Source: Rhizobium halophilum
GTDB lineage: Bacteria > Pseudomonadota > Alphaproteobacteria > Rhizobiales > Rhizobiaceae
Assembly (NCBI RefSeq): GCF_021648825.1
Contig: NZ_JAKJHS010000004.1
Location: forward strand, 299,192-363,191
Direction of reading: 5' to 3'
DNA length: 64,000 nt
Both the position numbers and the translations under genes were made by a program. Shown here one piece after another: positions 1-64,000 of this stretch; within the stretch, counting starts at the first letter, position 1; every line of letters starts with the position of its first letter. Under the pieces are notes generated by a model that ran no database searches, was not told the origin of the DNA, and was given only the letters and a program-made list of their open reading frames with translations.

Positions 1-294
1 TTCATCATCGGCATGCGGATCGTCATTGTCGGCTTCGTCGTCTGGCTGTGGAGGCGAACGCCACCTGAACGCTCTTTTGCGCATCTCGGCTTCGCTCTGA
101 TCATCGCTGGCGCTATTGGCAATCTGATCGATGGTTTTCTCTATGGCCACGTGGTGGACTACATCTTGTTCCACACCGCCGCCTGGTCGTTCGCAGTCTT
201 CAACCTCGCGGACAGTTTCATCTCGATCGGTGCGGGGATGGTGATTCTGGACGAGATCATTGGCGGAAAGAAGAACTCCAAGGCCGATCCATAG
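1..294 (+). CDS. lspA: Lipoprotein signal peptidase (LspA), C-terminal part
   Basis: Signal peptidase II cleaves the signal peptide of diacylated prolipoproteins in the inner membrane. The reading frame is open from the first base of the window, so the N-terminus lies outside it and only about 97 residues are visible. They contain both catalytic aspartate blocks of the family, GNLIDG and FNLADS, set in hydrophobic helices, and end in a short basic tail ([10 protein letters not shown]). A methionine codon at 13 is internal, not a start. In this family the two aspartates form the active site, so the visible half carries the catalytic machinery. olsB follows in the same direction after about 150 bases. 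Lnt, which acts on the same lipoproteins, is encoded at 23368. Confidence 0.95.
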
Positions 295-384
295 GCCGGC
301 TGGAGTGTGAATGATCCGGTCGCTGGAGGCATCGGTCATCGTCATCTGCTGAGCCGGAACGCCTTTTCTGTCCGTCGCATAGCA

Positions 385-402
385 TTGTCATTTTTCTGTC
401 GT
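385..402 (+). promoter_or_regulatory. Candidate Pho box upstream of olsB
   Basis: Two heptamers, TTGTCAT and CTGTCGT, are separated by TTTT. This is the 7-4-7 layout of a PhoB box (CTGTCAT-N4-CTGTCAT), with one mismatch in each half. It lies 46 bases before the olsB start. A GATAAT-like or GATTAT-like hexamer follows at 405-416, closer to the box than the usual ten or so bases. A degenerate CTGTCCG lies at 368-374, out of phase. The sequence match is direct; PhoB control is inferred. Confidence 0.5.
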
Positions 403-447
403 TGGATAATGATTATTGGCGGTGACTTGAACTGGCGGACAATCACC

Positions 448-1317
448 ATGGCTCTCGAACTCCTGAAGCAAGACGTGAACGCAGTACCTAATCAGCAGAT
501 GCTGGCGGACCCGGCCGATGACGTGTTCGGCCGCATCGGAAGCCTTGAGACCCGCCTCGCCCGTACGGCGCGCGAGATCGATGCTGCTCAGGCTGTGCGC
601 TACCGCGTTTTCGTCGAAGAGATGAAGGCGCAGCTGCCGCCAGAAGCAATGCGCCAGCGCCGCGACATCGACGCCTATGACGCCTTCTGCGACCATCTTC
701 TGGTGGTCGATCGGGCGATAGAGGGTGACATCGAGGATCAGATTGTCGGCACCTATCGCCTGCTCCGGCAGCAGGTGGCGATCGCACATGGCGGCTTCTA
801 CTCCTCTTCAGAATTCGACGTCGCACCGCTGCTTGCTCGGCATCCGGACAAGCAATTCATGGAGCTTGGCCGCTCCTGCGTGCTGCCGGCCTATCGCACC
901 AAGCGCACGGTCGAACTCCTCTGGCAGGGCAATTGGGCCTATGCTCTCAAGCACGGTATGTCGGCCATGTTCGGCTGCGCGTCCTTCCCCGGCATCCGAC
1001 CGGAAGAGCACGCGCTGGCACTCTCGTTCCTACACCACAACGCCCGCGTCAAAGGCGAGTGGATGGCTTCAGCGCGTCCCGAGCTTTACCGCGAGATGGA
1101 CCTGATGCCGCTCGAGGCAATCAATGCGCGCAAGGCGCTGGCCGCCATGCCGCCGCTGGTGAAAGGCTATCTGCGCCTTGGCGCCATGATCGGCGCCGGC
1201 GCGGTGGTCGACCAGGCCTTCAACACCACCGATGTGCTGGTGGTGCTGCCGATCTCGTCGATCTCCGACCGCTACATCAACTACTACGGTGCCGATGCCG
1301 GCCGCTTCGCAAGCTAG
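448..1317 (+). CDS. olsB: L-ornithine N-alpha-acyltransferase OlsB
   Basis: This 289-residue protein matches the OlsB family, which transfers a 3-hydroxyacyl chain from acyl carrier protein to the alpha-amino group of ornithine, the first step of ornithine lipid synthesis. Visible family features are the GNAT-like core with AVRYRVFVEEM near the N-terminus, the block ELGRSCVLPAYRTKRTVE, and FGCASFPGI. I chose the ATG at 448 (MALELLK) because the upstream extension to 307 is not family-like and a GGCGGA lies 8 bases before it. The second-step enzyme OlsA is encoded at 18233, so both acyltransferases are in the window but not in one operon. A candidate Pho box precedes the gene, consistent with the known rise of ornithine lipids in phosphate-starved rhizobia. 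tme ends convergently just downstream. Confidence 0.92.
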   Translation: MALELLKQDVNAVPNQQMLADPADDVFGRIGSLETRLARTAREIDAAQAVRYRVFVEEMKAQLPPEAMRQRRDIDAYDAFCDHLLVVDRAIEGDIEDQIVGTYRLLRQQVAIAHGGFYSSSEFDVAPLLARHPDKQFMELGRSCVLPAYRTKRTVELLWQGNWAYALKHGMSAMFGCASFPGIRPEEHALALSFLHHNARVKGEWMASARPELYREMDLMPLEAINARKALAAMPPLVKGYLRLGAMIGAGAVVDQAFNTTDVLVVLPISSISDRYINYYGADAGRFAS

Positions 1318-1344
1318 GCAGCAGGCGACGCGGAACAGCCGGGA

Positions 1345-3624
1345 TCAGCTCCCGGCGTTATAGGCGGCGATCGCCGCCATGTTGACGATATCACTGTCCT
1401 TCGCCCCCATCGAGGTGATCTGCACCGACTTGTCCAATCCGACCAGCAGCGGGCCAATCACGGTCGCCGCGCCAAGCTCCTGAAGCATTCGCGTCGAGAT
1501 CGATGCCGAGTGGATCGCCGGCATCACTAGGACATTTGCCGTACCGGACAGCCGGCAGAACGGGTACTGTTCCATCCGCTGCGGGTTGAGTGCCACATCG
1601 GCTGCCATCTCGCCGTCGTACTCAAAATCGACGCGGCGCTTGTCGAGGATCTTGACCGCTTCACGCACGCGCTCCGAGCGTTCGCCGGTTGGCTGTCCGA
1701 AGGTCGAATAGGCAAGCATGGCCACACGGGGCTCATATCCCATCCGCCGTGCCACACGCGCTGCCTCGACCGCGATGTCGGCGAGCTCTTCCGCTGTCGG
1801 CATGTCGTGCACCGCCGTGTCGGCGACGAAAACCGTGCGGCCGCGCGACAGTGCCAGCGAGATGCCGATGACCTTGTGTCCCGGTTTGGTATCGATGCAG
1901 CGGCGAACGTCCTGCAGGGCGGTTGCATAGTTGCGCGTCGTACCGGTGACCATGGCATCCGCATCGCCGACAGCGACCATCGTCGCGGCAAAATGGTTGC
2001 GGTCGTTGTGGATCAGGCGCTGCACGTCGCGCAACAGGTATCCCTGCCGCTGAAGCCGAGCATAAAGATGATCGATGTAGGCCTCAACGCGGTTTGAAAT
2101 CCGTGCGTTCACGATCTCGATGCCTGGCCTGTCGAGATCAATGCCGGCTTTTTCTGCCGTAGCGAGGATCACGTCGTCACGCCCGAGCAAGATCGCGGTT
2201 CCAAGGCCTTGATGGGCGAAGGATACCGCAGCCCGCATAACCTGTTCTTCTTCCGCCTCGGCGAAGACGACCCTCTTCGGAAAGCGGCGTACCCGTTCGT
2301 AGATACCTTGGGTGGTTACTGCCATGGGATCGCGACGGGCAGATAGCTCGCGCGCATAAGCGTTCAGATCCGGTATGTTCTTCTGCGCAACTCCGCTCTC
2401 CATTGCAGCCTCGGCGACAGCCACCGGGATTGCCGAAATGAGCCGCGGATCAAAGGGGACGGGAATGATGTATTGCGAGCCGAAGCGCGGCCGGTTGCCC
2501 TGATAGGCCGCAGCCACGTCATCCGGCACATCCTCTCGCGCCAGATTGGCCAGCGCGTGAACGGCAGCAATCTTCATCGCATCGTTGATCTGCGTCGCGC
2601 GAACGTCGAGCGCACCGCGGAAGATATAGGGGAAGCCGAGGACGTTGTTCACCTGGTTCGGGTAGTCGGACCGGCCCGTGGCCATGATTGCGTCGTCACG
2701 GATGCGCGCCACCTCTTCCGGTGTGATTTCCGGGTCAGGGTTGGCCATCGCAAAGATGATCGGCTTCTCCGCCATCGAACGGATCATCTCCTCCGAGAAG
2801 GCGCCCTTCTGCGACAGGCCGAACACGACGTCGGCGCCCGCCATCGCCTCTTCCAGTGTCCGCTTGTCGGTCTTCGCCGCATGGGCGGACTTCCACTGGT
2901 TCATGCCCTCCGAGCGGCCCTGGTAGATCACGCCCTTGGTGTCGCAGAGAATGATGTTGTCGGGGTTGAAGCCCATCGCCTTGATGAGCTCCATGCACGC
3001 AATTGCCGCTGCACCGGCGCCGTTGCAGACGAGCTTCGTCGTCTTGAGATCCCGCCCCGTCAGCTCCAGGGCGTTGATGAGGCCTGCGGCGGCAATAATT
3101 GCTGTGCCATGTTGGTCGTCATGAAACACCGGAATGTCCATCAGCTCCCGCAGGCGGCTCTCGATGATGAAGCATTCGGGAGCCTTGATGTCTTCCAGGT
3201 TGATGCCGCCGAAGGAGGGTCCGAGGAAGCGCACGCAGTTGACGAACTCGTCGACGTTTTCGGTGTCCACCTCGAGATCGATCGAGTCGACATCGGCGAA
3301 CCGCTTGAAGAGAACGGATTTTCCTTCCATCACTGGCTTGGAGGCCAGCGCGCCAAGATTGCCGAGGCCGAGGATCGCGGTCCCGTTGGAAATCACCGCC
3401 ACCATGTTGCCGCGCGTCGTGTAGTCGTAAGCCGATGCCGGGTCAGCGGCGATTGCCTTCACCGGTACGGCCACCCCCGGCGAATAGGCGAGCGAAAGGT
3501 CGCGCTGTGTCGCCATGGGTTTCGTCGGGTTGATTTCGAGCTTCCCCGGGCGTCCCTGGGCGTGAAAGGCAAGCGCTTCCTGTTCGGTCACGGAAGCACG
3601 CGTGCGGGCGGCCTTGTCGTTCAT
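1345..3624 (-). CDS. tme: NADP-type malic enzyme with C-terminal phosphotransacetylase-like domain
   Basis: This 759-residue protein decarboxylates malate to pyruvate. The N-terminal 430 or so residues are malic enzyme, with RDLSLAYSPGVAVPV, the EDIKAPECFIIE metal-binding block, DDQHGTA and the dinucleotide-binding CNGAGAAAIACM. The C-terminal 320 or so residues resemble phosphotransacetylase, a chimeric layout common in Gram-negative malic enzymes, where the tail is thought to be regulatory. Rhizobia carry two such enzymes, Dme (NAD) and Tme (NADP). I favour Tme because the position between olsB and mutS fits what I recall of the Sinorhizobium order; cofactor choice is not proven by the sequence. 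It is transcribed away from mutS, from a 118-base divergent spacer. Confidence 0.85.
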   Translation of the reverse strand: MNDKAARTRASVTEQEALAFHAQGRPGKLEINPTKPMATQRDLSLAYSPGVAVPVKAIAADPASAYDYTTRGNMVAVISNGTAILGLGNLGALASKPVMEGKSVLFKRFADVDSIDLEVDTENVDEFVNCVRFLGPSFGGINLEDIKAPECFIIESRLRELMDIPVFHDDQHGTAIIAAAGLINALELTGRDLKTTKLVCNGAGAAAIACMELIKAMGFNPDNIILCDTKGVIYQGRSEGMNQWKSAHAAKTDKRTLEEAMAGADVVFGLSQKGAFSEEMIRSMAEKPIIFAMANPDPEITPEEVARIRDDAIMATGRSDYPNQVNNVLGFPYIFRGALDVRATQINDAMKIAAVHALANLAREDVPDDVAAAYQGNRPRFGSQYIIPVPFDPRLISAIPVAVAEAAMESGVAQKNIPDLNAYARELSARRDPMAVTTQGIYERVRRFPKRVVFAEAEEEQVMRAAVSFAHQGLGTAILLGRDDVILATAEKAGIDLDRPGIEIVNARISNRVEAYIDHLYARLQRQGYLLRDVQRLIHNDRNHFAATMVAVGDADAMVTGTTRNYATALQDVRRCIDTKPGHKVIGISLALSRGRTVFVADTAVHDMPTAEELADIAVEAARVARRMGYEPRVAMLAYSTFGQPTGERSERVREAVKILDKRRVDFEYDGEMAADVALNPQRMEQYPFCRLSGTANVLVMPAIHSASISTRMLQELGAATVIGPLLVGLDKSVQITSMGAKDSDIVNMAAIAAYNAGS

Positions 3625-3742
3625 GGGTGAAGCTCCTCCAGCTTTTTGTGGGCAGCCCCTGTCCCGGCCGCTCTATCGGTTGTCTTTTGCGGGTCACAAT
3701 CGATAGTGTTGCCCATCCTCTTGCGCAACAGAAAACCGGCCT

Positions 3743-6469
3743 GTGACCCAACACCCACGCTTCGCCATCGATGCTCTGACCGCCGCCGAGCTTGTCTCGG
3801 AGGAGAGCCGCGCGACGGCAACGCCGATGATGGAACAGTATATCGAGATCAAGGCGAACAACCCGGGATCGCTGCTGTTCTATCGCATGGGGGACTTCTA
3901 CGAGCTCTTCTTCGAAGATGCGGTCGAGGCTGCCCGGGCGCTTGGCATCACGCTGACGAAGCGCGGCCAGCATATGGGACAGGACATTCCCATGTGCGGC
4001 GTGCCGATCCACGCCGCGGACGACTACCTGCAGAAGCTCATTTCGCTAGGTTTCCGGGTGGCAGTCTGCGAGCAGGTGGAAGATCCGGCTGAGGCGAAGA
4101 AGCGTGGCTCCAAGTCGGTGGTGAAGCGGGACGTCGTCCGCCTGGTTACGCCTGGGACGCTGACCGAGGAGAAGCTGCTTTCTCCTTCGGAATCGAACTA
4201 TCTGATGGCACTTGCCCGCATCCGCGGTACTTCTGAGCCGCAGCTGGCACTTGCCTGGATCGACATCTCGACTGGCGTCTTCCGGTTGGCGGAGACGGAC
4301 CAGTCGCGGCTGCTGGCGGATATCCTGCGGATCGATCCGCGCGAGCTGATCCTGCCTGACACGATGTTCCACGACCCGGAGCTGAAGCCGGTCTTCGACG
4401 TGCTAGGCAAGGTGGCCGTGCCGCAGCCGGGCGTGCTGTTCGACAGTGCGACGGCCGAGGGCCGCATCACCCGCTATTTCGGCGTGGGCACCCTCGACGG
4501 CTTCGGCAGCTTTTCCCGTGCTGAACTCGCGGCCGCTGCTGCCGCAGTGGCTTATGTGGAGAAGACGCAGATCGCCGAGCGGCCGCCGCTCGGGATTCCG
4601 GAGCGTGAAAGCGCAGCATCGACGCTCTTCATCGACCCAGCCACCCGCGGCAACCTTGAGCTGACGCGGACGCTGTCCGGCGACCGGGAAGGGACGCTCC
4701 TGAAGGCGATCGACCGTACGGTCACCGGCGGTGGCGCCCGGTTGATCGCCGAGCGGCTGATGTCGCCGCTGACGGACCCGGCGCAGATCAACCGTCGTCT
4801 CGATTCCATCTGGTTCCTGCTTGAGGAGCCGTCGCTCTGCTCCGACTTGCGTGCTGCCTTGAAGCAGGTGCCGGACATGCCGCGCGCGCTGTCGCGCCTG
4901 GCGCTGGACCGCGGCGGACCGCGCGACCTTGGAGCCATCCTGCAGGGCCTGCGGGCATCGCGGGACGTTGTGGCGTTTCTTGAAAAGGCGATGCTACCGG
5001 AGGAACTCGGCGAAGCGCTCGCCGAACTTCAAGCCTTGCCCCAGGCAGTCGAACGCCAACTGAGCGAGATGCTGGCGGACGAGCTGCCGCTGTTGAAACG
5101 GGACGGCGGCTTTCTCCGCGACGGCGCCCATGAGGAACTCGACGAGGCGCGCGCGCTGCGCGATCAGTCGCGACGGGTTATCGCCGGCCTCCAGCTGCAG
5201 TATGCCGAGGAAACCGGCATCCGATCGCTGAAGATCAAGCACAACAACGTGCTTGGCTATTTCATCGAAGTGACGGCAGGGAATGCAGGCCCGATGACCG
5301 ACAGCGCGGAGGCGAAAGCGCGCTTCATCCATCGCCAGACGATGGCGAACGCGATGCGCTTCACCACCACCGAGCTTGCCGATCTGGAAAGCCGGATTGC
5401 CAATGCCGCCGACCGTGCGCTTTCGATCGAGCTTGCAGCCTTCGACCGGATGGTCGAGGGCGTGACCGCCGAGGCCGAGGCGATCAAGCGCGGCGCCCGC
5501 GCCATTGCCGCCGTCGATGTTGCCTCAGGTCTCGCTCTGCTTGCAGAGGAGTGGGGCTATCACCGCCCCACGGTTGACGATTCCCGGATGTTCGCGATCG
5601 AAGGCGGTCGCCATCCTGTTGTCGAACAGGCCCTGCGACGCCAGTCCTCCGGCCCCTTCATCGCCAATGATTGCGACCTCTCGCCCCAGGGAGGCGAGTT
5701 CGGCGCGCTCTGGCTGCTGACCGGCCCAAACATGGGCGGTAAGTCGACCTTCCTGCGCCAGAACGCGCTGATCGCGATCCTGGCGCAGATGGGCTCCTTC
5801 GTCCCGGCGGCATCGGCCCATATCGGCGTCGTTGATCGTCTCTTCTCCCGCGTCGGTGCTTCCGACGACCTCGCCCGCGGCCGCTCCACCTTCATGGTCG
5901 AGATGGTCGAGACGGCGGCGATCTTAAACCAGGCGACCGACCGCTCGCTGGTGATCCTGGACGAAATCGGTCGCGGGACTGCGACCTTCGACGGGCTTTC
6001 CATCGCCTGGGCAGCCGTCGAGCACCTGCACGAGGCGAACCGCTGCCGTGGCCTTTTCGCAACCCATTTCCACGAACTGACGGTGCTCTCGGAAAAGCTG
6101 AACCGGCTCTCCAACGCGACGATGCGGGTGAAGGAGTGGGATGGCGAAGTCATCTTCCTCCATGAGGTGGGTCCGGGCGCGGCAGACCGATCATACGGCA
6201 TACAGGTGGCGCGGCTCGCCGGTCTGCCGCCCTCCGTCGTTGCCCGTGCCCGAGATGTCCTGACCAAGCTGGAAGATTCCGATCGCAAGAACCCGGCCAG
6301 CCAGCTGATCGACGACCTCCCCCTTTTCCAGGTGGCCGTCCGGCGCGAGGAGCAACGCCAAGCGGGCCCCTCAAAGGTCGAGGAAGTCCTGAAGTCGATC
6401 AATCCGGACGACATGACCCCGCGCGAGGCGCTGGACGCGCTGTACGCACTGAAGAAGCAGCTTGGCTGA
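3743..6469 (+). CDS. mutS: DNA mismatch repair ATPase MutS
   Basis: MutS recognises mismatches and small loops and starts methyl- or nick-directed repair. The 908-residue product has the mismatch-reading Phe-x-Glu motif (FYE at residues 52-54), the connector, core and clamp region, Walker [10 protein letters not shown] near residue 661, Walker [12 protein letters not shown] near 735 and a C-terminal helix-turn-helix segment. The start is GTG at 3743; an in-frame ATG pair at residues 29-30 would remove the rhizobia-like N-terminal extension but keep all domains. It is divergent from tme and has no same-direction partner immediately downstream. Confidence 0.97.
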
Positions 6470-6508
6470 CACAGGGTGACTAATTGGAGCCGCGGGCCGA
6501 AGTCGCGC

Positions 6509-7560
6509 TCATCGCGATGACGTCAGCGCCTTGGTGAACGCTGTGATTGTCATATCGATCATTTGCGCATGGAGTTCGCGCCTGGGCCGTCCTCCGCCGT
6601 CAGTACATATCGGATCACCAATCTTTTCTACTTCGGCAAGTCGTGAGGCCCCGGGGCTTGCACTCGGGAAACATGCTGAAATGACTAGCGTCCGTGACAA
6701 CGGAATAGCTCGACTTGTCGATCAGTTCCTGCTGCCTCTGAAGCCTGTGCGGTTGACGGGATCTCTCCCGGCCGACCGAGATTGATCAGGTTAACGGGGA
6801 TCGAAATCCGCGAGAAGCTCTCGATGTCAAACACATCGATGGGTGCAGGGTCAATTACTACTGCGAATTTTATGCGGTTGTCCCTGTTGTCGCGGTCAGC
6901 CGATTGCAGATCCATGCTGTGAAGATCAACTCCGCTTTGCCTGACCCATTCACAAAGCGAAGCGTTGTTTGCATCGGTATCGCAATAGGCTGCAAGGAGA
7001 CGGGGATCGATGCGCGCGCCTGCGACCGCCAGAGCCGTGGTGCCGCCCATTGAAAGACCAACAACACCGACCTTTCCGCGCTCAAGATGTTCCCGGAAAA
7101 AGGTACTTTGCTCTATCCCATCCAGGGTTTCCGTGAGATCGGCAGGCCTTTTCCAGATTCGCATCGTCTCGGCTGCCGACCTGTTCCCTCCTGAACCGCC
7201 CGGATGCGTAGGTGCCGCCACCACAAACCCCTTCTGGGCCAACGGCACTGCAATCCAGCTCATGGACTGCGGGTTCCCTGCCAGACCAGCGCCATGCGAA
7301 AGCAAGATGATTGGAAACGTCGATTCTGAGATGGGTGCGGCGTCCATTGCGGGCGTTCCCACGAAAAACTTGCTCTCGCCCAGAACGACTTGTTTGCCGC
7401 CCGGTTTCGCTGGATACCAGACTGTAACATCGAGATTGCCGCCGCGCTCGTCGGAGGGAACCACCATATGGTGGACACCGACGTTGTCCAGGGCTTCAGC
7501 CGGCTGCTGGATCGATGATAAGGCGAACGCCGCCAGGAAGAGCTTCGACCACCTTGCCAT
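6509..7560 (-). pseudogene. Secreted alpha/beta hydrolase, broken by two apparent frameshifts
   Basis: From the ATG at 7560 the frame encodes a signal peptide (cleavage likely after QQPAEA) and an alpha/beta hydrolase of the dienelactone/PAF-acetylhydrolase-like type, with oxyanion block LLSHGAG and nucleophile GLSMGGTTA. This frame runs out at 6685. The missing end is present in the other two frames of the same strand. A short piece with DASHFSMFPECKP, holding the likely catalytic His, follows if one base is dropped near 6727-6732. A final piece, GASRLAEVEK to AFTKAL, follows after dropping one base in the CCCCGGGG run at 6649-6656. The reconstructed protein is family-like to the end. Either this is a decaying gene or the sequence contains two insertion errors. 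Confidence 0.8.
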
Positions 7561-7810
7561 GGCATTCTCCACTTCTCGTATTGTGGCTGAGGGCTGGATC
7601 ACTCGCAGCCTGACGATTGCGCAGACTGGATGCCCGTTCCTGAGGCAGCCACGACCTCAAATGCGTTCAAGGTGGTCCTGCATCGCGATGTTGGACCGTC
7701 GGGTGAGGCCCCGAAGGCAAGTACCCCGTTTCTTCTCATGTCCTTCGCGTGCCAGCGTGGTAAGGCTTCTTTCGCCAACTAGTCGCGCCGTTCTTGCTGA
7801 GTTACTGCAT

Positions 7811-8827
7811 TTGTTCTCAATCCCCTTGCCATTTGTCGCGGGACTGCTTTTCGTCCTGGTGCTCCATCGTTCGCTTGAGGGCGTAGAGGTGCGAGGCTCA
7901 CGACGCTACTTACGAGCTTTCCTGCTCGCCTATGCTTTGCAGGGAATAATTGTCGGGTTGCGCTTCGGCTATGGAGTTCGCGCCCTTGCGTTCGTTCAGC
8001 CGGTTACGGCGGGCATCATGCCGCCGCTCGCCTATCTTGCGTTCCGCGCCCTTGCCGCCTCACCTATGAAGCAGGTCTGGTGGCATCTGGGTGCGCCTCT
8101 GTCAGTGGCCCTGGCGATGGCCACCCTCCCGCTGCTGGTCGACCCCTTGCTGGCGGTGATTTTCATTGTCTACGGACTGTTGCTCTTTCGGTTGACGGCC
8201 AGCAATTCTAACGCGGTAGCGGAGGCACCTCTTAATCGCGAAGTCCCGGCTTTGCGTGCTGCACGGCTGACGGCCGGGCTGATGATTTTCTTCGCTGTCA
8301 CGGATGCCATCGTCTCGCTGACCAGCTGGGTGTATGGGCAGGCTCTGGTGCCCACTGCCGTGGGGCTGCTGAACCTGGTCGCCATTGCCGTCGTGCTGGT
8401 CTACTACTTTCTGCCGGAGCCACAGTCGCCATTGGCGGCGGGTGTCACGGCGGGGAATGCCGAGCCGTCACCTGATGACCGGTTGCTGGTGGCGAAGGTG
8501 CAAGCTGCTTTGGACTACGACAAGCTCTACGGCCGCGAAGATCTAAGCCTGGCGCGCCTCGCTCGCAGCGCAGGCCTCCCGCCGCGCGACGTCTCTGCCG
8601 CCATCAATCGGACGACTGGTCTGAACGTCTCGCAATTTGTCAACAATAGACGCGTCAGCGAGGCCTGCCGTCTGCTGCAGGAAACTGACAAGCCGGTGAC
8701 CACCGTTATGTTCGACTCCGGCTTCGGCACCAAATCAAACTTCAATCGCGAGTTTCGCAGGGTGACCGGAACCAGTCCCTCCCAGTGGCGCGCGAAAAAG
8801 AGGCAGGGCGGTAACGGCGCTCAATGA
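7811..8827 (+). CDS. AraC-family regulator with membrane-embedded N-terminal domain
   Basis: The C-terminal 100 or so residues are an AraC/XylS DNA-binding domain with two helix-turn-helix units (EDLSLARLARSAGLPPRDVSAAIN, then VTTVMFDSGFGTKSNFNREFRRVTGTSPSQWR). The N-terminal two thirds contain about seven hydrophobic segments with no cytoplasmic sensor, so DNA binding probably occurs from the membrane. No ATG fits. I chose TTG at 7811, which puts the first helix (SIPLPFVAGLLFVLVL) near the N-terminus; GTG at 7757 is the alternative. The gene is divergent from the broken secreted hydrolase, which is the obvious candidate target. Ligand unknown. Confidence 0.75.
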   Translation: MFSIPLPFVAGLLFVLVLHRSLEGVEVRGSRRYLRAFLLAYALQGIIVGLRFGYGVRALAFVQPVTAGIMPPLAYLAFRALAASPMKQVWWHLGAPLSVALAMATLPLLVDPLLAVIFIVYGLLLFRLTASNSNAVAEAPLNREVPALRAARLTAGLMIFFAVTDAIVSLTSWVYGQALVPTAVGLLNLVAIAVVLVYYFLPEPQSPLAAGVTAGNAEPSPDDRLLVAKVQAALDYDKLYGREDLSLARLARSAGLPPRDVSAAINRTTGLNVSQFVNNRRVSEACRLLQETDKPVTTVMFDSGFGTKSNFNREFRRVTGTSPSQWRAKKRQGGNGAQ

Positions 8828-8952
8828 CCGCCTCAGCCGACAGTCGCACCGGCGCACACGAAGTGTGAACGCTTCTGTCATCATAAAGACTGTGAAGCAC
8901 AGCGCGGAGCAGATATAGGCTGCTTGCGACACGCTGGCAGCAGCAGGACGAC

Positions 8953-11796
8953 ATGGCTCACGACGACTCGATCGATTTCTCAGGCATCATTGATGTAGAC
9001 CAGCTGCGTAACGAGTGCCGCGCGGCCGCTGCGGGTAGCGGACAAACAGTGCTGGAGACGCGGGCGGCTCTGCTTGCGGTGCTGCGGGCGGCGAGCGTCG
9101 AAGGCCGCAAGAGGATACGCGGCCTTCTCGACAAGGATGGCGGGGGGCTTGCCTGCGCGCGGCGACTGTCGTGGCTGCAGGATCAGTTGATCCAAGTTCT
9201 TCACGAGGTCGTGGCGGAGCGATTGCATCCGGAAGCGCCGCAGGTGGCGGTCGCAGCTGTCGGCGGTTACGGGCGTGAGACACTTGCGCCCGGTTCCGAT
9301 ATCGACCTGCTCTTCCTGGTGCCGTCGAAGAATTCAGACGCGATGCGAAGGGCGATCGAGTTCCTGCTCTACGTTCTGTGGGACATGGGGTTCAAGGTTG
9401 GTCACGCCACCCGCACGGTCGAGGAGTGCATCCAGCTCGCCAAGACGGATATGACGATCCGCACTGCAATCCTGGAAAGCCGCTATATCTGCGGGGAGGA
9501 GGCGCTGGTCGGCGAGCTGGAAAAGCGCTTCGATGCCGAGATCGTCGCCGGTACCGGGCCTGAATTCGTCGCAGCAAAACTCGCCGAGCGCGACCAGCGC
9601 CATCAGAAGGCAGGCGACACCCGCTATCTCGTCGAACCCAACGTCAAGGAAGGCAAGGGCGGCCTGCGCGACCTGCAGACGCTCTTCTGGATCGCCAAGT
9701 ACTATTATCGCATCCGTGATGCGCATGAACTGGTCAAGCTCGGCGTCCTGTCGCGGCACGAATGGAAGGTCTTCCAGAAGGCGGACGATTTTCTCTGGGC
9801 CGTGCGTTGCCACATGCACTTCCTCACGGGCAAGGCGGAGGAACGGCTGTCCTTCGACATTCAGCGGGAGATTGCCGAGAGCCTGGGCTATCATAGGCGG
9901 CCGGGCCTAGCGGCTGTTGAACGCTTTATGAAGCACTACTTCCTTGTCGCCAAGGACGTGGGGGACTTAACGCGCATCTTCTGTGCAGCCCTTGAGGACG
10001 AGCAGGCCAAGGACGCCCCCGGCATCAAGCGCGTCATCTCGCGCTTCACCAGACGCGTGCACAAGATTCCGGGTACGGTGGAATTTGTGCAGGACCGTGG
10101 ACGTATCACGGTTGCCGATTCCGAGGTCTTCAAGCGCGATCCGATCAACATCATCCGCTTCTTCCATGTTGCAGACATCAACGGGCTCGAGTTTCACCCG
10201 GATGCTTTGAAGCGGGTCACGCGCTCGCTTTCCCTGATCAACGACGAGGTCCGTAACAACGACGAGGCCAACCGCCTCTTCATCTCGATGCTGACGTCTC
10301 GTCGAGAGCCGGCGCTGATGCTGCGGCGGATGAACGAGGCGGGAGTGCTGGGACGTTTCATCCCGGATTTCGGCCGCATCGTCTCCATGATGCAGTTCAA
10401 CATGTATCACCACTATACGGTCGATGAGCACCTGATACGCTCGGTGGAGGCTCTTTCCGAGGTCGACAAGGGACAGGCGGCCGACATCCATCCGCTCGCC
10501 AACAAGCTGATGCCTTCGGTCGATGAACGGGAAGCGCTCTATGTGGCAGTCCTGCTGCACGACATTGCCAAGGGGCGGCAGGAGGATCACTCGATTGCCG
10601 GCGCACGCATCGCCCGCAAGCTTTGCCCGCGTTTCGGGCTCAATGCCAAGCAGACCGAGCTTGTGGTCTGGCTCATCGAAGAGCATCTGATCATGTCAAT
10701 GACGGCGCAGACGCGCGATCTTCATGACCGCAAGACGATCACCGATTTCGCCGAAAAAGTGCAGTCGATGGATCGCCTGAGATTGCTCCTGATCCTCACC
10801 ATCTGCGATATCCGAGCCGTTGGCCCCGGCGTCTGGAACGGTTGGAAGGGGCAGTTGCTGCGCACGCTTTATTACGAGACGGAGCTCCTGCTGTCCGGCG
10901 GCTTCTCGGAAGTCTCGCGCAAGGAGCGGGCAAAACAGGCGGAGGAGGAGCTTTTTGCCGCTCTTGCGGACTGGAGCCAGAAGGACCGGCGAGTCTATTC
11001 GCGGCTCCACTACCAGCCGTACCTTCTTTCGGTCGACCTGGAGGACCAGGTGCGGCACGCCCAGTTCATCCGCGACACCGACCGGGCCGGGCATGCGCTG
11101 GCGACAATGGTGCGCACGCACTCCTTCCACGCCATCACCGAGATCACTGTGCTGGCGCCGGACCATCCAAGGCTTCTGTCGATCATCGCCGGCGCGTGTG
11201 CCGCCGCCGGTGCCAATATCGCGGACGCACAGATCTATACGACGACCGATGGTCGTGCCCTCGACACCATCCTCATCAACCGAGAGTTCGCCAGCGACGA
11301 AGACGAAATGCGCCGCGCGGCAACCATCGGCCGGATGATCGAGGACGTGCTGTCCGGCAAGAAGCGTCTGCCCGAAGTGATTGCGACGCGGGCCAAGGGC
11401 AAGAAGCGCAACAAGGCCTTCGACATTCCGCCCTCGGTCGTGCTGTCGAACGGCCTCTCGAACAAATTCACCGTGGTGGAGGTCGAGTGCCTTGACCGGC
11501 CCGGTCTTCTGGCGGAGATCACGGCCGTTCTGGCCGATCTCTCGCTCGATATCCACTCCGCACGTATCACGACCTTCGGCGAGAAGGTGATCGACACCTT
11601 CTATGTCACTGATCTCCTCGGCTCGAAGATCACCAACGAAAACCGGCAGAGCAATATCATTGCGCGGCTGAAAGCTGTGATGTCCGAGCAGGAAGACGAG
11701 CTGCGCCGCGGCATGCCCTCCGGCATGATTGCGCCGGCGCCCATGCCCGCACGTCGTGCGCAACAGACACCACGCCGTTCCAAGGCTGAAGCATGA
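8953..11796 (+). CDS. glnD: Bifunctional PII uridylyltransferase/uridylyl-removing enzyme GlnD
   Basis: GlnD senses glutamine and adds or removes UMP on PII proteins, setting nitrogen status. The 947 residues show a nucleotidyltransferase site near residues 102-120 ([19 protein letters not shown]), the PII-uridylyltransferase linker with [13 protein letters not shown], an HD phosphohydrolase domain near 530-560 ([13 protein letters not shown]) that removes UMP, and two C-terminal ACT domains near 725 and 835 that bind glutamine. Length and domain order are normal for the family. Its stop overlaps the murJ start by four bases (ATGA), so the two are cotranscribed and probably translationally coupled. 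Confidence 0.97.
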
Positions 11797-13364
11797 GCCT
11801 CGTCCGCAAGTTTGCCACCGTCGGGGGAGCAACGCTCGGCAGCCGGCTCTTCGGTTTTGCCCGCGAGACACTGATGGCGGCAGCGCTCGGCACGGGCACG
11901 ATGGCCGACGTCTTCTATGCCGCCTTCCGCTTCCCCAACCTCTTCCGTCGCCTGTTTGCGGAAGGGGCCTTCAACGCGGCCTTCGTGCCGCTGTTCTCCA
12001 AAGAGATCGAGACCAATGGGGTGGACGGCGCCAGGCGCTTCTCCGAGGAAGTCTTCGGCGTCCTGTTCTCGGTGTTGATGCTGATCACCATTGCCATGGA
12101 ACTGGCGATGCCGTGGCTGGTCGACTGGATCATCGCGCCGGGCTTCGCTGATGATCCAGAAAAGTCGGCACTCACCGTCCGGCTGGCCGCAGTGATGTTT
12201 CCCTATCTGATGTGCATGTCGCTGACGGCGATGATGAGCGGCATGCTGAATTCGCTACATCATTTCTTTGCGGCGGCCATTGCTCCAGTTTTCCTGAACG
12301 TCGTGATGATCGCGGCGCTCGGCTATGCCTGGTGGAGCGGGGCGGATGCGCTATCGACGGCGTGGTATCTCTCCTGGAGCGTCCTGGTCGCCGGCATCCT
12401 GCAACTGGCCCTAGTCTACTTCGGAGTCCGCCATGCAGGCATCAGGATCGGCTTCCGGCGGCCCAGGATGACGCCGAACGTCAAGCGGCTTCTCGTTCTC
12501 GCCGTACCGGCGGCGATTACCGGTGGTGTCACGCAAATCAACCAAGTGATCGGCCAGGCAATCGCCTCTACCAAGGATGGTGCCATCGCCGCACTACAGT
12601 ATGCTGATCGCATCTACCAGTTGCCACTCGGCGTCGTCGGGGTTGCGGTTGGGGTCGTGCTGCTGCCGGAACTGTCACGAGCGCTAAAGGGCGGTCACAT
12701 GAAGGAGGCGGCGGGAATTCAGAACCGCTCGCTCGAATTTGTTCTCTTCCTGACCCTGCCCGCGGCGGCAGGCCTTTGGGTGCTGTCGGAGCCGATCATC
12801 CGGGTGCTCTACGAGCGCGGTGCCTTTTCCGCTCAGAATACCGAAGTCGTTGCCTCCATCCTGGCGATCTACGGCATCGGCCTACCCGGCTTCGTGATGA
12901 TCAAGGCTCTGCAGCCGGGCTTCTACGCCCGCGAAGACACCCGCACGCCGATGCGGTTCACGATTATCTCGGTCATCGTGAATTCGGGGCTCGCCATCAC
13001 ACTGTTCCCGCTTCTGGCGGAGCGCGGCATCGCCACCGCCGAAGCCGCCGCAGGATGGCTCAACACCACGCTTTTGTTTGCAACACTTCTCTGGCGCGGC
13101 GATCTCCTATGGGAGTGGCAGCTGTTTCGCCGAGCATTGCTGCTTCTGGTTTCCGCAGGCGTGATGGCCGGCGCGCTGGTTTACCTTCTGCCATACGCCG
13201 CACCATGGCTACTGCCGCAGGTACCACTTCTCCAGCAGGTCTTGGCCCTCGGCTGCCTCTTGGCATTGGCCATGACGATCTACTTCCCCGTCGCCTTCCT
13301 GCTCGGCGGGGCCGATATGGGGATGATCCGGAGAAACCTGAAGCGCAAGCCCACCGAGGGTTAG
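11793..13364 (+). CDS. murJ: Lipid II flippase MurJ (MviN)
   Basis: MurJ moves the peptidoglycan precursor lipid II across the inner membrane. The 523-residue protein is polytopic, consistent with the 14 helices of the MOP-superfamily fold, and begins with the typical [32 protein letters not shown], where the basic residues line the cavity. Other family blocks are [24 protein letters not shown] and [12 protein letters not shown]. The start codon sits inside the end of glnD, an arrangement widespread in alphaproteobacteria. It converges with the M15-like peptidase gene with only two bases between the stops. Confidence 0.96.
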
Positions 13365-13366
13365 AG

Positions 13367-13801
13367 CTACTTCCGGCGTCCGCAATGAGCCCAGCGCCGC
13401 TTGGGGCCGATGTCGACATGCACGAGCCCATTGCAATAGCGCCCTATTCCGCCAATTCCCGGAGCCGATGCAGCAGCGGCCAGTATCTTCTTCTCCGACA
13501 CCCCGGGAACGCGGATATCGGCTGCGTAGCAGCGCGTGTGTTGCGATCGTCCGGATCTTGGGCGGTGACCGGAGGTCACCATCGGCTTCTTTCCTGTCCG
13601 CACCGCAATGTGAGCGAGGATAGCTCTAAGCTTATTCGGAAAGCAGCTCGTCCTGACGCTGACGCGTTGAACCGTATAGGCTGCGGTGTAATCATGTTTG
13701 AAGATGTTGCCGCGGCGTTTCTGACTGCTGTCGGCTTCCGCAACTCCGCTCACTGCGAACGAGAGCAAGGACGCAAGCGCGACACTATAAACAATGCGCA
13801 T
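13367..13801 (-). CDS. Exported peptidase M15-like (D-Ala-D-Ala carboxypeptidase fold) protein
   Basis: This 144-residue protein has a clear signal peptide (MRIVYSVALASLLSFAVSGVAEA). The rest resembles the M15 zinc peptidase fold used by enzymes that trim peptidoglycan peptides: TSGHR, then SQHTRCYAADIRV supplying the His and Asp ligands, and HVDIG supplying the last His. I chose the ATG at 13801 because GGGGGA lies just ahead of it and the signal peptide then begins at residue 1; a longer frame to 13879 adds an unlikely leader. Periplasmic action on cell wall peptides is inferred; no substrate can be read from the sequence. Confidence 0.75.
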   Translation of the reverse strand: MRIVYSVALASLLSFAVSGVAEADSSQKRRGNIFKHDYTAAYTVQRVSVRTSCFPNKLRAILAHIAVRTGKKPMVTSGHRPRSGRSQHTRCYAADIRVPGVSEKKILAAAASAPGIGGIGRYCNGLVHVDIGPKRRWAHCGRRK

Positions 13802-14256
13802 GGTATCCCCCAAAATCTGGCTCGTGATCATCTCGAGCCTCCGTTGGCGACAAGAAAGTCGTTCCAGAAAATGTCGCAAATAAGGTCAAAATTTGCTTTG
13901 GCTTCTAGCGGATGGTCTGCTGCACTGCAAGATAGGAGGCGCAGTCGCCTCAAGAAGAAGAAGAACGTACTTTTTAAGCTGCTGAATCAGAATGTTCTAG
14001 TTTCATATGAAGCTATGCATTCGGTGGGCGCCAACAGTTCGGTGTCGCCTAAATTAGCGGCAGGGGCGGGCTTGGTAACGCCAGCCACGGCTTCGCTCCG
14101 AAAAAGCGATGCGCAATTGCGGCAGAAAGAAGGCAAGAGGCAGCGCCAGGGGGCATGGACGCCTCTTGATCGGGTGCCTGTTGAGGTGCATAAGCCGGCC
14201 CGTTAGCAACATGGCCCGCTGGGCCTGGGGCCCTCCACCAGCCTATTGAGGACAAT
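13802..14256. other. 455-base intergenic region between M15-like peptidase and trpS
   Basis: No convincing gene is present. The region must hold the divergent promoters. A perfect 6-bp hairpin, GAGGCG-CAGT-CGCCTC, sits at 13936-13951, followed by an AAG-rich tract rather than a T-run. A GGCCC-GCT-GGGCC stem lies at about 14214-14226, just upstream of trpS and its Shine-Dalgarno GAGGA. The open frames across it are arginine- and lysine-rich and look non-coding. Confidence 0.5.
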
Positions 14257-15321
14257 ATGAACACCTTTCAGCCGCTTGTTTTTTCCGGCGTCCAGCCGAC
14301 AGGGAACCTGCATCTGGGCAATTATCTTGGTGCGATCCGCAAATTCGTCGCACTGCAGGAAAACAACGACTGCATCTATTGTGTGGTGGACCTTCACGCC
14401 ATTACCGCCCAGCTGGTCCACGAGGATCTGAAGGGCCAAATCCGGTCGATCGCCGCTGCTTTCATCGCATCGGGTATCGATCCGGTGAAGCACATCGTAT
14501 TCAATCAGTCGGCCGTCCCGCAGCACGCAGAACTTGCTTGGATATTTAACTGTGTCGCGCGGATCGGCTGGATGAACCGCATGACGCAGTTCAAGGACAA
14601 GGCCGGCAAAGATCGCGAGAATGCCTCTCTTGGTCTGCTCGCCTATCCGAGTCTGATGGCCGCTGACATTCTCGTCTATCGCGCCACCCACGTACCGGTT
14701 GGCGACGATCAGAAACAGCATCTGGAACTCGCGCGTGATATTGCGCAGAAATTCAATATCGATTTCCAGGACAAGATCCGCACGTCAGGTACCGGGGTCG
14801 ACATGGTGGTGGGCGAAGAGCCGATCCATGGTTATTTCCCGCTGGTGGAGCCGTTGATCGATGGACCGGCTCCACGCGTAATGTCGCTGAAGGACGGCAC
14901 AAAGAAGATGTCGAAGTCTGATCCGTCAGACCTGTCGCGCATCAACCTTATGGACGACGGGGAGACCATACTGAAGAAGATCCGCAAGGCCAAGACGGAT
15001 CCGGATTCCCTGCCGAGCGAGGTCGAGGGCCTGAAGGGGCGTCCGGAAGCCGATAACCTCGTCGGCATCTATGCGGCCCTTTCGGACAAGAAAAAGGAGG
15101 ACGTTCTGAAGGAGTTCGGTGGGCAGCAGTTCTCGACGTTCAAGCCTGCGCTTGCGGATCTGGCGGTTCACGTCCTTTCGCCCATCACCGGCGAAATGCG
15201 CCGCCTGATGGACGATACCACCCACATCGACGCCATCCTGCGCGACGGTGGCGAGAGAGCCCGAGCACGCGCAGAAGGTGTGATGGCGGATGTCTCCGAC
15301 ATCATCGGTTTCCTGCGCTGA
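14257..15321 (+). CDS. trpS: Tryptophanyl-tRNA synthetase
   Basis: TrpRS charges tRNA-Trp. The 354-residue class I synthetase shows the N-terminal signature [18 protein letters not shown] (the HIGH-equivalent is HLGN near residues 19-22) and the KMSKS loop ([10 protein letters not shown] near residue 218). [10 protein letters not shown] and [25 protein letters not shown] are also typical. Length is usual for the bacterial enzyme with its short alphaproteobacterial insertions. GAGGA precedes the ATG. A stem-loop terminator follows the stop, so it is probably a single-gene unit. Confidence 0.97.
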
Positions 15322-15328
15322 AGCTATT

Positions 15329-15351
15329 GGTCCCGTAGCGGGGCCGGTTTT
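15329..15351 (+). terminator. Terminator of trpS
   Basis: Stem GGTCCCG / CGGGGCC with a TAG loop and one G-U pair is followed by GGTTTTC, eight bases after the trpS stop codon. Confidence 0.6.
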
Positions 15352-15422
15352 CATTTCTGGGCTTTGGTATAAATTCCGCTGCTCGGGCCCGGAGGGGTTA
15401 GGGACTGGGAGAGGGGGCTAAC

Positions 15423-15914
15423 ATGGTTTCCAAACGTCTTTCGAGTTTAGAGGGTCATCGCCGCAAGTTCATGGCGGTGATTGACGGCACGCCGGAATGT
15501 GAGCGTGCCGTTCACTACGCGGGACGTCGCGCCAAGAACTCCAATGGTGGGCTCGTTTTGCTCTTTGTTATTCCCGAGGGAGATTTCCAGCAGTGGCTGG
15601 GCGTAGAGGCGATCATGCGTGCCGAAGCGCGCGAAGAGGCTGAAGCGATCATGGCGAGGACCGCACAGAAGGTGCGTGAGACAATCGGCACCGATCCCGA
15701 GGTTGTCATCCGCGAGGGGAATGCCACCGAGCAGATAAACGCGCTGGTAGAAGAAGATCGCGACATCGCCATCCTCGTCCTTGCCGCGGCGTCCGCCAAG
15801 GAAGGCCCAGGCCCGCTAGTGTCTGCGATTGCCGGACGAGGTGCAGTCTTCCCCATTCCCGTCACAGTTCTCCCTGACAGCCTGACGGACGAGGAGATCG
15901 ACGCGCTCTGTTAA
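15423..15914 (+). CDS. Universal stress protein (UspA family)
   Basis: The 163-residue protein has a single Usp domain: an N-terminal strand with FMAVIDGTPECERAVHYAGRRAK, the central helices, and VVIREGNATEQINALVEEDRDIAILVLAA. The glycine-rich nucleotide loop common to ATP-binding Usp proteins (G-x2-G-x9-G-S/T) is not clear: the corresponding part reads GPGPLVSAIAGRGAVFPIPVTVLP. ATP binding is therefore uncertain. A strong GGGAGAGGGGG precedes the ATG. It stands between trpS and nfuA with intergenic spacers on both sides. The physiological role is unknown beyond a general stress link for the family. Confidence 0.85.
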   Translation: MVSKRLSSLEGHRRKFMAVIDGTPECERAVHYAGRRAKNSNGGLVLLFVIPEGDFQQWLGVEAIMRAEAREEAEAIMARTAQKVRETIGTDPEVVIREGNATEQINALVEEDRDIAILVLAAASAKEGPGPLVSAIAGRGAVFPIPVTVLPDSLTDEEIDALC

Positions 15915-16027
15915 GTTGCCTTGACGACGGCTGTCATTAGGCGCACTTGAACGAAAACGTGGTTGCGACTATCTTCTTTTGAATAGTTCTAAGTTTGCGG
16001 TGCCGGTCGGCGCTCAGGAGATGTGAG

Positions 16028-16594
16028 ATGTTCATTCAGACCGAGGCTACGCCGAACCCGGCGACCCTGAAGTTCCTTCCGGGCAAGATCGTGATGGACA
16101 AGGGTACTGCCGACTTCCGCGATCAGACGGATGCGGAGGCGTCGCCGCTGGCTTCGCGATTATTCGCAGTCCCCGGGGTGACCGGCGTATACTTCGGCTA
16201 CGACTTCATTACCGTCACCAAGAGCGGAGGGGATTGGCAGCACATGAAGCCTGCGATCCTCGGCTCTATCATGGAACATTTTATGTCCGGTCAGCCTGTG
16301 ATGGATGGGGGCACGACGACTGCCGAAATCTCCGACGAAGAAGGCGAGTTTTACGAGGACGGTGACGAGACGGTGGTCGCCACGATCAAGGAACTGCTTG
16401 AGACGCGCGTACGCCCGGCGGTTGCTCAGGACGGCGGCGACATCACCTTCAAGGGCTTCAAGGATGGCACAGTCTACCTCAACATGAAGGGCGCCTGCTC
16501 CGGCTGCCCGTCTTCGACCGCGACGCTGAAGCACGGAGTACAGAATTTGCTTCGCCACTTTGTGCCTGAAGTCCAAGCAGTTGAAGCTCTCTAG
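16028..16594 (+). CDS. nfuA: Iron-sulfur cluster carrier NfuA/NifU-like
   Basis: This 188-residue protein joins an N-terminal Nfu_N domain (MFIQTEATPNPATLKFLPG) to a C-terminal NifU-like domain with the CxxC cluster site GACSGCPSS near residues 156-161. Such proteins receive a 4Fe-4S cluster at a dimer interface and pass it to target enzymes. The ATG at 16028 gives the family-standard start. It begins a long co-directional run; MiaB, a 4Fe-4S enzyme, is encoded five genes downstream and is a plausible client. tsaB starts 16 bases after its stop. Confidence 0.93.
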   Translation: MFIQTEATPNPATLKFLPGKIVMDKGTADFRDQTDAEASPLASRLFAVPGVTGVYFGYDFITVTKSGGDWQHMKPAILGSIMEHFMSGQPVMDGGTTTAEISDEEGEFYEDGDETVVATIKELLETRVRPAVAQDGGDITFKGFKDGTVYLNMKGACSGCPSSTATLKHGVQNLLRHFVPEVQAVEAL

Positions 16595-16609
16595 AAACGT
16601 CGCAGAGCA

Positions 16610-17269
16610 ATGATCGTCCTGGCAATCGATACGGCTGGCGTGGATTGCTCTGCAGCCGTGTTCGACAGTGACAGCGGGCAGATGCTGAGCGCCGTCACTG
16701 ACATGATCGGCAAAGGGCATGCCGAACGTTTGATGGCCGTGATCGATGAGGCGCTGGCGAAAGCTGGGCGGGTCTTGGCGGATGTTCAGCGCGTCGCTGT
16801 GGTTATCGGTCCGGGTTCGTTTACCGGGGTTCGCGTCGGCGTCGCGACCGCACGCGGTCTAGCCCTTGCATTGAGTGCCGAGTGTGTCGGCGTAACGACG
16901 CTTGAGGTGTTGGCGCACGGTTTCCGTCAAAACGACGCCCCCAGGCCGCTTGTCGTCGCCATGGATGCCAAGCGTGGAGAGCTCTACGTGCAGGCTTTCG
17001 CGACCGATGGAAGTCCCCTCACGCACCCCGCAGCGATGAGCCCGGAAGAGACAGCCGAACTAGCCCGTTCGTTGCCGGCCGAAGTCGTAGGCTCCGGGCG
17101 ATCGCTCGTCCTGGAGGCGCCGGCGAGCGGGCTGGCTGTCGACCGGTTCGACATCGCCGTCGTAGCCAGACTTGGCGCCGCGCGAACCGTCCACGGTGCG
17201 CCCAAACCGCTCTATCTGCGCGGTCCGGACGCGAAGCCGCAGACGGGCTATGCGCTTGCTCGAGCCTGA
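16610..17269 (+). CDS. tsaB: tRNA threonylcarbamoyladenosine biosynthesis protein TsaB
   Basis: TsaB (YeaZ) partners TsaD and TsaE in making t6A37 on ANN-decoding tRNAs. The 219-residue protein begins MIVLAIDTAGVDCSAAVFD, the ASKHA nucleotide-fold start of the family, and has VVIGPGSFTGVRVGVATARGLALAL, the signature loop. Length is normal. The next gene, rimI, starts five bases after the stop; tsaB-rimI linkage is a widespread bacterial arrangement, which supports both calls. Confidence 0.94.
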   Translation: MIVLAIDTAGVDCSAAVFDSDSGQMLSAVTDMIGKGHAERLMAVIDEALAKAGRVLADVQRVAVVIGPGSFTGVRVGVATARGLALALSAECVGVTTLEVLAHGFRQNDAPRPLVVAMDAKRGELYVQAFATDGSPLTHPAAMSPEETAELARSLPAEVVGSGRSLVLEAPASGLAVDRFDIAVVARLGAARTVHGAPKPLYLRGPDAKPQTGYALARA

Positions 17270-17274
17270 GGCCA

Positions 17275-17769
17275 ATGATTGACGGATACTTCCAGTGGAA
17301 GCCCTTTTTCGAGATAGTCCCGCTGGTCATAGAAGACTGCGCTGAGATTTCCGACGTCCACGGCGATCGCTTCCCCAGGCAATGGAGCGACGACGAGTTT
17401 GCCAGCCTGCTCCTGCAGCCCAACGTGTTTGGCTTCGTCGCGCGTCAAACCAACGCCTTCTTCTCCCGGCCGCTCGGAGGCTTCGTGCTTGCTCGCGAGA
17501 CGGCGGGTGAAGCTGAGATCCTCACCATAGCGGTCTCGGAAAAATTCGCCCGTGCCGGGGTTGGGTGGCGGCTGATGCAGGCAGCGCTGCGAGAAGCGAG
17601 CCAGCGGGGCGGAGAAACCATCTTTCTTGAGGTCGAGGCTGCCAACCATCCGGCCGTCCACCTCTACCGGAAGCTCAAATTCGAAACCATCGCGGAGCGA
17701 CCGGCCTATTACTCGGCATCCGACGGGACCAAATCCACCGCGCTTGTCATGCGGCGCGATCTTCGCTAG
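17275..17769 (+). CDS. rimI: Ribosomal protein S18 alanine N-acetyltransferase RimI
   Basis: A 164-residue single-domain GNAT acetyltransferase. The acetyl-CoA loop is visible as VSEKFARAGVGWRLMQAALREASQRG, and the C-terminal block IFLEVEAANHPAVHLYRKLKFETIAERPAYY is characteristic of RimI, which acetylates the N-terminal alanine of S18. It follows tsaB by five bases, and that linkage, more than any unique residue, supports RimI over a generic GNAT. mur follows 38 bases downstream. Confidence 0.88.
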   Translation: MIDGYFQWKPFFEIVPLVIEDCAEISDVHGDRFPRQWSDDEFASLLLQPNVFGFVARQTNAFFSRPLGGFVLARETAGEAEILTIAVSEKFARAGVGWRLMQAALREASQRGGETIFLEVEAANHPAVHLYRKLKFETIAERPAYYSASDGTKSTALVMRRDLR

Positions 17770-17807
17770 GTCGGTCGAACCGTGATTTGATTGAAGGCGG
17801 CAAGGTC

Positions 17808-18236
17808 ATGACGGATCTTTCCAGAACGCTTGAGGAGCTGTGTGCCGACAAAGGCATGCGGATGACCGACCAGCGCCGCGTCATCGCCCGCATCCTTCAA
17901 GACTCAGACGATCATCCCGATGTCGAGGAACTCTATCGCCGTTCCTCGAAGGTTGATCCGCGCATCTCGATCTCCACCGTTTACCGAACCGTCAAGCTGT
18001 TCGAGGACGAGGGTATCATTGAGAAGCACGACTTTCGCGACGGGCGATCGCGCTATGAGACCGTGCCCGAAGAGCATCATGACCACATGATCGACGTAAA
18101 GTCGGGCACCGTCATCGAGTTCCACTCGCCAGAAATCGAGGCTCTGCAGGAGCGCATTGCACGGGAGCACGGTTTCCGCCTCGTCGGACATCGGCTTGAG
18201 CTCTACGGGATTCCGCTCGACAAGGATGACGCTTGA
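17808..18236 (+). CDS. mur: Fur-family regulator of the rhizobial Mur type
   Basis: The 142-residue protein has the Fur winged helix (ISISTVYRTVKLFEDEGIIEKHDF) and the dimer domain with the metal-binding EEHHDHMID block. It contains one cysteine, at the N-terminus (EELCADKG), and lacks the CxxC structural zinc pairs of classical Fur: the position usually reading ICLDCG here is IDVKSG. That is the hallmark of Mur, the manganese-responsive Fur homologue of rhizobia that represses Mn uptake genes. I chose ATG 17808 (MTDLSRTLEE), with GAAGGCGG ahead of it, over the upstream 17787 codon. Its TGA overlaps the olsA TTG start. Confidence 0.88.
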   Translation: MTDLSRTLEELCADKGMRMTDQRRVIARILQDSDDHPDVEELYRRSSKVDPRISISTVYRTVKLFEDEGIIEKHDFRDGRSRYETVPEEHHDHMIDVKSGTVIEFHSPEIEALQERIAREHGFRLVGHRLELYGIPLDKDDA

Positions 18237-19030
18237 TCACCTGGTTGCGGACCGGTTTCGTCGTCCTGACTCTTTCGATTGTTACTCTGGTCCTCTTGCC
18301 GCTCCAACTGGCTGGCTTGGCGCTGGACCTGAAGCTTCGACGCACGCTTCCGCGGCTTTGGCATCGTTTTGCGTGTCGGCTGCTGGGCATTCGCATCCAC
18401 GTCCATGGTCGACTGGAAAAACGTCGTCCGCTTTTGCTTGCCGCAAACCATGCCTCCTGGAAGGATATCCTCGTCCTCGGGGCAGTCGCAGACGTGGTGT
18501 TCATCGCCAAGTCTGAAGTCGGCGAGTGGCCCGTGTTCGGAGTGCTTGCAAAGCTTCAGAAAAGCATCTTTGTCGCTCGCGAACAGAAGCGAAAGGCGGG
18601 CCACCAGGTAAACGAGATTGCCAATCGACTGGCGGGCGGCGAAATCGTCGTTCTTTTCCCCGAAGGCACCACCTCGGACGGCAACCGGGTGCTGGAGATC
18701 AAGTCGTCGCTGTTCGGTGCCGCTGCGGCCGCCGTTCCTCAGGTGCCGGGGCAGGTCGTCCACGTTCAGCCGGTCGCTATCGCCTACACCCGGGTTTATG
18801 GCATGGCGATGGGCCGTTATCATCGCCCGATCGCAGCTTGGCCAGGCGATATCGAGCTTGTCCCTCATCTGATGGGGGTCCTGAAAGCGGAGGCGATCGA
18901 CGTGGAGATCACCTTCGGCGACACGATCGAGTTCAGGACCGGCGATAATCGCAAGGTTCTCAGCGCAACGGTGGCTGCGCAAATCCGCCGAATGCTGATT
19001 GCCCGACTGCGTGGCCGCGACTACAAGTAA
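18233..19030 (+). CDS. olsA: Lyso-ornithine lipid O-acyltransferase OlsA (PlsC family)
   Basis: This 265-residue membrane-bound acyltransferase has the HX4D motif (NHASWKD) and FPEGTTSDG of the 1-acylglycerol-3-phosphate acyltransferase family. The N-terminus is one long hydrophobic segment ([25 protein letters not shown]). OlsA adds the second acyl chain to lyso-ornithine lipid. The call rests on resemblance to rhizobial OlsA and its position between the fur-like gene and miaB; a general PlsC function cannot be excluded. The start is TTG at 18233 and overlaps the mur stop, so translation is probably coupled. Its partner OlsB is encoded at 448. Confidence 0.82.
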
Positions 19031-19074
19031 CAGACCCTTCTATTGCAGGCCGTCTTGCGGTAAGCAGCCCGATC

Positions 19075-20475
19075 ATGAGCACCGATCCGATTTCGACCGC
19101 ATCCCCGGCAGAGAGCCAGCCCAACGCGAATACCCGCAAGGTCTTCATCAAGACCTATGGCTGCCAGATGAACGTTTATGATTCCATTCGCATGGGCGAC
19201 GCCCTGGCGAGCGAAGGTTATGCGCCGACGGAGGAGATGGAGGAGGCGGACCTCATCCTTCTCAACACCTGCCATATCCGCGAGAAGGCAGCAGACAAGG
19301 TGTATTCCGCGCTTGGGCGCCTGCGCGACATGAAAAAAGCACGCACCGCGCAGGGGCAAGAACTGATGATCGGCGTTGCCGGCTGTGTCGCGCAGGCAGA
19401 GGGCGAAGAGATCCTCAGACGAGAGCCTTCCGTCGACGTGGTGATCGGTCCGCAGACGTATCATCGCCTGCCGGCGGCTCTGCGACGCGCGCGGGAGGGC
19501 GACCGTGTCGTTGACACCGACTATGCGGTTGAAGACAAATTCGAGCACCTGCCGATGGCTGAGAAGGCTCAGGTCCGCGCGCGCGGCGTCAGCGCCTTTC
19601 TTACCGTGCAGGAAGGCTGCGACAAATTCTGCACCTTCTGCGTCGTACCTTATACCCGCGGCTCCGAGGTGTCGCGACCGCTGCGTCAAATCCTCGATGA
19701 AGCCCAACGCCTGGTTGATTCCGGCGTGCGGGAAGTTACGCTTCTTGGACAGAATGTGAATGCTTGGCGCGCGACGGGCCCAGACGGGCGGGAGTGGGGG
19801 CTTGGAGACCTGCTGTACCGGCTGGCTGAGATACCCGGCCTTGCCCGACTGCGTTACACCACAAGCCATCCCCGCGACATGGACGACCGGCTGATTCAGG
19901 CGCATCGCGACCTGCGGACGCTGATGCCCTACCTCCATCTCCCCGTGCAGTCGGGATCGGACCGAATCCTGAGGGCGATGAACCGTCGTCACACGGCGGA
20001 GGAATACTTGAGGCTGATCGCTCGTATCCGTAGCGTGAAGCCGGATATGGCGATGTCGGGCGATTTCATCGTCGGGTTCCCCGGTGAGACGGACGCAGAC
20101 TTCGAGGACACCCTGCAAATCGTCGAAGCGGTCAACTACGCGCAGGCCTTCTCCTTTAAGTACTCAACCCGCCCCGGCACACCTGGCGCGGACCTCCCGG
20201 ATCAGATTCCCGAAGAAGTAAAGGCTGAGAGGCTTGAAAGACTTCAGTCTCTGCTCTTGAAACAGCAGGCGGCGTTCGCCAAATCATGCGTTGGAAAGGT
20301 CATCGATCTGCTGCTCGAGAAGCCTGGGCGGATGCCTGGCCAGATCATCGGGCGCTCTCCGTGGCTACAGTCTGTGAATGTTGATGCAAAACCATCGCAG
20401 ATCGGTGACATTATTCCGGTACGAATCATTGGAACTGGACCCAACAGCTTGTTTGCAGAGCCGGTGGGGCCTTGA
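19075..20475 (+). CDS. miaB: tRNA-2-methylthio-N6-dimethylallyladenosine synthase MiaB
   Basis: MiaB is a radical-SAM methylthiotransferase that converts i6A37 to ms2i6A37. The 466 residues contain the N-terminal UPF0004 cluster-binding cysteines (TYGCQMN, NTCHIRE, AGCVAQ), the radical-SAM CxxxCxxC (CDKFCTFC), and a C-terminal TRAM domain with [15 protein letters not shown]. It needs two 4Fe-4S clusters, which the nfuA product may help supply. It sits in the order miaB-phoH-ybeY-tlyC-lnt, a conserved bacterial string. Confidence 0.97.
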
Positions 20476-20511
20476 GCGCATCCTGAACGACATGGCGAGG
20501 AGCTTGCCTAC

Positions 20512-21567
20512 TTGAACGCAAACGAACTGGTTTCTTCACCCGCACGTCAACCAAGAACTGCTGCGACCGACGCCAACCACTTCGTGCTCACGTTCGAGAA
20601 CAACAGGTTCGCCAGCGAGCTTTTTGGACAGTTCGACCAGAATTTGAAGCTGATTGAGCAACGGCTCCATGTGGACGCCCGCGCCCGCGGCAATTCGGTC
20701 ACTATATCGGGAGATGTAACGGCGACGAACCAGGCTCGCCGCGCTCTCGATTTTCTCTACGACCGCCTTCAGAGGGGGGCAAGTGTTGAAACCTCGGATG
20801 TTGAGGGTGCGATCCGTATGGCCATGGCGGCTGATGATCAACTGCAGCTGCCGACAATGGAACGCAAGGCCAAGCTCAGCATGGCGCAGATCTCGACTCG
20901 CAAGAAGACCATCGCTGCCCGCACTCCTACCCAGGACGCCTACATGCGTGCCCTGGAGCGGTCGGAGCTCGTGTTCGGTGTCGGTCCCGCCGGTACCGGC
21001 AAGACGTATCTGGCTGTTGCACATGCCGCGCAGCTTTTGGAGCGCGGAGCGGTGGACAAGATCATTCTCTCTCGTCCAGCCGTTGAAGCTGGTGAGCGCT
21101 TGGGCTTTCTGCCGGGCGATATGAAGGAAAAGGTCGATCCTTACCTGCGGCCGCTCTATGACGCACTCTACGACATGATTCCCGGCGACAAGGTCGAGCG
21201 TGCAATCACCGCAGGTGTAATCGAGATTGCGCCCCTTGCCTTCATGCGCGGACGTACGCTTTCCAATGCTGCCGTGATCCTCGATGAAGCGCAAAACACC
21301 ACCTCGATGCAGATGAAGATGTTCCTGACGCGTTTGGGCGAAAACGCCCGGATGATCGTGACCGGCGATCCCAGCCAGGTCGACCTCCCGCGCGGCGTGA
21401 AATCGGGACTGGTTGAAGCGCTCCATATCCTAAAGGATGTGGAAGGACTCTCTGTGGTGCGTTTCAAGGACGTCGATGTCGTTCGCCATCCTCTCGTTGG
21501 CCGGATCGTCAAGGCATACGACGCCCAATACGATGTACACGAGGAAAGCGGAGAAACCGGCCGCTAG
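20512..21567 (+). CDS. phoH: PhoH-like ATPase (YbeZ type)
   Basis: A 351-residue PhoH-family protein. Residues 1-110 form a KH-like N-terminal region. The P-loop GPAGTGKT is near residue 162, followed by ILSRPAVEAGERLGFLPGD, the Walker B AVILDEAQNT and VTGDPSQVDLP. YbeZ-type PhoH proteins are linked to RNA metabolism and work with YbeY, encoded 15 bases downstream. The start is TTG at 20512; no ATG gives the full N-terminal domain. The name is historical, and I see no Pho box here. Confidence 0.92.
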   Translation: MNANELVSSPARQPRTAATDANHFVLTFENNRFASELFGQFDQNLKLIEQRLHVDARARGNSVTISGDVTATNQARRALDFLYDRLQRGASVETSDVEGAIRMAMAADDQLQLPTMERKAKLSMAQISTRKKTIAARTPTQDAYMRALERSELVFGVGPAGTGKTYLAVAHAAQLLERGAVDKIILSRPAVEAGERLGFLPGDMKEKVDPYLRPLYDALYDMIPGDKVERAITAGVIEIAPLAFMRGRTLSNAAVILDEAQNTTSMQMKMFLTRLGENARMIVTGDPSQVDLPRGVKSGLVEALHILKDVEGLSVVRFKDVDVVRHPLVGRIVKAYDAQYDVHEESGETGR

Positions 21568-21582
21568 CGCGGTCGGCATGCC

Positions 21583-22092
21583 ATGCCCAACCTAGACATC
21601 CAGATCAGCGTGGAAGACGATCACTGGCCCGGCGAGGAGAAGCTTCAGCAGCTCACCCAACGAGTACTGACCGTGGCTGCCGCGTATTTGGAGGCGGAGG
21701 AAGCGCAGCCGTTCCCGCCGGATCCTGCCGAACTCTCTTTGGTATTCACCGACGACGAAGCAATCAGAGAGATCAACGCTGAATGGCGGGGCCAGGACAA
21801 GCCAACTAACGTGCTGTCTTTCCCTGCCTTTCCTCTCCTTCCCGGGAAGATGCCGGGCCCCATGCTTGGCGACATAGTCATCGCGCGAGAGACGGTGGAG
21901 AGAGAAGCGACTGAGCTTGAGAAAGATGCAGAGAGCCATTTGATCCATCTGCTGGTGCACGGTTTCCTGCACCTTTTCGGCTACGACCACATGGAAATCC
22001 CCGAGGCCGAACGGATGGAAGCGCTCGAGACTCGCATTTTGGCCACTCTTGGCCTATCTGATCCCTATGCGGGGCAAGACCCGATCAGCTAG
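21583..22092 (+). CDS. ybeY: Endoribonuclease YbeY
   Basis: YbeY is a single-strand endoribonuclease needed for 16S rRNA 3' maturation and ribosome quality control; in Sinorhizobium its loss affects small-RNA regulation and symbiosis. The 169-residue protein carries the metal-binding HGFLHLFGYDH motif (His-x3-His-x5-His) near residue 126 and NVLSFPAFP. It lies between phoH and tlyC, the usual neighbours, with spacings of 15 and 9 bases, suggesting one transcript. Confidence 0.96.
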   Translation: MPNLDIQISVEDDHWPGEEKLQQLTQRVLTVAAAYLEAEEAQPFPPDPAELSLVFTDDEAIREINAEWRGQDKPTNVLSFPAFPLLPGKMPGPMLGDIVIARETVEREATELEKDAESHLIHLLVHGFLHLFGYDHMEIPEAERMEALETRILATLGLSDPYAGQDPIS

Positions 22093-22101
22093 CTTGGAAC
22101 A

Positions 22102-23280
22102 ATGAACGAAATCTCGACACTTGTTGCCCACGAGGGCAAGGACGGTTCGGACAATTCTTCGGAAGAAGGCAGTAGTCCGCAACGACTGGAAATCTCGACC
22201 CGGAACAATTCCTCCTTCTGGGCCCGTGCACTAAGGCTTCTGCGACCGGCGCAGGGCGAGCGCCTTCGAGAAGATCTCGCCGATGCACTTCTCACAGATG
22301 CCAGTGTCAGCAGCGCGTTCTCCCCTGAGGAGCGGGCGATGCTGCACAACATCCTGCGGTTTCGCGAAGTTCGGGTGGAAGATGTCATGGTGCCGCGAGC
22401 CGACATCGAAGCGGTGGACATGACGATGACGCTGGGCGACCTCATGATCCTCTTCGAAGAGACCGGTCGCTCACGCATGCCGGTATACTGCGAGACGCTC
22501 GACGACCCGCGCGGCTTTGTTCATATCCGTGATCTTCTCTCTTACCTCGCCAAGCAAGCCCGCAACAAGCGCCGGGCACGGCCCCGTTCGGCAGCTCCCT
22601 CGGAGCCAATGCCGCTCGTCAACGAGAAGGTGGAGAAGCCCGCTCGTGTGCCAAAGGCGGCGTTCGACCTCGGTCGTGTCGACCTCAGCAAAACCGTTTC
22701 GGACGCTGGGCTCATCCGCAAGATCCTCTTCGTGCCGCCGTCGATGCTCGCCTCCGATTTGCTCCAGAGCATGCAGGCGGCGCGCACACAGATGGCGCTT
22801 GTAATCGACGAGTACGGCGGTACTGACGGACTGGTCTCCCACGAAGATATCGTTGAGATGGTTATCGGCGATGTTGAGGATGAGCATGACGACGAAGAAG
22901 TGATGTTTTCTCGTACGGGTGAGGACATTTTCGTTGCGGATGCGCGTATCGAGCTCGAGGAAATTGCGAAGGCCATAGGGTCCGATTTCGACATTCGTGA
23001 CAGCATGGAGGACGTTGATACGCTTGGTGGCCTGATTTTTTCGGCCCTGGGCCGCATCCCGGTTAGGGGCGAGGTCGTCCAGGCCCTGCCAGGATTTGAG
23101 TTCCATATCCTCGAGGCCGATCCGCGCCGTATCAAGCGCGTCCGGGTGGTGCGTAAGCGCGCGCTAGCGCGTCGGCGCCAGATAAAGGGTGAGGCTGAGG
23201 CAGCAACGGTTGAGGTGAACCGAGTGCATCAGGAGGCTCCGGTCACGGAGACGTCGCCCGTGGGCGAGCAACACCATTAA
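22102..23280 (+). CDS. tlyC: CBS-domain hemolysin/CorC-like protein (TlyC)
   Basis: The 392-residue protein has paired CBS domains (VEDVMVPRADIEAVDM and LLQSMQAARTQMALVIDEYGGTDGLVSHEDIVE) and a C-terminal CorC/HlyC transporter-associated domain (DVDTLGGLIFSALGRIP). There is no transmembrane DUF21 domain, so it belongs with the cytosolic YbeX/CorC group, implicated in magnesium efflux and ribosome-related roles. The extra residues between the CBS repeats (about 150-195, arginine- and proline-rich) and the glutamate-rich tail look lineage-specific. It follows ybeY by nine bases. Confidence 0.88.
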   Translation: MNEISTLVAHEGKDGSDNSSEEGSSPQRLEISTRNNSSFWARALRLLRPAQGERLREDLADALLTDASVSSAFSPEERAMLHNILRFREVRVEDVMVPRADIEAVDMTMTLGDLMILFEETGRSRMPVYCETLDDPRGFVHIRDLLSYLAKQARNKRRARPRSAAPSEPMPLVNEKVEKPARVPKAAFDLGRVDLSKTVSDAGLIRKILFVPPSMLASDLLQSMQAARTQMALVIDEYGGTDGLVSHEDIVEMVIGDVEDEHDDEEVMFSRTGEDIFVADARIELEEIAKAIGSDFDIRDSMEDVDTLGGLIFSALGRIPVRGEVVQALPGFEFHILEADPRRIKRVRVVRKRALARRRQIKGEAEAATVEVNRVHQEAPVTETSPVGEQHH

Positions 23281-23367
23281 CCGCCTGCATCGTCTTGCAA
23301 GGGACGACAGAGACTACAAATTCTGAAAAACTGCAGACCTGATTCGGGGGCTAAGGGAAGCGTTCAC

Positions 23368-24960
23368 ATGGAGCGGCTGGCGGGCAGGACAATGCTTCTC
23401 TGGGGGATGCCTCGTATTGCCGTGGCGATTGCTGCCGGAGCCGTGGGTGCTTTGGCGCTCCCCCCCTTCAACGTATTTGCCGCCCTCTTCCTCTCCTTTT
23501 CCGTTCTCGTATGGCTGCTGGACGGTCTGGCATCCCACCCGGGAGGCGGCACCGTTTCGCGCTTGCGTTCGGCATTTTTCCTCGGCTGGTTGTTCGGCCT
23601 TGGCTACTTCGTAGCGGGCCTCTGGTGGCTTGGAAATGCCTTGTTGGTTGAAGCCGATGACTTCGCCTGGGCAATTCCGCTGGCAGTCCTTGGACTGCCG
23701 GCCTTTCTCGCACTTTTCTACGGATTTGCCACAATGGTCGCAGCCATTCTGTGGTCGGACGGTTTGGGCCGGCTGGCGGCACTCGCTTTCGGCTTCGGCA
23801 TCGCCGAATGGCTCCGCGGCTTCGCGGCCACCGGTTTCCCCTGGAACGCGGTCGGCTATGGCGCGATGCCGATGCCGATGCTGATGCAGGCGGCAGGCGT
23901 CATCGGACTGCTGGGCGTCACCACCCTGGCAGTCTTCGTTTTTTCCATTCCCGCCCTCTTCGGGACTCGTCGAGGCCTTGGGATAGGATTGGCTGCAGGC
24001 AGTTGCCTCCTTGGAGCCCACATCGGATATGGAGCCTATCGGCTTGCCGTTGCAGATGCCCCAGTAGAGGAGGATGCGCCTATAGTCCGGCTGGTGCAGC
24101 CGGTTGTAGACCAATCCCGAAAGCTGGAGAACAAGGATAGGACAGAGATTTTTGAGGAGCATCTCTCCTTGACCGCTCTGCCGCCGCAGGAGCCTTCGGT
24201 TCGTCCCGATATCATCGTATGGCCGGAGACTTCGGTCCCCTTCATCCTCACCGAGAACAAAGATGCTCTGTCGCGTATTGCAGAGGTTCTGCAGGAGGGC
24301 CAGATCTTGGTCGCAGGGGCGGTGCGTGTTGAATATGGTGCGGCTGGCAACGCTCCCCGCTTCTACAACTCGATTTATGTCGTCGGCTCTAACGGGGAAA
24401 TCCTTGCTGCGACAGACAAGGTCCACCTGACGCCCTTCGGCGAGTATGTTCCGTTCGAAGGCTGGCTAAGAGACTGGGGCATCGACAATCTTGTGGCACT
24501 CCCCGGCGGCTTCACCGCTGGAGCTCAACGCTCCCTGCTGACGCTGCCAAGCGGGTTCAGCCTGTTTCCCTTGATCTGCTACGAGGTAATTTTTCCACAG
24601 GAGATAGGAGACGCCATCCATGGTGCGGATGCCATTTTGAACGTCACCAACGATGCCTGGTTCGGTGATACGCCTGGGCCCTATCAACATTTCCAGCAGG
24701 CGCGGATCCGCGCAGTTGAAAATGGTCTTCCTTTGGTTCGCGGTGCCAACAGCGGGATTTCGGCCGTAGTCGATCCCTTCGGGCGTGTCGTGAAAGGTCT
24801 GCATTTCAACTCCAAAGGGGTGGTCGACGCCCGCCTTGGATCGTTGTCTGTGCGGAGCTGGGACAGTTCTGCACGAAATTTGCACGCCTGGGGCATCCTG
24901 ATTCTGATGTTCTTGATTGCATCTGCGGCGCGCAGGGGTTTTACATCAGCTGCGAATTGA
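23368..24960 (+). CDS. lnt: Apolipoprotein N-acyltransferase Lnt
   Basis: Lnt adds the third acyl chain to lipoproteins in the inner membrane. The 530 residues comprise about six or seven N-terminal helices, a nitrilase-like periplasmic domain and a final helix. The catalytic Glu-Lys-Cys set is visible as VWPETSVPF, DKVHLTPFGEYVPF (Lys near 351) and LICYEVIFPQEIG (Cys near 404). In Sinorhizobium medicae the homologue was named actA for its role in acid tolerance. lspA, the preceding step in lipoprotein maturation, lies at the left edge of this window. Confidence 0.95.
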   Translation: MERLAGRTMLLWGMPRIAVAIAAGAVGALALPPFNVFAALFLSFSVLVWLLDGLASHPGGGTVSRLRSAFFLGWLFGLGYFVAGLWWLGNALLVEADDFAWAIPLAVLGLPAFLALFYGFATMVAAILWSDGLGRLAALAFGFGIAEWLRGFAATGFPWNAVGYGAMPMPMLMQAAGVIGLLGVTTLAVFVFSIPALFGTRRGLGIGLAAGSCLLGAHIGYGAYRLAVADAPVEEDAPIVRLVQPVVDQSRKLENKDRTEIFEEHLSLTALPPQEPSVRPDIIVWPETSVPFILTENKDALSRIAEVLQEGQILVAGAVRVEYGAAGNAPRFYNSIYVVGSNGEILAATDKVHLTPFGEYVPFEGWLRDWGIDNLVALPGGFTAGAQRSLLTLPSGFSLFPLICYEVIFPQEIGDAIHGADAILNVTNDAWFGDTPGPYQHFQQARIRAVENGLPLVRGANSGISAVVDPFGRVVKGLHFNSKGVVDARLGSLSVRSWDSSARNLHAWGILILMFLIASAARRGFTSAAN

Positions 24961-25099
24961 CCAAAAACCCCCTAAATCGCATAGTGACCCTCATGTGCTT
25001 CATGGCGGCGTCGTTGGGTCCCAGCCACGGATTAGCCACAGACGCTTGAACATGATTGACCGACCGGGTTCACCGCGTAGCAAGTTTCAGGATAAGATC

Positions 25100-25519
25100 A
25101 TGATTGAAAACAAAAAGAAACCGAACCCGATCGACATCCATGTCGGAAGCCGTATCCGGCTTCGCCGCACCATGCTCGGGATGAGCCAGGAAAAGCTGGG
25201 CGAAAGCTTGGGGATCACCTTCCAGCAGATCCAGAAGTACGAAAAGGGCACGAACCGCGTCGGAGCGAGCCGTCTTCAGAATATTTCCAGCATTCTCAAC
25301 GTGCCCGTATCCTTCTTCTTTGAAGACGCGCCGGGAGAGCACCCGGCGACTGCAGGCGGCATGGAGGAAGCGTCGAGCTCCAATTACGTCGTGGATTTCC
25401 TCTCGTCTTCAGAAGGGCTGCAGTTGAACCGCGCTTTCGTCAAGATATCAGATCCTAAGGTGCGGCGGCGTCTGGTGGACTTGGTAAAATCGTTGGCCGC
25501 GGAAGCTGAAGGCGACTAG
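25100..25519 (+). CDS. phrR: XRE-family transcriptional regulator, PhrR type
   Basis: A 139-residue regulator with an N-terminal helix-turn-helix (RIRLRRTMLGMSQEKLGESLGITFQQIQKYEKGTNRV) and a short C-terminal tail of no known domain. Its position after lnt/actA and before metK matches phrR of Sinorhizobium, described as induced by low pH and other stress. I chose ATG 25100 (MIENKKKPNPIDIHVG), which gives the family-like N-terminus; upstream in-frame residues to 24917 overlap lnt and are not HTH-like. A strong terminator follows. Targets are unknown. Confidence 0.83.
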   Translation: MIENKKKPNPIDIHVGSRIRLRRTMLGMSQEKLGESLGITFQQIQKYEKGTNRVGASRLQNISSILNVPVSFFFEDAPGEHPATAGGMEEASSSNYVVDFLSSSEGLQLNRAFVKISDPKVRRRLVDLVKSLAAEAEGD

Positions 25520-25541
25520 GCGCTCCCTCCTTCCCTCCAAG

Positions 25542-25565
25542 AGCGGCTTTCCAGCCGCTTTTTTT
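25542..25565 (+). terminator. Rho-independent terminator after phrR
   Basis: A perfect seven-base stem AGCGGCT / AGCCGCT with a TTCC loop is followed by six T residues, 22 bases after the phrR stop. It should end the nfuA-to-phrR transcription run before metK. Confidence 0.9.
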
Positions 25566-25592
25566 ATGGGATGATCTCAGGCTCGCTCGACT

Positions 25593-25617
25593 TTGACATA
25601 TAAAGATATATTTATGT
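25593..25617 (+). promoter_or_regulatory. Palindromic operator-like site overlapping a TTGACA box upstream of metK
   Basis: The 22-base element at 25596-25617 has arms ACATA and TATGT and an AT-only core except for one G; eight of eleven symmetric pairs match. It overlaps TTGACA at 25593-25598, a good -35 hexamer, and ends 65 bases before the metK start. Its layout fits an ArsR-type operator. SahR, which controls methionine-cycle genes in many proteobacteria, is a candidate binder, but that is inference from gene function and my recollection of AT-rich SahR sites. Confidence 0.45.
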
Positions 25618-25682
25618 GCTTGTCTTTGGCCGAGCTAGCCACTAACACATGAGCTGTTATTTCTTTGAGGGGAATCCCGAAA

Positions 25683-26927
25683 ATGCGCGAGAACTATCTC
25701 TTCACCAGCGAGTCTGTAGCGGAAGGCCACCCCGACAAGGTCTGCGACCGGATATCGGACGAGATCGTGGATCTCGTCTACCGTGAAGCGGGGAAATCGG
25801 GGACGGACCCATGGTCTGTGCGGATTGCATGCGAAACGCTCGCCACCACCAACCGCGTGGTGATTGCCGGAGAGGTTCGTTTGCCCGCAAGCCTGATGAA
25901 GAAGGACAAGGACGGACAGGACGTCATCAACCCGTCGAAGTTCAAGTCGGCCGCTCGCAAGGCGATTCGCGACATCGGCTATGCGCAAGACGGATTTCAC
26001 TGGAAGAATGCGAAGATCGATGTTCTTCTGCACTCGCAGTCCGCAGACATTGCGCAGGGCGTCGACAGTGCGGCCGACAAGCAGGGCGACGAGGGTGCTG
26101 GCGACCAGGGAATTATGTTCGGTTACGCCTGCAAGGAAACGCCGGATCTGATGCCGGCCCCTATCTATTACTCGCACAAGATTCTTCAGTTGCTCGCAGC
26201 CGCTCGCAAGAAGGGCGAGGGGGATGTCGGCAAGCTTGGTCCGGATGCAAAGAGCCAGGTGACCGTCCGCTATCATGGAGGTAAGCCAGCCTGTGTCGAA
26301 TCCATCGTGCTGTCGACGCAGCATCTTGATGGAAGCTGGGATTCCGACAAAGTCCGTTCTGTGGTTGAGCCCTATATCAAAGAGGCACTCGGGGATCTGC
26401 CGGTGGCCGAGGATTGCAAGTGGTATATCAATCCCACCGGCAAGTTCGTAATCGGCGGACCTGATGGTGATGCTGGACTGACCGGGCGCAAGATCATCGT
26501 CGACACCTATGGCGGCGCTGCTCCGCATGGTGGCGGAGCTTTCTCAGGGAAAGACACCACCAAGGTGGACCGCTCCGCGGCCTATGCGGCTCGCTACCTC
26601 GCGAAGAACGTGGTTGCCGCCGGTCTTGCCGAACGCTGCACCATTCAGATCGCCTATGCTATTGGCATCGCCCAGCCTGTGTCGATCTATGTTGATCTTC
26701 ATGGTACAGGCAACGGTGTGAGCGAGGAACAGGTCGAGCGGGCCATCCGCGCAGTCATGGATCTCTCGCCCTCTGGCATCCGCCGGCATCTCGACCTCAA
26801 CAAGCCAATCTACGCCAAGACTGCTGCCTATGGCCATTTCGGGCGCAAGCCTGGTCGCGACGGATCTTTCTCCTGGGAGAAGATCGATCTGGTCAAGCCG
26901 CTGAAGGAAGCCTTGAAGGCTGCTTGA
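25683..26927 (+). CDS. metK: S-adenosylmethionine synthetase
   Basis: MetK makes SAM from methionine and ATP. The 414-residue protein starts [28 protein letters not shown], the ATP-binding signature, and has [19 protein letters not shown] and [27 protein letters not shown]. An extended alphaproteobacterial insertion is present around residues 175-200. I chose ATG 25683, with GAGGGG ahead of it, over the in-frame TTG at 25665. It has its own promoter region and a terminator, so it is separate from the phrR run and from trmB. Confidence 0.97.
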
Positions 26928-26957
26928 TGGCCTTTACGGAGGCTCCGAGAAAACTGT

Positions 26958-26988
26958 AAAGCGGGTGGCTCTCAAAGCGCCCGCTTTT
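26958..26988 (+). terminator. Rho-independent terminator after metK
   Basis: Stem AAAGCGGG / CCCGCTTT, loop of 14 bases, followed by a short T-run (TTTTCC), about 30 bases after the metK stop and before trmB. Confidence 0.8.
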
Positions 26989-27011
26989 CCTGTTACTGAA
27001 AGACCCTGCCA

Positions 27012-27713
27012 ATGACCGATCAGCAGCACCCGAGCCGCTCCACCGAAGCCTTCTTCGGACGCCGGAAGGGAAAGCCGCTACGTGAGCGACAGGCCGAAGG
27101 TCTAGCGACAGTGCTTCCCAAGTTGAAGCTGGACCTGGAGATCAAACCGTCGGAAAGCCTGGCGGAGCTGTTTCCGGTTGCGGTCAATGAGGTGCGGCTG
27201 GAAATTGGCTTCGGCGGCGGTGAACACTTGTTACACCGTGCTCAAGAGAGCCCGGGTGTTGGCTTTATCGGCGTCGAGCCCTTCGTCAATTCGATGGCAA
27301 AGCTTGTGGGGCGGGTGAGCGAGCTCGGATTGCACAACATTCGCCTTTACGACGACGATGCGACTCAGGTGCTTGACTGGCTTCCGGAGGCATCCGTCGA
27401 TCGTATCGATTTGCTTTATCCGGATCCTTGGCCAAAGCGGAAGCACTGGAAGCGCCGCTTCGTCTCAGAAGTGAACCTCGCCCGGTTTCATCGGGTGCTG
27501 AAGCCCGGCGGGCTCTTCTTGTTCGCCTCGGACATCGATACCTATGTCAACTGGACCCTGATCCACTGCCGCGATCATGGCGGCTTCGAATGGACCGCAG
27601 AAGAGGCATCAGATTGGTTGACGCCCTTCACGGGCTGGCCCGGTACGCGTTATGAGGCCAAGGCTCGCCGTGAAGGTCGCTCGTCGGCCTACCTCACGTT
27701 CCGAACGATCTGA
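27012..27713 (+). CDS. trmB: tRNA (guanine-N7-)-methyltransferase TrmB
   Basis: TrmB makes m7G46 in tRNA variable loops. The 233-residue protein has the SAM-binding [15 protein letters not shown], the acidic [12 protein letters not shown], and the family-defining [18 protein letters not shown]. Length is normal. It begins 24 bases after the metK terminator, so its promoter is either read-through or lies within that stem region. It converges with the DUF1150 gene, with three bases between the stop codons. Confidence 0.96.
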
Positions 27714-27716
27714 TGG

Positions 27717-27989
27717 TCAGTGCAGGCTGACGGTTTTCAGATCGTCTTCCGCAGCTTTGAAGAAAGTGCTGGATCGATTGTCCGTCAGGAGTATCGGCGT
27801 GCCGTCTGCGCCAAAAAGCGCCCAGAGGTCGAGGTTTGGATCCATCTCGGGTGCTTCAGGGAAGCAGCGAGAGACGTCTTCTGAACGGATTTTGCGAATG
27901 TAGCCGACTTCTCCTGCCCCTAGATGGGCGAGCTCGGAGAGCGTCAACTGCATGTTCGCTTCTTTGAGGAGCATTCCAGCCTCCAGCAT
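27717..27989 (-). CDS. DUF1150 family small protein
   Basis: A 90-residue protein recognised as DUF1150, a small alphaproteobacterial family found next to small heat-shock genes. Visible blocks are LSELAHLGAGEVGYIRKI and LWALFGADGTPILLTDNRSSTFFKAAEDDL. The start could also be the second or third methionine (residue 6 or 13). It follows hsp20 by about 30 bases on the same strand, so heat co-expression is likely. Function is unknown; the context suggests a link to proteostasis, which is inference. Confidence 0.8.
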   Translation of the reverse strand: MLEAGMLLKEANMQLTLSELAHLGAGEVGYIRKIRSEDVSRCFPEAPEMDPNLDLWALFGADGTPILLTDNRSSTFFKAAEDDLKTVSLH

Positions 27990-28021
27990 TGAGGAGCACC
28001 ACGACGATGATGTCGTTCTTC

Positions 28022-28450
28022 CTACTCTGAGACGGAAATATTAATTTTTCGCACCATCCGCGCCGGCTCCGGGCGTATGAGATCAACAGAAAGCAATCCG
28101 TTTCGAAGTGTTGCTCCAGCCACCTGCATGCCGTCCGCCAGCACGAACATCCGCTGGAACTGCCGCGCGGCGATGCCCCGATAAAGGAAGTCTCGATCCG
28201 CTTGCTCCGATTGCTTGCCCCGGATGACCAACTGGTTCTCTTCTGTCGTGACATCCAATTCGTGCTCCGAAAAGCCGGCAACGGCAACGGTGATGCGAAG
28301 GCGCTCCGGATCACCTGCGGCATTTGCCTGGAGCCGCTCTATATTGTAGGGCGGATAGCCGTCGTTCGCCTTGGCGAGGCGCTCCAGGGTCTTCTCCATC
28401 GCGTCGAACCCGAGAAGCAGCGGGCTCGCAAATGGCGTGATGCGGTTCAT
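28022..28450 (-). CDS. Small heat-shock protein Hsp20 (IbpA type)
   Basis: A 142-residue alpha-crystallin-type holdase that binds unfolding proteins during heat stress. The core domain runs from about residue 38 (YNIERLQANAAGDPERLRITVAVAGFSEHELDV) to the LRNGLLSVDLIRPEPA strand pair, and the C-terminal tail carries the assembly-type I-x-I motif as INISVSE. The N-terminal MNRITPFASPLLLGFDAMEKTLERLAK is typical of class A rhizobial sHsps. Upstream are an RpoH-like promoter and a hairpin that hides the Shine-Dalgarno. The DUF1150 gene follows. Confidence 0.93.
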   Translation of the reverse strand: MNRITPFASPLLLGFDAMEKTLERLAKANDGYPPYNIERLQANAAGDPERLRITVAVAGFSEHELDVTTEENQLVIRGKQSEQADRDFLYRGIAARQFQRMFVLADGMQVAGATLRNGLLSVDLIRPEPARMVRKINISVSE

Positions 28451-28453
28451 CTG

Positions 28454-28476
28454 TCAGTCCTTATCAAAGCGACCAA
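28454..28476 (-). promoter_or_regulatory. ROSE-like RNA thermometer hairpin over the hsp20 ribosome binding site
   Basis: In the transcript, UUGGUC-G-CUU pairs across a UGAU loop with AAGGACUGA, which holds the AAGGA Shine-Dalgarno (28458-28462), seven bases before the ATG. One G is left bulged opposite the Shine-Dalgarno, and the 5' arm contains UCGCU. Both match the ROSE hallmark (UYGCU with a bulged G). Heat melting of such helices switches on rhizobial small heat-shock genes. The base pairing is seen; the thermometer function is inferred. Confidence 0.7.
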
Positions 28477-28512
28477 TATTCGGCCCAGATGATGGCGCCG
28501 TGGGTAACCGGA

Positions 28513-28541
28513 ATATGGGAACAGCGGATCAGCAGCGCAAG
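28513..28541 (-). promoter_or_regulatory. RpoH-like promoter of hsp20
   Basis: CTTG (28541-28538) and CCCATAT (28519-28513) are separated by 18 bases, close to the alphaproteobacterial heat-shock sigma consensus CTTG-N17/18-CYTATNT. Transcription would start near 28506, giving a leader of about 56 bases. Confidence 0.6.
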
Positions 28542-28607
28542 CCGCTGGCATTGCTTCGGGTTAGGCTCACGTGTAGCTAGGGCCGCAAATTGATCGCGGA
28601 AGGTGAC

Positions 28608-29552
28608 ATGGCAGAGCGCAGAAAGATCATCATTGACACGGATCCAGGGCAGGATGACGCAGCTGCCATCATGCTGGCATTTGCCAGCCCAGATGAGCTT
28701 GACGTACTGGGTCTTTGCGCCGTTGCCGGGAATGTCCCGCTTTCCCTGACCAGCCGCAACATCCGGATCGTGTGCGAACTTTGCGGACGCACGGACGCGA
28801 AGGTATACGAAGGTGCAGGGCGCCCTCTGTCGCGTCAGCTGGTGACGGCGGAGCATGTTCACGGGCGTACGGGCCTTGATGGTGCAGAGCTGCCGGAGCC
28901 AACGATGGCAGTGCAACCCCAGCATGCCGTCGACTTCATTGTCGAGACGCTCATGCGCGAACCATCCGGCACAGTAACCGTGTGCACGCTTGGCGCGCTC
29001 ACGAATGTGGCGCTTGCCTTGCAGAAGGAGCCGGCGATCGCTGGGCGTGTCCGCGAACTGGTGTTGATGGGGGGCGGTTTCTTCGAGGGCGGCAACATCA
29101 CGCCGGCGGCGGAATTCAATATCTATGTCGATCCGGAAGCCGCAGCGACGGTGTTTGCCTCGGGCATGCCAATCGTCATGATCCCGCTCGACGTGACGCA
29201 CCAACTGCTTACCACGAAAGAACGTGTGGCGAAGATCGCCGCGTTGGGAACGCGCCCAGCGCAGGTTCTCGTTGATTGGCTGGCGTTCTTTGAGCGCTTT
29301 GACGAAGAGAAGTACGGTTCGGAGGGTGGCCCGCTGCACGACCCGACGGTGATCGCCTACCTGCTGAAGCCAGAGCTTTTCTCCGGCCGCCACTGCAATG
29401 TCGAGATCGAGACACAGTCGGAGCTGACGGTGGGAATGACCGTGGTCGACTGGTGGCGCGTTTCGGGCCGCGAGCCGAACGCAACGGTTCTGCGAAACGT
29501 CGATGCCGATGGCTTTTACGCACTGCTGGCGGAAAGGGTCGCTCGCCTCTGA
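28608..29552 (+). CDS. Nucleoside hydrolase (IUNH family)
   Basis: A 314-residue inosine-uridine-preferring type nucleoside hydrolase, which splits ribonucleosides into base and ribose. The calcium-binding N-terminal motif is IIIDTDPGQDDAAAI; LVLMGGGFFEGGNITPAAEFNIYVDPEAA and GGPLHDPTVIAYLL supply further calcium and ribose contacts. I chose ATG 28608, preceded by GGAAGGTGAC, over the TTG at 28590. It is divergent from hsp20 and converges with ribokinase, whose substrate it would generate. Preference for purine or pyrimidine nucleosides cannot be read from the sequence. Confidence 0.92.
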   Translation: MAERRKIIIDTDPGQDDAAAIMLAFASPDELDVLGLCAVAGNVPLSLTSRNIRIVCELCGRTDAKVYEGAGRPLSRQLVTAEHVHGRTGLDGAELPEPTMAVQPQHAVDFIVETLMREPSGTVTVCTLGALTNVALALQKEPAIAGRVRELVLMGGGFFEGGNITPAAEFNIYVDPEAAATVFASGMPIVMIPLDVTHQLLTTKERVAKIAALGTRPAQVLVDWLAFFERFDEEKYGSEGGPLHDPTVIAYLLKPELFSGRHCNVEIETQSELTVGMTVVDWWRVSGREPNATVLRNVDADGFYALLAERVARL

Positions 29553-29569
29553 AGAGAAGCTGGCCAGCC

Positions 29570-30469
29570 TTAGAGGTGGCCCGCAACCTCGGCTGCCGTT
29601 GGGATGGAAGGCTGGGCACCGTGCTTCAGGCAGGCCAGCGATCCCGCTACGGCTGCCCGCCGCAAAGCCTCCTCGAAGGAGAGCCCGCTGTCGATCCCTG
29701 CTGCGAGATAGCCGCAGAACGTGTCGCCTGCACCGACAGTGTCAACGGGAATGATCGTCAGTCCTTGGACCTGATGTAGCTTTCCGTCACGCGCTGCAAC
29801 GACGCCATCGGCCCCAAGGGTAATGACAAAGGTCTGGCCGGTTTCTGCGTGGAGTTGCTGCAGCGCCTCCAGCCGCTTCTCCGGCGTCAGCCCTGATTGG
29901 TCGATCAGGAGTTCGAATTCGCTTTCGTTGCTAATGACGATGTCAGCGAGCTTTGCCAGCCGTACGGCATCGCTGGTGATTGGGGCGGTGTTGAGGATGG
30001 ATGTTACACCCTTCGATTTGGCCGCCTGAAGCGCTGCCTCGACTGCTTCGCTCGGGACTTCCAGCTGGAGCATCAGCACATCGCCCGCGGCCATGGCGTC
30101 GACCGCTTCCTTTGCTTGGGTTGCGGTCACCGTTCCGTTGGCTCCCGGCACCACGGCAATCATGTTTTCGCCATCGCCGCCGACCAGGATCAGCGCCGTG
30201 CCGGTGGGGCCGTCAACCCGGTTGACGGCGGATAGGCCCACGCCCGCATCGGAAAGCAGCGCAAGGGCGGGGTCGGCGAATGCATCCCGACCGGCAGCCC
30301 CGGCGATGCGTACAGTGCTGCCTGCCCGCCGGGCTGCCAATGCCTGGTTGGCACCCTTGCCGCCGGCGGCTGTCGAGAAGCCCGTGCCGGCAACCGTTTC
30401 ACCCGGCTCGGGAAGGCGGGGAGTGCTGGCAATGAGGTCCATATTGATGGAGCCGAGGACGGTGATCAT
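29570..30469 (-). CDS. rbsK: Ribokinase
   Basis: A 299-residue PfkB-family kinase converting ribose to ribose 5-phosphate. It has the N-terminal GSINMDL, the ribose-binding GGKGANQALAARRAG, the NESEF block, and the catalytic DTVGAGDTFCGYLAAG near the C-terminus. I chose the ATG at 30469 (MITVLGSINMD); a longer frame to 30508 adds 13 unlikely residues. It ends 17 bases from the convergent nucleoside hydrolase, forming a compact ribose-salvage pair. No ribose transporter is present here. Confidence 0.9.
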   Translation of the reverse strand: MITVLGSINMDLIASTPRLPEPGETVAGTGFSTAAGGKGANQALAARRAGSTVRIAGAAGRDAFADPALALLSDAGVGLSAVNRVDGPTGTALILVGGDGENMIAVVPGANGTVTATQAKEAVDAMAAGDVLMLQLEVPSEAVEAALQAAKSKGVTSILNTAPITSDAVRLAKLADIVISNESEFELLIDQSGLTPEKRLEALQQLHAETGQTFVITLGADGVVAARDGKLHQVQGLTIIPVDTVGAGDTFCGYLAAGIDSGLSFEEALRRAAVAGSLACLKHGAQPSIPTAAEVAGHL

Positions 30470-30520
30470 GCTGTGGTCTCTCTGCGTCGTCCAAAAGTCG
30501 GGCGACACTGCCCGAGGCGC

Positions 30521-31729
30521 TCACTCCTCGTCAACCACCCGCAGCTTGAGAAGGCCGGTACGGCTCTCCACGGCATGCGACGGCCCCGGCTCGGACTGCG
30601 GCTCCCGTGATGTACCGCCTGCGTGCTCAAGCTCCAGTGCACTGATCTTGGCGCCGCGCCGGGTCAGCTTCTCGGATGATATCAGGATCTGCTCCACGTC
30701 GCGCTGTGCGGCAAGGAAATGCCCCTGCAGCTTGCGGGTCCGGTCATCCAGCCTTCCGAGGTCCTCCATCAGGATGGCGACCTCACCCTGGATGAGATGC
30801 GCCTGTTCCCGCATCCGCTGGTCCTTCAGAACGGCCTGGATAACCTGGATCGACAGCATCAGCAGCGACGGGGAGACGATGACCACGCGCGACCGCTGCG
30901 CTTTCTGCACGACCGCGTCGAAGTGCTCGTGGATCTCGGCGAAGATTGACTCCGAAGGCACGAACAGGAAGGCAATCTCCTGCGTCTCGCCGTTGATCAG
31001 GTACTTCTCCGAGATGTCACGGATGTGGACCTCGAGGTCCCGTCGGAACTGCGCCGCCGCGGCCTTGCGTGCCTCCGGGGCGGCAACGTCCCGAAATGCA
31101 TTCCAGGCTTCGAGGGGAAACTTCGCGTCAATCACCAGCGGTGGGGCACCGTTCGGCATCCGGATCAGGCAGTCCGGACGTTTGCCGTTGGAAAGCTGGC
31201 CCTGGAACTCGTAGGCCCCCATGGGCAGGCCATCGGCAATGATCGCTTCCATCCGGCCCTGGCCGAATGCGCCGCGCGTCTGCTTGTTGGAAAGGATTGC
31301 CTGCAGCCCGACGACGTCCTTTGCCAGCGTCTGGATGTTATTCTGCGCCGCATCGATCACCGCCAGCCGCTCCTGCAGGAGGCGCAGGTTCTCATGCGTC
31401 GACTTCGTCTGTTCCGTGATCGTGTTGCCGAGTCGATGGCTCATGCCGTCGAGCCGCTGGTTCACCGCCTGGTTCAGCTCCGATTGGCGCTGAGACAACG
31501 TCTCGGCCATTGTCGCCAGGCGCCCTTGCATCTCCGCCTGGCTGCGCATCAGTTCGGCCAGGCGTGCCTCCGACTGCTCCGCCTGCCGCACAAGTTGGGC
31601 CGCTCTCCGCCGAGAAGAGGCCGCAAGCCAGAGTAAGATGGCTGCGAACGCTGCTACACCAAGGATCGCCATCCAAGGGCTGTCGGGTGATGCTCCAAGT
31701 GAGCGGAAGAGGGAGGTAAGGTTTTCCAT
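30521..31729 (-). CDS. rmuC: DNA recombination protein RmuC
   Basis: A 402-residue RmuC protein: an N-terminal membrane anchor (WMAILGVAAFAAILLWLAA), a long coiled coil to about residue 140, then the RmuC nuclease-like domain with LPMGAYEFQGQLSNGKRPDCLIRMPNG, VIDAKFPLEAW and FLFVPSESIFAEIHEHFD. RmuC limits inversions at short repeats in E. coli; its biochemical activity is poorly known. It is divergent from def, with a short shared spacer. It could be cotranscribed with rbsK (51 bases downstream), although functions are unrelated. Confidence 0.92.
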   Translation of the reverse strand: MENLTSLFRSLGASPDSPWMAILGVAAFAAILLWLAASSRRRAAQLVRQAEQSEARLAELMRSQAEMQGRLATMAETLSQRQSELNQAVNQRLDGMSHRLGNTITEQTKSTHENLRLLQERLAVIDAAQNNIQTLAKDVVGLQAILSNKQTRGAFGQGRMEAIIADGLPMGAYEFQGQLSNGKRPDCLIRMPNGAPPLVIDAKFPLEAWNAFRDVAAPEARKAAAAQFRRDLEVHIRDISEKYLINGETQEIAFLFVPSESIFAEIHEHFDAVVQKAQRSRVVIVSPSLLMLSIQVIQAVLKDQRMREQAHLIQGEVAILMEDLGRLDDRTRKLQGHFLAAQRDVEQILISSEKLTRRGAKISALELEHAGGTSREPQSEPGPSHAVESRTGLLKLRVVDEE

Positions 31730-31853
31730 TGCGCCACCCTAGCAGATATTGCCGCAGCAAAAAGATCAAATCATGAACGTTTCGCTGCCGCCCTCGCATC
31801 TACAAGGTGTTCTCTCCTGTTCCATCGATCAAAAAGATGCGCTATGGGAGGCC

Positions 31854-32369
31854 ATGACGATCAAGCCTCTCATCATTCTTCCCGACCCGCTCCTGCGCCA
31901 GGTCTCCAAACCGGTGGAGCAGGTCGATGCCGAAATTACCCGTCTTGCCGATGACATGCTGGAGACGATGTATGATGCGCCCGGGATTGGGCTCGCTGCG
32001 ATCCAGATCGGCGTGCCGCGCCGCATGCTTGTGATCGACGTCTCCAAGGAGGACGAAGAGAACAGGCCGATGGTCTTCATCAATCCGGTTATCGTTGCGT
32101 CCTCCGACGAACGATCGACCTATGAGGAAGGCTGCCTTTCGATTCCGGACTATTACGCCGAAGTGGAGCGCCCGGCGACGGTGACTGTGAAGTTCGTGGA
32201 CCGCGAGGGCAAGCAGCAGACCATCGAGGCGGACGGGCTTCTTGCAACCTGCCTCCAGCATGAGATCGACCATCTCAACGGCGTCCTCTTCATCGACCAC
32301 ATTTCGCGGCTGAAGCGGGAGATGGTGATCAAGAAGTTCACCAAGGCCGCCCGTTCTCGCGCGGTATAA
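31854..32369 (+). CDS. def: Peptide deformylase
   Basis: Deformylase removes the formyl group from nascent proteins. The 171-residue metalloenzyme has all three motifs: [17 protein letters not shown] (metal-binding Cys) and QHEIDHLNG (HExxH). I chose the ATG at 31854 because GGGAGG lies just ahead and [18 protein letters not shown] is the standard N-terminus. The next gene, fmt, adds the formyl group that this enzyme later removes; def-fmt pairing is common in bacteria. Confidence 0.96.
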
Positions 32370-32437
32370 GTTCCGCCATTCGGTGCCGGACGGCTGCGTA
32401 CCATCTAGGTTGCCGGCAAAGTGCAGACAGGATCGCG

Positions 32438-33373
32438 ATGACCCTTCGCATCATCTTCATGGGAACGCCCGAGTTCTCGGTCCCGACGCTTCGCGCACTT
32501 AAAGAGGCGGGGCATGAACTCGTCGCAGTCTACAGCCAGCCGCCGCGGCCCGGCGGTCGCCGTGGGCTCGACCTGCAGAAGTCGCCGGTCCATCAGGCGG
32601 CGGAACTCCTCGGGATTCCGGTCTTCACCCCGCTCAACTTCAAGGACGAGGCGGATCGCGAACAATTTCGGGCGCTAAACGCCGATGTTGCGGTGGTCGT
32701 GGCCTACGGCCTGCTTCTTCCCGAGCCGATCCTGCTCGGCACCCGGCTCGGCTGCTACAATGGCCATGCTTCGCTTCTGCCTCGCTGGCGCGGAGCGGCG
32801 CCCATTCAGCGAGCGATCATGGCTGGCGACAAGACGACCGGCATGATGGTCATGAAGATGGAGAAGGGGCTCGACACCGGCCCGGTCGCCCTTACCCGCG
32901 AGGTGGACATTGGCGACAACACCACGGCTGGCGAACTCCATGACCAGTTGATGCTTGTCGGCGCCCGCGCCATGCTCGAGGCGATGGAGAAGCTCGAAGG
33001 GGGCGATCTGCCGCTGACGCCTCAGCCGGACGACGGCGTCCTCTACGCCTCAAAAATCGACAAGACCGAGACGCGCATAGACTTCTCGCGAGGGGCACAG
33101 GAGGTTCACAACCATATCCGCGGTCTGTCACCTTTCCCGGGTGCATGGTTCGAGGTCGAAATCAACGGACGTCCCGAGCGCGTGAAGGTGCTCGCCTCCG
33201 ACCTTGCTGAAGGCGAGGGGGACGCCGGCACCGTCCTTGACAACATGCTCACCATAGCCTGCGGCGCGAATGCGGTCCGGCTCACCCGCCTGCAGAAGGC
33301 GGGCGGCAAGCAGCTTCCAGCCGCCGACTTCCTGCGCGGCACGCCTTTACCGCCCGGCACGAGGCTTGGCTGA
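32438..33373 (+). CDS. fmt: Methionyl-tRNA formyltransferase
   Basis: Fmt formylates initiator Met-tRNA using 10-formyl-tetrahydrofolate. The 311-residue protein begins [18 protein letters not shown] and shows the catalytic segment [23 protein letters not shown] with the Asn and His of the family, plus the tetrahydrofolate loop and a C-terminal tRNA-binding domain. Its TGA overlaps the truA ATG by one base, so translation of the two is probably coupled. It follows def by 68 bases. Confidence 0.97.
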
Positions 33374-34128
33374 TGCCCCGCTTTCGCATGACCGTCGAGT
33401 ATGACGGCACGACCTATGTCGGCTGGCAGATGCAGGAGAACGGCCACTCGGTTCAGGCCGCGCTCCAGAACGGCATCCTGTCGCTGACGGGCGAGACCGT
33501 CTCAGTCCGCGGCGCCGGCCGGACTGATTCAGGCGTCCATGCGCAAGGCCAGGTCATTCATGCGGACCTTGCTCGCGACTGGAAGCCCTACACGTTGCGC
33601 AATGCGCTCAACGCGCATTTGGGGATGGCCGGCGAAAAGGTTGCGATCATCGACGTCACGGCAGTCGACGAGACGTTCGATGCTCGCTTCTCGGCCGTCA
33701 AGCGGCACTATCTTTACCGCATCATCAACCGTCCCGCGCCGCTGGCGCTCGAGGCAAACCGGGCTTGGTGGGTGCCGAAGCCGCTGAACCACGAGGCCAT
33801 GCACGCGGCGGCGCAAACGCTCGTTGGCCATCACGACTTCACCACTTTCCGTTCCGCCCATTGCCAGGCGACAAGCCCTTTGCGGACGCTCGACCGGCTG
33901 GACGTGACGCGGCAGGGGGACCTGATCGAGATCCGCGCGTCGGCGCAGAGTTTCCTGCACAATCAGATCCGCTCCTTTGCCGGCACGCTGAAGCTTGCGG
34001 GCGAGGGCAAGACGACGCCCGCGGATGTTCGTGCGGCGCTGGAGGCACGCGACCGAAAGGAATGTGGGCCGGTCGCGCCGCCCGAAGGGCTCTACTTCAT
34101 GAAGGTGGATTATCCAGACGATCCCTAA
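33373..34128 (+). CDS. truA: tRNA pseudouridine synthase A
   Basis: TruA isomerises uridines 38-40 in the anticodon stem. The 251-residue protein carries the catalytic-aspartate motif [16 protein letters not shown] near residue 46, plus [14 protein letters not shown] and QSFLHNQIR. The ATG overlaps the fmt stop (TGATG). The order def-fmt-truA-(dapE) is a familiar alphaproteobacterial arrangement, although here dapE is on the other strand. It converges with the small membrane-protein gene, with three bases between stops. Confidence 0.96.
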
Positions 34129-34131
34129 AGC

Positions 34132-34728
34132 TTAGCCGGGATAGATGCCGAGGAACCGCTCCAGCGTGTCTGACAGCAGCATGATGGGCACGATCATTAC
34201 CAGTGTCAGTGTTGCAACCATCAGCGGATGCGGGCCGCAAATAACCCGGAAAATGCGCGAGATGGAAAACACCAGTGCCATCATCAGGAAGAGCCAGATC
34301 AACGACAAGAGCCCGGTCAGGCCGGGTGTCACCATCAGCAGCAGGCTAAGGAGCGCGTAGGCATAGGCAAACGGCACGGATAGCCAATTTACCGCCACGA
34401 CCATGGCATAGTATTTGCGCCCCAAGCCAAGCCCCCAGGCCAGAAGCCCGATCAGGATCAGTGGAACCAGCCAGTTGGCGAGCTCCAGCATGCCTAGGCG
34501 GAAGAAGAACAACCCACCGACGCTGGCTTCTTCCGGCATGCCGCGCAGGAAGAGCGCGCGCCACCAGACCCAGGATATGGTCATCGCTGGGAAGCACCAG
34601 AGGATCGCCCAGAACGAGCGCATCAGGCCCCGATCGGAAAGGTCGAGCCTGCGGAGCCCTGCAGCATCACCGCGGACGAGTTGCCAAAGCGCGGCGAGGT
34701 AGAACCTGACCTCAAGCGGTCCGGGCAT
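34132..34728 (-). CDS. Multi-pass membrane protein of unknown function, downstream of dapE
   Basis: A 198-residue hydrophobic protein with about five membrane segments (for example [68 protein letters not shown] and [19 protein letters not shown]). The layout is reminiscent of Yip1-type membrane proteins, but I see no diagnostic motif and assign no function. Its start lies 17 bases inside the end of dapE on the same strand, so it is the third gene of the dapD-dapE operon. The persistent coupling suggests, but does not show, an envelope role. Confidence 0.7.
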
Positions 34729-35908
34729 GGTCGAACCAATTGTCGATGAAGCTGTCGTAGATATCGGTCAGCGTCTCCAGATCCGCCACCGCCACCCGTT
34801 CGTCGACCATGTGCATGGTCTGCCCAACGAGGCCGAACTCAACGACGGGGCAATAGTCCTTGATAAAGCGGGCATCGGATGTCCCGCCTGTCGTGGAGAG
34901 GGTGGGACGGCGGCCCGTCACCCGCTCGACCGCCACTGTCAGTGACTCGATCAAGGGATCATTGCGTGTCAGGAAGACATGGCTCGGCCGCTCGTTCCAC
35001 TCGATTGCGTAGCGCACGCGATCGCGGTTGGGCCGCAAGGCACCGTTTGTCGCCGCCGAATCCAGACGTCGCAGAATCTCCTGCTGCAGGGTCTCGACCG
35101 TCCATGTGTCGTTGAAGCGGATGTTGAAGGCCGCGGTAGCCTTGGCGGGTATCACGTTGACCGCCGGATTGCCGGTGTCGAAGGAAGTCACCTCCAGGTT
35201 GGAAGGCGGGAAGTTGTCCGTGCCGTGGTCGAATGGCGCATCCATCAATGCGTGGGTCAATTGCAGGAGGCCGCGGATGGGGTTGTCCGCAAGATGCGGA
35301 TAGGCGGCATGCCCCTGCACGCCTTGAACAGTGATCCGTCCCGACAGCGATCCGCGTCGACCGATCTTGATCATGTCGCCCAGCTCGTCCGGGTTGGTTG
35401 GTTCACCGACCAGGCAGGCATCCCAGGTTTCACCTCTTTCCGCCGCCCAACGGAGGAGTTTTTCCGTTCCATTGATCGCGGGACCTTCCTCGTCTCCCGT
35501 AATCAGGAAGGAAAGGGATCCTTTGGGCGGACCGTGTTTTTCGATGTGCCTTGCGACGGCAGCAACGAAACAGGCGATGCCGCCCTTCATATCCACAGCT
35601 CCGCGGCCGAAAAGCATCGCATCGACGATGTCGGCCGCAAAGGGTGGATGCGACCAGTCGGCTTCGTCTCCCGGCGGGACGACGTCTGTGTGCCCTGCAA
35701 ACATCAGGTGCGGCCCGGCATTGCCAATCCGCGCATAAAGATTCTCGACGTCCGGAGTGCCTTCCGCAGTCGCCATCATCCGCTCGACCCGGAAGCCCAA
35801 CGGTGCCAGCATGGACTCCAAGGCTGACAATGCCCCTGCCTCCGCAGGCGTAACAGAGCGGCAGCGGATGAGGGACTGGAGGTTTTCAACCGGATTGGTG
35901 GCAAGCAT
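34712..35908 (-). CDS. dapE: Succinyl-diaminopimelate desuccinylase
   Basis: DapE releases succinate to give LL-diaminopimelate, for lysine and peptidoglycan. The 398-residue M20 metalloenzyme has the zinc motifs [27 protein letters not shown] and [16 protein letters not shown] with the catalytic Glu pair, and a C-terminal [21 protein letters not shown]. Length is family-standard. It follows dapD by nine bases, placing two steps of the succinylase route in one operon. Confidence 0.96.
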
Positions 35909-35917
35909 GGCTGTGGA

Positions 35918-36772
35918 TCAGTCCCGCAGCAGCTCGTTGATGCCGGTCTTGGAGCGTGTCTTCTCATCCACACGCTTGACGATCACCGCGCAATAGAGGC
36001 CGGGGCCCATCTCGCCGTTGGGGAACGGCTTGCCGGGCATCGTACCTGCAACGACAACCGAGTAAGGCGGAACTTCGCCATAGGTGATTTCGCCCGTGGC
36101 GCGATCGACAATCTTTGTCGACTTGCCGATGAAGACGCCCATGCCGAGCACGGAGCCCTCACGGATAATGCAGCCTTCGACGACTTCGGAACGCGCACCG
36201 ATGAAGCAGTTGTCCTCGATGATGGTCGGGCCGGCCTGCATGGGCTCAAGTACGCCGCCGATGCCGACGCCGCCCGAAAGGTGGACGTTCTTGCCGATCT
36301 GCGCGCAGGAGCCGACAGTTGCCCAGGTGTCGACCATCGTGCCTTCGTCGACATATGCGCCGAGGTTCACGAAGGACGGCATGAGGATGACGTTGGGGGC
36401 GATATAGGCGGACCGGCGAACCACCGCGTTCGGTACGGCGCGGAAAGCAGCCGCCCGGAACTGATTCTCGCCCCAGCCCTCAAACTTCGACGGCACCTTG
36501 TCCCACCAGGTCGACTGGCCCGGGCCACCTCTGACGACCTCCATGTCATTGAGGCGGAACGACAGGAGCACCGCCTTCTTCAGCCACTGGTTGACCTTCC
36601 AGGAACCGTCAGCTTGGCGCTCCGCCACGCGCGCCTTTCCGGAGTCGAGAAGGTTCAGCGCGGCGTCGACGGCATCGCGAACCTCTCCCTTCGTCGAAAC
36701 CGAAACGCCGTCTCGTTGTTCGAAGGCTGTCTCGATGGTCGTTTCCAGGGAAGTGAGATCCGTGCTGCTCAT
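35918..36772 (-). CDS. dapD: 2,3,4,5-tetrahydropyridine-2,6-dicarboxylate N-succinyltransferase
   Basis: DapD succinylates tetrahydrodipicolinate. The 284-residue protein has a helical N-terminal domain and a left-handed beta-helix built from hexapeptide repeats ([30 protein letters not shown] onward), ending with the C-terminal [13 protein letters not shown] region. It is the first gene of the reverse dapD-dapE operon. The LOG-family gene is divergent, with a 130-base spacer that should hold both promoters. Confidence 0.96.
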
Positions 36773-36902
36773 GGGAAGTCCTTAACGTCGCATGGGTAGG
36801 ATAGGGGCCGGCGGCTGGCCAGATGATGATGATTGATCTATGCGACGGTCACTCTACCGTCAACGTGAATTGGCGCTTTGCGCCCGACTTGGAAGGCAGG
36901 AC

Positions 36903-37763
36903 ATGGCGAAGCTTAAGAAGGACGAACCGCGACGCAAGGACGGGGCCTGGGACCCTCTCAAGGACAGTTCGACCGACCGGCGAAGCGCCGCCGGCGTGCC
37001 CCAGACGCCGCAATCGATGTCGCCCTCCTATCGCCTCGCTTATGCAGATGACGACTTCCTATGCCGTGAGGAACTCCGTCCCGTCCGTCTGCAGTTGGAA
37101 CTCCTCAAGGCGGAGATGATCCTGGCCGAGCATGGAATCAAGTCGACGGTGGTTCTGTTTGGCGGCGCGCGGATCCCAGCGCCGGGCCAGGCGCCCTGGG
37201 CGGCGCGAAACGAGACTCAGCGCAAGAACCTGGAGGGGGCCTCAGCCTATTACGAGGAAGCCCGCAAGTTCGCAAACCTCTGCGCCTTGCACGGTGAGAA
37301 ACACGATCATCAGGAATATGTTGTGGTGACTGGTGGGGGGCCAGGTGTCATGGAGGCCGGTAATCGCGGTGCTGTGGAAGCCGGCGCACCCACAGTCGGG
37401 TTCAATGTGGTGCTTCCGCATGAGCAGGCGCCCAACCCCTACGTGACGCCCGAACTCAGCCTAAACTTCCACTACTTCGCCATCCGCAAAATGCACCTGA
37501 TGATGCGCGCCAAGGCGATTGCCATCTTCCCTGGCGGGTTCGGCACGATGGACGAGATGTTCGAAGCCCTAACACTCATCCAGACGGGACGCATGGAGAA
37601 AATCCCCTTCATCCTTTTCGGCAAGGACTTCTGGCACCGGATCGTCAACTGGCAGGCACTGGCCGATTTCGGCACGATCGCCCCGGAAGATCTGGACCTC
37701 ATTAATTTTGTCGAAACGGCCGACGAAGCCTGGAAGATCATCGGCGACTACTACGAGCATTAG
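36903..37763 (+). CDS. LOG-family protein (TIGR00730-like, probable nucleotide phosphoribohydrolase)
   Basis: A 286-residue protein with the Rossmann-like LOG core: VVTGGGPGVMEAGNRGAVEAG and PGGFGTMDEMFEALTLIQTGRM, the PGGxGTxxE signature of the lysine-decarboxylase-like/LOG fold. Characterised members release cytokinin bases from riboside monophosphates or act on related nucleotides. The N-terminal 70 or so residues (charged, KKDEPRRKDGAWDPLKD) are an extension beyond short LOG proteins and typical of the longer proteobacterial class. ATG 36903 is preceded by GGAAGG. Cytokinin activity should not be assumed from the motif. Confidence 0.82.
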   Translation: MAKLKKDEPRRKDGAWDPLKDSSTDRRSAAGVPQTPQSMSPSYRLAYADDDFLCREELRPVRLQLELLKAEMILAEHGIKSTVVLFGGARIPAPGQAPWAARNETQRKNLEGASAYYEEARKFANLCALHGEKHDHQEYVVVTGGGPGVMEAGNRGAVEAGAPTVGFNVVLPHEQAPNPYVTPELSLNFHYFAIRKMHLMMRAKAIAIFPGGFGTMDEMFEALTLIQTGRMEKIPFILFGKDFWHRIVNWQALADFGTIAPEDLDLINFVETADEAWKIIGDYYEH

Positions 37764-37770
37764 AACGAGA

Positions 37771-37797
37771 AACCCGCCCCTGGCGGTGGGGCGGGTT
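37771..37797. terminator. Stem-loop between the LOG gene and the EF-hand gene
   Basis: A perfect ten-base stem AACCCGCCCC / GGGGCGGGTT with a seven-base loop lies between two convergent stop codons. No long T-run follows in either direction, so it may work with partial efficiency on both strands. Confidence 0.65.
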
Positions 37798-37825
37798 CAA
37801 CGACGTGCCGTTCTAATCGGGACAA

Positions 37826-38434
37826 TTAGAAGGGGCGGTCCGGCAGGTCGTCGATGGTGATCACACCGTCGCCGTTGCGATCCATACGGGTAAACATCTT
37901 GTCGACGGCGGCACCCACTTCGGCCTTGCTGAACTGGCCGTTTTCGTCGGTGTCAGCATGGCGTATCAGTTGCATCCCGCCCATGCGGCCGTGATTCATG
38001 CCCCAGCGATGGCCACCGTGCCGACGGTCACGATCTCCGCGGTGCTCGGCGCGGTCCTCGCTGTCAGCTTCTTCTCCAGCCTGCGATGTTTCCTGTCGAC
38101 GTTCCTCGCGCCGCTCCGCCCGCTCCTTGCGGAACTCTTCCATCTTGGCCTTTCGATAGGCACGAAGTTCACCTGGGATCAGGGTTCCGTCCTTGTCAGC
38201 ATCGACCTCTGAGAAAAGTGCCTCCTGCCTTGCTGAAACCTCTTCCTTGGTGATCTTGGCATCCTTGTCGGTATCCGCGGTCTTCAGCAGACGGACGAAC
38301 ATCATCTCCTGCATCATGCCGCCCCTGCCGCCGTGACGAGGACCATCGCGTCCGGGAGCCGCAAAGCTTGGCAGCGCCGTACCGGCCACGAGAACGGCGG
38401 CGAGTGATGCGAGAATAACCTTCTTGGTCTTCAT
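37826..38434 (-). CDS. Exported EF-hand calcium-binding protein
   Basis: A 202-residue protein with a signal peptide (MKTKKVILASLAAVLVAGTALPSFA, cleavage after SFA). Four EF-hand loops are recognisable: DTDKDAKITKEE, DADKDGTLIPGE, DTDENGQFSKAE and DRNGDGVITIDD. The second and fourth keep the full acidic pattern of a calcium site; the first and third are slightly degenerate. Between the pairs is a highly charged Arg/Glu-rich stretch and a Gly/His/Arg-rich segment. Periplasmic calcium buffering or sensing is plausible; no enzyme domain is present. Confidence 0.82.
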   Translation of the reverse strand: MKTKKVILASLAAVLVAGTALPSFAAPGRDGPRHGGRGGMMQEMMFVRLLKTADTDKDAKITKEEVSARQEALFSEVDADKDGTLIPGELRAYRKAKMEEFRKERAERREERRQETSQAGEEADSEDRAEHRGDRDRRHGGHRWGMNHGRMGGMQLIRHADTDENGQFSKAEVGAAVDKMFTRMDRNGDGVITIDDLPDRPF

Positions 38435-38536
38435 CGAGAGGCTCCTTCCTTTGGTTGCTCTATAGCTTCAAGCTACGGCGGCCCCCCAGGAAGAACCACT
38501 TAAACATCCGTAACGTGGATGAAACTTCGGTAAGGT

Positions 38537-39247
38537 TCAGCGAGAGACCAGGCCGGTTAGGAAACTCGCAAGGTCGTCGGTGACGTAATCAATATGGTCG
38601 TCTTCCGCGCTCAGACGCTCCCATCGCTCAATCAGGACGTCGTCAAGGTTCCTCGGCGTCAACAAGACCGTACGCATCCCGAGCGCCTTTGGTACCTGCA
38701 GATTGCGCGGAAGGTCCTCGAACATCGCTGCCTTCTTCGTTTCAACGCGGTGAAGGCTCGCAAATTTGTCATAGGTCGCACCGGCAGGCTTCGGCACGTA
38801 GTCGGCTGCCACGATGTCGAAGATGTCGTCGAAGTGGTCGAGGATGCCGAGTGCGCGGGCAGCGGCTTCCGCATGTGGCACGCTGCCATTGGTGAAGATG
38901 AACTTGCGGCCCGGCAGTGCCTTAATCGCCTCGCCTAGTTCAGGATGCGGCATGAGCGGCGAGTAATCGATGGCGTGGGCGCGCTCCAGGAACTCGTCCG
39001 GGTTTATGCCGTGGTGGAGCATCAGCCCCTGCAGCGTGGTCCCGTGTTCATGATAATAGCGTTTCTGCAACGCACGAGCCTCGTCCGGCTCCAGTTGCAG
39101 GAGTTCCGCCACGAAGGCACTCATGTTCTTGTCGATCTGCGAGAACAGGTTGACGTGGTGGGGGTAGAGCGTGTTGTCGAGATCGAACACCCATTCCGTC
39201 ACGTGAGTGAAATCGGCGGGTTCTGGGGAGGTCTTCGGCTGGGTCAT
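38537..39247 (-). CDS. HAD-superfamily pyrimidine 5'-nucleotidase-like phosphatase
   Basis: A 236-residue HAD phosphatase. Motif I is VFDLDNTLYP with the nucleophile and acid Asp, motif II is FTNGS, motif III the lysine of KPAGATYDK, and motif IV FEDLPRNL. It belongs to the SDT1/pyrimidine 5'-nucleotidase-like subgroup, common as a single gene in Rhizobiales near argB. Substrate is inferred from family resemblance only. It is divergent from the DMT transporter gene. Confidence 0.82.
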   Translation of the reverse strand: MTQPKTSPEPADFTHVTEWVFDLDNTLYPHHVNLFSQIDKNMSAFVAELLQLEPDEARALQKRYYHEHGTTLQGLMLHHGINPDEFLERAHAIDYSPLMPHPELGEAIKALPGRKFIFTNGSVPHAEAAARALGILDHFDDIFDIVAADYVPKPAGATYDKFASLHRVETKKAAMFEDLPRNLQVPKALGMRTVLLTPRNLDDVLIERWERLSAEDDHIDYVTDDLASFLTGLVSR

Positions 39248-39348
39248 AAGGTTTTATGCACTCTGTGGCTGACAAAGAAAACGCCTAACGCTGTAGGCAA
39301 GCCGAAGTGCCCTTGGCGAAGATGATACTTGGTGCTAGCGGCGACGGC

Positions 39349-40263
39349 ATGGAACTCTGGATTCCCATCACGGTAGCGTCGGCCTTCCTGCAGAACATGC
39401 GTTCGGCGCTGCAGAAGCACCTGCGCGGCCGGCTGAATACCACCGGCGCGACCTTCGTCCGCTTTGGCTATGGCGTGCCATTTGCCCTCGCCTATATGGC
39501 GATCCTGCATTATGGGCTCGGGCGGCCCATGCCTGTTTCAAACACCGGCTTCTGGCTATGGGCCGTGGCCGGTGGCCTAGCTCAAATAGGCGCCACTTTC
39601 CTGCTGGTCTACATCTTCGCCTTCCGGAATTTTGCGGTAGGAACCGCCTATTCGCGAACCGAACCGGCACAGGCAGCGCTCGTGGCCCTGGTGCTGGTAG
39701 GGGAGACGGTAACGATCGGCACGATCCTTGCGATCACGATCTCTGTCGTCGGTGTGATGCTCATATCGGTCGCGAGGACAGAGTTGACGCTGCGATCCCT
39801 GGTTACCTCGGTCGGCAGCCGTACGGCGGTCTTCGGCCTCTTATCCGGCTTGCTGTTCGGGATTTCCGGCGTCTCCTACCGTTATGCCTCACTCTCGCTC
39901 GCACCGAGCCTCCCAGGACCCGATCCGGTGGTACAGGCGGGTTACACGCTGATGATGGTCATCATCATGCAGGCGGTGGTCATGCTGGCATGGATGGTCA
40001 TCAAGGAGCGGGAGCAGTTGCTGAAGGTCGCTGCCGCCTGGCGTCCAGCTGTTCTCGTCGGCTTCGTCGGTGCCACCGCGTCCTTCGGCTGGTTCACCGC
40101 CATGACACTTCAGCCGGCCGCGGTCATCAAGGCGCTTGCGCAGGTGGAGATGCTTTTCACCTTCGCCTCGTCCGTCTTCGTGTTCAAGGAGCACATCAAC
40201 CGGCTGGAGATCGCCGGCTGCCTGTTGATCGTGCTGGGTATCCTGGCACTCGTCCTGATCTGA
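39349..40263 (+). CDS. DMT-superfamily (EamA) transporter
   Basis: A 304-residue protein with about ten hydrophobic helices in two repeats, the EamA layout. The second half contains GLLSGLLFGISGVSYRYASL and the closing VEMLFTFASSVFVFKEHINRLEIAGCLLIVLGILALVLI, the typical end of the family. I favour ATG 39349 (MELWIPITVAS); GTG 39307 would add 14 non-hydrophobic residues. Substrate is unknown; EamA proteins export amino acids, metabolites or drugs. It converges with argB, two bases between the stops. Confidence 0.8.
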   Translation: MELWIPITVASAFLQNMRSALQKHLRGRLNTTGATFVRFGYGVPFALAYMAILHYGLGRPMPVSNTGFWLWAVAGGLAQIGATFLLVYIFAFRNFAVGTAYSRTEPAQAALVALVLVGETVTIGTILAITISVVGVMLISVARTELTLRSLVTSVGSRTAVFGLLSGLLFGISGVSYRYASLSLAPSLPGPDPVVQAGYTLMMVIIMQAVVMLAWMVIKEREQLLKVAAAWRPAVLVGFVGATASFGWFTAMTLQPAAVIKALAQVEMLFTFASSVFVFKEHINRLEIAGCLLIVLGILALVLI

Positions 40264-40265
40264 CT

Positions 40266-41153
40266 TCAAGGAACGATCAGTGTGCCCGCCCCGTGCTCGG
40301 TGAATATCTCGAGCAGTACGGAATGCGCCGTCTTGCCGTTCAGGATCACAACGCCCTGGACACCTCCCTTGATCGCCTCGATACAAGTCTCGACTTTGGG
40401 AATCATGCCGCCCGAGATCGTGCCGTCCTTGATCAGCGCCTGGGCTTCCGCGACCGAGAGTTCCTTGATCAATTGCTTGTTCCGGTCCAAGACGCCCGGA
40501 ACGTCCGTGAGGAACAGCAGGCGCGTTGCGCGCAGTGCGCCGGCGATCGCGCCGGCGAAGGTATCCGCATTGATGTTGTAGGTCGCGCCATCGCGGCCGG
40601 GAGCAACCGGCGCGATGACGGGGATCATCTCGGACTTTGCCAGAAGGTCGAGCAAGGTCCTGTCCACCTCGACCACTTCACCGACGAAGCCGAGATCCAG
40701 CACCCGCTCGATATTGGAATCGGGATCGACGATGGTCTTCTTCGCCTTCTCGGCGAAGACCATATTGCCGTCCTTGCCGCAGAGTCCGATCGCCCATTCG
40801 CCGGTCTGGTTGATGAGTGCCACGATCTCCTTGTTGATCGAGCCGGCAAGCACCATTTCGACGATCTCGACCGTCTTGGCATCGGTGACGCGCAGGCCGC
40901 CCTCGAATTTGGATTCGATGCCCATCTTGTTCAGCATCGCGCCGATCTGCGGCCCGCCACCGTGGACGACGATCGGATTGACACCAGATTGTTTCAGAAG
41001 CGCGATGTCGGCCGCGAAGGCCTTGCCGAGCTCGGTGTCGCCCATGGCATGGCCGCCATATTTCACGACGATCGTCTTGTTCTCGTAGCGCTGCATGTAG
41101 GGCAGCGCCTGGGCCAGAAGTTTCGCCTGCAGTTCGCTGTCGGTCGCGCTCAT
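40266..41153 (-). CDS. argB: Acetylglutamate kinase
   Basis: ArgB phosphorylates N-acetylglutamate in arginine (and hence ornithine) synthesis. The 295-residue kinase shows [28 protein letters not shown] and the C-terminal [17 protein letters not shown]. An N-terminal helix ([21 protein letters not shown]) is of the type found in the arginine-inhibited hexameric form. It follows ysxC on the same strand with a 64-base gap. Ornithine made downstream of this step is the substrate of OlsB. Confidence 0.95.
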
Positions 41154-41217
41154 GGATATCCCTGTGATTTGGTTCGGCGCGTTTTAGCGCAGGATCGTTT
41201 CAGATGGAACCGCGGCA

Positions 41218-41886
41218 TCAGACGGTGGAATAGCCGACGGTCCGGGCGATCGTCTGGCGCAACTCGTCCAGCCCCTTCCCCTTCTCCGAGGAGGTGGCAA
41301 TAATCTCGGGATAGGCGGCCGGTCGCTTGCGGATCTTCTCCGCAGTCTCCGAGATCAGCCGCGGGACGGCGGCCTCCTTGATCTTGTCGGTCTTAGTAAG
41401 GACAATCTGGTAGGACACGGCTGCCTTGTCGAGCAGGTCCAGGACCTCCTCGTCGTTCTTCTTGACGCCGTGGCGGCTGTCGATCAGCACATACACCCGC
41501 TTCAGTGTCGCCCGGCCCCGCAGATAGTCGAAGACGAGCTTCGTCCAGGCATCCACCTGGTCCTTGGGTGCCTGCGCATAGCCGTAGCCCGGCATGTCGA
41601 CGAGTGCCATTGGCGGCAGGTCGCCGCCCTCGCCGGAATAGCCCTCGGGCACGAAGTAATTGAGCTCCTGCGTGCGCCCAGGCGTGTTCGACGTTCGTGC
41701 AAGGCCCTTGTGGCCAACCAGGGCGTTGATCAGCGAAGACTTACCCACATTGGAGCGGCCGGCAAAAGCGACCTCCAGCGGCCCTTCCGGCGGAAGGAAT
41801 TTCAGCGATGGCACGCCGCGGATGAAAATCCAGGGGCGGCCGAAGAGGGGCTTCTCTTCCGGGTTCGTGGTCGCGGGCATGGTCAT
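41218..41886 (-). CDS. ysxC: Ribosome biogenesis GTPase YsxC/EngB (YihA)
   Basis: A 222-residue TrmE-Era-EngA-EngB family GTPase required for late 50S assembly. G1 is [11 protein letters not shown]3 is DMPGYGYA, and G4 is [19 protein letters not shown] is the switch I region of the EngB group. The N-terminal leader [21 protein letters not shown] is alphaproteobacterial in style. In this group the gene usually follows yidC. Here the two are separated by a clear terminator at 41974-42000, so ysxC may be partly independently transcribed. Confidence 0.95.
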
Positions 41887-41973
41887 CTCGTTTCTGGATA
41901 CCTGGAAGGCAGGGCTTCCCGGTTTTGCTCTTGCTTGTCAAGCTGGGGCGGACGGCAAGGCAGCCTCCAACAA

Positions 41974-42001
41974 AAAAGCCCCGGATTGACCGGGGCTTTT
42001 G
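41974..42001 (-). terminator. Terminator after yidC
   Basis: Stem GCCCCGG / CCGGGGC with a five-base loop, flanked by A and T runs on both sides. On the reverse strand it ends in six T residues directly after the yidC stop codon, so it should terminate the rpmH-rnpA-yidC transcript. Confidence 0.9.
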
Positions 42002-42002
42002 A

Positions 42003-43796
42003 TTATTTGGTAGGGGCCGGCTTTCGCCGGAACATCCCCTTGATGTTGTCGAAGAGCTCGATCTTCGCCCCGTGCCGCTTCATGATCAGCGCCTGCTGCA
42101 TGATGGACAGGGTGTTGTTCCATGCCCAGTAGATCACAAGGCCGGCCGGGAAGGTTGCCAACATGAAGGTGAAGATCAGCGGCATCCAGTTGAAGATCAT
42201 CGCCTGGGTCGGATCCGGCGGCGTCGGGTTCATGCGCATCTGCAGCCACATGGTAACACCCATGATCAGCGGCCAGACACCGATCAGCAGGAAGGCCGGG
42301 ACATCGTAAGGCAGCAACCCGAACAGGTTGAACAGCGACGTCGGGTCCGGTGCGGACAGATCCTGGATCCAGCCAAAGAACGGCGCGTGCCGCATCTCGA
42401 TGGTGACGTAGATCACCTTGTAGAGCGCAAAGAACACCGGGATCTGCAGGAGGATCGGCCAGCAGCCGGCGATCGGGTTGATCTTCTCCTCCTTGTAGAG
42501 CTGCATCATGGCCTGCTGCATGGCCATGCGATCGTCGCCGTGCTTTGCTTTCAACTCTTCCATCTTCGGCTGCACGCGCTTCATATTGGCCATGGAGGCA
42601 TATTGCTTGCTGGCCAGCGGGAAGAAGATCGCCTTGACGACGATGGTCGTCAGCAGGATCGCTACGCCGAAATTGCCGAAGTAGCGGAAGAAGAAGTCCA
42701 TCAGGTGGAACATCGGCTTGGTGATGAAGTAGAACCATCCCCAGTCGATCAAGAGTTCGAAGCGCGGGATCGAGTACTGTTCCTCATACTGGTCGACCAG
42801 CGGCACTTCCTTGGCGCCGGCGAAGACGAGATTCGTAACCTCTGCCGACTGGCCCGGCTCCACCGTTACGGTGTCGCTACGGAAGTCCGCCTGGAAACGG
42901 GGCTGACCATCAGTGAAGTGGGTAAAGCGGGACTCGTACGGCAGCGACTGCGGCGGAACCAGCGTGGCTGCCCAGTATTTGTCGGTGATGCCGAGCCATC
43001 CACCCGTCGTCTTCGCGTTGGTTATCGCTTCCTCTTCGACGTCACCATAGCTTTCCTCGATGAGGCCGTTTTCGCCAAGTACGCCGATGAAGCCTTCGTG
43101 GATGACATAGACGGAAGGGGTCGCCGGCTTGTTGTAGCGGGTGACTCGACCGTATGGCGCGACCGCCACCGCCTCGCCCGTCGGATTCTGAATCTGATCG
43201 GTGACGGTGATCAGGTAGTGATCGTCGATGGAAATGGTCCGGTTGAAGACCACGCCCTTGTCGTTGGTGAAGCTCAGCACGACCGGTCTATCGACGGCGA
43301 GCGTGTCGCCGCTGGCAAGCGTCCATTGCGTGGCCGGCCCAGGAACTGCACCGGACGTCTCGCTCTGGACGTAGCCGAGTTCCGTGAAATAGCCGCCACT
43401 GGTGTTGGCGGGTGAGAAGAGCGTGATGATCGGGCTCTCATCATCCACGGTCTCGTGGTACTCGCGCAGCTTCAGGTCGTCGAAACGCGCACCCACCAAA
43501 TTGATAGAGCCGGAAAGGGCAGGGGTGTCGATTTCAATGCGCGGGCTTGCCGCAACAGCCTGCTCACGGTTTTGTGTTGCCTCGGCCTGTGTTCCACCTG
43601 GCAATGCGCCGCTGCTTGTGACGCCGGGGCTTTCTGGAGCGACGGGCTGCGGTGCTTCACCCTGAAGTGCCTGCTGCGCTTCCAGCGCGCGCTGCTGGGC
43701 CTCCATCCTCGGGTTCATGTAGAAGAACTGCCAGGCAAGAACGATCACCACCGAAAGGGCGATCGCGATGAAGTAGTTGCGGTTTTTTTCCATCAT
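42003..43796 (-). CDS. yidC: Membrane protein insertase YidC
   Basis: YidC inserts and folds inner-membrane proteins. The 597-residue protein has an N-terminal anchor (residues 6-26), a large periplasmic beta-sandwich domain to about residue 330, and the C-terminal five-helix core ([40 protein letters not shown]; then [39 protein letters not shown]). Its ATG (MMEKNRN) overlaps the rnpA TGA. The small yidD gene, often placed between rnpA and yidC in other bacteria, is absent here. A terminator follows immediately. Confidence 0.97.
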
Positions 43797-44185
43797 GCTT
43801 TCCTGGAACGGGCCTCCTCGGACCGCTTTTGTTTCGGCCGTGCCGTAATGCGCTCGACAAGCTGGGCGGTCAGTTCGGCGAAGGGCATCGTGAGGATCTC
43901 CCGCCGCGCGACAATGACATAATCGTGTCCCGGCTTCATTGCAAACGCGGCAGAATGTCTAACCGCCTCTTTCAGTCGGCGTCGCATCCGGTTTCGTTCG
44001 ACGGCGTTTCCGTGCTTTTTGGTGACGGTGAAACCAACGCGTGCCTGTGTGTCAGGCTCTTGTCGATCAAGAACTTCGACTAGAAAGTTCTTGCCTCGAC
44101 GCATTTCCCCAGCGCGCACGGCAAGAAACTGCGGGCGGCTTTTCAGCCGCCCGGCAGTTGTTTTGTGTTTCTCGTCAGTGGCCAC
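43793..44185 (-). CDS. rnpA: Ribonuclease P protein component
   Basis: RnpA is the protein subunit of RNase P, which matures tRNA 5' ends. The 130-residue protein has the signature RNR region: [27 protein letters not shown], and the N-terminal [22 protein letters not shown]. It lies 27 bases after rpmH and overlaps yidC by a few bases, so the three are cotranscribed. The basic C-terminal tail ([15 protein letters not shown]) is variable in the family. Confidence 0.96.
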
Positions 44186-44212
44186 AGCCCGAGTGACGGG
44201 CGTTCCCGGCCC

Positions 44213-44350
44213 TTAGGCCGAGAGACGCTTGCGGCCGCGTGCGCGACGAGCTGCAAGAACCTTGCGGCCACCTGCGGTCGCCATGCGGGCACGGAAGCCG
44301 TGGCGGCGCTTGCGGACAAGCTTGGACGGTTGAAAGGTACGCTTAGACAT
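44213..44350 (-). CDS. rpmH: 50S ribosomal protein L34
   Basis: A 45-residue basic protein, [20 protein letters not shown] at the N-terminus and ending RGRKRLSA, which is the complete, family-standard L34. It is the first gene of the rpmH-rnpA-yidC unit. The ribosome binding site is weak (GGTGTTAAATAA before the ATG). A strong promoter lies upstream at 44468-44496. Confidence 0.98.
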
Positions 44351-44800
44351 TTATTTAACACCGCGGTGTGCGGCCCTTCTTGGATTTGCCTTGCGGCAAC
44401 AGCGTTTCGGAGACGTCCTGCCATAGGTCGCATGCGCGCGAGCCTGCGAAGGCTGAACGTCCGCGGCTTATAAAAGCACTCGGCCTGAAAAGTCAAATGA
44501 GCGTGCGCTGGGCCTAAACATGAACGGGTTAACTATTTTAGGCCTCCCTGAGGAGCTCTTGATCCTTTGAAGTGACGGGCTACTTTCAATAGTCGCATGC
44601 CGAAAGGCAGATCCTCGGGGATTTTTCCTTCTTTTACCAGTAGCTTGGATGAAAATTCGGCGTTAGCTCGCCGATTGCCCTCCTCTTCAGGGGGCAAACA
44701 TTTCTTAATGCCTGTATGCCAAATCTCGCACTAGAACTCGGGATAATCGTCATCACGAAAATTCCTTGAGAGTAGAGAAGTGACTTGAAGAGGGAATGCG
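44351..44800. other. 450-base divergent intergenic region between rpmH and the chemoreceptor gene
   Basis: No gene is visible. The left part holds the rpmH leader (about 110 bases), including a CACCGCGGTG palindrome at 44359-44368, and its promoter. The right 300 bases must carry the chemoreceptor promoter; I see no convincing flagellar-type or sigma-70 consensus there. Despite rpmH, there is no dnaA gene or cluster of DnaA boxes. Confidence 0.5.
44468..44496 (-). promoter_or_regulatory. Sigma-70 type promoter of rpmH-rnpA-yidC
   Basis: TTGACT (44496-44491) and TTATAA (44473-44468) are separated by exactly 17 bases on the reverse strand, about 120 bases before the rpmH start. Both hexamers are close to consensus. 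Confidence 0.7.
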
Positions 44801-46843
44801 ATGAAGATCCGCGGCAAGATAAACATGCTTGTTGGACTGATGAGTGCGGTCGCGCTAATCGTAGGGGGCTTGTCTCTCTTCGCTTTGTCGGAATACCGCA
44901 CAAAGATGCATGCATATGAGGCTGCGGCGCATCGAGCCCATCTTGGAGAGAGCCTAAACCGTCTCGTCACGGCCGTGGTTATGGATGCTCGAGGAATCTA
45001 TGCATCCAAGACGACCGATCAAGCTGCCAAATTCGGCGCGGGGCTTCATGAGAGCCTTGACAGCATGGACAAACTGCTGGGGGAATGGAAAGCCATCGTA
45101 ACCGAGAGCGAGCAGGCTGATTTTCAGAACCTGATGCAGCGCGCTTCGGAGTTTAGAGCTTTCCGAAGCGAGACGGTACGTCTTGGAACGGAAGTCGGAC
45201 CGGAGGCGGCAAACGACCAGGGCAACAACGAGGGCAACCGCAATAACCGCAAGGCATTCCAGGCCGAGATCGACAAGATTGTTGCTGCGGATCTGGCGGA
45301 ACTGAGCGCCGTTGACGCCGAGATGGATGCCTTTAGCAGCACCATCGTCCTCACCTTAGAGATTGTAACGCTTTTCGGCGTCGGTGCTGGTGCCGCATTT
45401 GGCTTTTACCTCGGGCGCCGCCAGTTGAGCGCGCCGCTCATTGAGATCACCAGCAGCATGCAGAAAATCGCCGCCGGTGACTACGCCACCGCCGTACCGT
45501 CCATCGGACGGGCCGACGAAATCGGCGAGATGGCTGCTGCCGTGGAAGTCTTCAAGCGCAATGGACTCGAAGTTGCGCGTATGAACGAGCAGGAGAGCGG
45601 CAGCCGGGCGCGCAGTGATGACTTGCGCGTGCGCATGGAAGCAGTCGTCGGCGCCGCTGTGGAAGGCGACTTCAGCAAACGCATCGACAAGCAGTTTGGC
45701 GATGAGAGCCTCGACAATTTCGCCCGAAACGTGGATCAGCTTCTCACCGCGGTGGAGGTTGGCGTCAGCGAAACGGGTCGTGTGGCACGATCGCTTGCAC
45801 AGGGAGACCTGACGCAACAGATGTCCGGCAACTTCCGCGGAGCGTTTGCGGAACTGCAGGCGAATGTGAATGCCGCCGTCGAGAGCCTTCGCGATGCGAT
45901 GCAGAGCGTTCGTGGCAGCACCAGCACGATCAGCGGTGGCTCCAATGAACTGAGCAGCGCGACGAACGACCTTTCGAAGCGGACTGAACAGCAGGCTGCT
46001 GCACTGGAGGAGACATCGGCCGCTCTTGACCAGATCACGGCTGTCGTCCGCACCTCGACGGAGCGCGCCCAAGAAGCGACGGTCATGGTAAGCGAAGCGA
46101 AGGAAAGCGCGGTACAGTCCGGTGCCGTTGTGCGCAATGCAGTGGAAGCCATGGAGCGCATCGAACAGGCTTCGCGTGAGATTGCGCAGATCACCAACGT
46201 CATTGACGAAATCGCCTTCCAAACCAACCTTCTCGCGCTCAATGCCGGAGTGGAAGCGGCGCGCGCCGGCGAGGCGGGCAAAGGCTTTGCGGTGGTCGCA
46301 CAGGAAGTGCGCGAGTTGGCACAGCGCTCGGCCGCGGCTGCCAAGGATATCAAGGGGCTGATCACCAAATCGGGTGAAGAGGTTGCCGGTGGGGTCCGGC
46401 TCGTTCAGAAAACGGGTGAAGCCCTTTCCGAAATTGAGAGCAGGGTGCTGCGCATCAACGACCACATCCATTCCATCGCAATCGCAGCGAAAGAACAGGC
46501 TACCGGCCTGCAGGAGGTCAATACCGCCATCAACCAGATGGACCAGGTGACGCAGCAGAACGCTGCAATGGTTGAGGAAACGTCCGCGGCAACTCAAAAG
46601 CTGTCGTCAGAAGCCTCCGGTCTCTTCTCTATGGTTTCGCGCTTCAATATCGGGGGCGGCAATGCTCGCGCAGTTCCGTCTATGGCAGGTCATGTCCCGG
46701 CTGCCCCGGCACGCCCTGTTGCTGCGTCCGATCAGCCGGCACGGGTCTCTCCCGCCCGCGCAATGACGGGTAAGATCGCCAAGGCATTTGGAATGGGAGC
46801 ACCCGCTTCTGCCGCTGCCGAAGCAAACTGGGAAGAATTCTGA
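44801..46843 (+). CDS. Methyl-accepting chemotaxis protein with C-terminal CheR tether
   Basis: A 680-residue chemoreceptor. Helix 1 (about 8-30) and helix 2 (about 182-206) bracket a helical periplasmic domain of about 150 residues without a recognisable ligand-binding signature. A HAMP domain follows near 205-260 and a second HAMP-like unit near 290-350. The cytoplasmic signalling hairpin has its tip at IDEIAFQTNLLALNAGVEAARAGEAGKGFAVVA. The last five residues, NWEEF, match the xWxxF tether that recruits CheR/CheB, after a proline/alanine-rich linker. GAAGAGGGAA precedes the ATG. It is a single-gene unit with its own terminator. Confidence 0.93.
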   Translation: MKIRGKINMLVGLMSAVALIVGGLSLFALSEYRTKMHAYEAAAHRAHLGESLNRLVTAVVMDARGIYASKTTDQAAKFGAGLHESLDSMDKLLGEWKAIVTESEQADFQNLMQRASEFRAFRSETVRLGTEVGPEAANDQGNNEGNRNNRKAFQAEIDKIVAADLAELSAVDAEMDAFSSTIVLTLEIVTLFGVGAGAAFGFYLGRRQLSAPLIEITSSMQKIAAGDYATAVPSIGRADEIGEMAAAVEVFKRNGLEVARMNEQESGSRARSDDLRVRMEAVVGAAVEGDFSKRIDKQFGDESLDNFARNVDQLLTAVEVGVSETGRVARSLAQGDLTQQMSGNFRGAFAELQANVNAAVESLRDAMQSVRGSTSTISGGSNELSSATNDLSKRTEQQAAALEETSAALDQITAVVRTSTERAQEATVMVSEAKESAVQSGAVVRNAVEAMERIEQASREIAQITNVIDEIAFQTNLLALNAGVEAARAGEAGKGFAVVAQEVRELAQRSAAAAKDIKGLITKSGEEVAGGVRLVQKTGEALSEIESRVLRINDHIHSIAIAAKEQATGLQEVNTAINQMDQVTQQNAAMVEETSAATQKLSSEASGLFSMVSRFNIGGGNARAVPSMAGHVPAAPARPVAASDQPARVSPARAMTGKIAKAFGMGAPASAAAEANWEEF

Positions 46844-46865
46844 TCGACCTCCAGGCAATGCCATG

Positions 46866-46902
46866 AGGAGGGCCGGAAGCGTTGCTTCCGGCCCTCCTGT
46901 TT
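46866..46902 (+). terminator. Terminator after the chemoreceptor gene
   Basis: A perfect 15-base inverted repeat (46866-46880 with 46884-46898) and a GTT loop, followed by GTTTG, begins 22 bases after the stop codon. The stem is unusually long for its tight loop. Confidence 0.85.
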
Positions 46903-46991
46903 GTGCGCAGCGAAAAAGCTGCTAAAAGAGTGTGGGGCGCAACCTAAATAGCTGCTGCGGGGATCGGCGGCCTTGCAGTCTGGAGAGCCGC

Positions 46992-48482
46992 ATGAGCGGT
47001 GAAATGCCCACGGATTTGAGCGGTGCATCCCATGAGACGGCGCCGGAGGCGATGCCGGCACTTTTTCGCGGGCTTTCGGGTCGCCTGCTCTGGATGACAA
47101 TTCTCTTCGTGATGCTCGCCGAGGTCTTGATCTTCGCGCCCTCGGTTGCGGGCATGCGTATGAATTGGCTGCGCGACCAACTCGACACCGCGGCCGCAGC
47201 CGGGATCGTGATCGACGGACTTCAGCCAGCTGAACTGCCACGCAGCGTACAGGATGATACGCTCCTGGCGACGGGCACCAAGGTCATCGCGCTTCGCAAG
47301 GATGGCACTTCGCGGCTGTTGGCCGCCGTCGATGTCCCCCCACAGGTGGATGATCAATACGATCTAGCCGATGTGCCGCTTCTCGTCTCCATCCGCGACG
47401 CCATGGATACCCTCTTCTTTGGTGGCGGTCGCGTGATGCGGGTCTTTGGGCCCGTAGGCGAGTCCGACATGATCATCGAACTGGTGATGACGGACGACGC
47501 GTTGCGCAAGGATATGTTGAGCTACGCCCGCATGATGTTCACCCTGTCGCTCGTGATATCGCTGATCACCGCCGTTTTGATCTTCCTCGCCATCAATCGC
47601 ATGATGATCCGCCCGATCCGAAACCTGACGCGCAACATGCAGCGGTTCTCTGAGCGACCGGAGGATCCGCAGCGGGTGTTTGCGGGTGATGCAGCCAAAG
47701 GGGAGCTTGCGGTCGCCGGACGCCATCTCGCCTCCATGCAGATAGAGCTTCAGCGCACTCTGAAGCAGCAGAAAAACCTCGCTGATCTAGGCCTCGCGGT
47801 ATCGAAGATAAATCACGATATGCGCAATATTCTTGCTTCGGCGCAGTTGATGTCTGACCGCTTGGTCGATGTCGACGATCCGATGGTCAGGAGTTTCGCG
47901 CCTAAGCTTTTGCGAACAATCGATCGCGCCGTCGGCTATACGAACGAGGTCCTGTCTTATGGCCAGGCAACGGAAGCAGCCCCCCGGCGGCGCCGGCTTC
48001 GGTTGGTCGCACTATGCCAGGAAGTGCGAGATATCCTGGCGCTTGATCCGGATGGCGGCATCGAGTTCATCGAACAGATCTCCGATGACCTTGAGGTGGA
48101 TGCCGACGGCGAACAGTTATTCCGGGTGATTCACAATATTTGCCGCAACGCCGCCCAAGCCCTGACGACGTTCCATCCGGAGGATTCGGCAACGATCCGC
48201 AGAATCACCCTGAGTGCCCAGCGTATCGGCAGCGTCGTCAGCATCTCGATTGACGATACGGGGCCGGGCATGCCGCGCAAGGCGCGGGAAAACCTTTTTG
48301 CGGCCTTTCGCGGTTCGGCGCGTTCTGGAGGTACTGGACTGGGGCTTGTCATCGCGCGCGAGCTAGTCCTGGCACATGGCGGCACGATCGCATTGGTGGA
48401 GAAGCCGGGGCCGGGCACGCAATTTCGAATAGAAATCCCCGACCAGCCAGTCGCACTTGAGGACTATCGCGTCCGGGCCTGA
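46992..48482 (+). CDS. Membrane sensor histidine kinase, no linked response regulator
   Basis: A 496-residue kinase: helix 1 near 32-53, a periplasmic or extracytoplasmic loop of about 120 residues, helix 2 near 180-205, a HAMP-like linker (NRMMIRPIRNLTRNMQRFSERPEDP), a DHp segment with the likely phospho-acceptor His275 (SKINHDMRNILASAQLM), and a catalytic ATPase domain with N-box NICRNAAQAL, G1 DDTGPGMP and G2 GGTGLGLVIARELV. Start ATG 46992 is preceded by GGAGAG. No receiver-domain gene lies on either side, so the partner must be elsewhere. Stimulus unknown. Confidence 0.9.
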   Translation: MSGEMPTDLSGASHETAPEAMPALFRGLSGRLLWMTILFVMLAEVLIFAPSVAGMRMNWLRDQLDTAAAAGIVIDGLQPAELPRSVQDDTLLATGTKVIALRKDGTSRLLAAVDVPPQVDDQYDLADVPLLVSIRDAMDTLFFGGGRVMRVFGPVGESDMIIELVMTDDALRKDMLSYARMMFTLSLVISLITAVLIFLAINRMMIRPIRNLTRNMQRFSERPEDPQRVFAGDAAKGELAVAGRHLASMQIELQRTLKQQKNLADLGLAVSKINHDMRNILASAQLMSDRLVDVDDPMVRSFAPKLLRTIDRAVGYTNEVLSYGQATEAAPRRRRLRLVALCQEVRDILALDPDGGIEFIEQISDDLEVDADGEQLFRVIHNICRNAAQALTTFHPEDSATIRRITLSAQRIGSVVSISIDDTGPGMPRKARENLFAAFRGSARSGGTGLGLVIARELVLAHGGTIALVEKPGPGTQFRIEIPDQPVALEDYRVRA

Positions 48483-48614
48483 CGATCCCGCGCGTTTATC
48501 CACCGTGTGAACGCGAGCTCATAAAAATCAGCTTTGATCCGAAAATCGCTTGCAATACGTTTGGGGAGCCTTTAGAGGATCGCCCACGCAGACGGCACCG
48601 CCGATTTGCCACAC

Positions 48615-48691
48615 GCACCCGTAGCTCAGCTGGATAGAGCACCAGACTACGAATCTGGGGGTCAGGAGTTCGAATCTCTTCGGGTGCGCCA
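48615..48691 (+). tRNA. tRNA-Arg (anticodon ACG)
   Basis: A complete cloverleaf: acceptor stem GCACCCG / CGGGTGC, D-loop with AGCTGGATAG, anticodon loop CTACGAA presenting ACG between CCAGA and TCTGG, and T-arm with GTTCGAATC. The discriminator is G and the CCA end is encoded. The A34 is normally edited to inosine by TadA to read CGU, CGC and CGA. Confidence 0.97.
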
Positions 48692-48747
48692 TTTCTCCTA
48701 GTCCCGTTCGTATGCCGTCACTAAGGTCACCCGGTATTCCAGGACGA

Positions 48748-49677
48748 TCAGATGTCCTTGGGAAGGTTTGTGGGAAGGTCCATATCGCCGTCTTTCAGAA
48801 CGAGTGTCTTCATCCCGTCGTCAAGTCCAGCCACCGCCGAGGGAGGCTCCAGCGCTCCGGCTTGCTGTAGCTCGATCAACCGCGTGGCTGCAAAAAGATC
48901 TCCATTCTCCGCTGCCATCGCATAAACATCCGCTGCCTGCTGCAGGTCAGGTTCAATTCCTTCCCCCGTCTCCAGCATGATGCCAAGATTAATCATCGCA
49001 TCAACATTGCCGCGGGCAACAGCCAGGTCATACCAAGCAATTGCCGTTTGATCATCGGCTGGCACTAACTGCCCCTCATCATAGATGACGCCGATGTTGA
49101 ACGCCGCGGTATTGTCTCCGGCTGCGGCGGCCTTTTCGAACCAGTACAGGGCCTTGTTGACGTCCGGCTGCGTTCCAAGTCCATCACGATAGGCGACACC
49201 GAGATTGTAGGACGCAAGCACGTTACCGCTCTGTGCAGCCTCGGAATACATGTTGAACTCTGCTTCAGCATCGCCGAGGCGGCCCATCAGCATCCCGAAA
49301 TTCACCTTGGCCGCCGCGTAGTCCGCGTCAACAGCGGCTTGGTAGGCCTCCATTGCTTGATTAATCTCCTGCGCCTGGTTCAGCGCACGGCCCAGTTGGT
49401 AAGCGAAACGCGGATTGCCAGATTGCTCGTAGGCGGTCTGGCAAGCATCTACAGCGGCAAGATCAATATTGCCTACGGGCACAGGACTGAAGGCAGTGTT
49501 GCGCTGATTGTCAGCGGCGCTTCCAGCCATACGGTCGCATTCTTCTTGAGCGCCTTGCGCAATCAGTGCACTGCCTTGTTCTTCGGCCACGGGAGCAGCT
49601 GCCATCGACAAAAGAATTGCTGCCGTGCTTGTGGCAAATGCAAAACCCCGGTTGACTTTCGATATCTGGGATTTCAT
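48748..49677 (-). CDS. Exported Sel1/TPR-repeat protein
   Basis: A 309-residue protein with an N-terminal signal segment (VNRGFAFATSTAAILLSMAAAPVA). From about residue 90 it is made of Sel1-like repeats of about 36 residues, for example NVLASYNLGVAYRDGLGTQPDVNKALYWFEKAAAAGDNTAAFNIGVIYDEGQLVP and its continuation, six or so units in all. There is no catalytic domain; Sel1 repeats mediate protein contacts. The region before the repeats has two cysteines (EECDRM, DACQTAY) that might pair in the periplasm. It is divergent from pyrC. Partner unknown. Confidence 0.82.
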   Translation of the reverse strand: MKSQISKVNRGFAFATSTAAILLSMAAAPVAEEQGSALIAQGAQEECDRMAGSAADNQRNTAFSPVPVGNIDLAAVDACQTAYEQSGNPRFAYQLGRALNQAQEINQAMEAYQAAVDADYAAAKVNFGMLMGRLGDAEAEFNMYSEAAQSGNVLASYNLGVAYRDGLGTQPDVNKALYWFEKAAAAGDNTAAFNIGVIYDEGQLVPADDQTAIAWYDLAVARGNVDAMINLGIMLETGEGIEPDLQQAADVYAMAAENGDLFAATRLIELQQAGALEPPSAVAGLDDGMKTLVLKDGDMDLPTNLPKDI

Positions 49678-49901
49678 TGTCTGCTCCGATTCACATATTC
49701 TTCACGTTTCGCTAATCGAACGCTCGAATCGCGTACCGGTTCCTCAGTGACGTTCCTCGACCCTTTGAGCGGGTAACAGAGGGCGACACTTTTTCGCGAT
49801 TGATTGAACGTTCTGCTGCTTCAAGGACGATGAAGCAGAGATTGTTTCCTTCCCATGGTTGATGCTATGCGAGCGCAAGCGAAGACTTGTGAAGGCTCCT
49901 G

Positions 49902-50942
49902 ATGAAGACGCTCACCATCCGCCGCCCTGACGATTGGCATCTGCACCTGCGAGACGGAGAGGTGTTGAGCGGCGTGATCGAAGACACCAGCCGCCACTTC
50001 GCGCGCGCCATCATCATGCCGAACCTGGTTCCGCCGGTGGTAACAACGGCTGACGCCGCAGCATATCGGGAGCGGATTATGGCCGCAGTGCCGAGCGGTG
50101 ACCGGTTCCAGCCGCTGATGACGCTCTACCTGACGGAAGGGACGGATCCTCAGGATGTCGCAGCCGGAAAGGAAAGGGGCCTTATCACAGCGGTTAAACT
50201 CTATCCGGCTGGGGCGACCACCAACTCCAGCAGCGGTGTACGCAACATCGACAAGGCGATGCCAGTTCTGGAGCGTATGGCTGAGATCGGCCTGCCGCTC
50301 TGTGTGCATGGCGAGGTGACGACGGCCGAGGTCGACATCTTCGACCGCGAGGCCGTGTTCATCGAAACGGTGCTGGATCCGCTGCGCAAGCGTTTACCGG
50401 AACTGAAGATTACGATGGAGCACGTCACTACGAAGGAGGGTGTGGACTACATCAAGAACTCTTCCGCCAACCTGGCCGGAACGATCACCACGCACCACCT
50501 CATCATCAACCGCAACGCCATCCTTGTCGGCGGCATCCGCCCCCATTACTACTGTCTGCCGGTCGCCAAGCGGGAGCACCATCGACTGGCGCTGCGAACC
50601 GCCGCCACGTCCGGTGATCCTCGCTTCTTTCTCGGTACCGACTCTGCTCCGCATGTGGATCCGCTGAAGGAATGTGCCTGCGGCTGCGCGGGCATCTATA
50701 CCTCGCCCAACACGATGAGTTGCCTTGCCCATGTCTTCGAAGAGGAGAATGCGCTCGCGCAGTTGGAGGCCTTCACCTCGCTCAGCGGTCCGGCATGGTA
50801 TGGACTCCCGCCGAACGAGGAAAGGATGACGCTGGTTAGGCGGGACGAGCCGCTACAGTTTCCGAAGAAGCGCGAAACAGGCGCGGGCGCCATCACAGTC
50901 TTCGATCCGCTGTTCCCGCTTTACTGGGAAGTCGAGGCCTGA
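49902..50942 (+). CDS. pyrC: Dihydroorotase (class II, PyrC)
   Basis: PyrC cyclises carbamoyl aspartate in pyrimidine synthesis. The 346-residue zinc enzyme has the metal-binding [11 protein letters not shown], the carboxylated-lysine segment [15 protein letters not shown], further His ligands in PLCVHGEVT and MEHVTTK, and the catalytic Asp in LGTDSAPH. Length and motifs match the short, E. coli-like class II enzyme. pyrE, a later step in the same pathway, follows after 90 bases. Confidence 0.96.
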
Positions 50943-51032
50943 CGCAGGCGCTGGCCGCAGTGTAGCCATCTGGCGCCTGAAGCGGCATGCTGCTATGGCG
51001 CTCCTCGAAGAGGGACACGAAGGAGCGGCAGC

Positions 51033-51728
51033 ATGATCCAGACCACCTTTACCGACCGCGGCACCATGGCCGAGCTGATGGCGAGGATGTTGTGGGAGAT
51101 CGGGGCCGTGCACTTCTCGGCCGATAAGCCTTACAAGCTGTCCTCCGGCATGATGAGCCCGGTCTATATCGATTGCCGCAAGCTCATCTCCTACCCCCGC
51201 ATTCGTTCCACCATCATGGACTTCGCGGCGGCCACCGTCGTGCGCGATGCAGGCTTCGAGATGTTTGACTGCGTTGCAGGGGGAGAGACCGCAGGCATCC
51301 CCTTTGCGGCCTTCCTTGCCGAGCGGCTCGGCCTGCCGATGATCTACGTGCGCAAGGCGCCCAAGGGGCACGGTCGAAACGCGCAGATCGAGGGACATAT
51401 GCCGGAAGGCTCACGGGTGCTTGTTATCGAAGATCTGACCACTGCAGGCGGCAGCATGTTCAAGTTCATCGATGCCATCCGCGCCGCCGGCGGAACGGTT
51501 GACCATGGGATCGCACTCTTCTTTTACGGCATCTTTTCGGAGGCCGAAGCGCGCTTCGCGGAGGGAAAGGTCCAGCTGCATCACATCGCCACCTGGCGCA
51601 ACGTGCTTTCGGTTGCCCGGGCACAAAATCTTTTCGACGAGAACACTCTCGCCGAGGTTGAAGCCTTCCTCGACGCCCCCCTGGCCTGGTCAGGTCGAAA
51701 CGGCGGCGTAAGTGAGCTTTCGCTCTAG
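51033..51728 (+). CDS. pyrE: Orotate phosphoribosyltransferase
   Basis: PyrE joins orotate and PRPP to give OMP. The 231-residue protein has the PRPP loop [13 protein letters not shown], the catalytic-loop [14 protein letters not shown] and the N-terminal [18 protein letters not shown] block. GAAGGAGCG precedes the ATG. It is in the same direction as pyrC, and the two may share a transcript; frk follows at 53 bases. Confidence 0.96.
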
Positions 51729-51781
51729 CCAAGCGACAAAAGCTCACGTATCGAAAGCGCAGCAGTTCTGGGAGGACCAGC

Positions 51782-52708
51782 ATGATCTTGTGTTGTGGTG
51801 AAGCGCTGATCGACATGTTGCCGCGCGAGACGATGCTGGGGGAAAAGGGCTTTGCCCCCTACGCCGGTGGTGCCGTCTTCAATACCGCGATCGCCCTCGG
51901 CCGCCTCGGCCAGCCGACCGGCTTCTTCACCGGTCTTTCCGACGACATGATGGGCGACATCCTGCGCGAGACCTTGGCGGCCAGCCATGTCGATTCCAGC
52001 TTCGCCGCCGTCTCCTCACGGCCGACTACCATTGCCTTCGTCAAGCTGGTCGACGGTCAGGCAAGCTATGCCTTCTATGATGAAGGCACGGCGGGACGCA
52101 TGATCACCGAAGCGGACCTGCCGATGCTCGGCGATGATTGCGAGGCGCTCCACTTCGGTGCGATCAGCCTCATTCCGGAACCCTGCGGCTCGACCTATGA
52201 GGCGCTGATGGCACGCGAGCACGAGAAGCGCGTCATCTCCTTTGACCCGAACATCCGTCCCGGCTTCATCAAGGACAAGCAGAAACACCTCGATCGCGTC
52301 GCCCGCATGGCCGCGATGTCCGACATCATCAAGTTCTCCGACGAGGACCTGGACTGGTTTGGCCTGGAAGGTGACGACGACGCCCGTGCTTATTATTGGC
52401 TGTCTAAGGGTGCCAAGCTGGTCGTCCTGACCCGTGGCGCCGAAGGCGCGACCGCCTACACCAGCAGCTTCAAGACGTCCGTGCCAAGCGAGCGGGTGAC
52501 GGTGATCGACACCGTCGGTGCTGGCGACACTTTCGACGCCGGTATCTTGGCCTCCTTCAAGATGCAGGACCTGCTGACGAAGGAGAAGGTGGCAAGTTTG
52601 ACCGAAGATCAGGTGAGGGTGGCCCTGGCATTGGGTGCCAAGGCGGCCGCCGTCACGGTATCGAGGGCAGGCGCCAATCCACCATTTGCCCATGAGATTG
52701 GCCTCTAG
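51782..52708 (+). CDS. frk: Fructokinase (PfkB family)
   Basis: A 308-residue PfkB sugar kinase. It has an N-terminal CCGEALIDMLP, the substrate loop GGAVFNTAIALGRLGQPTGFFTGLSDD, SFDPNIRPGFI, and the catalytic DTVGAGDTFDAGILAS. The sequence fits rhizobial fructokinases, which make fructose 6-phosphate. That assignment is supported by the convergent neighbour pgi, which interconverts fructose and glucose 6-phosphate. Other PfkB substrates cannot be ruled out. No sugar transporter is adjacent. Confidence 0.85.
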   Translation: MILCCGEALIDMLPRETMLGEKGFAPYAGGAVFNTAIALGRLGQPTGFFTGLSDDMMGDILRETLAASHVDSSFAAVSSRPTTIAFVKLVDGQASYAFYDEGTAGRMITEADLPMLGDDCEALHFGAISLIPEPCGSTYEALMAREHEKRVISFDPNIRPGFIKDKQKHLDRVARMAAMSDIIKFSDEDLDWFGLEGDDDARAYYWLSKGAKLVVLTRGAEGATAYTSSFKTSVPSERVTVIDTVGAGDTFDAGILASFKMQDLLTKEKVASLTEDQVRVALALGAKAAAVTVSRAGANPPFAHEIGL

Positions 52709-52750
52709 TTTCCTCCCGGCAGGCTCCGCCGCCGGCACAAGAGGCCGGGG

Positions 52751-54376
52751 CTACGCCTTCAGTCCCACCAGCGCCTTCACCAGCCCTTGCGTCGAGGAGT
52801 CGTGCCCGTCGGCGCTCTCCTTGCCTTCGACGATCGGCAGCAGGCCTGTCGCCAGCTCCTTGCCAAGCTCCACGCCCCACTGATCGAAGGAGTTGATGCG
52901 GAAGAGCACGCCTTCGACGAAGACGCGATGTTCGTAAAGCGCGATTAGGCGACCGAGGGCGAACGGCGTCAGCTGGTCGTAAACGAAGGTGATCGAGGGG
53001 CGGTTGCCGGGGAACACGCGGTGCGGCGCGATAAAGTCCGCTTTCGTCTCGTCCACGCCCTTCGACGTCAGCTGCGCCTTGGCTTCCTCGAGCGTCCGCC
53101 CCTTCATCAGTGCCTCAGACTGGGCGAGGCAGTTGGCGATCAGCAACTCGTGCTGGTGCCTCAGGTCCGGTTCGAAGCCGTTCGCCGCGATCATGAATTC
53201 GGCCGGGATGACCGTCGTGCCCTGATGGATGAGTTGGTAGAAGGCGTGCTGGCCGTTGGTGCCGGGCTCGCCCCAGACGACGGGGCCGGAATCCCCGTCG
53301 ACCGGCGTGCCGTCGACGGTGACGCCCTTGCCGTTTGATTCCATGTCGAGCTGTTGCAGATAGGCCGGGAAGCGCAGCAGCCGCTGGTCATAGGGCAGGA
53401 TGGCGCGCGAAGGGTAGCCCAGCACGTTGCGATGGTAGAAGCCTATGAGACCAAGCAGCATCGGCAGGTTCTGCCGCACCGGCGCCTCGCGGAAGTGCTT
53501 GTCCATGGCGTGAGCACCATCAAGGAAGCGCCCGAAGTTCTCCGGGCCGACCGCGATCATCAGCGGCAGGCCGATCGCTGACCAGATGGAATAGCGCCCT
53601 CCGACCCAGTCCCAGAAGCCGAACACGCGGTCGCTCTCGATGCCGAAGGCCGCCACCTTGTCGAGCGCGGTTGAGACGGCCGCGAAATGGTGCTTGACCG
53701 CGTCCTCGCCAAGCTTCTCGGCAATGAAGGCGCGCGCCGTGGCGGCATTCGTCATCGTCTCGATTGTCGTGAAGGTCTTCGAGGCGATGATGAACAGCGT
53801 CGATTCTGCATTCAGCAGCTTCAAAGTATCGGCGATATGGGCGCCGTCAACATTGGAAACGAAATGCGCGCGGGGGCCGTCATGAAAAGGTGCCAGCGCC
53901 AGTGTCGCCATCACCGGGCCCAGGTCAGAGCCTCCGATGCCGATATTGACGATGTCGGTGATGGCCTTGCCAGTCGCGCCCTTCAGCGCACCAGAGCGAA
54001 TGCCGTCGGAAAAGCGAGCCATGGCGCGAAGCACCGCCTCGACGTCTGCCATCACGTCCGTGCCGTCCACCATGACCGGGGTGCCGGTGCGGTTTCGAAG
54101 CGCCGTATGCAGTACAGCTCGCTCTTCGGTGAAATTGATCGCCTCGCCGGAAAACATCGCCTCTCGCTTCGCCGCGACGCCCGCCTCGTCAGCCAGACGT
54201 TCCAGCAGGCCCAGGATGTCTTCATTGATGGCGATCTTCGAGAAATCCATCAGCAGGTCATCGAGCGACGCGCTGTATCGCTCGAACCGGCGCGGATCGG
54301 CGGCGAATGCCGCCCGAAGATCGGTCGCGTTCGTTGCGGCAACTGTGTTCTTCAGGTCTTTGATGATGGCCTGCAT
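52751..54376 (-). CDS. pgi: Glucose-6-phosphate isomerase
   Basis: Pgi interconverts glucose 6-phosphate and fructose 6-phosphate. The 541-residue protein shows the family signatures [31 protein letters not shown] and [17 protein letters not shown]. Catalytic Lys, Glu and His positions lie within these blocks as expected. Length is standard for the proteobacterial enzyme. The stop is 42 bases from the convergent fructokinase gene. In rhizobia, where the Entner-Doudoroff route dominates, Pgi mainly returns fructose 6-phosphate to glucose 6-phosphate. Confidence 0.96.
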
Positions 54377-54450
54377 GGAAGGTCCTCGTGATCCAGGGGA
54401 TGCACGGGAACCTATAAGCTTTCACTTCCAAATCAAGCCGCGTCGCGCCT

Positions 54451-56148
54451 TCAGCCGCGCAGCTCCCGCCGCAGGATCTTGCCGACGTTCGACTTAGGCA
54501 GCTCGTTGCGGAATTCTATCAGCCGGGGCCGCTTATAGCCGGTCAGGTTGGCCGCACAATGCTCCCTCAGCGCCTCTTCCGTCAGCTCCGGATCCTTCTT
54601 GACGACGAATAGTTTCACGACCTCGCCCGAATGCGGATCGGGGACTCCGACCGCCGCGCACTCCAGCACACCCGGGTGCATGGCCGCGACCTCCTCCACC
54701 TCGTTCGGATAGACGTTGAAGCCGGAAACAAGGATCATGTCCTTCTTGCGGTCGACTATTTTCGTGTAACCGCGTTCGTCCATATAGCCCATGTCACCGG
54801 AGCGGAAGAAACCATCTTCGGTCATCACCTTGGCCGTTTCGTCCGGCCGCTGCCAGTAACCAGCCATGACTTGCGGACCGCGGATGCAGATCTCGCCGAC
54901 TTCGCCGACTGGTAGAGCGTTGCCCTCTTCATCCCGGATCGAAATGTCGGTGGATGGTAATGGCAGCCCGATCATGCCGGTAAATTCCTGGCTGTCGAAG
55001 CGGTTCGCTGTTGCGACCGGTGAAGTCTCCGACAGTCCATAGCCTTCGGTGATCGCCGTCCCCGTCATTGCCTGCCAGCGCTCCGCGACCGGCCGCTGTA
55101 CCGCCATGCCTCCGCCAAGTGCCAGGATCAGGGAGGAGAAGTCTACCTTTGCGAAATCGGCATTGTTCATCAGCGCGTTGAACAACGTGTTGAGCCCAGG
55201 GAAGACATGCACCTTGTGCTTCTGCAGTTCTTTCACGAAGGCGGGAATGTCGCGCGGGTTGGCGATCAGGATGTTGTGGCCGCCCATGGCGATCCCCATC
55301 AGCGAATTCACCGTCAGTGCGAAGATGTGATAGAGCGGCAGGGCACACACAAAGTTCAACACCTCCGGCCGCTGGCGGTTCTGGAAGGCAGCGTCGAGCC
55401 ACATCGAGATCTGCATCTTGTTGGCGATCAGATTGGCGTGCGTCAGCGTCGCCCCTTTTGAGATGCCCGTGGTCCCACCCGTGTATTGCAGGAAGGCGAC
55501 ATCATCGCTGTCGATGTCGACGGGCTTCAGGGGATGATGCGCGCCCTCTGCCAAGACCTTCTTGAAGGAGATAGCCGATGGAATGGACCATGCCGGTACC
55601 AGCTTCTTTACCTTGCGCACCACGAGATTCACCACGTGGCCCTTGAGGCCGAGCATGTCGCCCATTGAGGTGACAACAATGTGCCGAAGACCCACATTAC
55701 TCGCGACCTGCTGCACCGTGTGGGCAAAATTCTCCAGAACGAAGATCGCTTTCGCGCCCGAGTCCCTCAACTGATGCTCGAGTTCGCGCGGCGTATAGAG
55801 AGGGTTGACGTTCACCACCACGAAGCCGGCGCGCAAAATGCCGTAGGTGGCCACTGGGTTTTGCAGAACGTTCGGCATCATCACCGCGACGCGGTCGCCC
55901 TTCGCAAGGCCTTGCGCTTGCAGCCAGGCGCCAATCTTGCGCGTCTCCGCTTCAAGCTCGCGGTAGGTCATCTCCCGGCCCATGCTGGAAAAGGCGACGC
56001 GCGGAAGATATGCGTAGCAGCAGCTTTCGAAAAGTTCCGCCAGAGACTTGTAGGATAGCGCAGGCATCTCCGCAGGGACGGAAGGTGGATATGAAACGAG
56101 CCAAAGCTTCTCTGATAGATCGCCTGTTCTCACTGAAACGTCGCTCAT
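54451..56148 (-). CDS. fadD: Long-chain fatty acid-CoA ligase
   Basis: FadD activates fatty acids to acyl-CoA for beta-oxidation. The 565-residue adenylate-forming enzyme has the ATP motif LQYTGGTTGISKGATLTH near residue 215, the GYGLSETSP block, GEICIRGPQVMAGYW, the hinge RSGDMGYMDERGYTKIVDRKKDMILVSGFNVYPNEVE and the C-terminal lysine in SNVGKILRRELR. Similarity to FadD is strong through the whole length. A palindrome at 56272-56287 lies upstream and may bind a regulator. S. meliloti FadD is known to affect surface motility. Confidence 0.93.
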   Translation of the reverse strand: MSDVSVRTGDLSEKLWLVSYPPSVPAEMPALSYKSLAELFESCCYAYLPRVAFSSMGREMTYRELEAETRKIGAWLQAQGLAKGDRVAVMMPNVLQNPVATYGILRAGFVVVNVNPLYTPRELEHQLRDSGAKAIFVLENFAHTVQQVASNVGLRHIVVTSMGDMLGLKGHVVNLVVRKVKKLVPAWSIPSAISFKKVLAEGAHHPLKPVDIDSDDVAFLQYTGGTTGISKGATLTHANLIANKMQISMWLDAAFQNRQRPEVLNFVCALPLYHIFALTVNSLMGIAMGGHNILIANPRDIPAFVKELQKHKVHVFPGLNTLFNALMNNADFAKVDFSSLILALGGGMAVQRPVAERWQAMTGTAITEGYGLSETSPVATANRFDSQEFTGMIGLPLPSTDISIRDEEGNALPVGEVGEICIRGPQVMAGYWQRPDETAKVMTEDGFFRSGDMGYMDERGYTKIVDRKKDMILVSGFNVYPNEVEEVAAMHPGVLECAAVGVPDPHSGEVVKLFVVKKDPELTEEALREHCAANLTGYKRPRLIEFRNELPKSNVGKILRRELRG

Positions 56149-56271
56149 TGGGGCCTCCTCTTCCCTTTTGTTCTTGTCCTGCTTCCCGGGCGCAGAGTGC
56201 TCTGCTTGCAGAGTCTCACTATGCCACGGTCCTCATCCCCAGGCCATCTTCTCACATTTTGGTATATAACC

Positions 56272-56287
56272 TTGACGTAAGCGTCAA
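56272..56287. promoter_or_regulatory. Perfect inverted repeat in the fadD / PRC-barrel divergent region
   Basis: TTGACG-TAAG-CGTCAA is a perfect six-base-arm palindrome, 124 bases before fadD and 68 before the PRC gene. The layout resembles operators of MerR-type regulators of acyl-CoA and branched-chain catabolism (LiuR-like, TTGACGT-type arms). The palindrome is seen; the binder is inferred. An AT-rich GGTATATAAC lies next to it. Confidence 0.45.
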
Positions 56288-56354
56288 TGGGAACGAAGCG
56301 CGGGTGCACGAGTTCCTTCCTTTGGAACCTCAACCAACCGTGAGGAGGTACGTG

Positions 56355-56747
56355 ATGGTCCATCATGAACCGCGTGTAGGACAGGATCCCTACACCAAAG
56401 AAACCCCTTCGCTGATCGCCAGCGACAAGGTGGAAGGCACCCGCGTGTATGGGGCCGATGGTCAGCACATTGGCTCGGTTCAGCGCATGCTTCTAGAGAA
56501 GCGCGGCGGCCGCGTTGCCTATGTTGTCCTGAGCTTCGGTGGTTTCCTTGGCATCGGCGATGACTACTATCCGTTGCCATGGGAAAAGCTGACATATGAC
56601 GAGGAACTGGACGGCTATCGCATCGACCTGACAAAGGACCAGATCACTGGAGCGCCGCGTTATCAGGATCTCGAGGATGACAGCTGGTATCAGGACAAGG
56701 GCCGCACCATCTATGACTACTACGGCGTTCCGCCGTACTGGATGTAG
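56355..56747 (+). CDS. PRC-barrel domain protein
   Basis: A 130-residue protein with a single PRC-barrel: IASDKVEGTRVYGADGQHIGSVQRMLLEKRGGRVAYVVLSFGGFLGIGDDYYPLPWEKLTYD. The C-terminus is acidic and tyrosine-rich (DDSWYQDKGRTIYDYYGVPPYWM). PRC-barrel proteins of this kind are common, often stress-induced, in Rhizobiales; function is unknown. I chose ATG 56355, with GAGGAGG ahead of it. A stem-loop terminator follows. It is divergent from fadD. Confidence 0.82.
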   Translation: MVHHEPRVGQDPYTKETPSLIASDKVEGTRVYGADGQHIGSVQRMLLEKRGGRVAYVVLSFGGFLGIGDDYYPLPWEKLTYDEELDGYRIDLTKDQITGAPRYQDLEDDSWYQDKGRTIYDYYGVPPYWM

Positions 56748-56767
56748 AACGTTCGGCAGAGATACTT

Positions 56768-56790
56768 GAAGAGGCCCATGGGGCCTCTTT
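56768..56790 (+). terminator. Terminator after the PRC-barrel gene
   Basis: A nine-base perfect stem AAGAGGCCC / GGGCCTCTT with an ATG loop is followed by TTTCC. It lies 21 bases after the PRC stop and upstream of the GNAT gene. Confidence 0.8.
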
Positions 56791-56857
56791 CCATTTGTTT
56801 AAGGCCTTCGTGGCAATCATCCCCCGTCGCCTAGAAAAAGGCTGGCGAGGGAACATC

Positions 56858-57973
56858 ATGCTGCAGAGGTCCGAAAAGGCATCAGTGCGCGATCTGGAGC
56901 GCGAGGACCTGCCTGCTGTTGCTCAACTTTTCCAGAAGACGTTCCGGAAATCGGAGCACACGCCGCCGTCTCTGGTGGCTCACCTCCACGAAATACTCTT
57001 CGCGCACCCGTGGCAGGACAGCGATCTTCCTTCAAAGATCCTGGTGTCGGAGAGCGGCCAAATACAAGGGTTCATCGGCGTCTTTCCTGGCCGTCTGGAA
57101 CTTGGCGGTCGATCGCTACGAGCCGCCTTCGCTGGCTCGCTGATGGTAGAAAACCCCGAGGCGAACCCGCTTGCGGGCGCTCGCCTGATCCGCGCCTTTC
57201 TGGCCGGACCGCAGGACCTATCGCTGACCGAGACAGCCAATGCGACGGCGCTTGGCATGTGGCAGAAGCTCTCCTTGCCCTTCGATGTCGGCTACAGCCT
57301 GAACTGGCTGCGCGTCTTCCGACCAGCCACGACCGCGGTGCGCTTGATGGAAAAGAACGTAGGTGCAGCACGCGTATTCAAGCCGATGGCATCCGTGGCC
57401 GACATGATCGCAGCGAACACAAGGCTCTCAACTCTTCGTTTCCAGCCTCAGTCACGGACTCCGCGCATCCGGTTCCGGGAGGCTACGTGCGCAGAGTTTC
57501 GCGATGCCGCCCTGATCCTTAAGGACCAGTTTCCGCTGCGGCCGCAGTGGGACATTCCCTCGCTCGATTGGCTGATCGATCAGGCCGCTCAGAAGAGGCA
57601 CTTGGGGACGCCTTTCTGGCGCGTGGGGGAGACCCGAGCGGGAGGTCTCGTAGGGGCCTATGCCTATTTCGGCCGCGCTGGGAGCCTTGGCTGGCTGCTG
57701 CAGGCGCTTTGTAGCCCCGACGCTGCCGGGGATCTCGTCGAGGACCTTTTTGCTCATGCCGATGCTGCAGGATGCGCGGGTCTTCGCGGTGCCGGTCATC
57801 CCTGGCTGACGCCGGAGCTCATCACCCGCAAGACGAGTTTTCACGGCCGCGCCTTCTATCTTGCTCATGCTCGTGACCAGTCTCTATTGGAGCCGATCCG
57901 CTTAGGCCGCGCCTTGATCAGTGGGTTGGCGGGCGAGAGTTGGATGCGACTGATAGGCGATAGCTTCGACTGA
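56858..57973 (+). CDS. GNAT-family acetyltransferase-like protein, linked to the ACP/AMP-ligase locus
   Basis: A 371-residue protein. The N-terminal half is GNAT-like (ASVRDLEREDLPAVAQLFQKTFR, then KILVSESGQIQGFIGVFPG with the typical beta strands), and the C-terminal half appears to be a second, divergent GNAT-like fold (IRFREATCAEFRDAALIL). I see no perfect acetyl-CoA loop. ATG 56858 is chosen, just after the PRC terminator. It converges with the NAD-synthase-like gene, 11 bases between stops, so it borders the ACP/ligase operon but is not part of it. An N-acylation step in that pathway is a guess. Confidence 0.7.
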   Translation: MLQRSEKASVRDLEREDLPAVAQLFQKTFRKSEHTPPSLVAHLHEILFAHPWQDSDLPSKILVSESGQIQGFIGVFPGRLELGGRSLRAAFAGSLMVENPEANPLAGARLIRAFLAGPQDLSLTETANATALGMWQKLSLPFDVGYSLNWLRVFRPATTAVRLMEKNVGAARVFKPMASVADMIAANTRLSTLRFQPQSRTPRIRFREATCAEFRDAALILKDQFPLRPQWDIPSLDWLIDQAAQKRHLGTPFWRVGETRAGGLVGAYAYFGRAGSLGWLLQALCSPDAAGDLVEDLFAHADAAGCAGLRGAGHPWLTPELITRKTSFHGRAFYLAHARDQSLLEPIRLGRALISGLAGESWMRLIGDSFD

Positions 57974-57984
57974 CGCCGTCGCCT

Positions 57985-58983
57985 TCAGTCGAGCATCGTC
58001 GCCGGCATCGCATGAAGATACTCTGCCACTTTCCGCTTCGAACCGATGTTGCGCCAGACCGCATCGACCTGATCAGGGAGTAGGCCAGCGGCCTCGCCGA
58101 CGGCCTCGCGCGGAATGCCATTGTTGAGGCCATAGAGGCACACGTCCATCCGGTCGTACGGGAGCGAGAAGTAGTATTCATCCTGCCCCTGCGGCAGGGA
58201 CCAGGTGTCCGTCGTAGGTGGTCGCCGCCGGATCTCCTCCGGCACGCCGAGCGCTTCGGCAAGCTGGTAGACCTGCGTCTTGTAGAGATGGGCGATCGGC
58301 TTGAAGTCCGCCGCGCCGTCACCGTTCTTCACGAAGAAGCCCTGATCGTATTCCAGCCGGTTGGGGGTGCCGGCAACTGCATAGCTCAGCCGGTCCGCAT
58401 GGTAGTATTCGATCTGCTTGCGTGTCCGCTGCTTCATGTTCGCAGCGGCGATCATCCCGAGGTACACATCGAGCGGCATGCGATGACGGCTCTGCTCTCC
58501 GGACGGCGAGGCAACGACGAGCCAGGAAATGTTGTAACCGCGGCTGGAAAGGGCATTCTCGAGCACGACCTTGCACCCCCAGCCTTCACCGAACTCAGGA
58601 ACAATCTGCCGAATGAACCCGTCGCGTCTCGCGTAGCAGCCAGAGGCGGCAAGGGCCGGACCGATGTCTTCCAACACCGTCTCCACCCCTGTGGCAGTTG
58701 CGAGCGACTGTCCCAGACGCAGGCTCTCGGGATCGGAATCGTGCTCGGGCATGAAGATGCCCGTGACCTTTCTCGGCCCCAGGGCACGAGCGCACAGGGC
58801 CGCCGTAACGCTAGAATCTATGCCGCCTGATAGTCCCAGAACGACGCCTCGCTTGCGCAGGTCCTTCAGCACCGCCGTGCGGATCCAGGCGCAGATGCGT
58901 TCGATCTCCGCTTCAGCGTCGAGCCGGAGGCTTTCAGGAGAGAAGGACATCTCATGCGCGAAGTGCTTCATGCTCTGAGTCAT
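57985..58983 (-). CDS. NAD synthase-like, ammonia-dependent amidoligase
   Basis: A 332-residue N-type ATP pyrophosphatase of the NadE family. It has the P-loop LGLSGGIDSSVTAALCA (residues 50-66), ANMKQRTRKQIEYYHA, GTPNRLEYDQGFFVKNGDGAADFKPIAHLYKTQV and PPTTDTWSLPQGQDE, so the ATP and metal sites look intact. It lacks the glutaminase (nitrilase) domain of the long bacterial NadE and has an insert of about 40 residues around 120-165. It overlaps the AMP-ligase gene by four bases (ATGA). True NAD synthesis is possible, but the context with a carrier protein and ligase suggests amidation of another carboxylate. Confidence 0.75.
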   Translation of the reverse strand: MTQSMKHFAHEMSFSPESLRLDAEAEIERICAWIRTAVLKDLRKRGVVLGLSGGIDSSVTAALCARALGPRKVTGIFMPEHDSDPESLRLGQSLATATGVETVLEDIGPALAASGCYARRDGFIRQIVPEFGEGWGCKVVLENALSSRGYNISWLVVASPSGEQSRHRMPLDVYLGMIAAANMKQRTRKQIEYYHADRLSYAVAGTPNRLEYDQGFFVKNGDGAADFKPIAHLYKTQVYQLAEALGVPEEIRRRPPTTDTWSLPQGQDEYYFSLPYDRMDVCLYGLNNGIPREAVGEAAGLLPDQVDAVWRNIGSKRKVAEYLHAMPATMLD

Positions 58984-60530
58984 ACGGCATTCTCCAGTTG
59001 TGGTTCGGCCTCGACGCCGACGCTCATTCTGATCTTGCCGGTCGTCGTGCGGGGCAAGGCTGCCCGGAACTCGACGCTTTTCGGCACCATGTAGTCTTCA
59101 AGGTATTGGGCGCAGTGACGGATGACATCCCTCTCCGAAAGCTGGCGCCCCTCTTCCAGCGCCACATGGGCACGCACGACCTGGCCGAAGACCGGATCCT
59201 CGACACCGGTCACGGCAGCTTCGCGAACACCGTCAAGCGCGTAAAGCACCCGCTCAACTTCTTGAGGGCTGACCTTCTCGCCGCGTGTCTTGATGATGTC
59301 GTCCTTCCGGCTGACGAAATAGAGGAAGCCCTCTTCGTCCGTCCGAAAAAGATCGCCCGTTGATAGACGTCTTTCCCTGTCCGCAGTCCTGAGCTCCTGC
59401 AATGCGGTTTCCGCGTCGCACCAATAGCCGGCCATTACGTGCGGCCCCTCCACCACGAGTTCCCCTATGGTGCCTGGGGTCGCAGGCAAGCCCTCCTCAT
59501 CGACGACGAAAGCGCGCGTGCCCGGGATTGCCTTGCCGACGGAGGTGGGACGCTTGGCGAGCTCTTCTGGTGAGAGATAGCTCACCCGCAGACATTCCGT
59601 CTGACCATACATGACAAAGACCTTCGTCTGCGGCAGGATCTCTTGGAGGCGCGCACTCAGCACAGGCGGCAGGGCAGCTGCGGCGCTGGTCACGTATCGC
59701 AGGTGCGGAAGAAAGCCCTCAGGAAGGTCCTTCGTCCCGGCGATCAACGCGGCCATCGCAGGGACTAGCGGAAGACCGGTGGCCTTCTCTTCAGCCAGCC
59801 GGTCCATCATCTTTCGCGGGAAAGCGAAGCTTTTCTCAAGCACCAGCGTCCCACCAACGCAGACCATCGTCACCAACTGCGTGATGCCGTAGCCGAAGGA
59901 AAGCGGAAGCACGCTCAGCACAATCTCGCTGGCCGTGTTTTCCAGGTAGCTGATGATCGACTGGCAGGCCGCATCCACATTCGCATGGGTCAGCATTACC
60001 CCCTTGGGGTCGCCGGTAGATCCGGAGGTGTGGATCAGGAGGGCAAGAGCGGTATCGTCGAGAAATCGCGGAAGCGATTTTGTTTGCGTCCTGCGCAAGA
60101 GCTCCTCAAGCCGCAGATGATCTCCACCCAAATCCGAAGGTGCTTGTGTCGCGATGACGACCATCTTCCTGCCCGACAAGGCGATCGCAGCGCGGACGTT
60201 TGGAAGATACCGCGCGTGCGTGATGACAGCCGCAGGTTCAGTGCTGGAGAAGATGGCGGCAAGCTTTTGTGCCTTCATCGATGGGTGGAGTGGGCAGGCG
60301 ATGGCGCCCGCCTTCCAGGTCCCGAAGAAGCTGACGGGTGCTTCACCGTCGTTGTCGAGCAGGAAGGCAATCCGGTCGTTTGGCCTCACAGCCATTGCCA
60401 CCAGTGCAGCGGCGAGACTGCCGGAACGATCATCAATGTCGGCATAGCTGAGGCGGCTCTCGCCAGCGACGACAGCAGTTTTCCCTGCAAACCGTTCCAC
60501 GCTGTTGCCAAGCCTTGCCTCGATGCGCAT
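58980..60530 (-). CDS. Acyl/aminoacyl-AMP ligase (class I adenylate-forming enzyme)
   Basis: A 516-residue adenylate-forming enzyme. The ATP motif is LLIHTSGSTGDPKGVMLTH (residues 164-182), then MYGQTECLRVSYLSPEE, ELVVEGPHVMAGYWCDAE, STGDLFRTDEEGFLYFVSRKDDIIKTRGEKVSPQEVE and the C-terminal lysine in TTTGKIRMS. It resembles ligases that load free-standing carrier proteins (for example those of exosortase-A clusters) more than fadD. It starts ten bases after the carrier-protein gene and overlaps the nadE-like gene. The acyl substrate cannot be read from the sequence. Confidence 0.82.
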   Translation of the reverse strand: MRIEARLGNSVERFAGKTAVVAGESRLSYADIDDRSGSLAAALVAMAVRPNDRIAFLLDNDGEAPVSFFGTWKAGAIACPLHPSMKAQKLAAIFSSTEPAAVITHARYLPNVRAAIALSGRKMVVIATQAPSDLGGDHLRLEELLRRTQTKSLPRFLDDTALALLIHTSGSTGDPKGVMLTHANVDAACQSIISYLENTASEIVLSVLPLSFGYGITQLVTMVCVGGTLVLEKSFAFPRKMMDRLAEEKATGLPLVPAMAALIAGTKDLPEGFLPHLRYVTSAAAALPPVLSARLQEILPQTKVFVMYGQTECLRVSYLSPEELAKRPTSVGKAIPGTRAFVVDEEGLPATPGTIGELVVEGPHVMAGYWCDAETALQELRTADRERRLSTGDLFRTDEEGFLYFVSRKDDIIKTRGEKVSPQEVERVLYALDGVREAAVTGVEDPVFGQVVRAHVALEEGRQLSERDVIRHCAQYLEDYMVPKSVEFRAALPRTTTGKIRMSVGVEAEPQLENAV

Positions 60531-60540
60531 GGCTTGGCGT

Positions 60541-60798
60541 CTACGCAGCCACGGGCAGCTTACGTGCCAGATAGGACGTCATGTTATCGATGCTGTCGAG
60601 ATTTTCCGGGATGATTTCCTCATCGGCGATTGTGATCCCATAGGTGGCCTCGAGGAAAGCGATCAGTTCGAGGACGCCAGTGGAGTCAATAATGCCTCCC
60701 TCGAGGAGCGATTGACTGTCAGTAATATCAGCATCCGCCCGAAACAGAAAATTCTCGGAAATGAATTCACGCACCGCAGAATGAAATCTCTGGGCCAT
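60541..60798 (-). CDS. Acyl carrier protein, free-standing
   Basis: An 85-residue carrier protein. The phosphopantetheine serine is in IIDSTGVLELIAFLE (Ser39), and the C-terminal helix is IDNMTSYLARKL. It lacks the DSLDxVEL form of housekeeping AcpP and lies outside any fatty-acid-synthesis context, so it is a specialised ACP. It leads a three-gene reverse operon (acp, AMP-ligase, nadE-like) with gaps of ten bases and a four-base overlap. Its divergent neighbour is xthA. Confidence 0.85.
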   Translation of the reverse strand: MAQRFHSAVREFISENFLFRADADITDSQSLLEGGIIDSTGVLELIAFLEATYGITIADEEIIPENLDSIDNMTSYLARKLPVAA

Positions 60799-61025
60799 AA
60801 CAACCGCTCCACTTGAACTGTTCTTGACGCCCCATCCAAATGCGGTGCGACATCCCTAATAGCTGACACCCTGTCATGCCTGACTGAATCTTTTGCTAAA
60901 CGGCATCGTAAAGACTTTGCAAAACTGCATCGATCCTGAACTGCCGGCGTTATGGCGCAAACGACCAAGAGTGATCGATAGCGACAGTCGGTGGCGTCAA
61001 GACAAGTTTCGGGAGCGGAGAGGCA

Positions 61026-61802
61026 ATGAAGATTGCCACTTTCAACGTCAATGGGATCAATGGGCGCCTTGAGGTCCTCCTGCGCTGGCTGAACGAGACG
61101 CGGCCGGACGTGGTCTGTTTGCAGGAACTGAAGGCTCCCCAGGAGAAGTTTCCCCTCTCTGCCATTGAGACAGCCGGTTATGGTGCCGTCTGGCACGGGC
61201 AGAAACGCTGGAACGGTGTCGCGATTCTTGCTTATGACGCGGAGCCGATCGAAACGCGTCGCGGGCTCGGCGGTGATCTGCAAGACAGCCATAGCCGCTA
61301 CATCGAAGCGGCGGTGAACGGCGTGTTGATCGGCTGCCTTTATGCGCCGAACGGCAATCCCGCACCCGGCCCAAAGTTCGCGTACAAACTTGCCTGGTAC
61401 GAACGCTTTCTGGCGCATGCGCAGCATCTGCTGGAGAGCGGGGCTCCGGTAGTACTGGCCGGCGACTACAACATCATGCCCACCGATCGCGACGTCTATG
61501 CGCCGGAGCGATGGCGGGATGATGCGCTGTTCCGTCCCGAGGTGCGCGAGGCATTTCGCCGCTTGGAGGAGCAGGGTTGGACAGATGCGCTTCGGCAACT
61601 TCATCCCGAAGAACGGATCTACACCTTCTGGGACTATTTTCGAAACGCTTGGGGACGCAACGCGGGCTTGAGGCTGGATCATCTGCTCCTGAGCCCCTCG
61701 ATCGCCGATCGCCTGGAGCGGGCGGGAGTGGATCGCGAGGTGCGTGGTTGGGAGCACGCAAGCGACCACGCACCCACCTGGATTGAGCTGTCTAAGGCTT
61801 AG
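61026..61802 (+). CDS. xthA: Exodeoxyribonuclease III
   Basis: A 258-residue exonuclease III/AP endonuclease, acting in base-excision repair. Catalytic blocks are ATFNVNGIN, VCLQELK (metal Glu), LYAPNGNP, LAGDYNIMP, LDHLLLSP and SDHAPTW. Length is normal for this family. GGGAGCGGAGAGG precedes the ATG. It is divergent from the carrier-protein operon and converges with the DapA-like gene, with a GC-rich stem-loop between. Confidence 0.93.
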   Translation: MKIATFNVNGINGRLEVLLRWLNETRPDVVCLQELKAPQEKFPLSAIETAGYGAVWHGQKRWNGVAILAYDAEPIETRRGLGGDLQDSHSRYIEAAVNGVLIGCLYAPNGNPAPGPKFAYKLAWYERFLAHAQHLLESGAPVVLAGDYNIMPTDRDVYAPERWRDDALFRPEVREAFRRLEEQGWTDALRQLHPEERIYTFWDYFRNAWGRNAGLRLDHLLLSPSIADRLERAGVDREVRGWEHASDHAPTWIELSKA

Positions 61803-61805
61803 GGA

Positions 61806-61830
61806 GGCGGCGACGCACCTAAGCGCCGCC
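61806..61830. terminator. Weak stem-loop between xthA and the DapA-like gene
   Basis: A seven-base stem GGCGGCG / CGCCGCC with an 11-base loop lies between convergent stop codons. No T-run follows on either strand, so termination would be weak or factor-dependent. Confidence 0.4.
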
Positions 61831-61844
61831 CCCAGGAATTGAGC

Positions 61845-62771
61845 CTAAAGTATCGCCCGCTTGTCGCGCCGGCCCAGCCGCTTGAGCAAATAGTCCACCT
61901 CCGCACGCGCCGTGTCCGTCAGTGCCAGCCCCGGCTTACGCTGCGCATCCGACGTGATGACGCCGCGCCGCATCAGCACATGCTTGCGCACCGCAAGGCC
62001 GATCCCGAGTTGCTGCTCGTAACGGATCAGTGGCAAATGCGCGTCGAAGAGGTCGTGCGCCTCGTCCCGCTTCCGGTCGGCGAGGAGGCCGACGAGTTCC
62101 ACCAGCATGTCCGGAAAACCATATCCGGTCATCGCGCCATCGGCACCGCGCTCCGGCTCGAAGTCGAGGAACATGCCGCCATTGCCGCAAAGGATCGAGA
62201 AGGGCCGTAGCTCGCCGGCCTTCTGCATGGCGCGGAGCCTGGAAATCTTTTCAAGGCCCGGCCAGTCCTCGTGCTTCAGCATCAGGCAGGACGGGTGGTT
62301 CGAGATGATCTTCGCCACCACACTCGGCGACATCACCACGCTGAGCGTCAGCGGATAATCCTGCAGCACCCAGGGCACGTCCTCGCCGACCGCCTCCACC
62401 GCCTGGCCGAAGTAGTTGACGATCTGCTCGTCCGTCCGAAGCGCCGGTGTCGGCGCGATCATCACGCCGGCCGCCCCCATGTCCATCGCATCTCGGGCGA
62501 GGGAGCGCATGGCAGCAAAGCCGGGCGCCGAGACGCCGACGATGACAGGCACCTTCGACCGGCCCACCACCTGTCGGATGATTGCCCGGCTTTCCGCCGG
62601 TTCCAGCTTCGGCGCCTCGCCCATGATGCCGAGGATGGTGATGCCGGTGCAGCCGCTGTCCTGGTAGAAATCTGTAAGCCTGTCGATGGAGGTCGTGTCG
62701 AGCGCGCCGTCCGGCAGGAATGGCGTCGTGGCGATGGCGTAGACGCCTTTGGAATCTGCAGAGAAGCTCAT
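61845..62771 (-). CDS. Dihydrodipicolinate synthase family lyase (not DapA)
   Basis: A 308-residue TIM-barrel aldolase of the DapA/N-acetylneuraminate lyase superfamily. The Schiff-base lysine is in CLMLKHEDWPG and the catalytic tyrosine in VLQDYPLTLS; the substrate loop is ILGIMGEAPKLEPAES. Paralogues of this type cleave or dehydrate keto-acids. The usual DapA pattern GTTGE is replaced by GIMGE, so lysine synthesis is unlikely. It is translationally coupled to the upstream RraA-like gene (overlap), so both probably act in one keto-acid catabolic route. Start ATG 62771 is preceded by GGAAGG. Confidence 0.8.
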   Translation of the reverse strand: MSFSADSKGVYAIATTPFLPDGALDTTSIDRLTDFYQDSGCTGITILGIMGEAPKLEPAESRAIIRQVVGRSKVPVIVGVSAPGFAAMRSLARDAMDMGAAGVMIAPTPALRTDEQIVNYFGQAVEAVGEDVPWVLQDYPLTLSVVMSPSVVAKIISNHPSCLMLKHEDWPGLEKISRLRAMQKAGELRPFSILCGNGGMFLDFEPERGADGAMTGYGFPDMLVELVGLLADRKRDEAHDLFDAHLPLIRYEQQLGIGLAVRKHVLMRRGVITSDAQRKPGLALTDTARAEVDYLLKRLGRRDKRAIL

Positions 62772-63472
62772 CGTGCGTCCTTCCACGCCTGGTAGCGCGC
62801 CTTCGTCTCGGCATTCATCGGATAAAGGCCAGGCAGCGGGACCCCCCGGTCCACCTCCGTCATGATCCACGCTTCCATTTGCTCCTGTTCCGGAGCCTCC
62901 GCCAGCACCGCGTCAAGGAATTTGGCAGGGATCAGGACGGCACCATCCTGGTCGGCGACGACAATGTCGTCCGGGAAGACGGCGACGCCGCCACAGGCGA
63001 TCGGCTCCTGCCAGCCGACGAAGGTGAGGCCGGCAACCGAAGGCGGAGCGGCAACGCCTTCGCACCAAACGTCCATGCCGGTGCCGAGCACGCCCTCTGC
63101 GTCACGTACGACCCCGTCGGTCACCAGCGCGGCGACGCCGCGCTTGACCATGCGCGAGCAGAGAATGTCGCCGAAGATGCCGGCGTCCAGCACGCCCATG
63201 GCGTCGGCAACCGCCACGCAGCCCTCCGGCATGGCCTCGATTGCGGCGCGGGTCGAGATGGGGGAGGCCCAGCTTTCCGGCGTTGCCAGGTCCTCGCGGG
63301 CAGGAACGAAGCGCAGCGTGAAGGCTGGGCCGACCACACGCGCCTGTCCCGGCTTCAGCGGCTTCGTGCCGCGCATCCAGACGTTGCGCAGCCCCTTCTT
63401 GAGCAGGACGGTCGTCAACGTGGCGGTGGAGACGTTCTTCAACGTCTCGACGATCTTCGGATCAGGCGGCAT
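62768..63472 (-). CDS. RraA-like / HMG aldolase-family protein
   Basis: A 234-residue member of the RraA-like fold, which includes 4-hydroxy-4-methyl-2-oxoglutarate aldolase and the RNase E inhibitor RraA. Family blocks are AIFGDILCSRMVKRGVAALVTDGVVRDAEGV (with a metal-binding Asp), and GGVAVFPDDIVVADQDGAVLIP. At 234 residues it is longer than RraA (about 160), which favours an aldolase or decarboxylase role. ATG 63472 is preceded by GAGGAG; a longer frame reaches 63508. Its stop overlaps the DapA-like start, so they form a two-gene operon. Confidence 0.78.
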   Translation of the reverse strand: MPPDPKIVETLKNVSTATLTTVLLKKGLRNVWMRGTKPLKPGQARVVGPAFTLRFVPAREDLATPESWASPISTRAAIEAMPEGCVAVADAMGVLDAGIFGDILCSRMVKRGVAALVTDGVVRDAEGVLGTGMDVWCEGVAAPPSVAGLTFVGWQEPIACGGVAVFPDDIVVADQDGAVLIPAKFLDAVLAEAPEQEQMEAWIMTEVDRGVPLPGLYPMNAETKARYQAWKDAR

Positions 63473-63691
63473 GGAATCTCCTCGCGCGGCGGAAGGCAAA
63501 TCCTTCACGGCGCGGGATATTCGATTGCCCTTTGCAGCGCGTCAAGGAAGGAAGGTCTGCTTTCTGGCTTCTCACTTCAGAAGTCGCAAAGCATCCGCGT
63601 TCGTGGGGATGGCGGCGGACGCTCGTGCGAGGCAGGCGTCGAGAACCCCACACGTCACGCCAATGCGGTGCCCACGCGGGGGCGAAGCGGG

Positions 63692-63862
63692 TTAATCCTG
63701 CTCCGTCGTCCGGTCCGTATCGCCATTCTGGAACATCCGCCGGTCTTTGTCGATCTTGCCCGGATCGAAGTTCTCGACGGGTTGCGTAGGCGCATTGGCC
63801 GACACAGCCGCATCGTCGGCTGTCTGCTGCTTCTGCTCTGATTTGTCGGATCGATCACGCAT
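63692..63862 (-). CDS. Small acidic, disordered-looking protein of unknown function
   Basis: A 56-residue frame starting MRDRSDKSEQKQQTADDAAV and ending DTDRTTEQD. I chose the ATG at 63862 because GGGAGA lies six bases before it; an ATG at 63868 would abut that site. The composition is charged and low in hydrophobics, with no domain I recognise. No terminator or operon partner is evident. Coding status rests on the well-placed ribosome binding site and the clean stop; it needs homologues to be secure. Confidence 0.5.
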   Translation of the reverse strand: MRDRSDKSEQKQQTADDAAVSANAPTQPVENFDPGKIDKDRRMFQNGDTDRTTEQD

Positions 63863-64000
63863 GCTCATTCTCCCATTGTGATGGTTGGAGAACGATCAGC
63901 AGCGTTGATGGTTCGAACTGAGGTGCCCGACCTGAGAGATAGGTGACGAAACGTACCGGGGACATGGGTAACACTTTCCGTTTTGCGGGAGGTGTTGATG

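Follow-up and report, generated by a model that had tools for sequence, protein, structure and literature searches.

The closest described counterpart of the locus analyzed here is the gene pair SMb20650/SMb20651 on pSymB of S. meliloti. In the passages of PMC7232532 that deal with the pair, the ligase SMb20650 is co-transcribed with the acyl carrier protein (ACP) SMb20651, its expression together with AcpS in E. coli gave acylated SMb20651 (a result credited to Ramos-Vega 2009), and it was unable to replace FadD. An excerpt of PMC5686131 states that the function of SMb20651 needs further investigation, smb20650 appears among the genes that are down under predation in an excerpt of PMC10315480, and the 2009 paper is cited in the reference lists of PMC9386255 and PMC12794305. 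The literature passages on the pair name no product of the pathway. As in our window, a homologous ligase is found next to a homologous ACP. The differences are that an AsnB-like gene is linked to the pair in S. meliloti and unlinked in the window's genome, and that the S. meliloti locus, examined over 20,951 bases, gave no double-GNAT relative.

Other systems are comparable in part. The window ligase and its AsnB-like partner resemble TIGR03098 and TIGR03108 of the XrtA/PEP-CTERM exopolysaccharide module, both below cut-off, and that module is not known to have a NadE-like member. The NAD synthase NadE (the subject of the excerpts from PMC7196632 and PMC3376133) shares its fold, its ATP loop and most of its conserved columns with a protein of the window, which differs by an insertion and by the ACP/ligase operon in which it is encoded. 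The best NCBIfam match of the window ACP is the OlsH/OlsI ornithine-lipid ACP of planctomycetes, a system compared here by the title of its paper, and the GH3-like OlsH is absent from the three genes considered here. Finally, N-myristoyltransferase and Eis share a double-GNAT fold with the model of a convergent gene at our locus, for which the acyl donor would be acyl-ACP.

The window is a stretch of 64,000 nucleotides of Rhizobium halophilum DNA. An earlier note on it read three tightly packed genes, for an ACP, an AMP-forming ligase and a NadE-like enzyme, as a candidate undescribed pathway. That description holds in so far as no paper on such a pathway was met in the literature searched, and it goes too far for the ACP and ligase, which already have names and some published work in S. 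meliloti. Nor was the combination of families met in this literature, which covered few subscription papers and so makes for a weak absence. We tentatively propose, at a probability of roughly 0.38, that the three genes form the core of an enzyme set which is inherited together and would load an ACP, transfer its acyl group to an amine and amidate carboxylates, so as to build an amide-bearing component of extracellular polysaccharide. The set usually includes a predicted N-myristoyltransferase-like acyltransferase, and its AsnB-like synthetase is unlinked here.

Organization and domains of the three genes

The three genes lie on the reverse strand:

60541..60798, minus strand: free-standing ACP, 85 aa, with pantetheine Ser39 (open reading frame; PF00550, 20.9 bits; alignment)
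58980..60530, minus strand: AMP-forming ligase, predicted ACP loader, 516 aa (PF00501, 269.5 bits, and PF13193; motifs)
57985..58983, minus strand: NadE-like ATP-pyrophosphatase without glutaminase domain, 332 aa (PF02540, 172.8 bits; NF002048, 500.8 bits)

The packing is as first described, with a gap of 10 bases between the ACP and ligase genes (60531-60540) and an overlap of 4 bases between the ligase and NadE-like genes (58980-58983) in the open reading frame listing. The pantetheine serine, which had been called intact, stands in the motif Asp38-Ser39-Thr40, and this DST is common to all seven aligned ACPs. The ACP score against Pfam PP-binding is barely above the cut-off of 20.8 bits, and its top NCBIfam model, ACP_for_OlsHI, gives 50.1 bits, under the cut-off of 130. 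In the ligase, motifs A3, A5, A7, A8 and A10 were all found in the alignment, and the top NCBIfam model is TIGR03098 (393.3 bits, under the cut-off of 592.35). In a residue comparison aimed at the substrate type of the ligase, four of eight aligned ligases have Asp and four have Gly at the position of the anchoring Asp of amino-acid adenylation domains. The NadE-like protein matches the Pfam NAD_synthase domain and, as had been noted, contains no glutaminase domain.

Conservation of the gene set

Conservation of the three genes together, on which the earlier note had made its reading depend, was found in every related locus: the NadE-like, ACP and ligase genes are neighbors in 62 of 62, of which 43 came from a search of genome contigs and 19 from the 20 of a second search. 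At most 60 of these are distinct, as L074/L085 and L047/L093 seem to be duplicates, and one of 63 listed loci (L097) was excluded because its protein is 31% identical and another NadE. Since the 43 loci encode NadE-like relatives at 67–90% identity and the genes are together throughout the 62, we do not regard the arrangement as chance. Five further loci show the same togetherness. Members of the set are present on pSymB of S. meliloti and in Neorhizobium, Shinella, Mesorhizobium and Azospirillum, and an Acidimicrobiales record shows that a relative also occurs beyond Pseudomonadota.

The S. meliloti operon has the order asnB, ACP, ligase, nadE, with a ligase 52% identical to that of the window and an ACP that can be aligned with ours. 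In strain 2011, pSymB has no PF00501 match other than the cassette ligase, and from this uniqueness the cassette genes should correspond to SMb20650/SMb20651. The cassette ACP of this strain scores 13.8 bits, under the Pfam cut-off. Two other ACP matches on its pSymB, at 677605 and 633150, were considered as SMb20651 and rejected, since with a single PF00501 match neither can adjoin an AMP ligase. In the record of strain 1021, the NadE-like gene occupies almost the same pSymB position.

Some clusters contain additional enzymes. An adenylation-thioesterase protein is encoded immediately before the NadE-like gene in L086, L088, L094 and L128, a thioesterase takes this place in L081 and L087, and a gene for a PrmC-like methyltransferase is near the set in L081, L086, L087, L094 and L128. 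With such thioesterases in six clusters, where they replace the acyltransferase-like gene described below, a small-molecule product would fit too, and the methyltransferase points the same way: the ACP could carry the starter unit of a small nonribosomal-type product which the amide synthetases would then tailor. We consider this unlikely, however, as the thioesterase variant is limited to part of the sample, the window shows no such protein next to the set, and none is annotated at the loci of S. meliloti, Shinella and Azospirillum.

An AsnB-like partner

In 22 of the 62 loci the cluster also includes a gene for an AsnB-like protein, about 650 residues long, and no AsnB-like gene was found within about 8 kb in the remaining 40, which are all of the window type. 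The window's genome has one match to the S. meliloti AsnB-like protein at 68% identity, unlinked to the locus (G000:C1:756823), the next being at 39%. Among 297 genomes of the order, the window's own included, the S. meliloti query found an orthologue at E 1e-150 or better in 20, and these are exactly the 20 with a NadE-like protein above the family cut-off. The two genes are linked in 18 of them and unlinked in G000 (the window's genome) and G295. The orthologues in the 20 genomes score at least 604.7 bits, and every other AsnB match among those listed scores at most 435.7 bits; in a rerun at E 1e-40 the same query matched 169 of the 297. The chance of an identical set is about 1.6e-31 by genome and 7.7e-17 by genus (12 of 122), figures that assume independent genomes or genera, which related genomes are not fully. 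The pattern extends to further window-type genomes, of which 20 were chosen and, with L041 left out, 19 searched: each has one AsnB-like match at E 1e-100 (in G619 spanning residues 191-643 only), on another contig in 16 and on the same contig but more than 1 Mb away in three. As the AsnB-like and NadE-like genes are kept in the same genomes though apart, we suggest that their products most likely work together, and we regard this shared genome pattern as the strongest new result of the analysis.

Sequences of the AsnB-like protein carry an N-terminal MCG and an SGGLDS motif (three of three inspected). The protein of the window's genome scores 496.8 bits against the asparagine synthase model TIGR01536, above its cut-off of 267.1, so that it could make asparagine, which counts against a role in an amide pathway. 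TIGR03108 is its second-best NCBIfam model at 440.2 bits, under the cut-off of 816.9.

The NadE-like protein and true NAD synthases

The NadE-like protein belongs by score to NCBIfam NF002048/PRK00876, a subfamily labeled 'NAD(+) synthase' (500.8 bits, cut-off 313), and also passes TIGR00552 (165.2 bits, cut-off 63.65), whereas it falls below the cut-offs of PRK13980 (172.1 vs 255), PRK00768 (98.7 vs 250) and PRK13981 (76.1 vs 479). Its predicted model (mean pLDDT 90.2) has the NAD synthetase fold by structure match, and both the adenylating ATP-pyrophosphatase fold and the SGGxDS loop are present. In 30 of 34 columns that are at least 85% conserved across 13 true NadEs, the branch keeps the consensus; position 218 is Val, not Thr. 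Judging by these residues the protein should adenylate some substrate, and with so many true-NadE columns kept a NAD-type substrate is possible. The branch also has an inserted segment, roughly 60 residues long and spanning about residues 112-175, in which G115, Y117, R119, R120 and K138 are invariant. Identity of the window protein to the 13 true NadEs is 21–33%, and in the phylogeny that the earlier note had called for, 47 NadE-like sequences form one clade apart from them, with a support of 0.79.

The same note had asked whether a long glutamine-dependent NadE exists elsewhere in the genome. Such a protein is encoded on contig C40, with 684 residues, CN_hydrolase and NAD_synthase domains and a PRK02628 score of 1057.4 bits (cut-off 473), so the NadE-like protein can be rejected as the genome's sole NadE. 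Neither of the findings named in advance as fatal to the pathway reading was thus made: another NadE exists, and the three genes are conserved together. Judged by frame length, all 20 of the 297 order genomes that have the NadE-like protein also have a distinct NadE match, whose frame is at least 558 residues long. A further PF02540 match in the window's genome (G000:C34:241510) looks by eye like GuaA.

Another reading is that the NadE-like gene simply encodes a second NAD synthase, one that depends on ammonia, and rides with an unrelated acyl-carrier operon. We find this quite improbable, in view of the long NadE present in each of these genomes, the identical presence patterns of the NadE-like and AsnB-like genes, the insertion with its invariant residues, the low identity and separate clade, and the scores under the cut-offs of the three other NadE models. 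If the co-inheritance means what it appears to mean, the name 'NAD(+) synthase' or similar, borne by the named members of the family, is misleading for this branch.

A convergent acyltransferase-like gene

Next to the NadE-like gene and convergent with it lies a fourth gene:

about 56858..57973, plus strand: predicted double-GNAT acyltransferase with an N-myristoyltransferase-like fold, about 371 aa (structure model)

Its open reading frame from TTG 56795 encodes 392 aa. The double-GNAT fold of the predicted model matches N-myristoyltransferase and Eis-type acetyltransferases, at 9–14% identity in the structural alignments; when the profile of the protein was compared with PDB sequences, the best N-myristoyltransferase match had an E of 0.54, which is not significant. 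A relative is found in 54 of the 62 loci and missing from the other eight (L080, L081, L086, L087, L088, L092, L094 and L096). Profile matches of at least 407 bits occur in 12 order genomes, all within the 20 that have the NadE-like and AsnB-like proteins, and the next genome scores 282.9. In Azospirillum, a GNAT-family gene after the set is not matched by the profile and gives a weak stretch of 25% identity in a pairwise comparison.

Association with polysaccharide genes

Around the unlinked AsnB-like genes, in 21 loci (the window's own genome, G295 and the 19 window-type genomes, with L194 counted), we found a relative of the Wzz-like protein of L194 in 13, of its flippase in 10 and of its acyltransferase paralogue in nine, with Pfam names checked on locus L194 alone. 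The 13 loci come from related species and represent few events. In L233, a gene looks by eye like a family-2 glycosyltransferase. Around the AsnB-like gene of the window's genome, none of the polysaccharide genes tested for is present, which counts against a polysaccharide product. Where the set is linked, a survey of eight annotated loci placed two in polysaccharide loci, both from Azospirillum: the four genes of the set (ACP, ligase, AsnB-like, NadE-like) sit within loci that also encode O-antigen ligase, glycosyltransferases and polysaccharide deacetylase, on plasmids of A. thermophilum and A. ramasamyi. One glycosyltransferase gene lies some kilobases away in each of Shinella L113 and Mesorhizobium L121, and no glycosyltransferase or polysaccharide gene is annotated near the set in L111 (S. 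meliloti), L112, L120 and L122. The models that come first for the ligase and second for the AsnB-like protein in NCBIfam are those of the XrtA/PEP-CTERM exopolysaccharide module, below cut-off as given above. Taken together, the data suggest a link of the gene set to polysaccharide which is not general.

Alternatively, the same enzymes could produce a diffusible signal, or else an N-acyl lipid based on an amino acid or amine: the ligase would place a fatty acid on the ACP, the double-GNAT protein would acylate an amino acid with it, and the two synthetases would amidate the product. The ornithine-lipid ACP as best NCBIfam match of the window ACP, the fold of long-chain N-acyltransferases in the model of the convergent gene and the lack of an annotated polysaccharide neighbor of the S. 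meliloti cassette would all agree with such a product, which we consider possible, if rather unlikely. The ACP match is well below its cut-off, though, the Wzz-like gene adjoins the AsnB-like gene in 13 of 21 loci, the set is found inside the Azospirillum polysaccharide loci, and SMb20650 did not replace FadD in the account excerpted from PMC7232532.

Proposed pathway

For the amide-bearing polysaccharide part that we favor, the ligase would first acylate holo-ACP, as reported for the S. meliloti orthologues. Going by fold and neighborhood, the double-GNAT protein could then move the acyl group from the ACP to an amino group. The AsnB-like enzyme, judging by its family, would use its N-terminal cysteine to free ammonia from glutamine and amidate an AMP-activated carboxylate, and the NadE-like enzyme, in which the adenylating site is kept, may form a second amide, possibly with ammonia derived from the AsnB-like enzyme. 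The acylated and amidated sugar unit, or its precursor, might be exported by machinery of the Wzx/Wzz type, like that encoded beside the AsnB-like gene in relatives, as gene position suggests. In a more specific form, which strikes us as doubtful, the NadE-like protein would be a re-tooled NAD synthetase that amidates the uronic acid of a nucleotide-sugar, where as in NaAD a pyrophosphate links the ring with the carboxylate to a nucleoside, and the AsnB-like enzyme would feed it with ammonia, giving an acylated uronamide for exopolysaccharide.

The original reading had a small acid activated onto the ACP and amidated or passed on; in the version weighed here, the NadE-like enzyme amidates the small acid on the ACP. 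Adenylation requires a free carboxylate, which an acid bound as a thioester lacks unless it is a diacid. In addition, amidation of an ACP-bound acid leaves the constant AsnB-like partner unexplained. The gene order and overlap agree with this proposal, and its first half, activation of an acid onto the ACP, finds support in the acylation reported for the orthologous ACP in the excerpts of PMC7232532. As a whole it appears very unlikely to us, and it takes no account of the link to polysaccharide, of the AsnB-like partner encoded elsewhere in the genome or of the convergent gene for an acyltransferase-like protein. Since members of the proposed gene set occur in a laboratory rhizobium, the pathway, whose first step has been credited to the 2009 study, is testable there.

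Other observations at the locus

A scan of the locus for promoters and terminators gave scores near those of shuffled sequence. A role in defence was considered and rejected: PADLOC gave no match for three of the four proteins and a single weak CARF-type one (19.2 bits) for the fourth, the NadE-like protein. The earlier statement that no fatty-acid gene is nearby applies to the operon of the three genes and fails beyond it, where a gene for a FadD-type long-chain acyl-CoA ligase is located at 54451-56148. This gene is near the three genes in close relatives as well.

Variant and neighbouring loci

In the window, the trio of ACP, AMP ligase and NadE-like genes is accompanied by:

54451-56148, minus strand, FadD-type long-chain acyl-CoA ligase (NF005463, 1022 bits)
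61845-63508, minus strand, DHDPS-family gene and RraA-like aldolase gene, overlapping

The gene pgi adjoins that of the FadD-type ligase. Comparison of related loci revealed that both remain near the trio in close relatives, and that relatives of the DHDPS-family and RraA-like genes are both found near it in several of these.

In other genomes an adenylation-thioesterase protein is encoded directly before the NadE-like gene:

L086:9459-12251
L088:5929-8160
L094:5681-8416
L128:2359-5115

A PrmC-like methyltransferase is encoded nearby in L086, L094 and L128.

In some loci where the AsnB-like amidotransferase gene is unlinked from the trio, we found it adjoining a paralogue of the double-GNAT protein, a predicted acyltransferase:

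L194:11331-12629, double-GNAT paralogue

Flippase and Wzz-like genes flank this paralogue gene, as in similar loci. In one genome (G619, L237 8668-10610) the AsnB-like gene seems to be divided between two frames, and its glycosyltransferase neighbours likewise appear split; either decay or sequencing error could account for this.

S. meliloti pSymB, which bears trio orthologues, encodes another ACP:

L140 4482-9517, region with this ACP gene adjoining MBOAT and HAD-family genes

A capsular polysaccharide gene lies fairly close to these.
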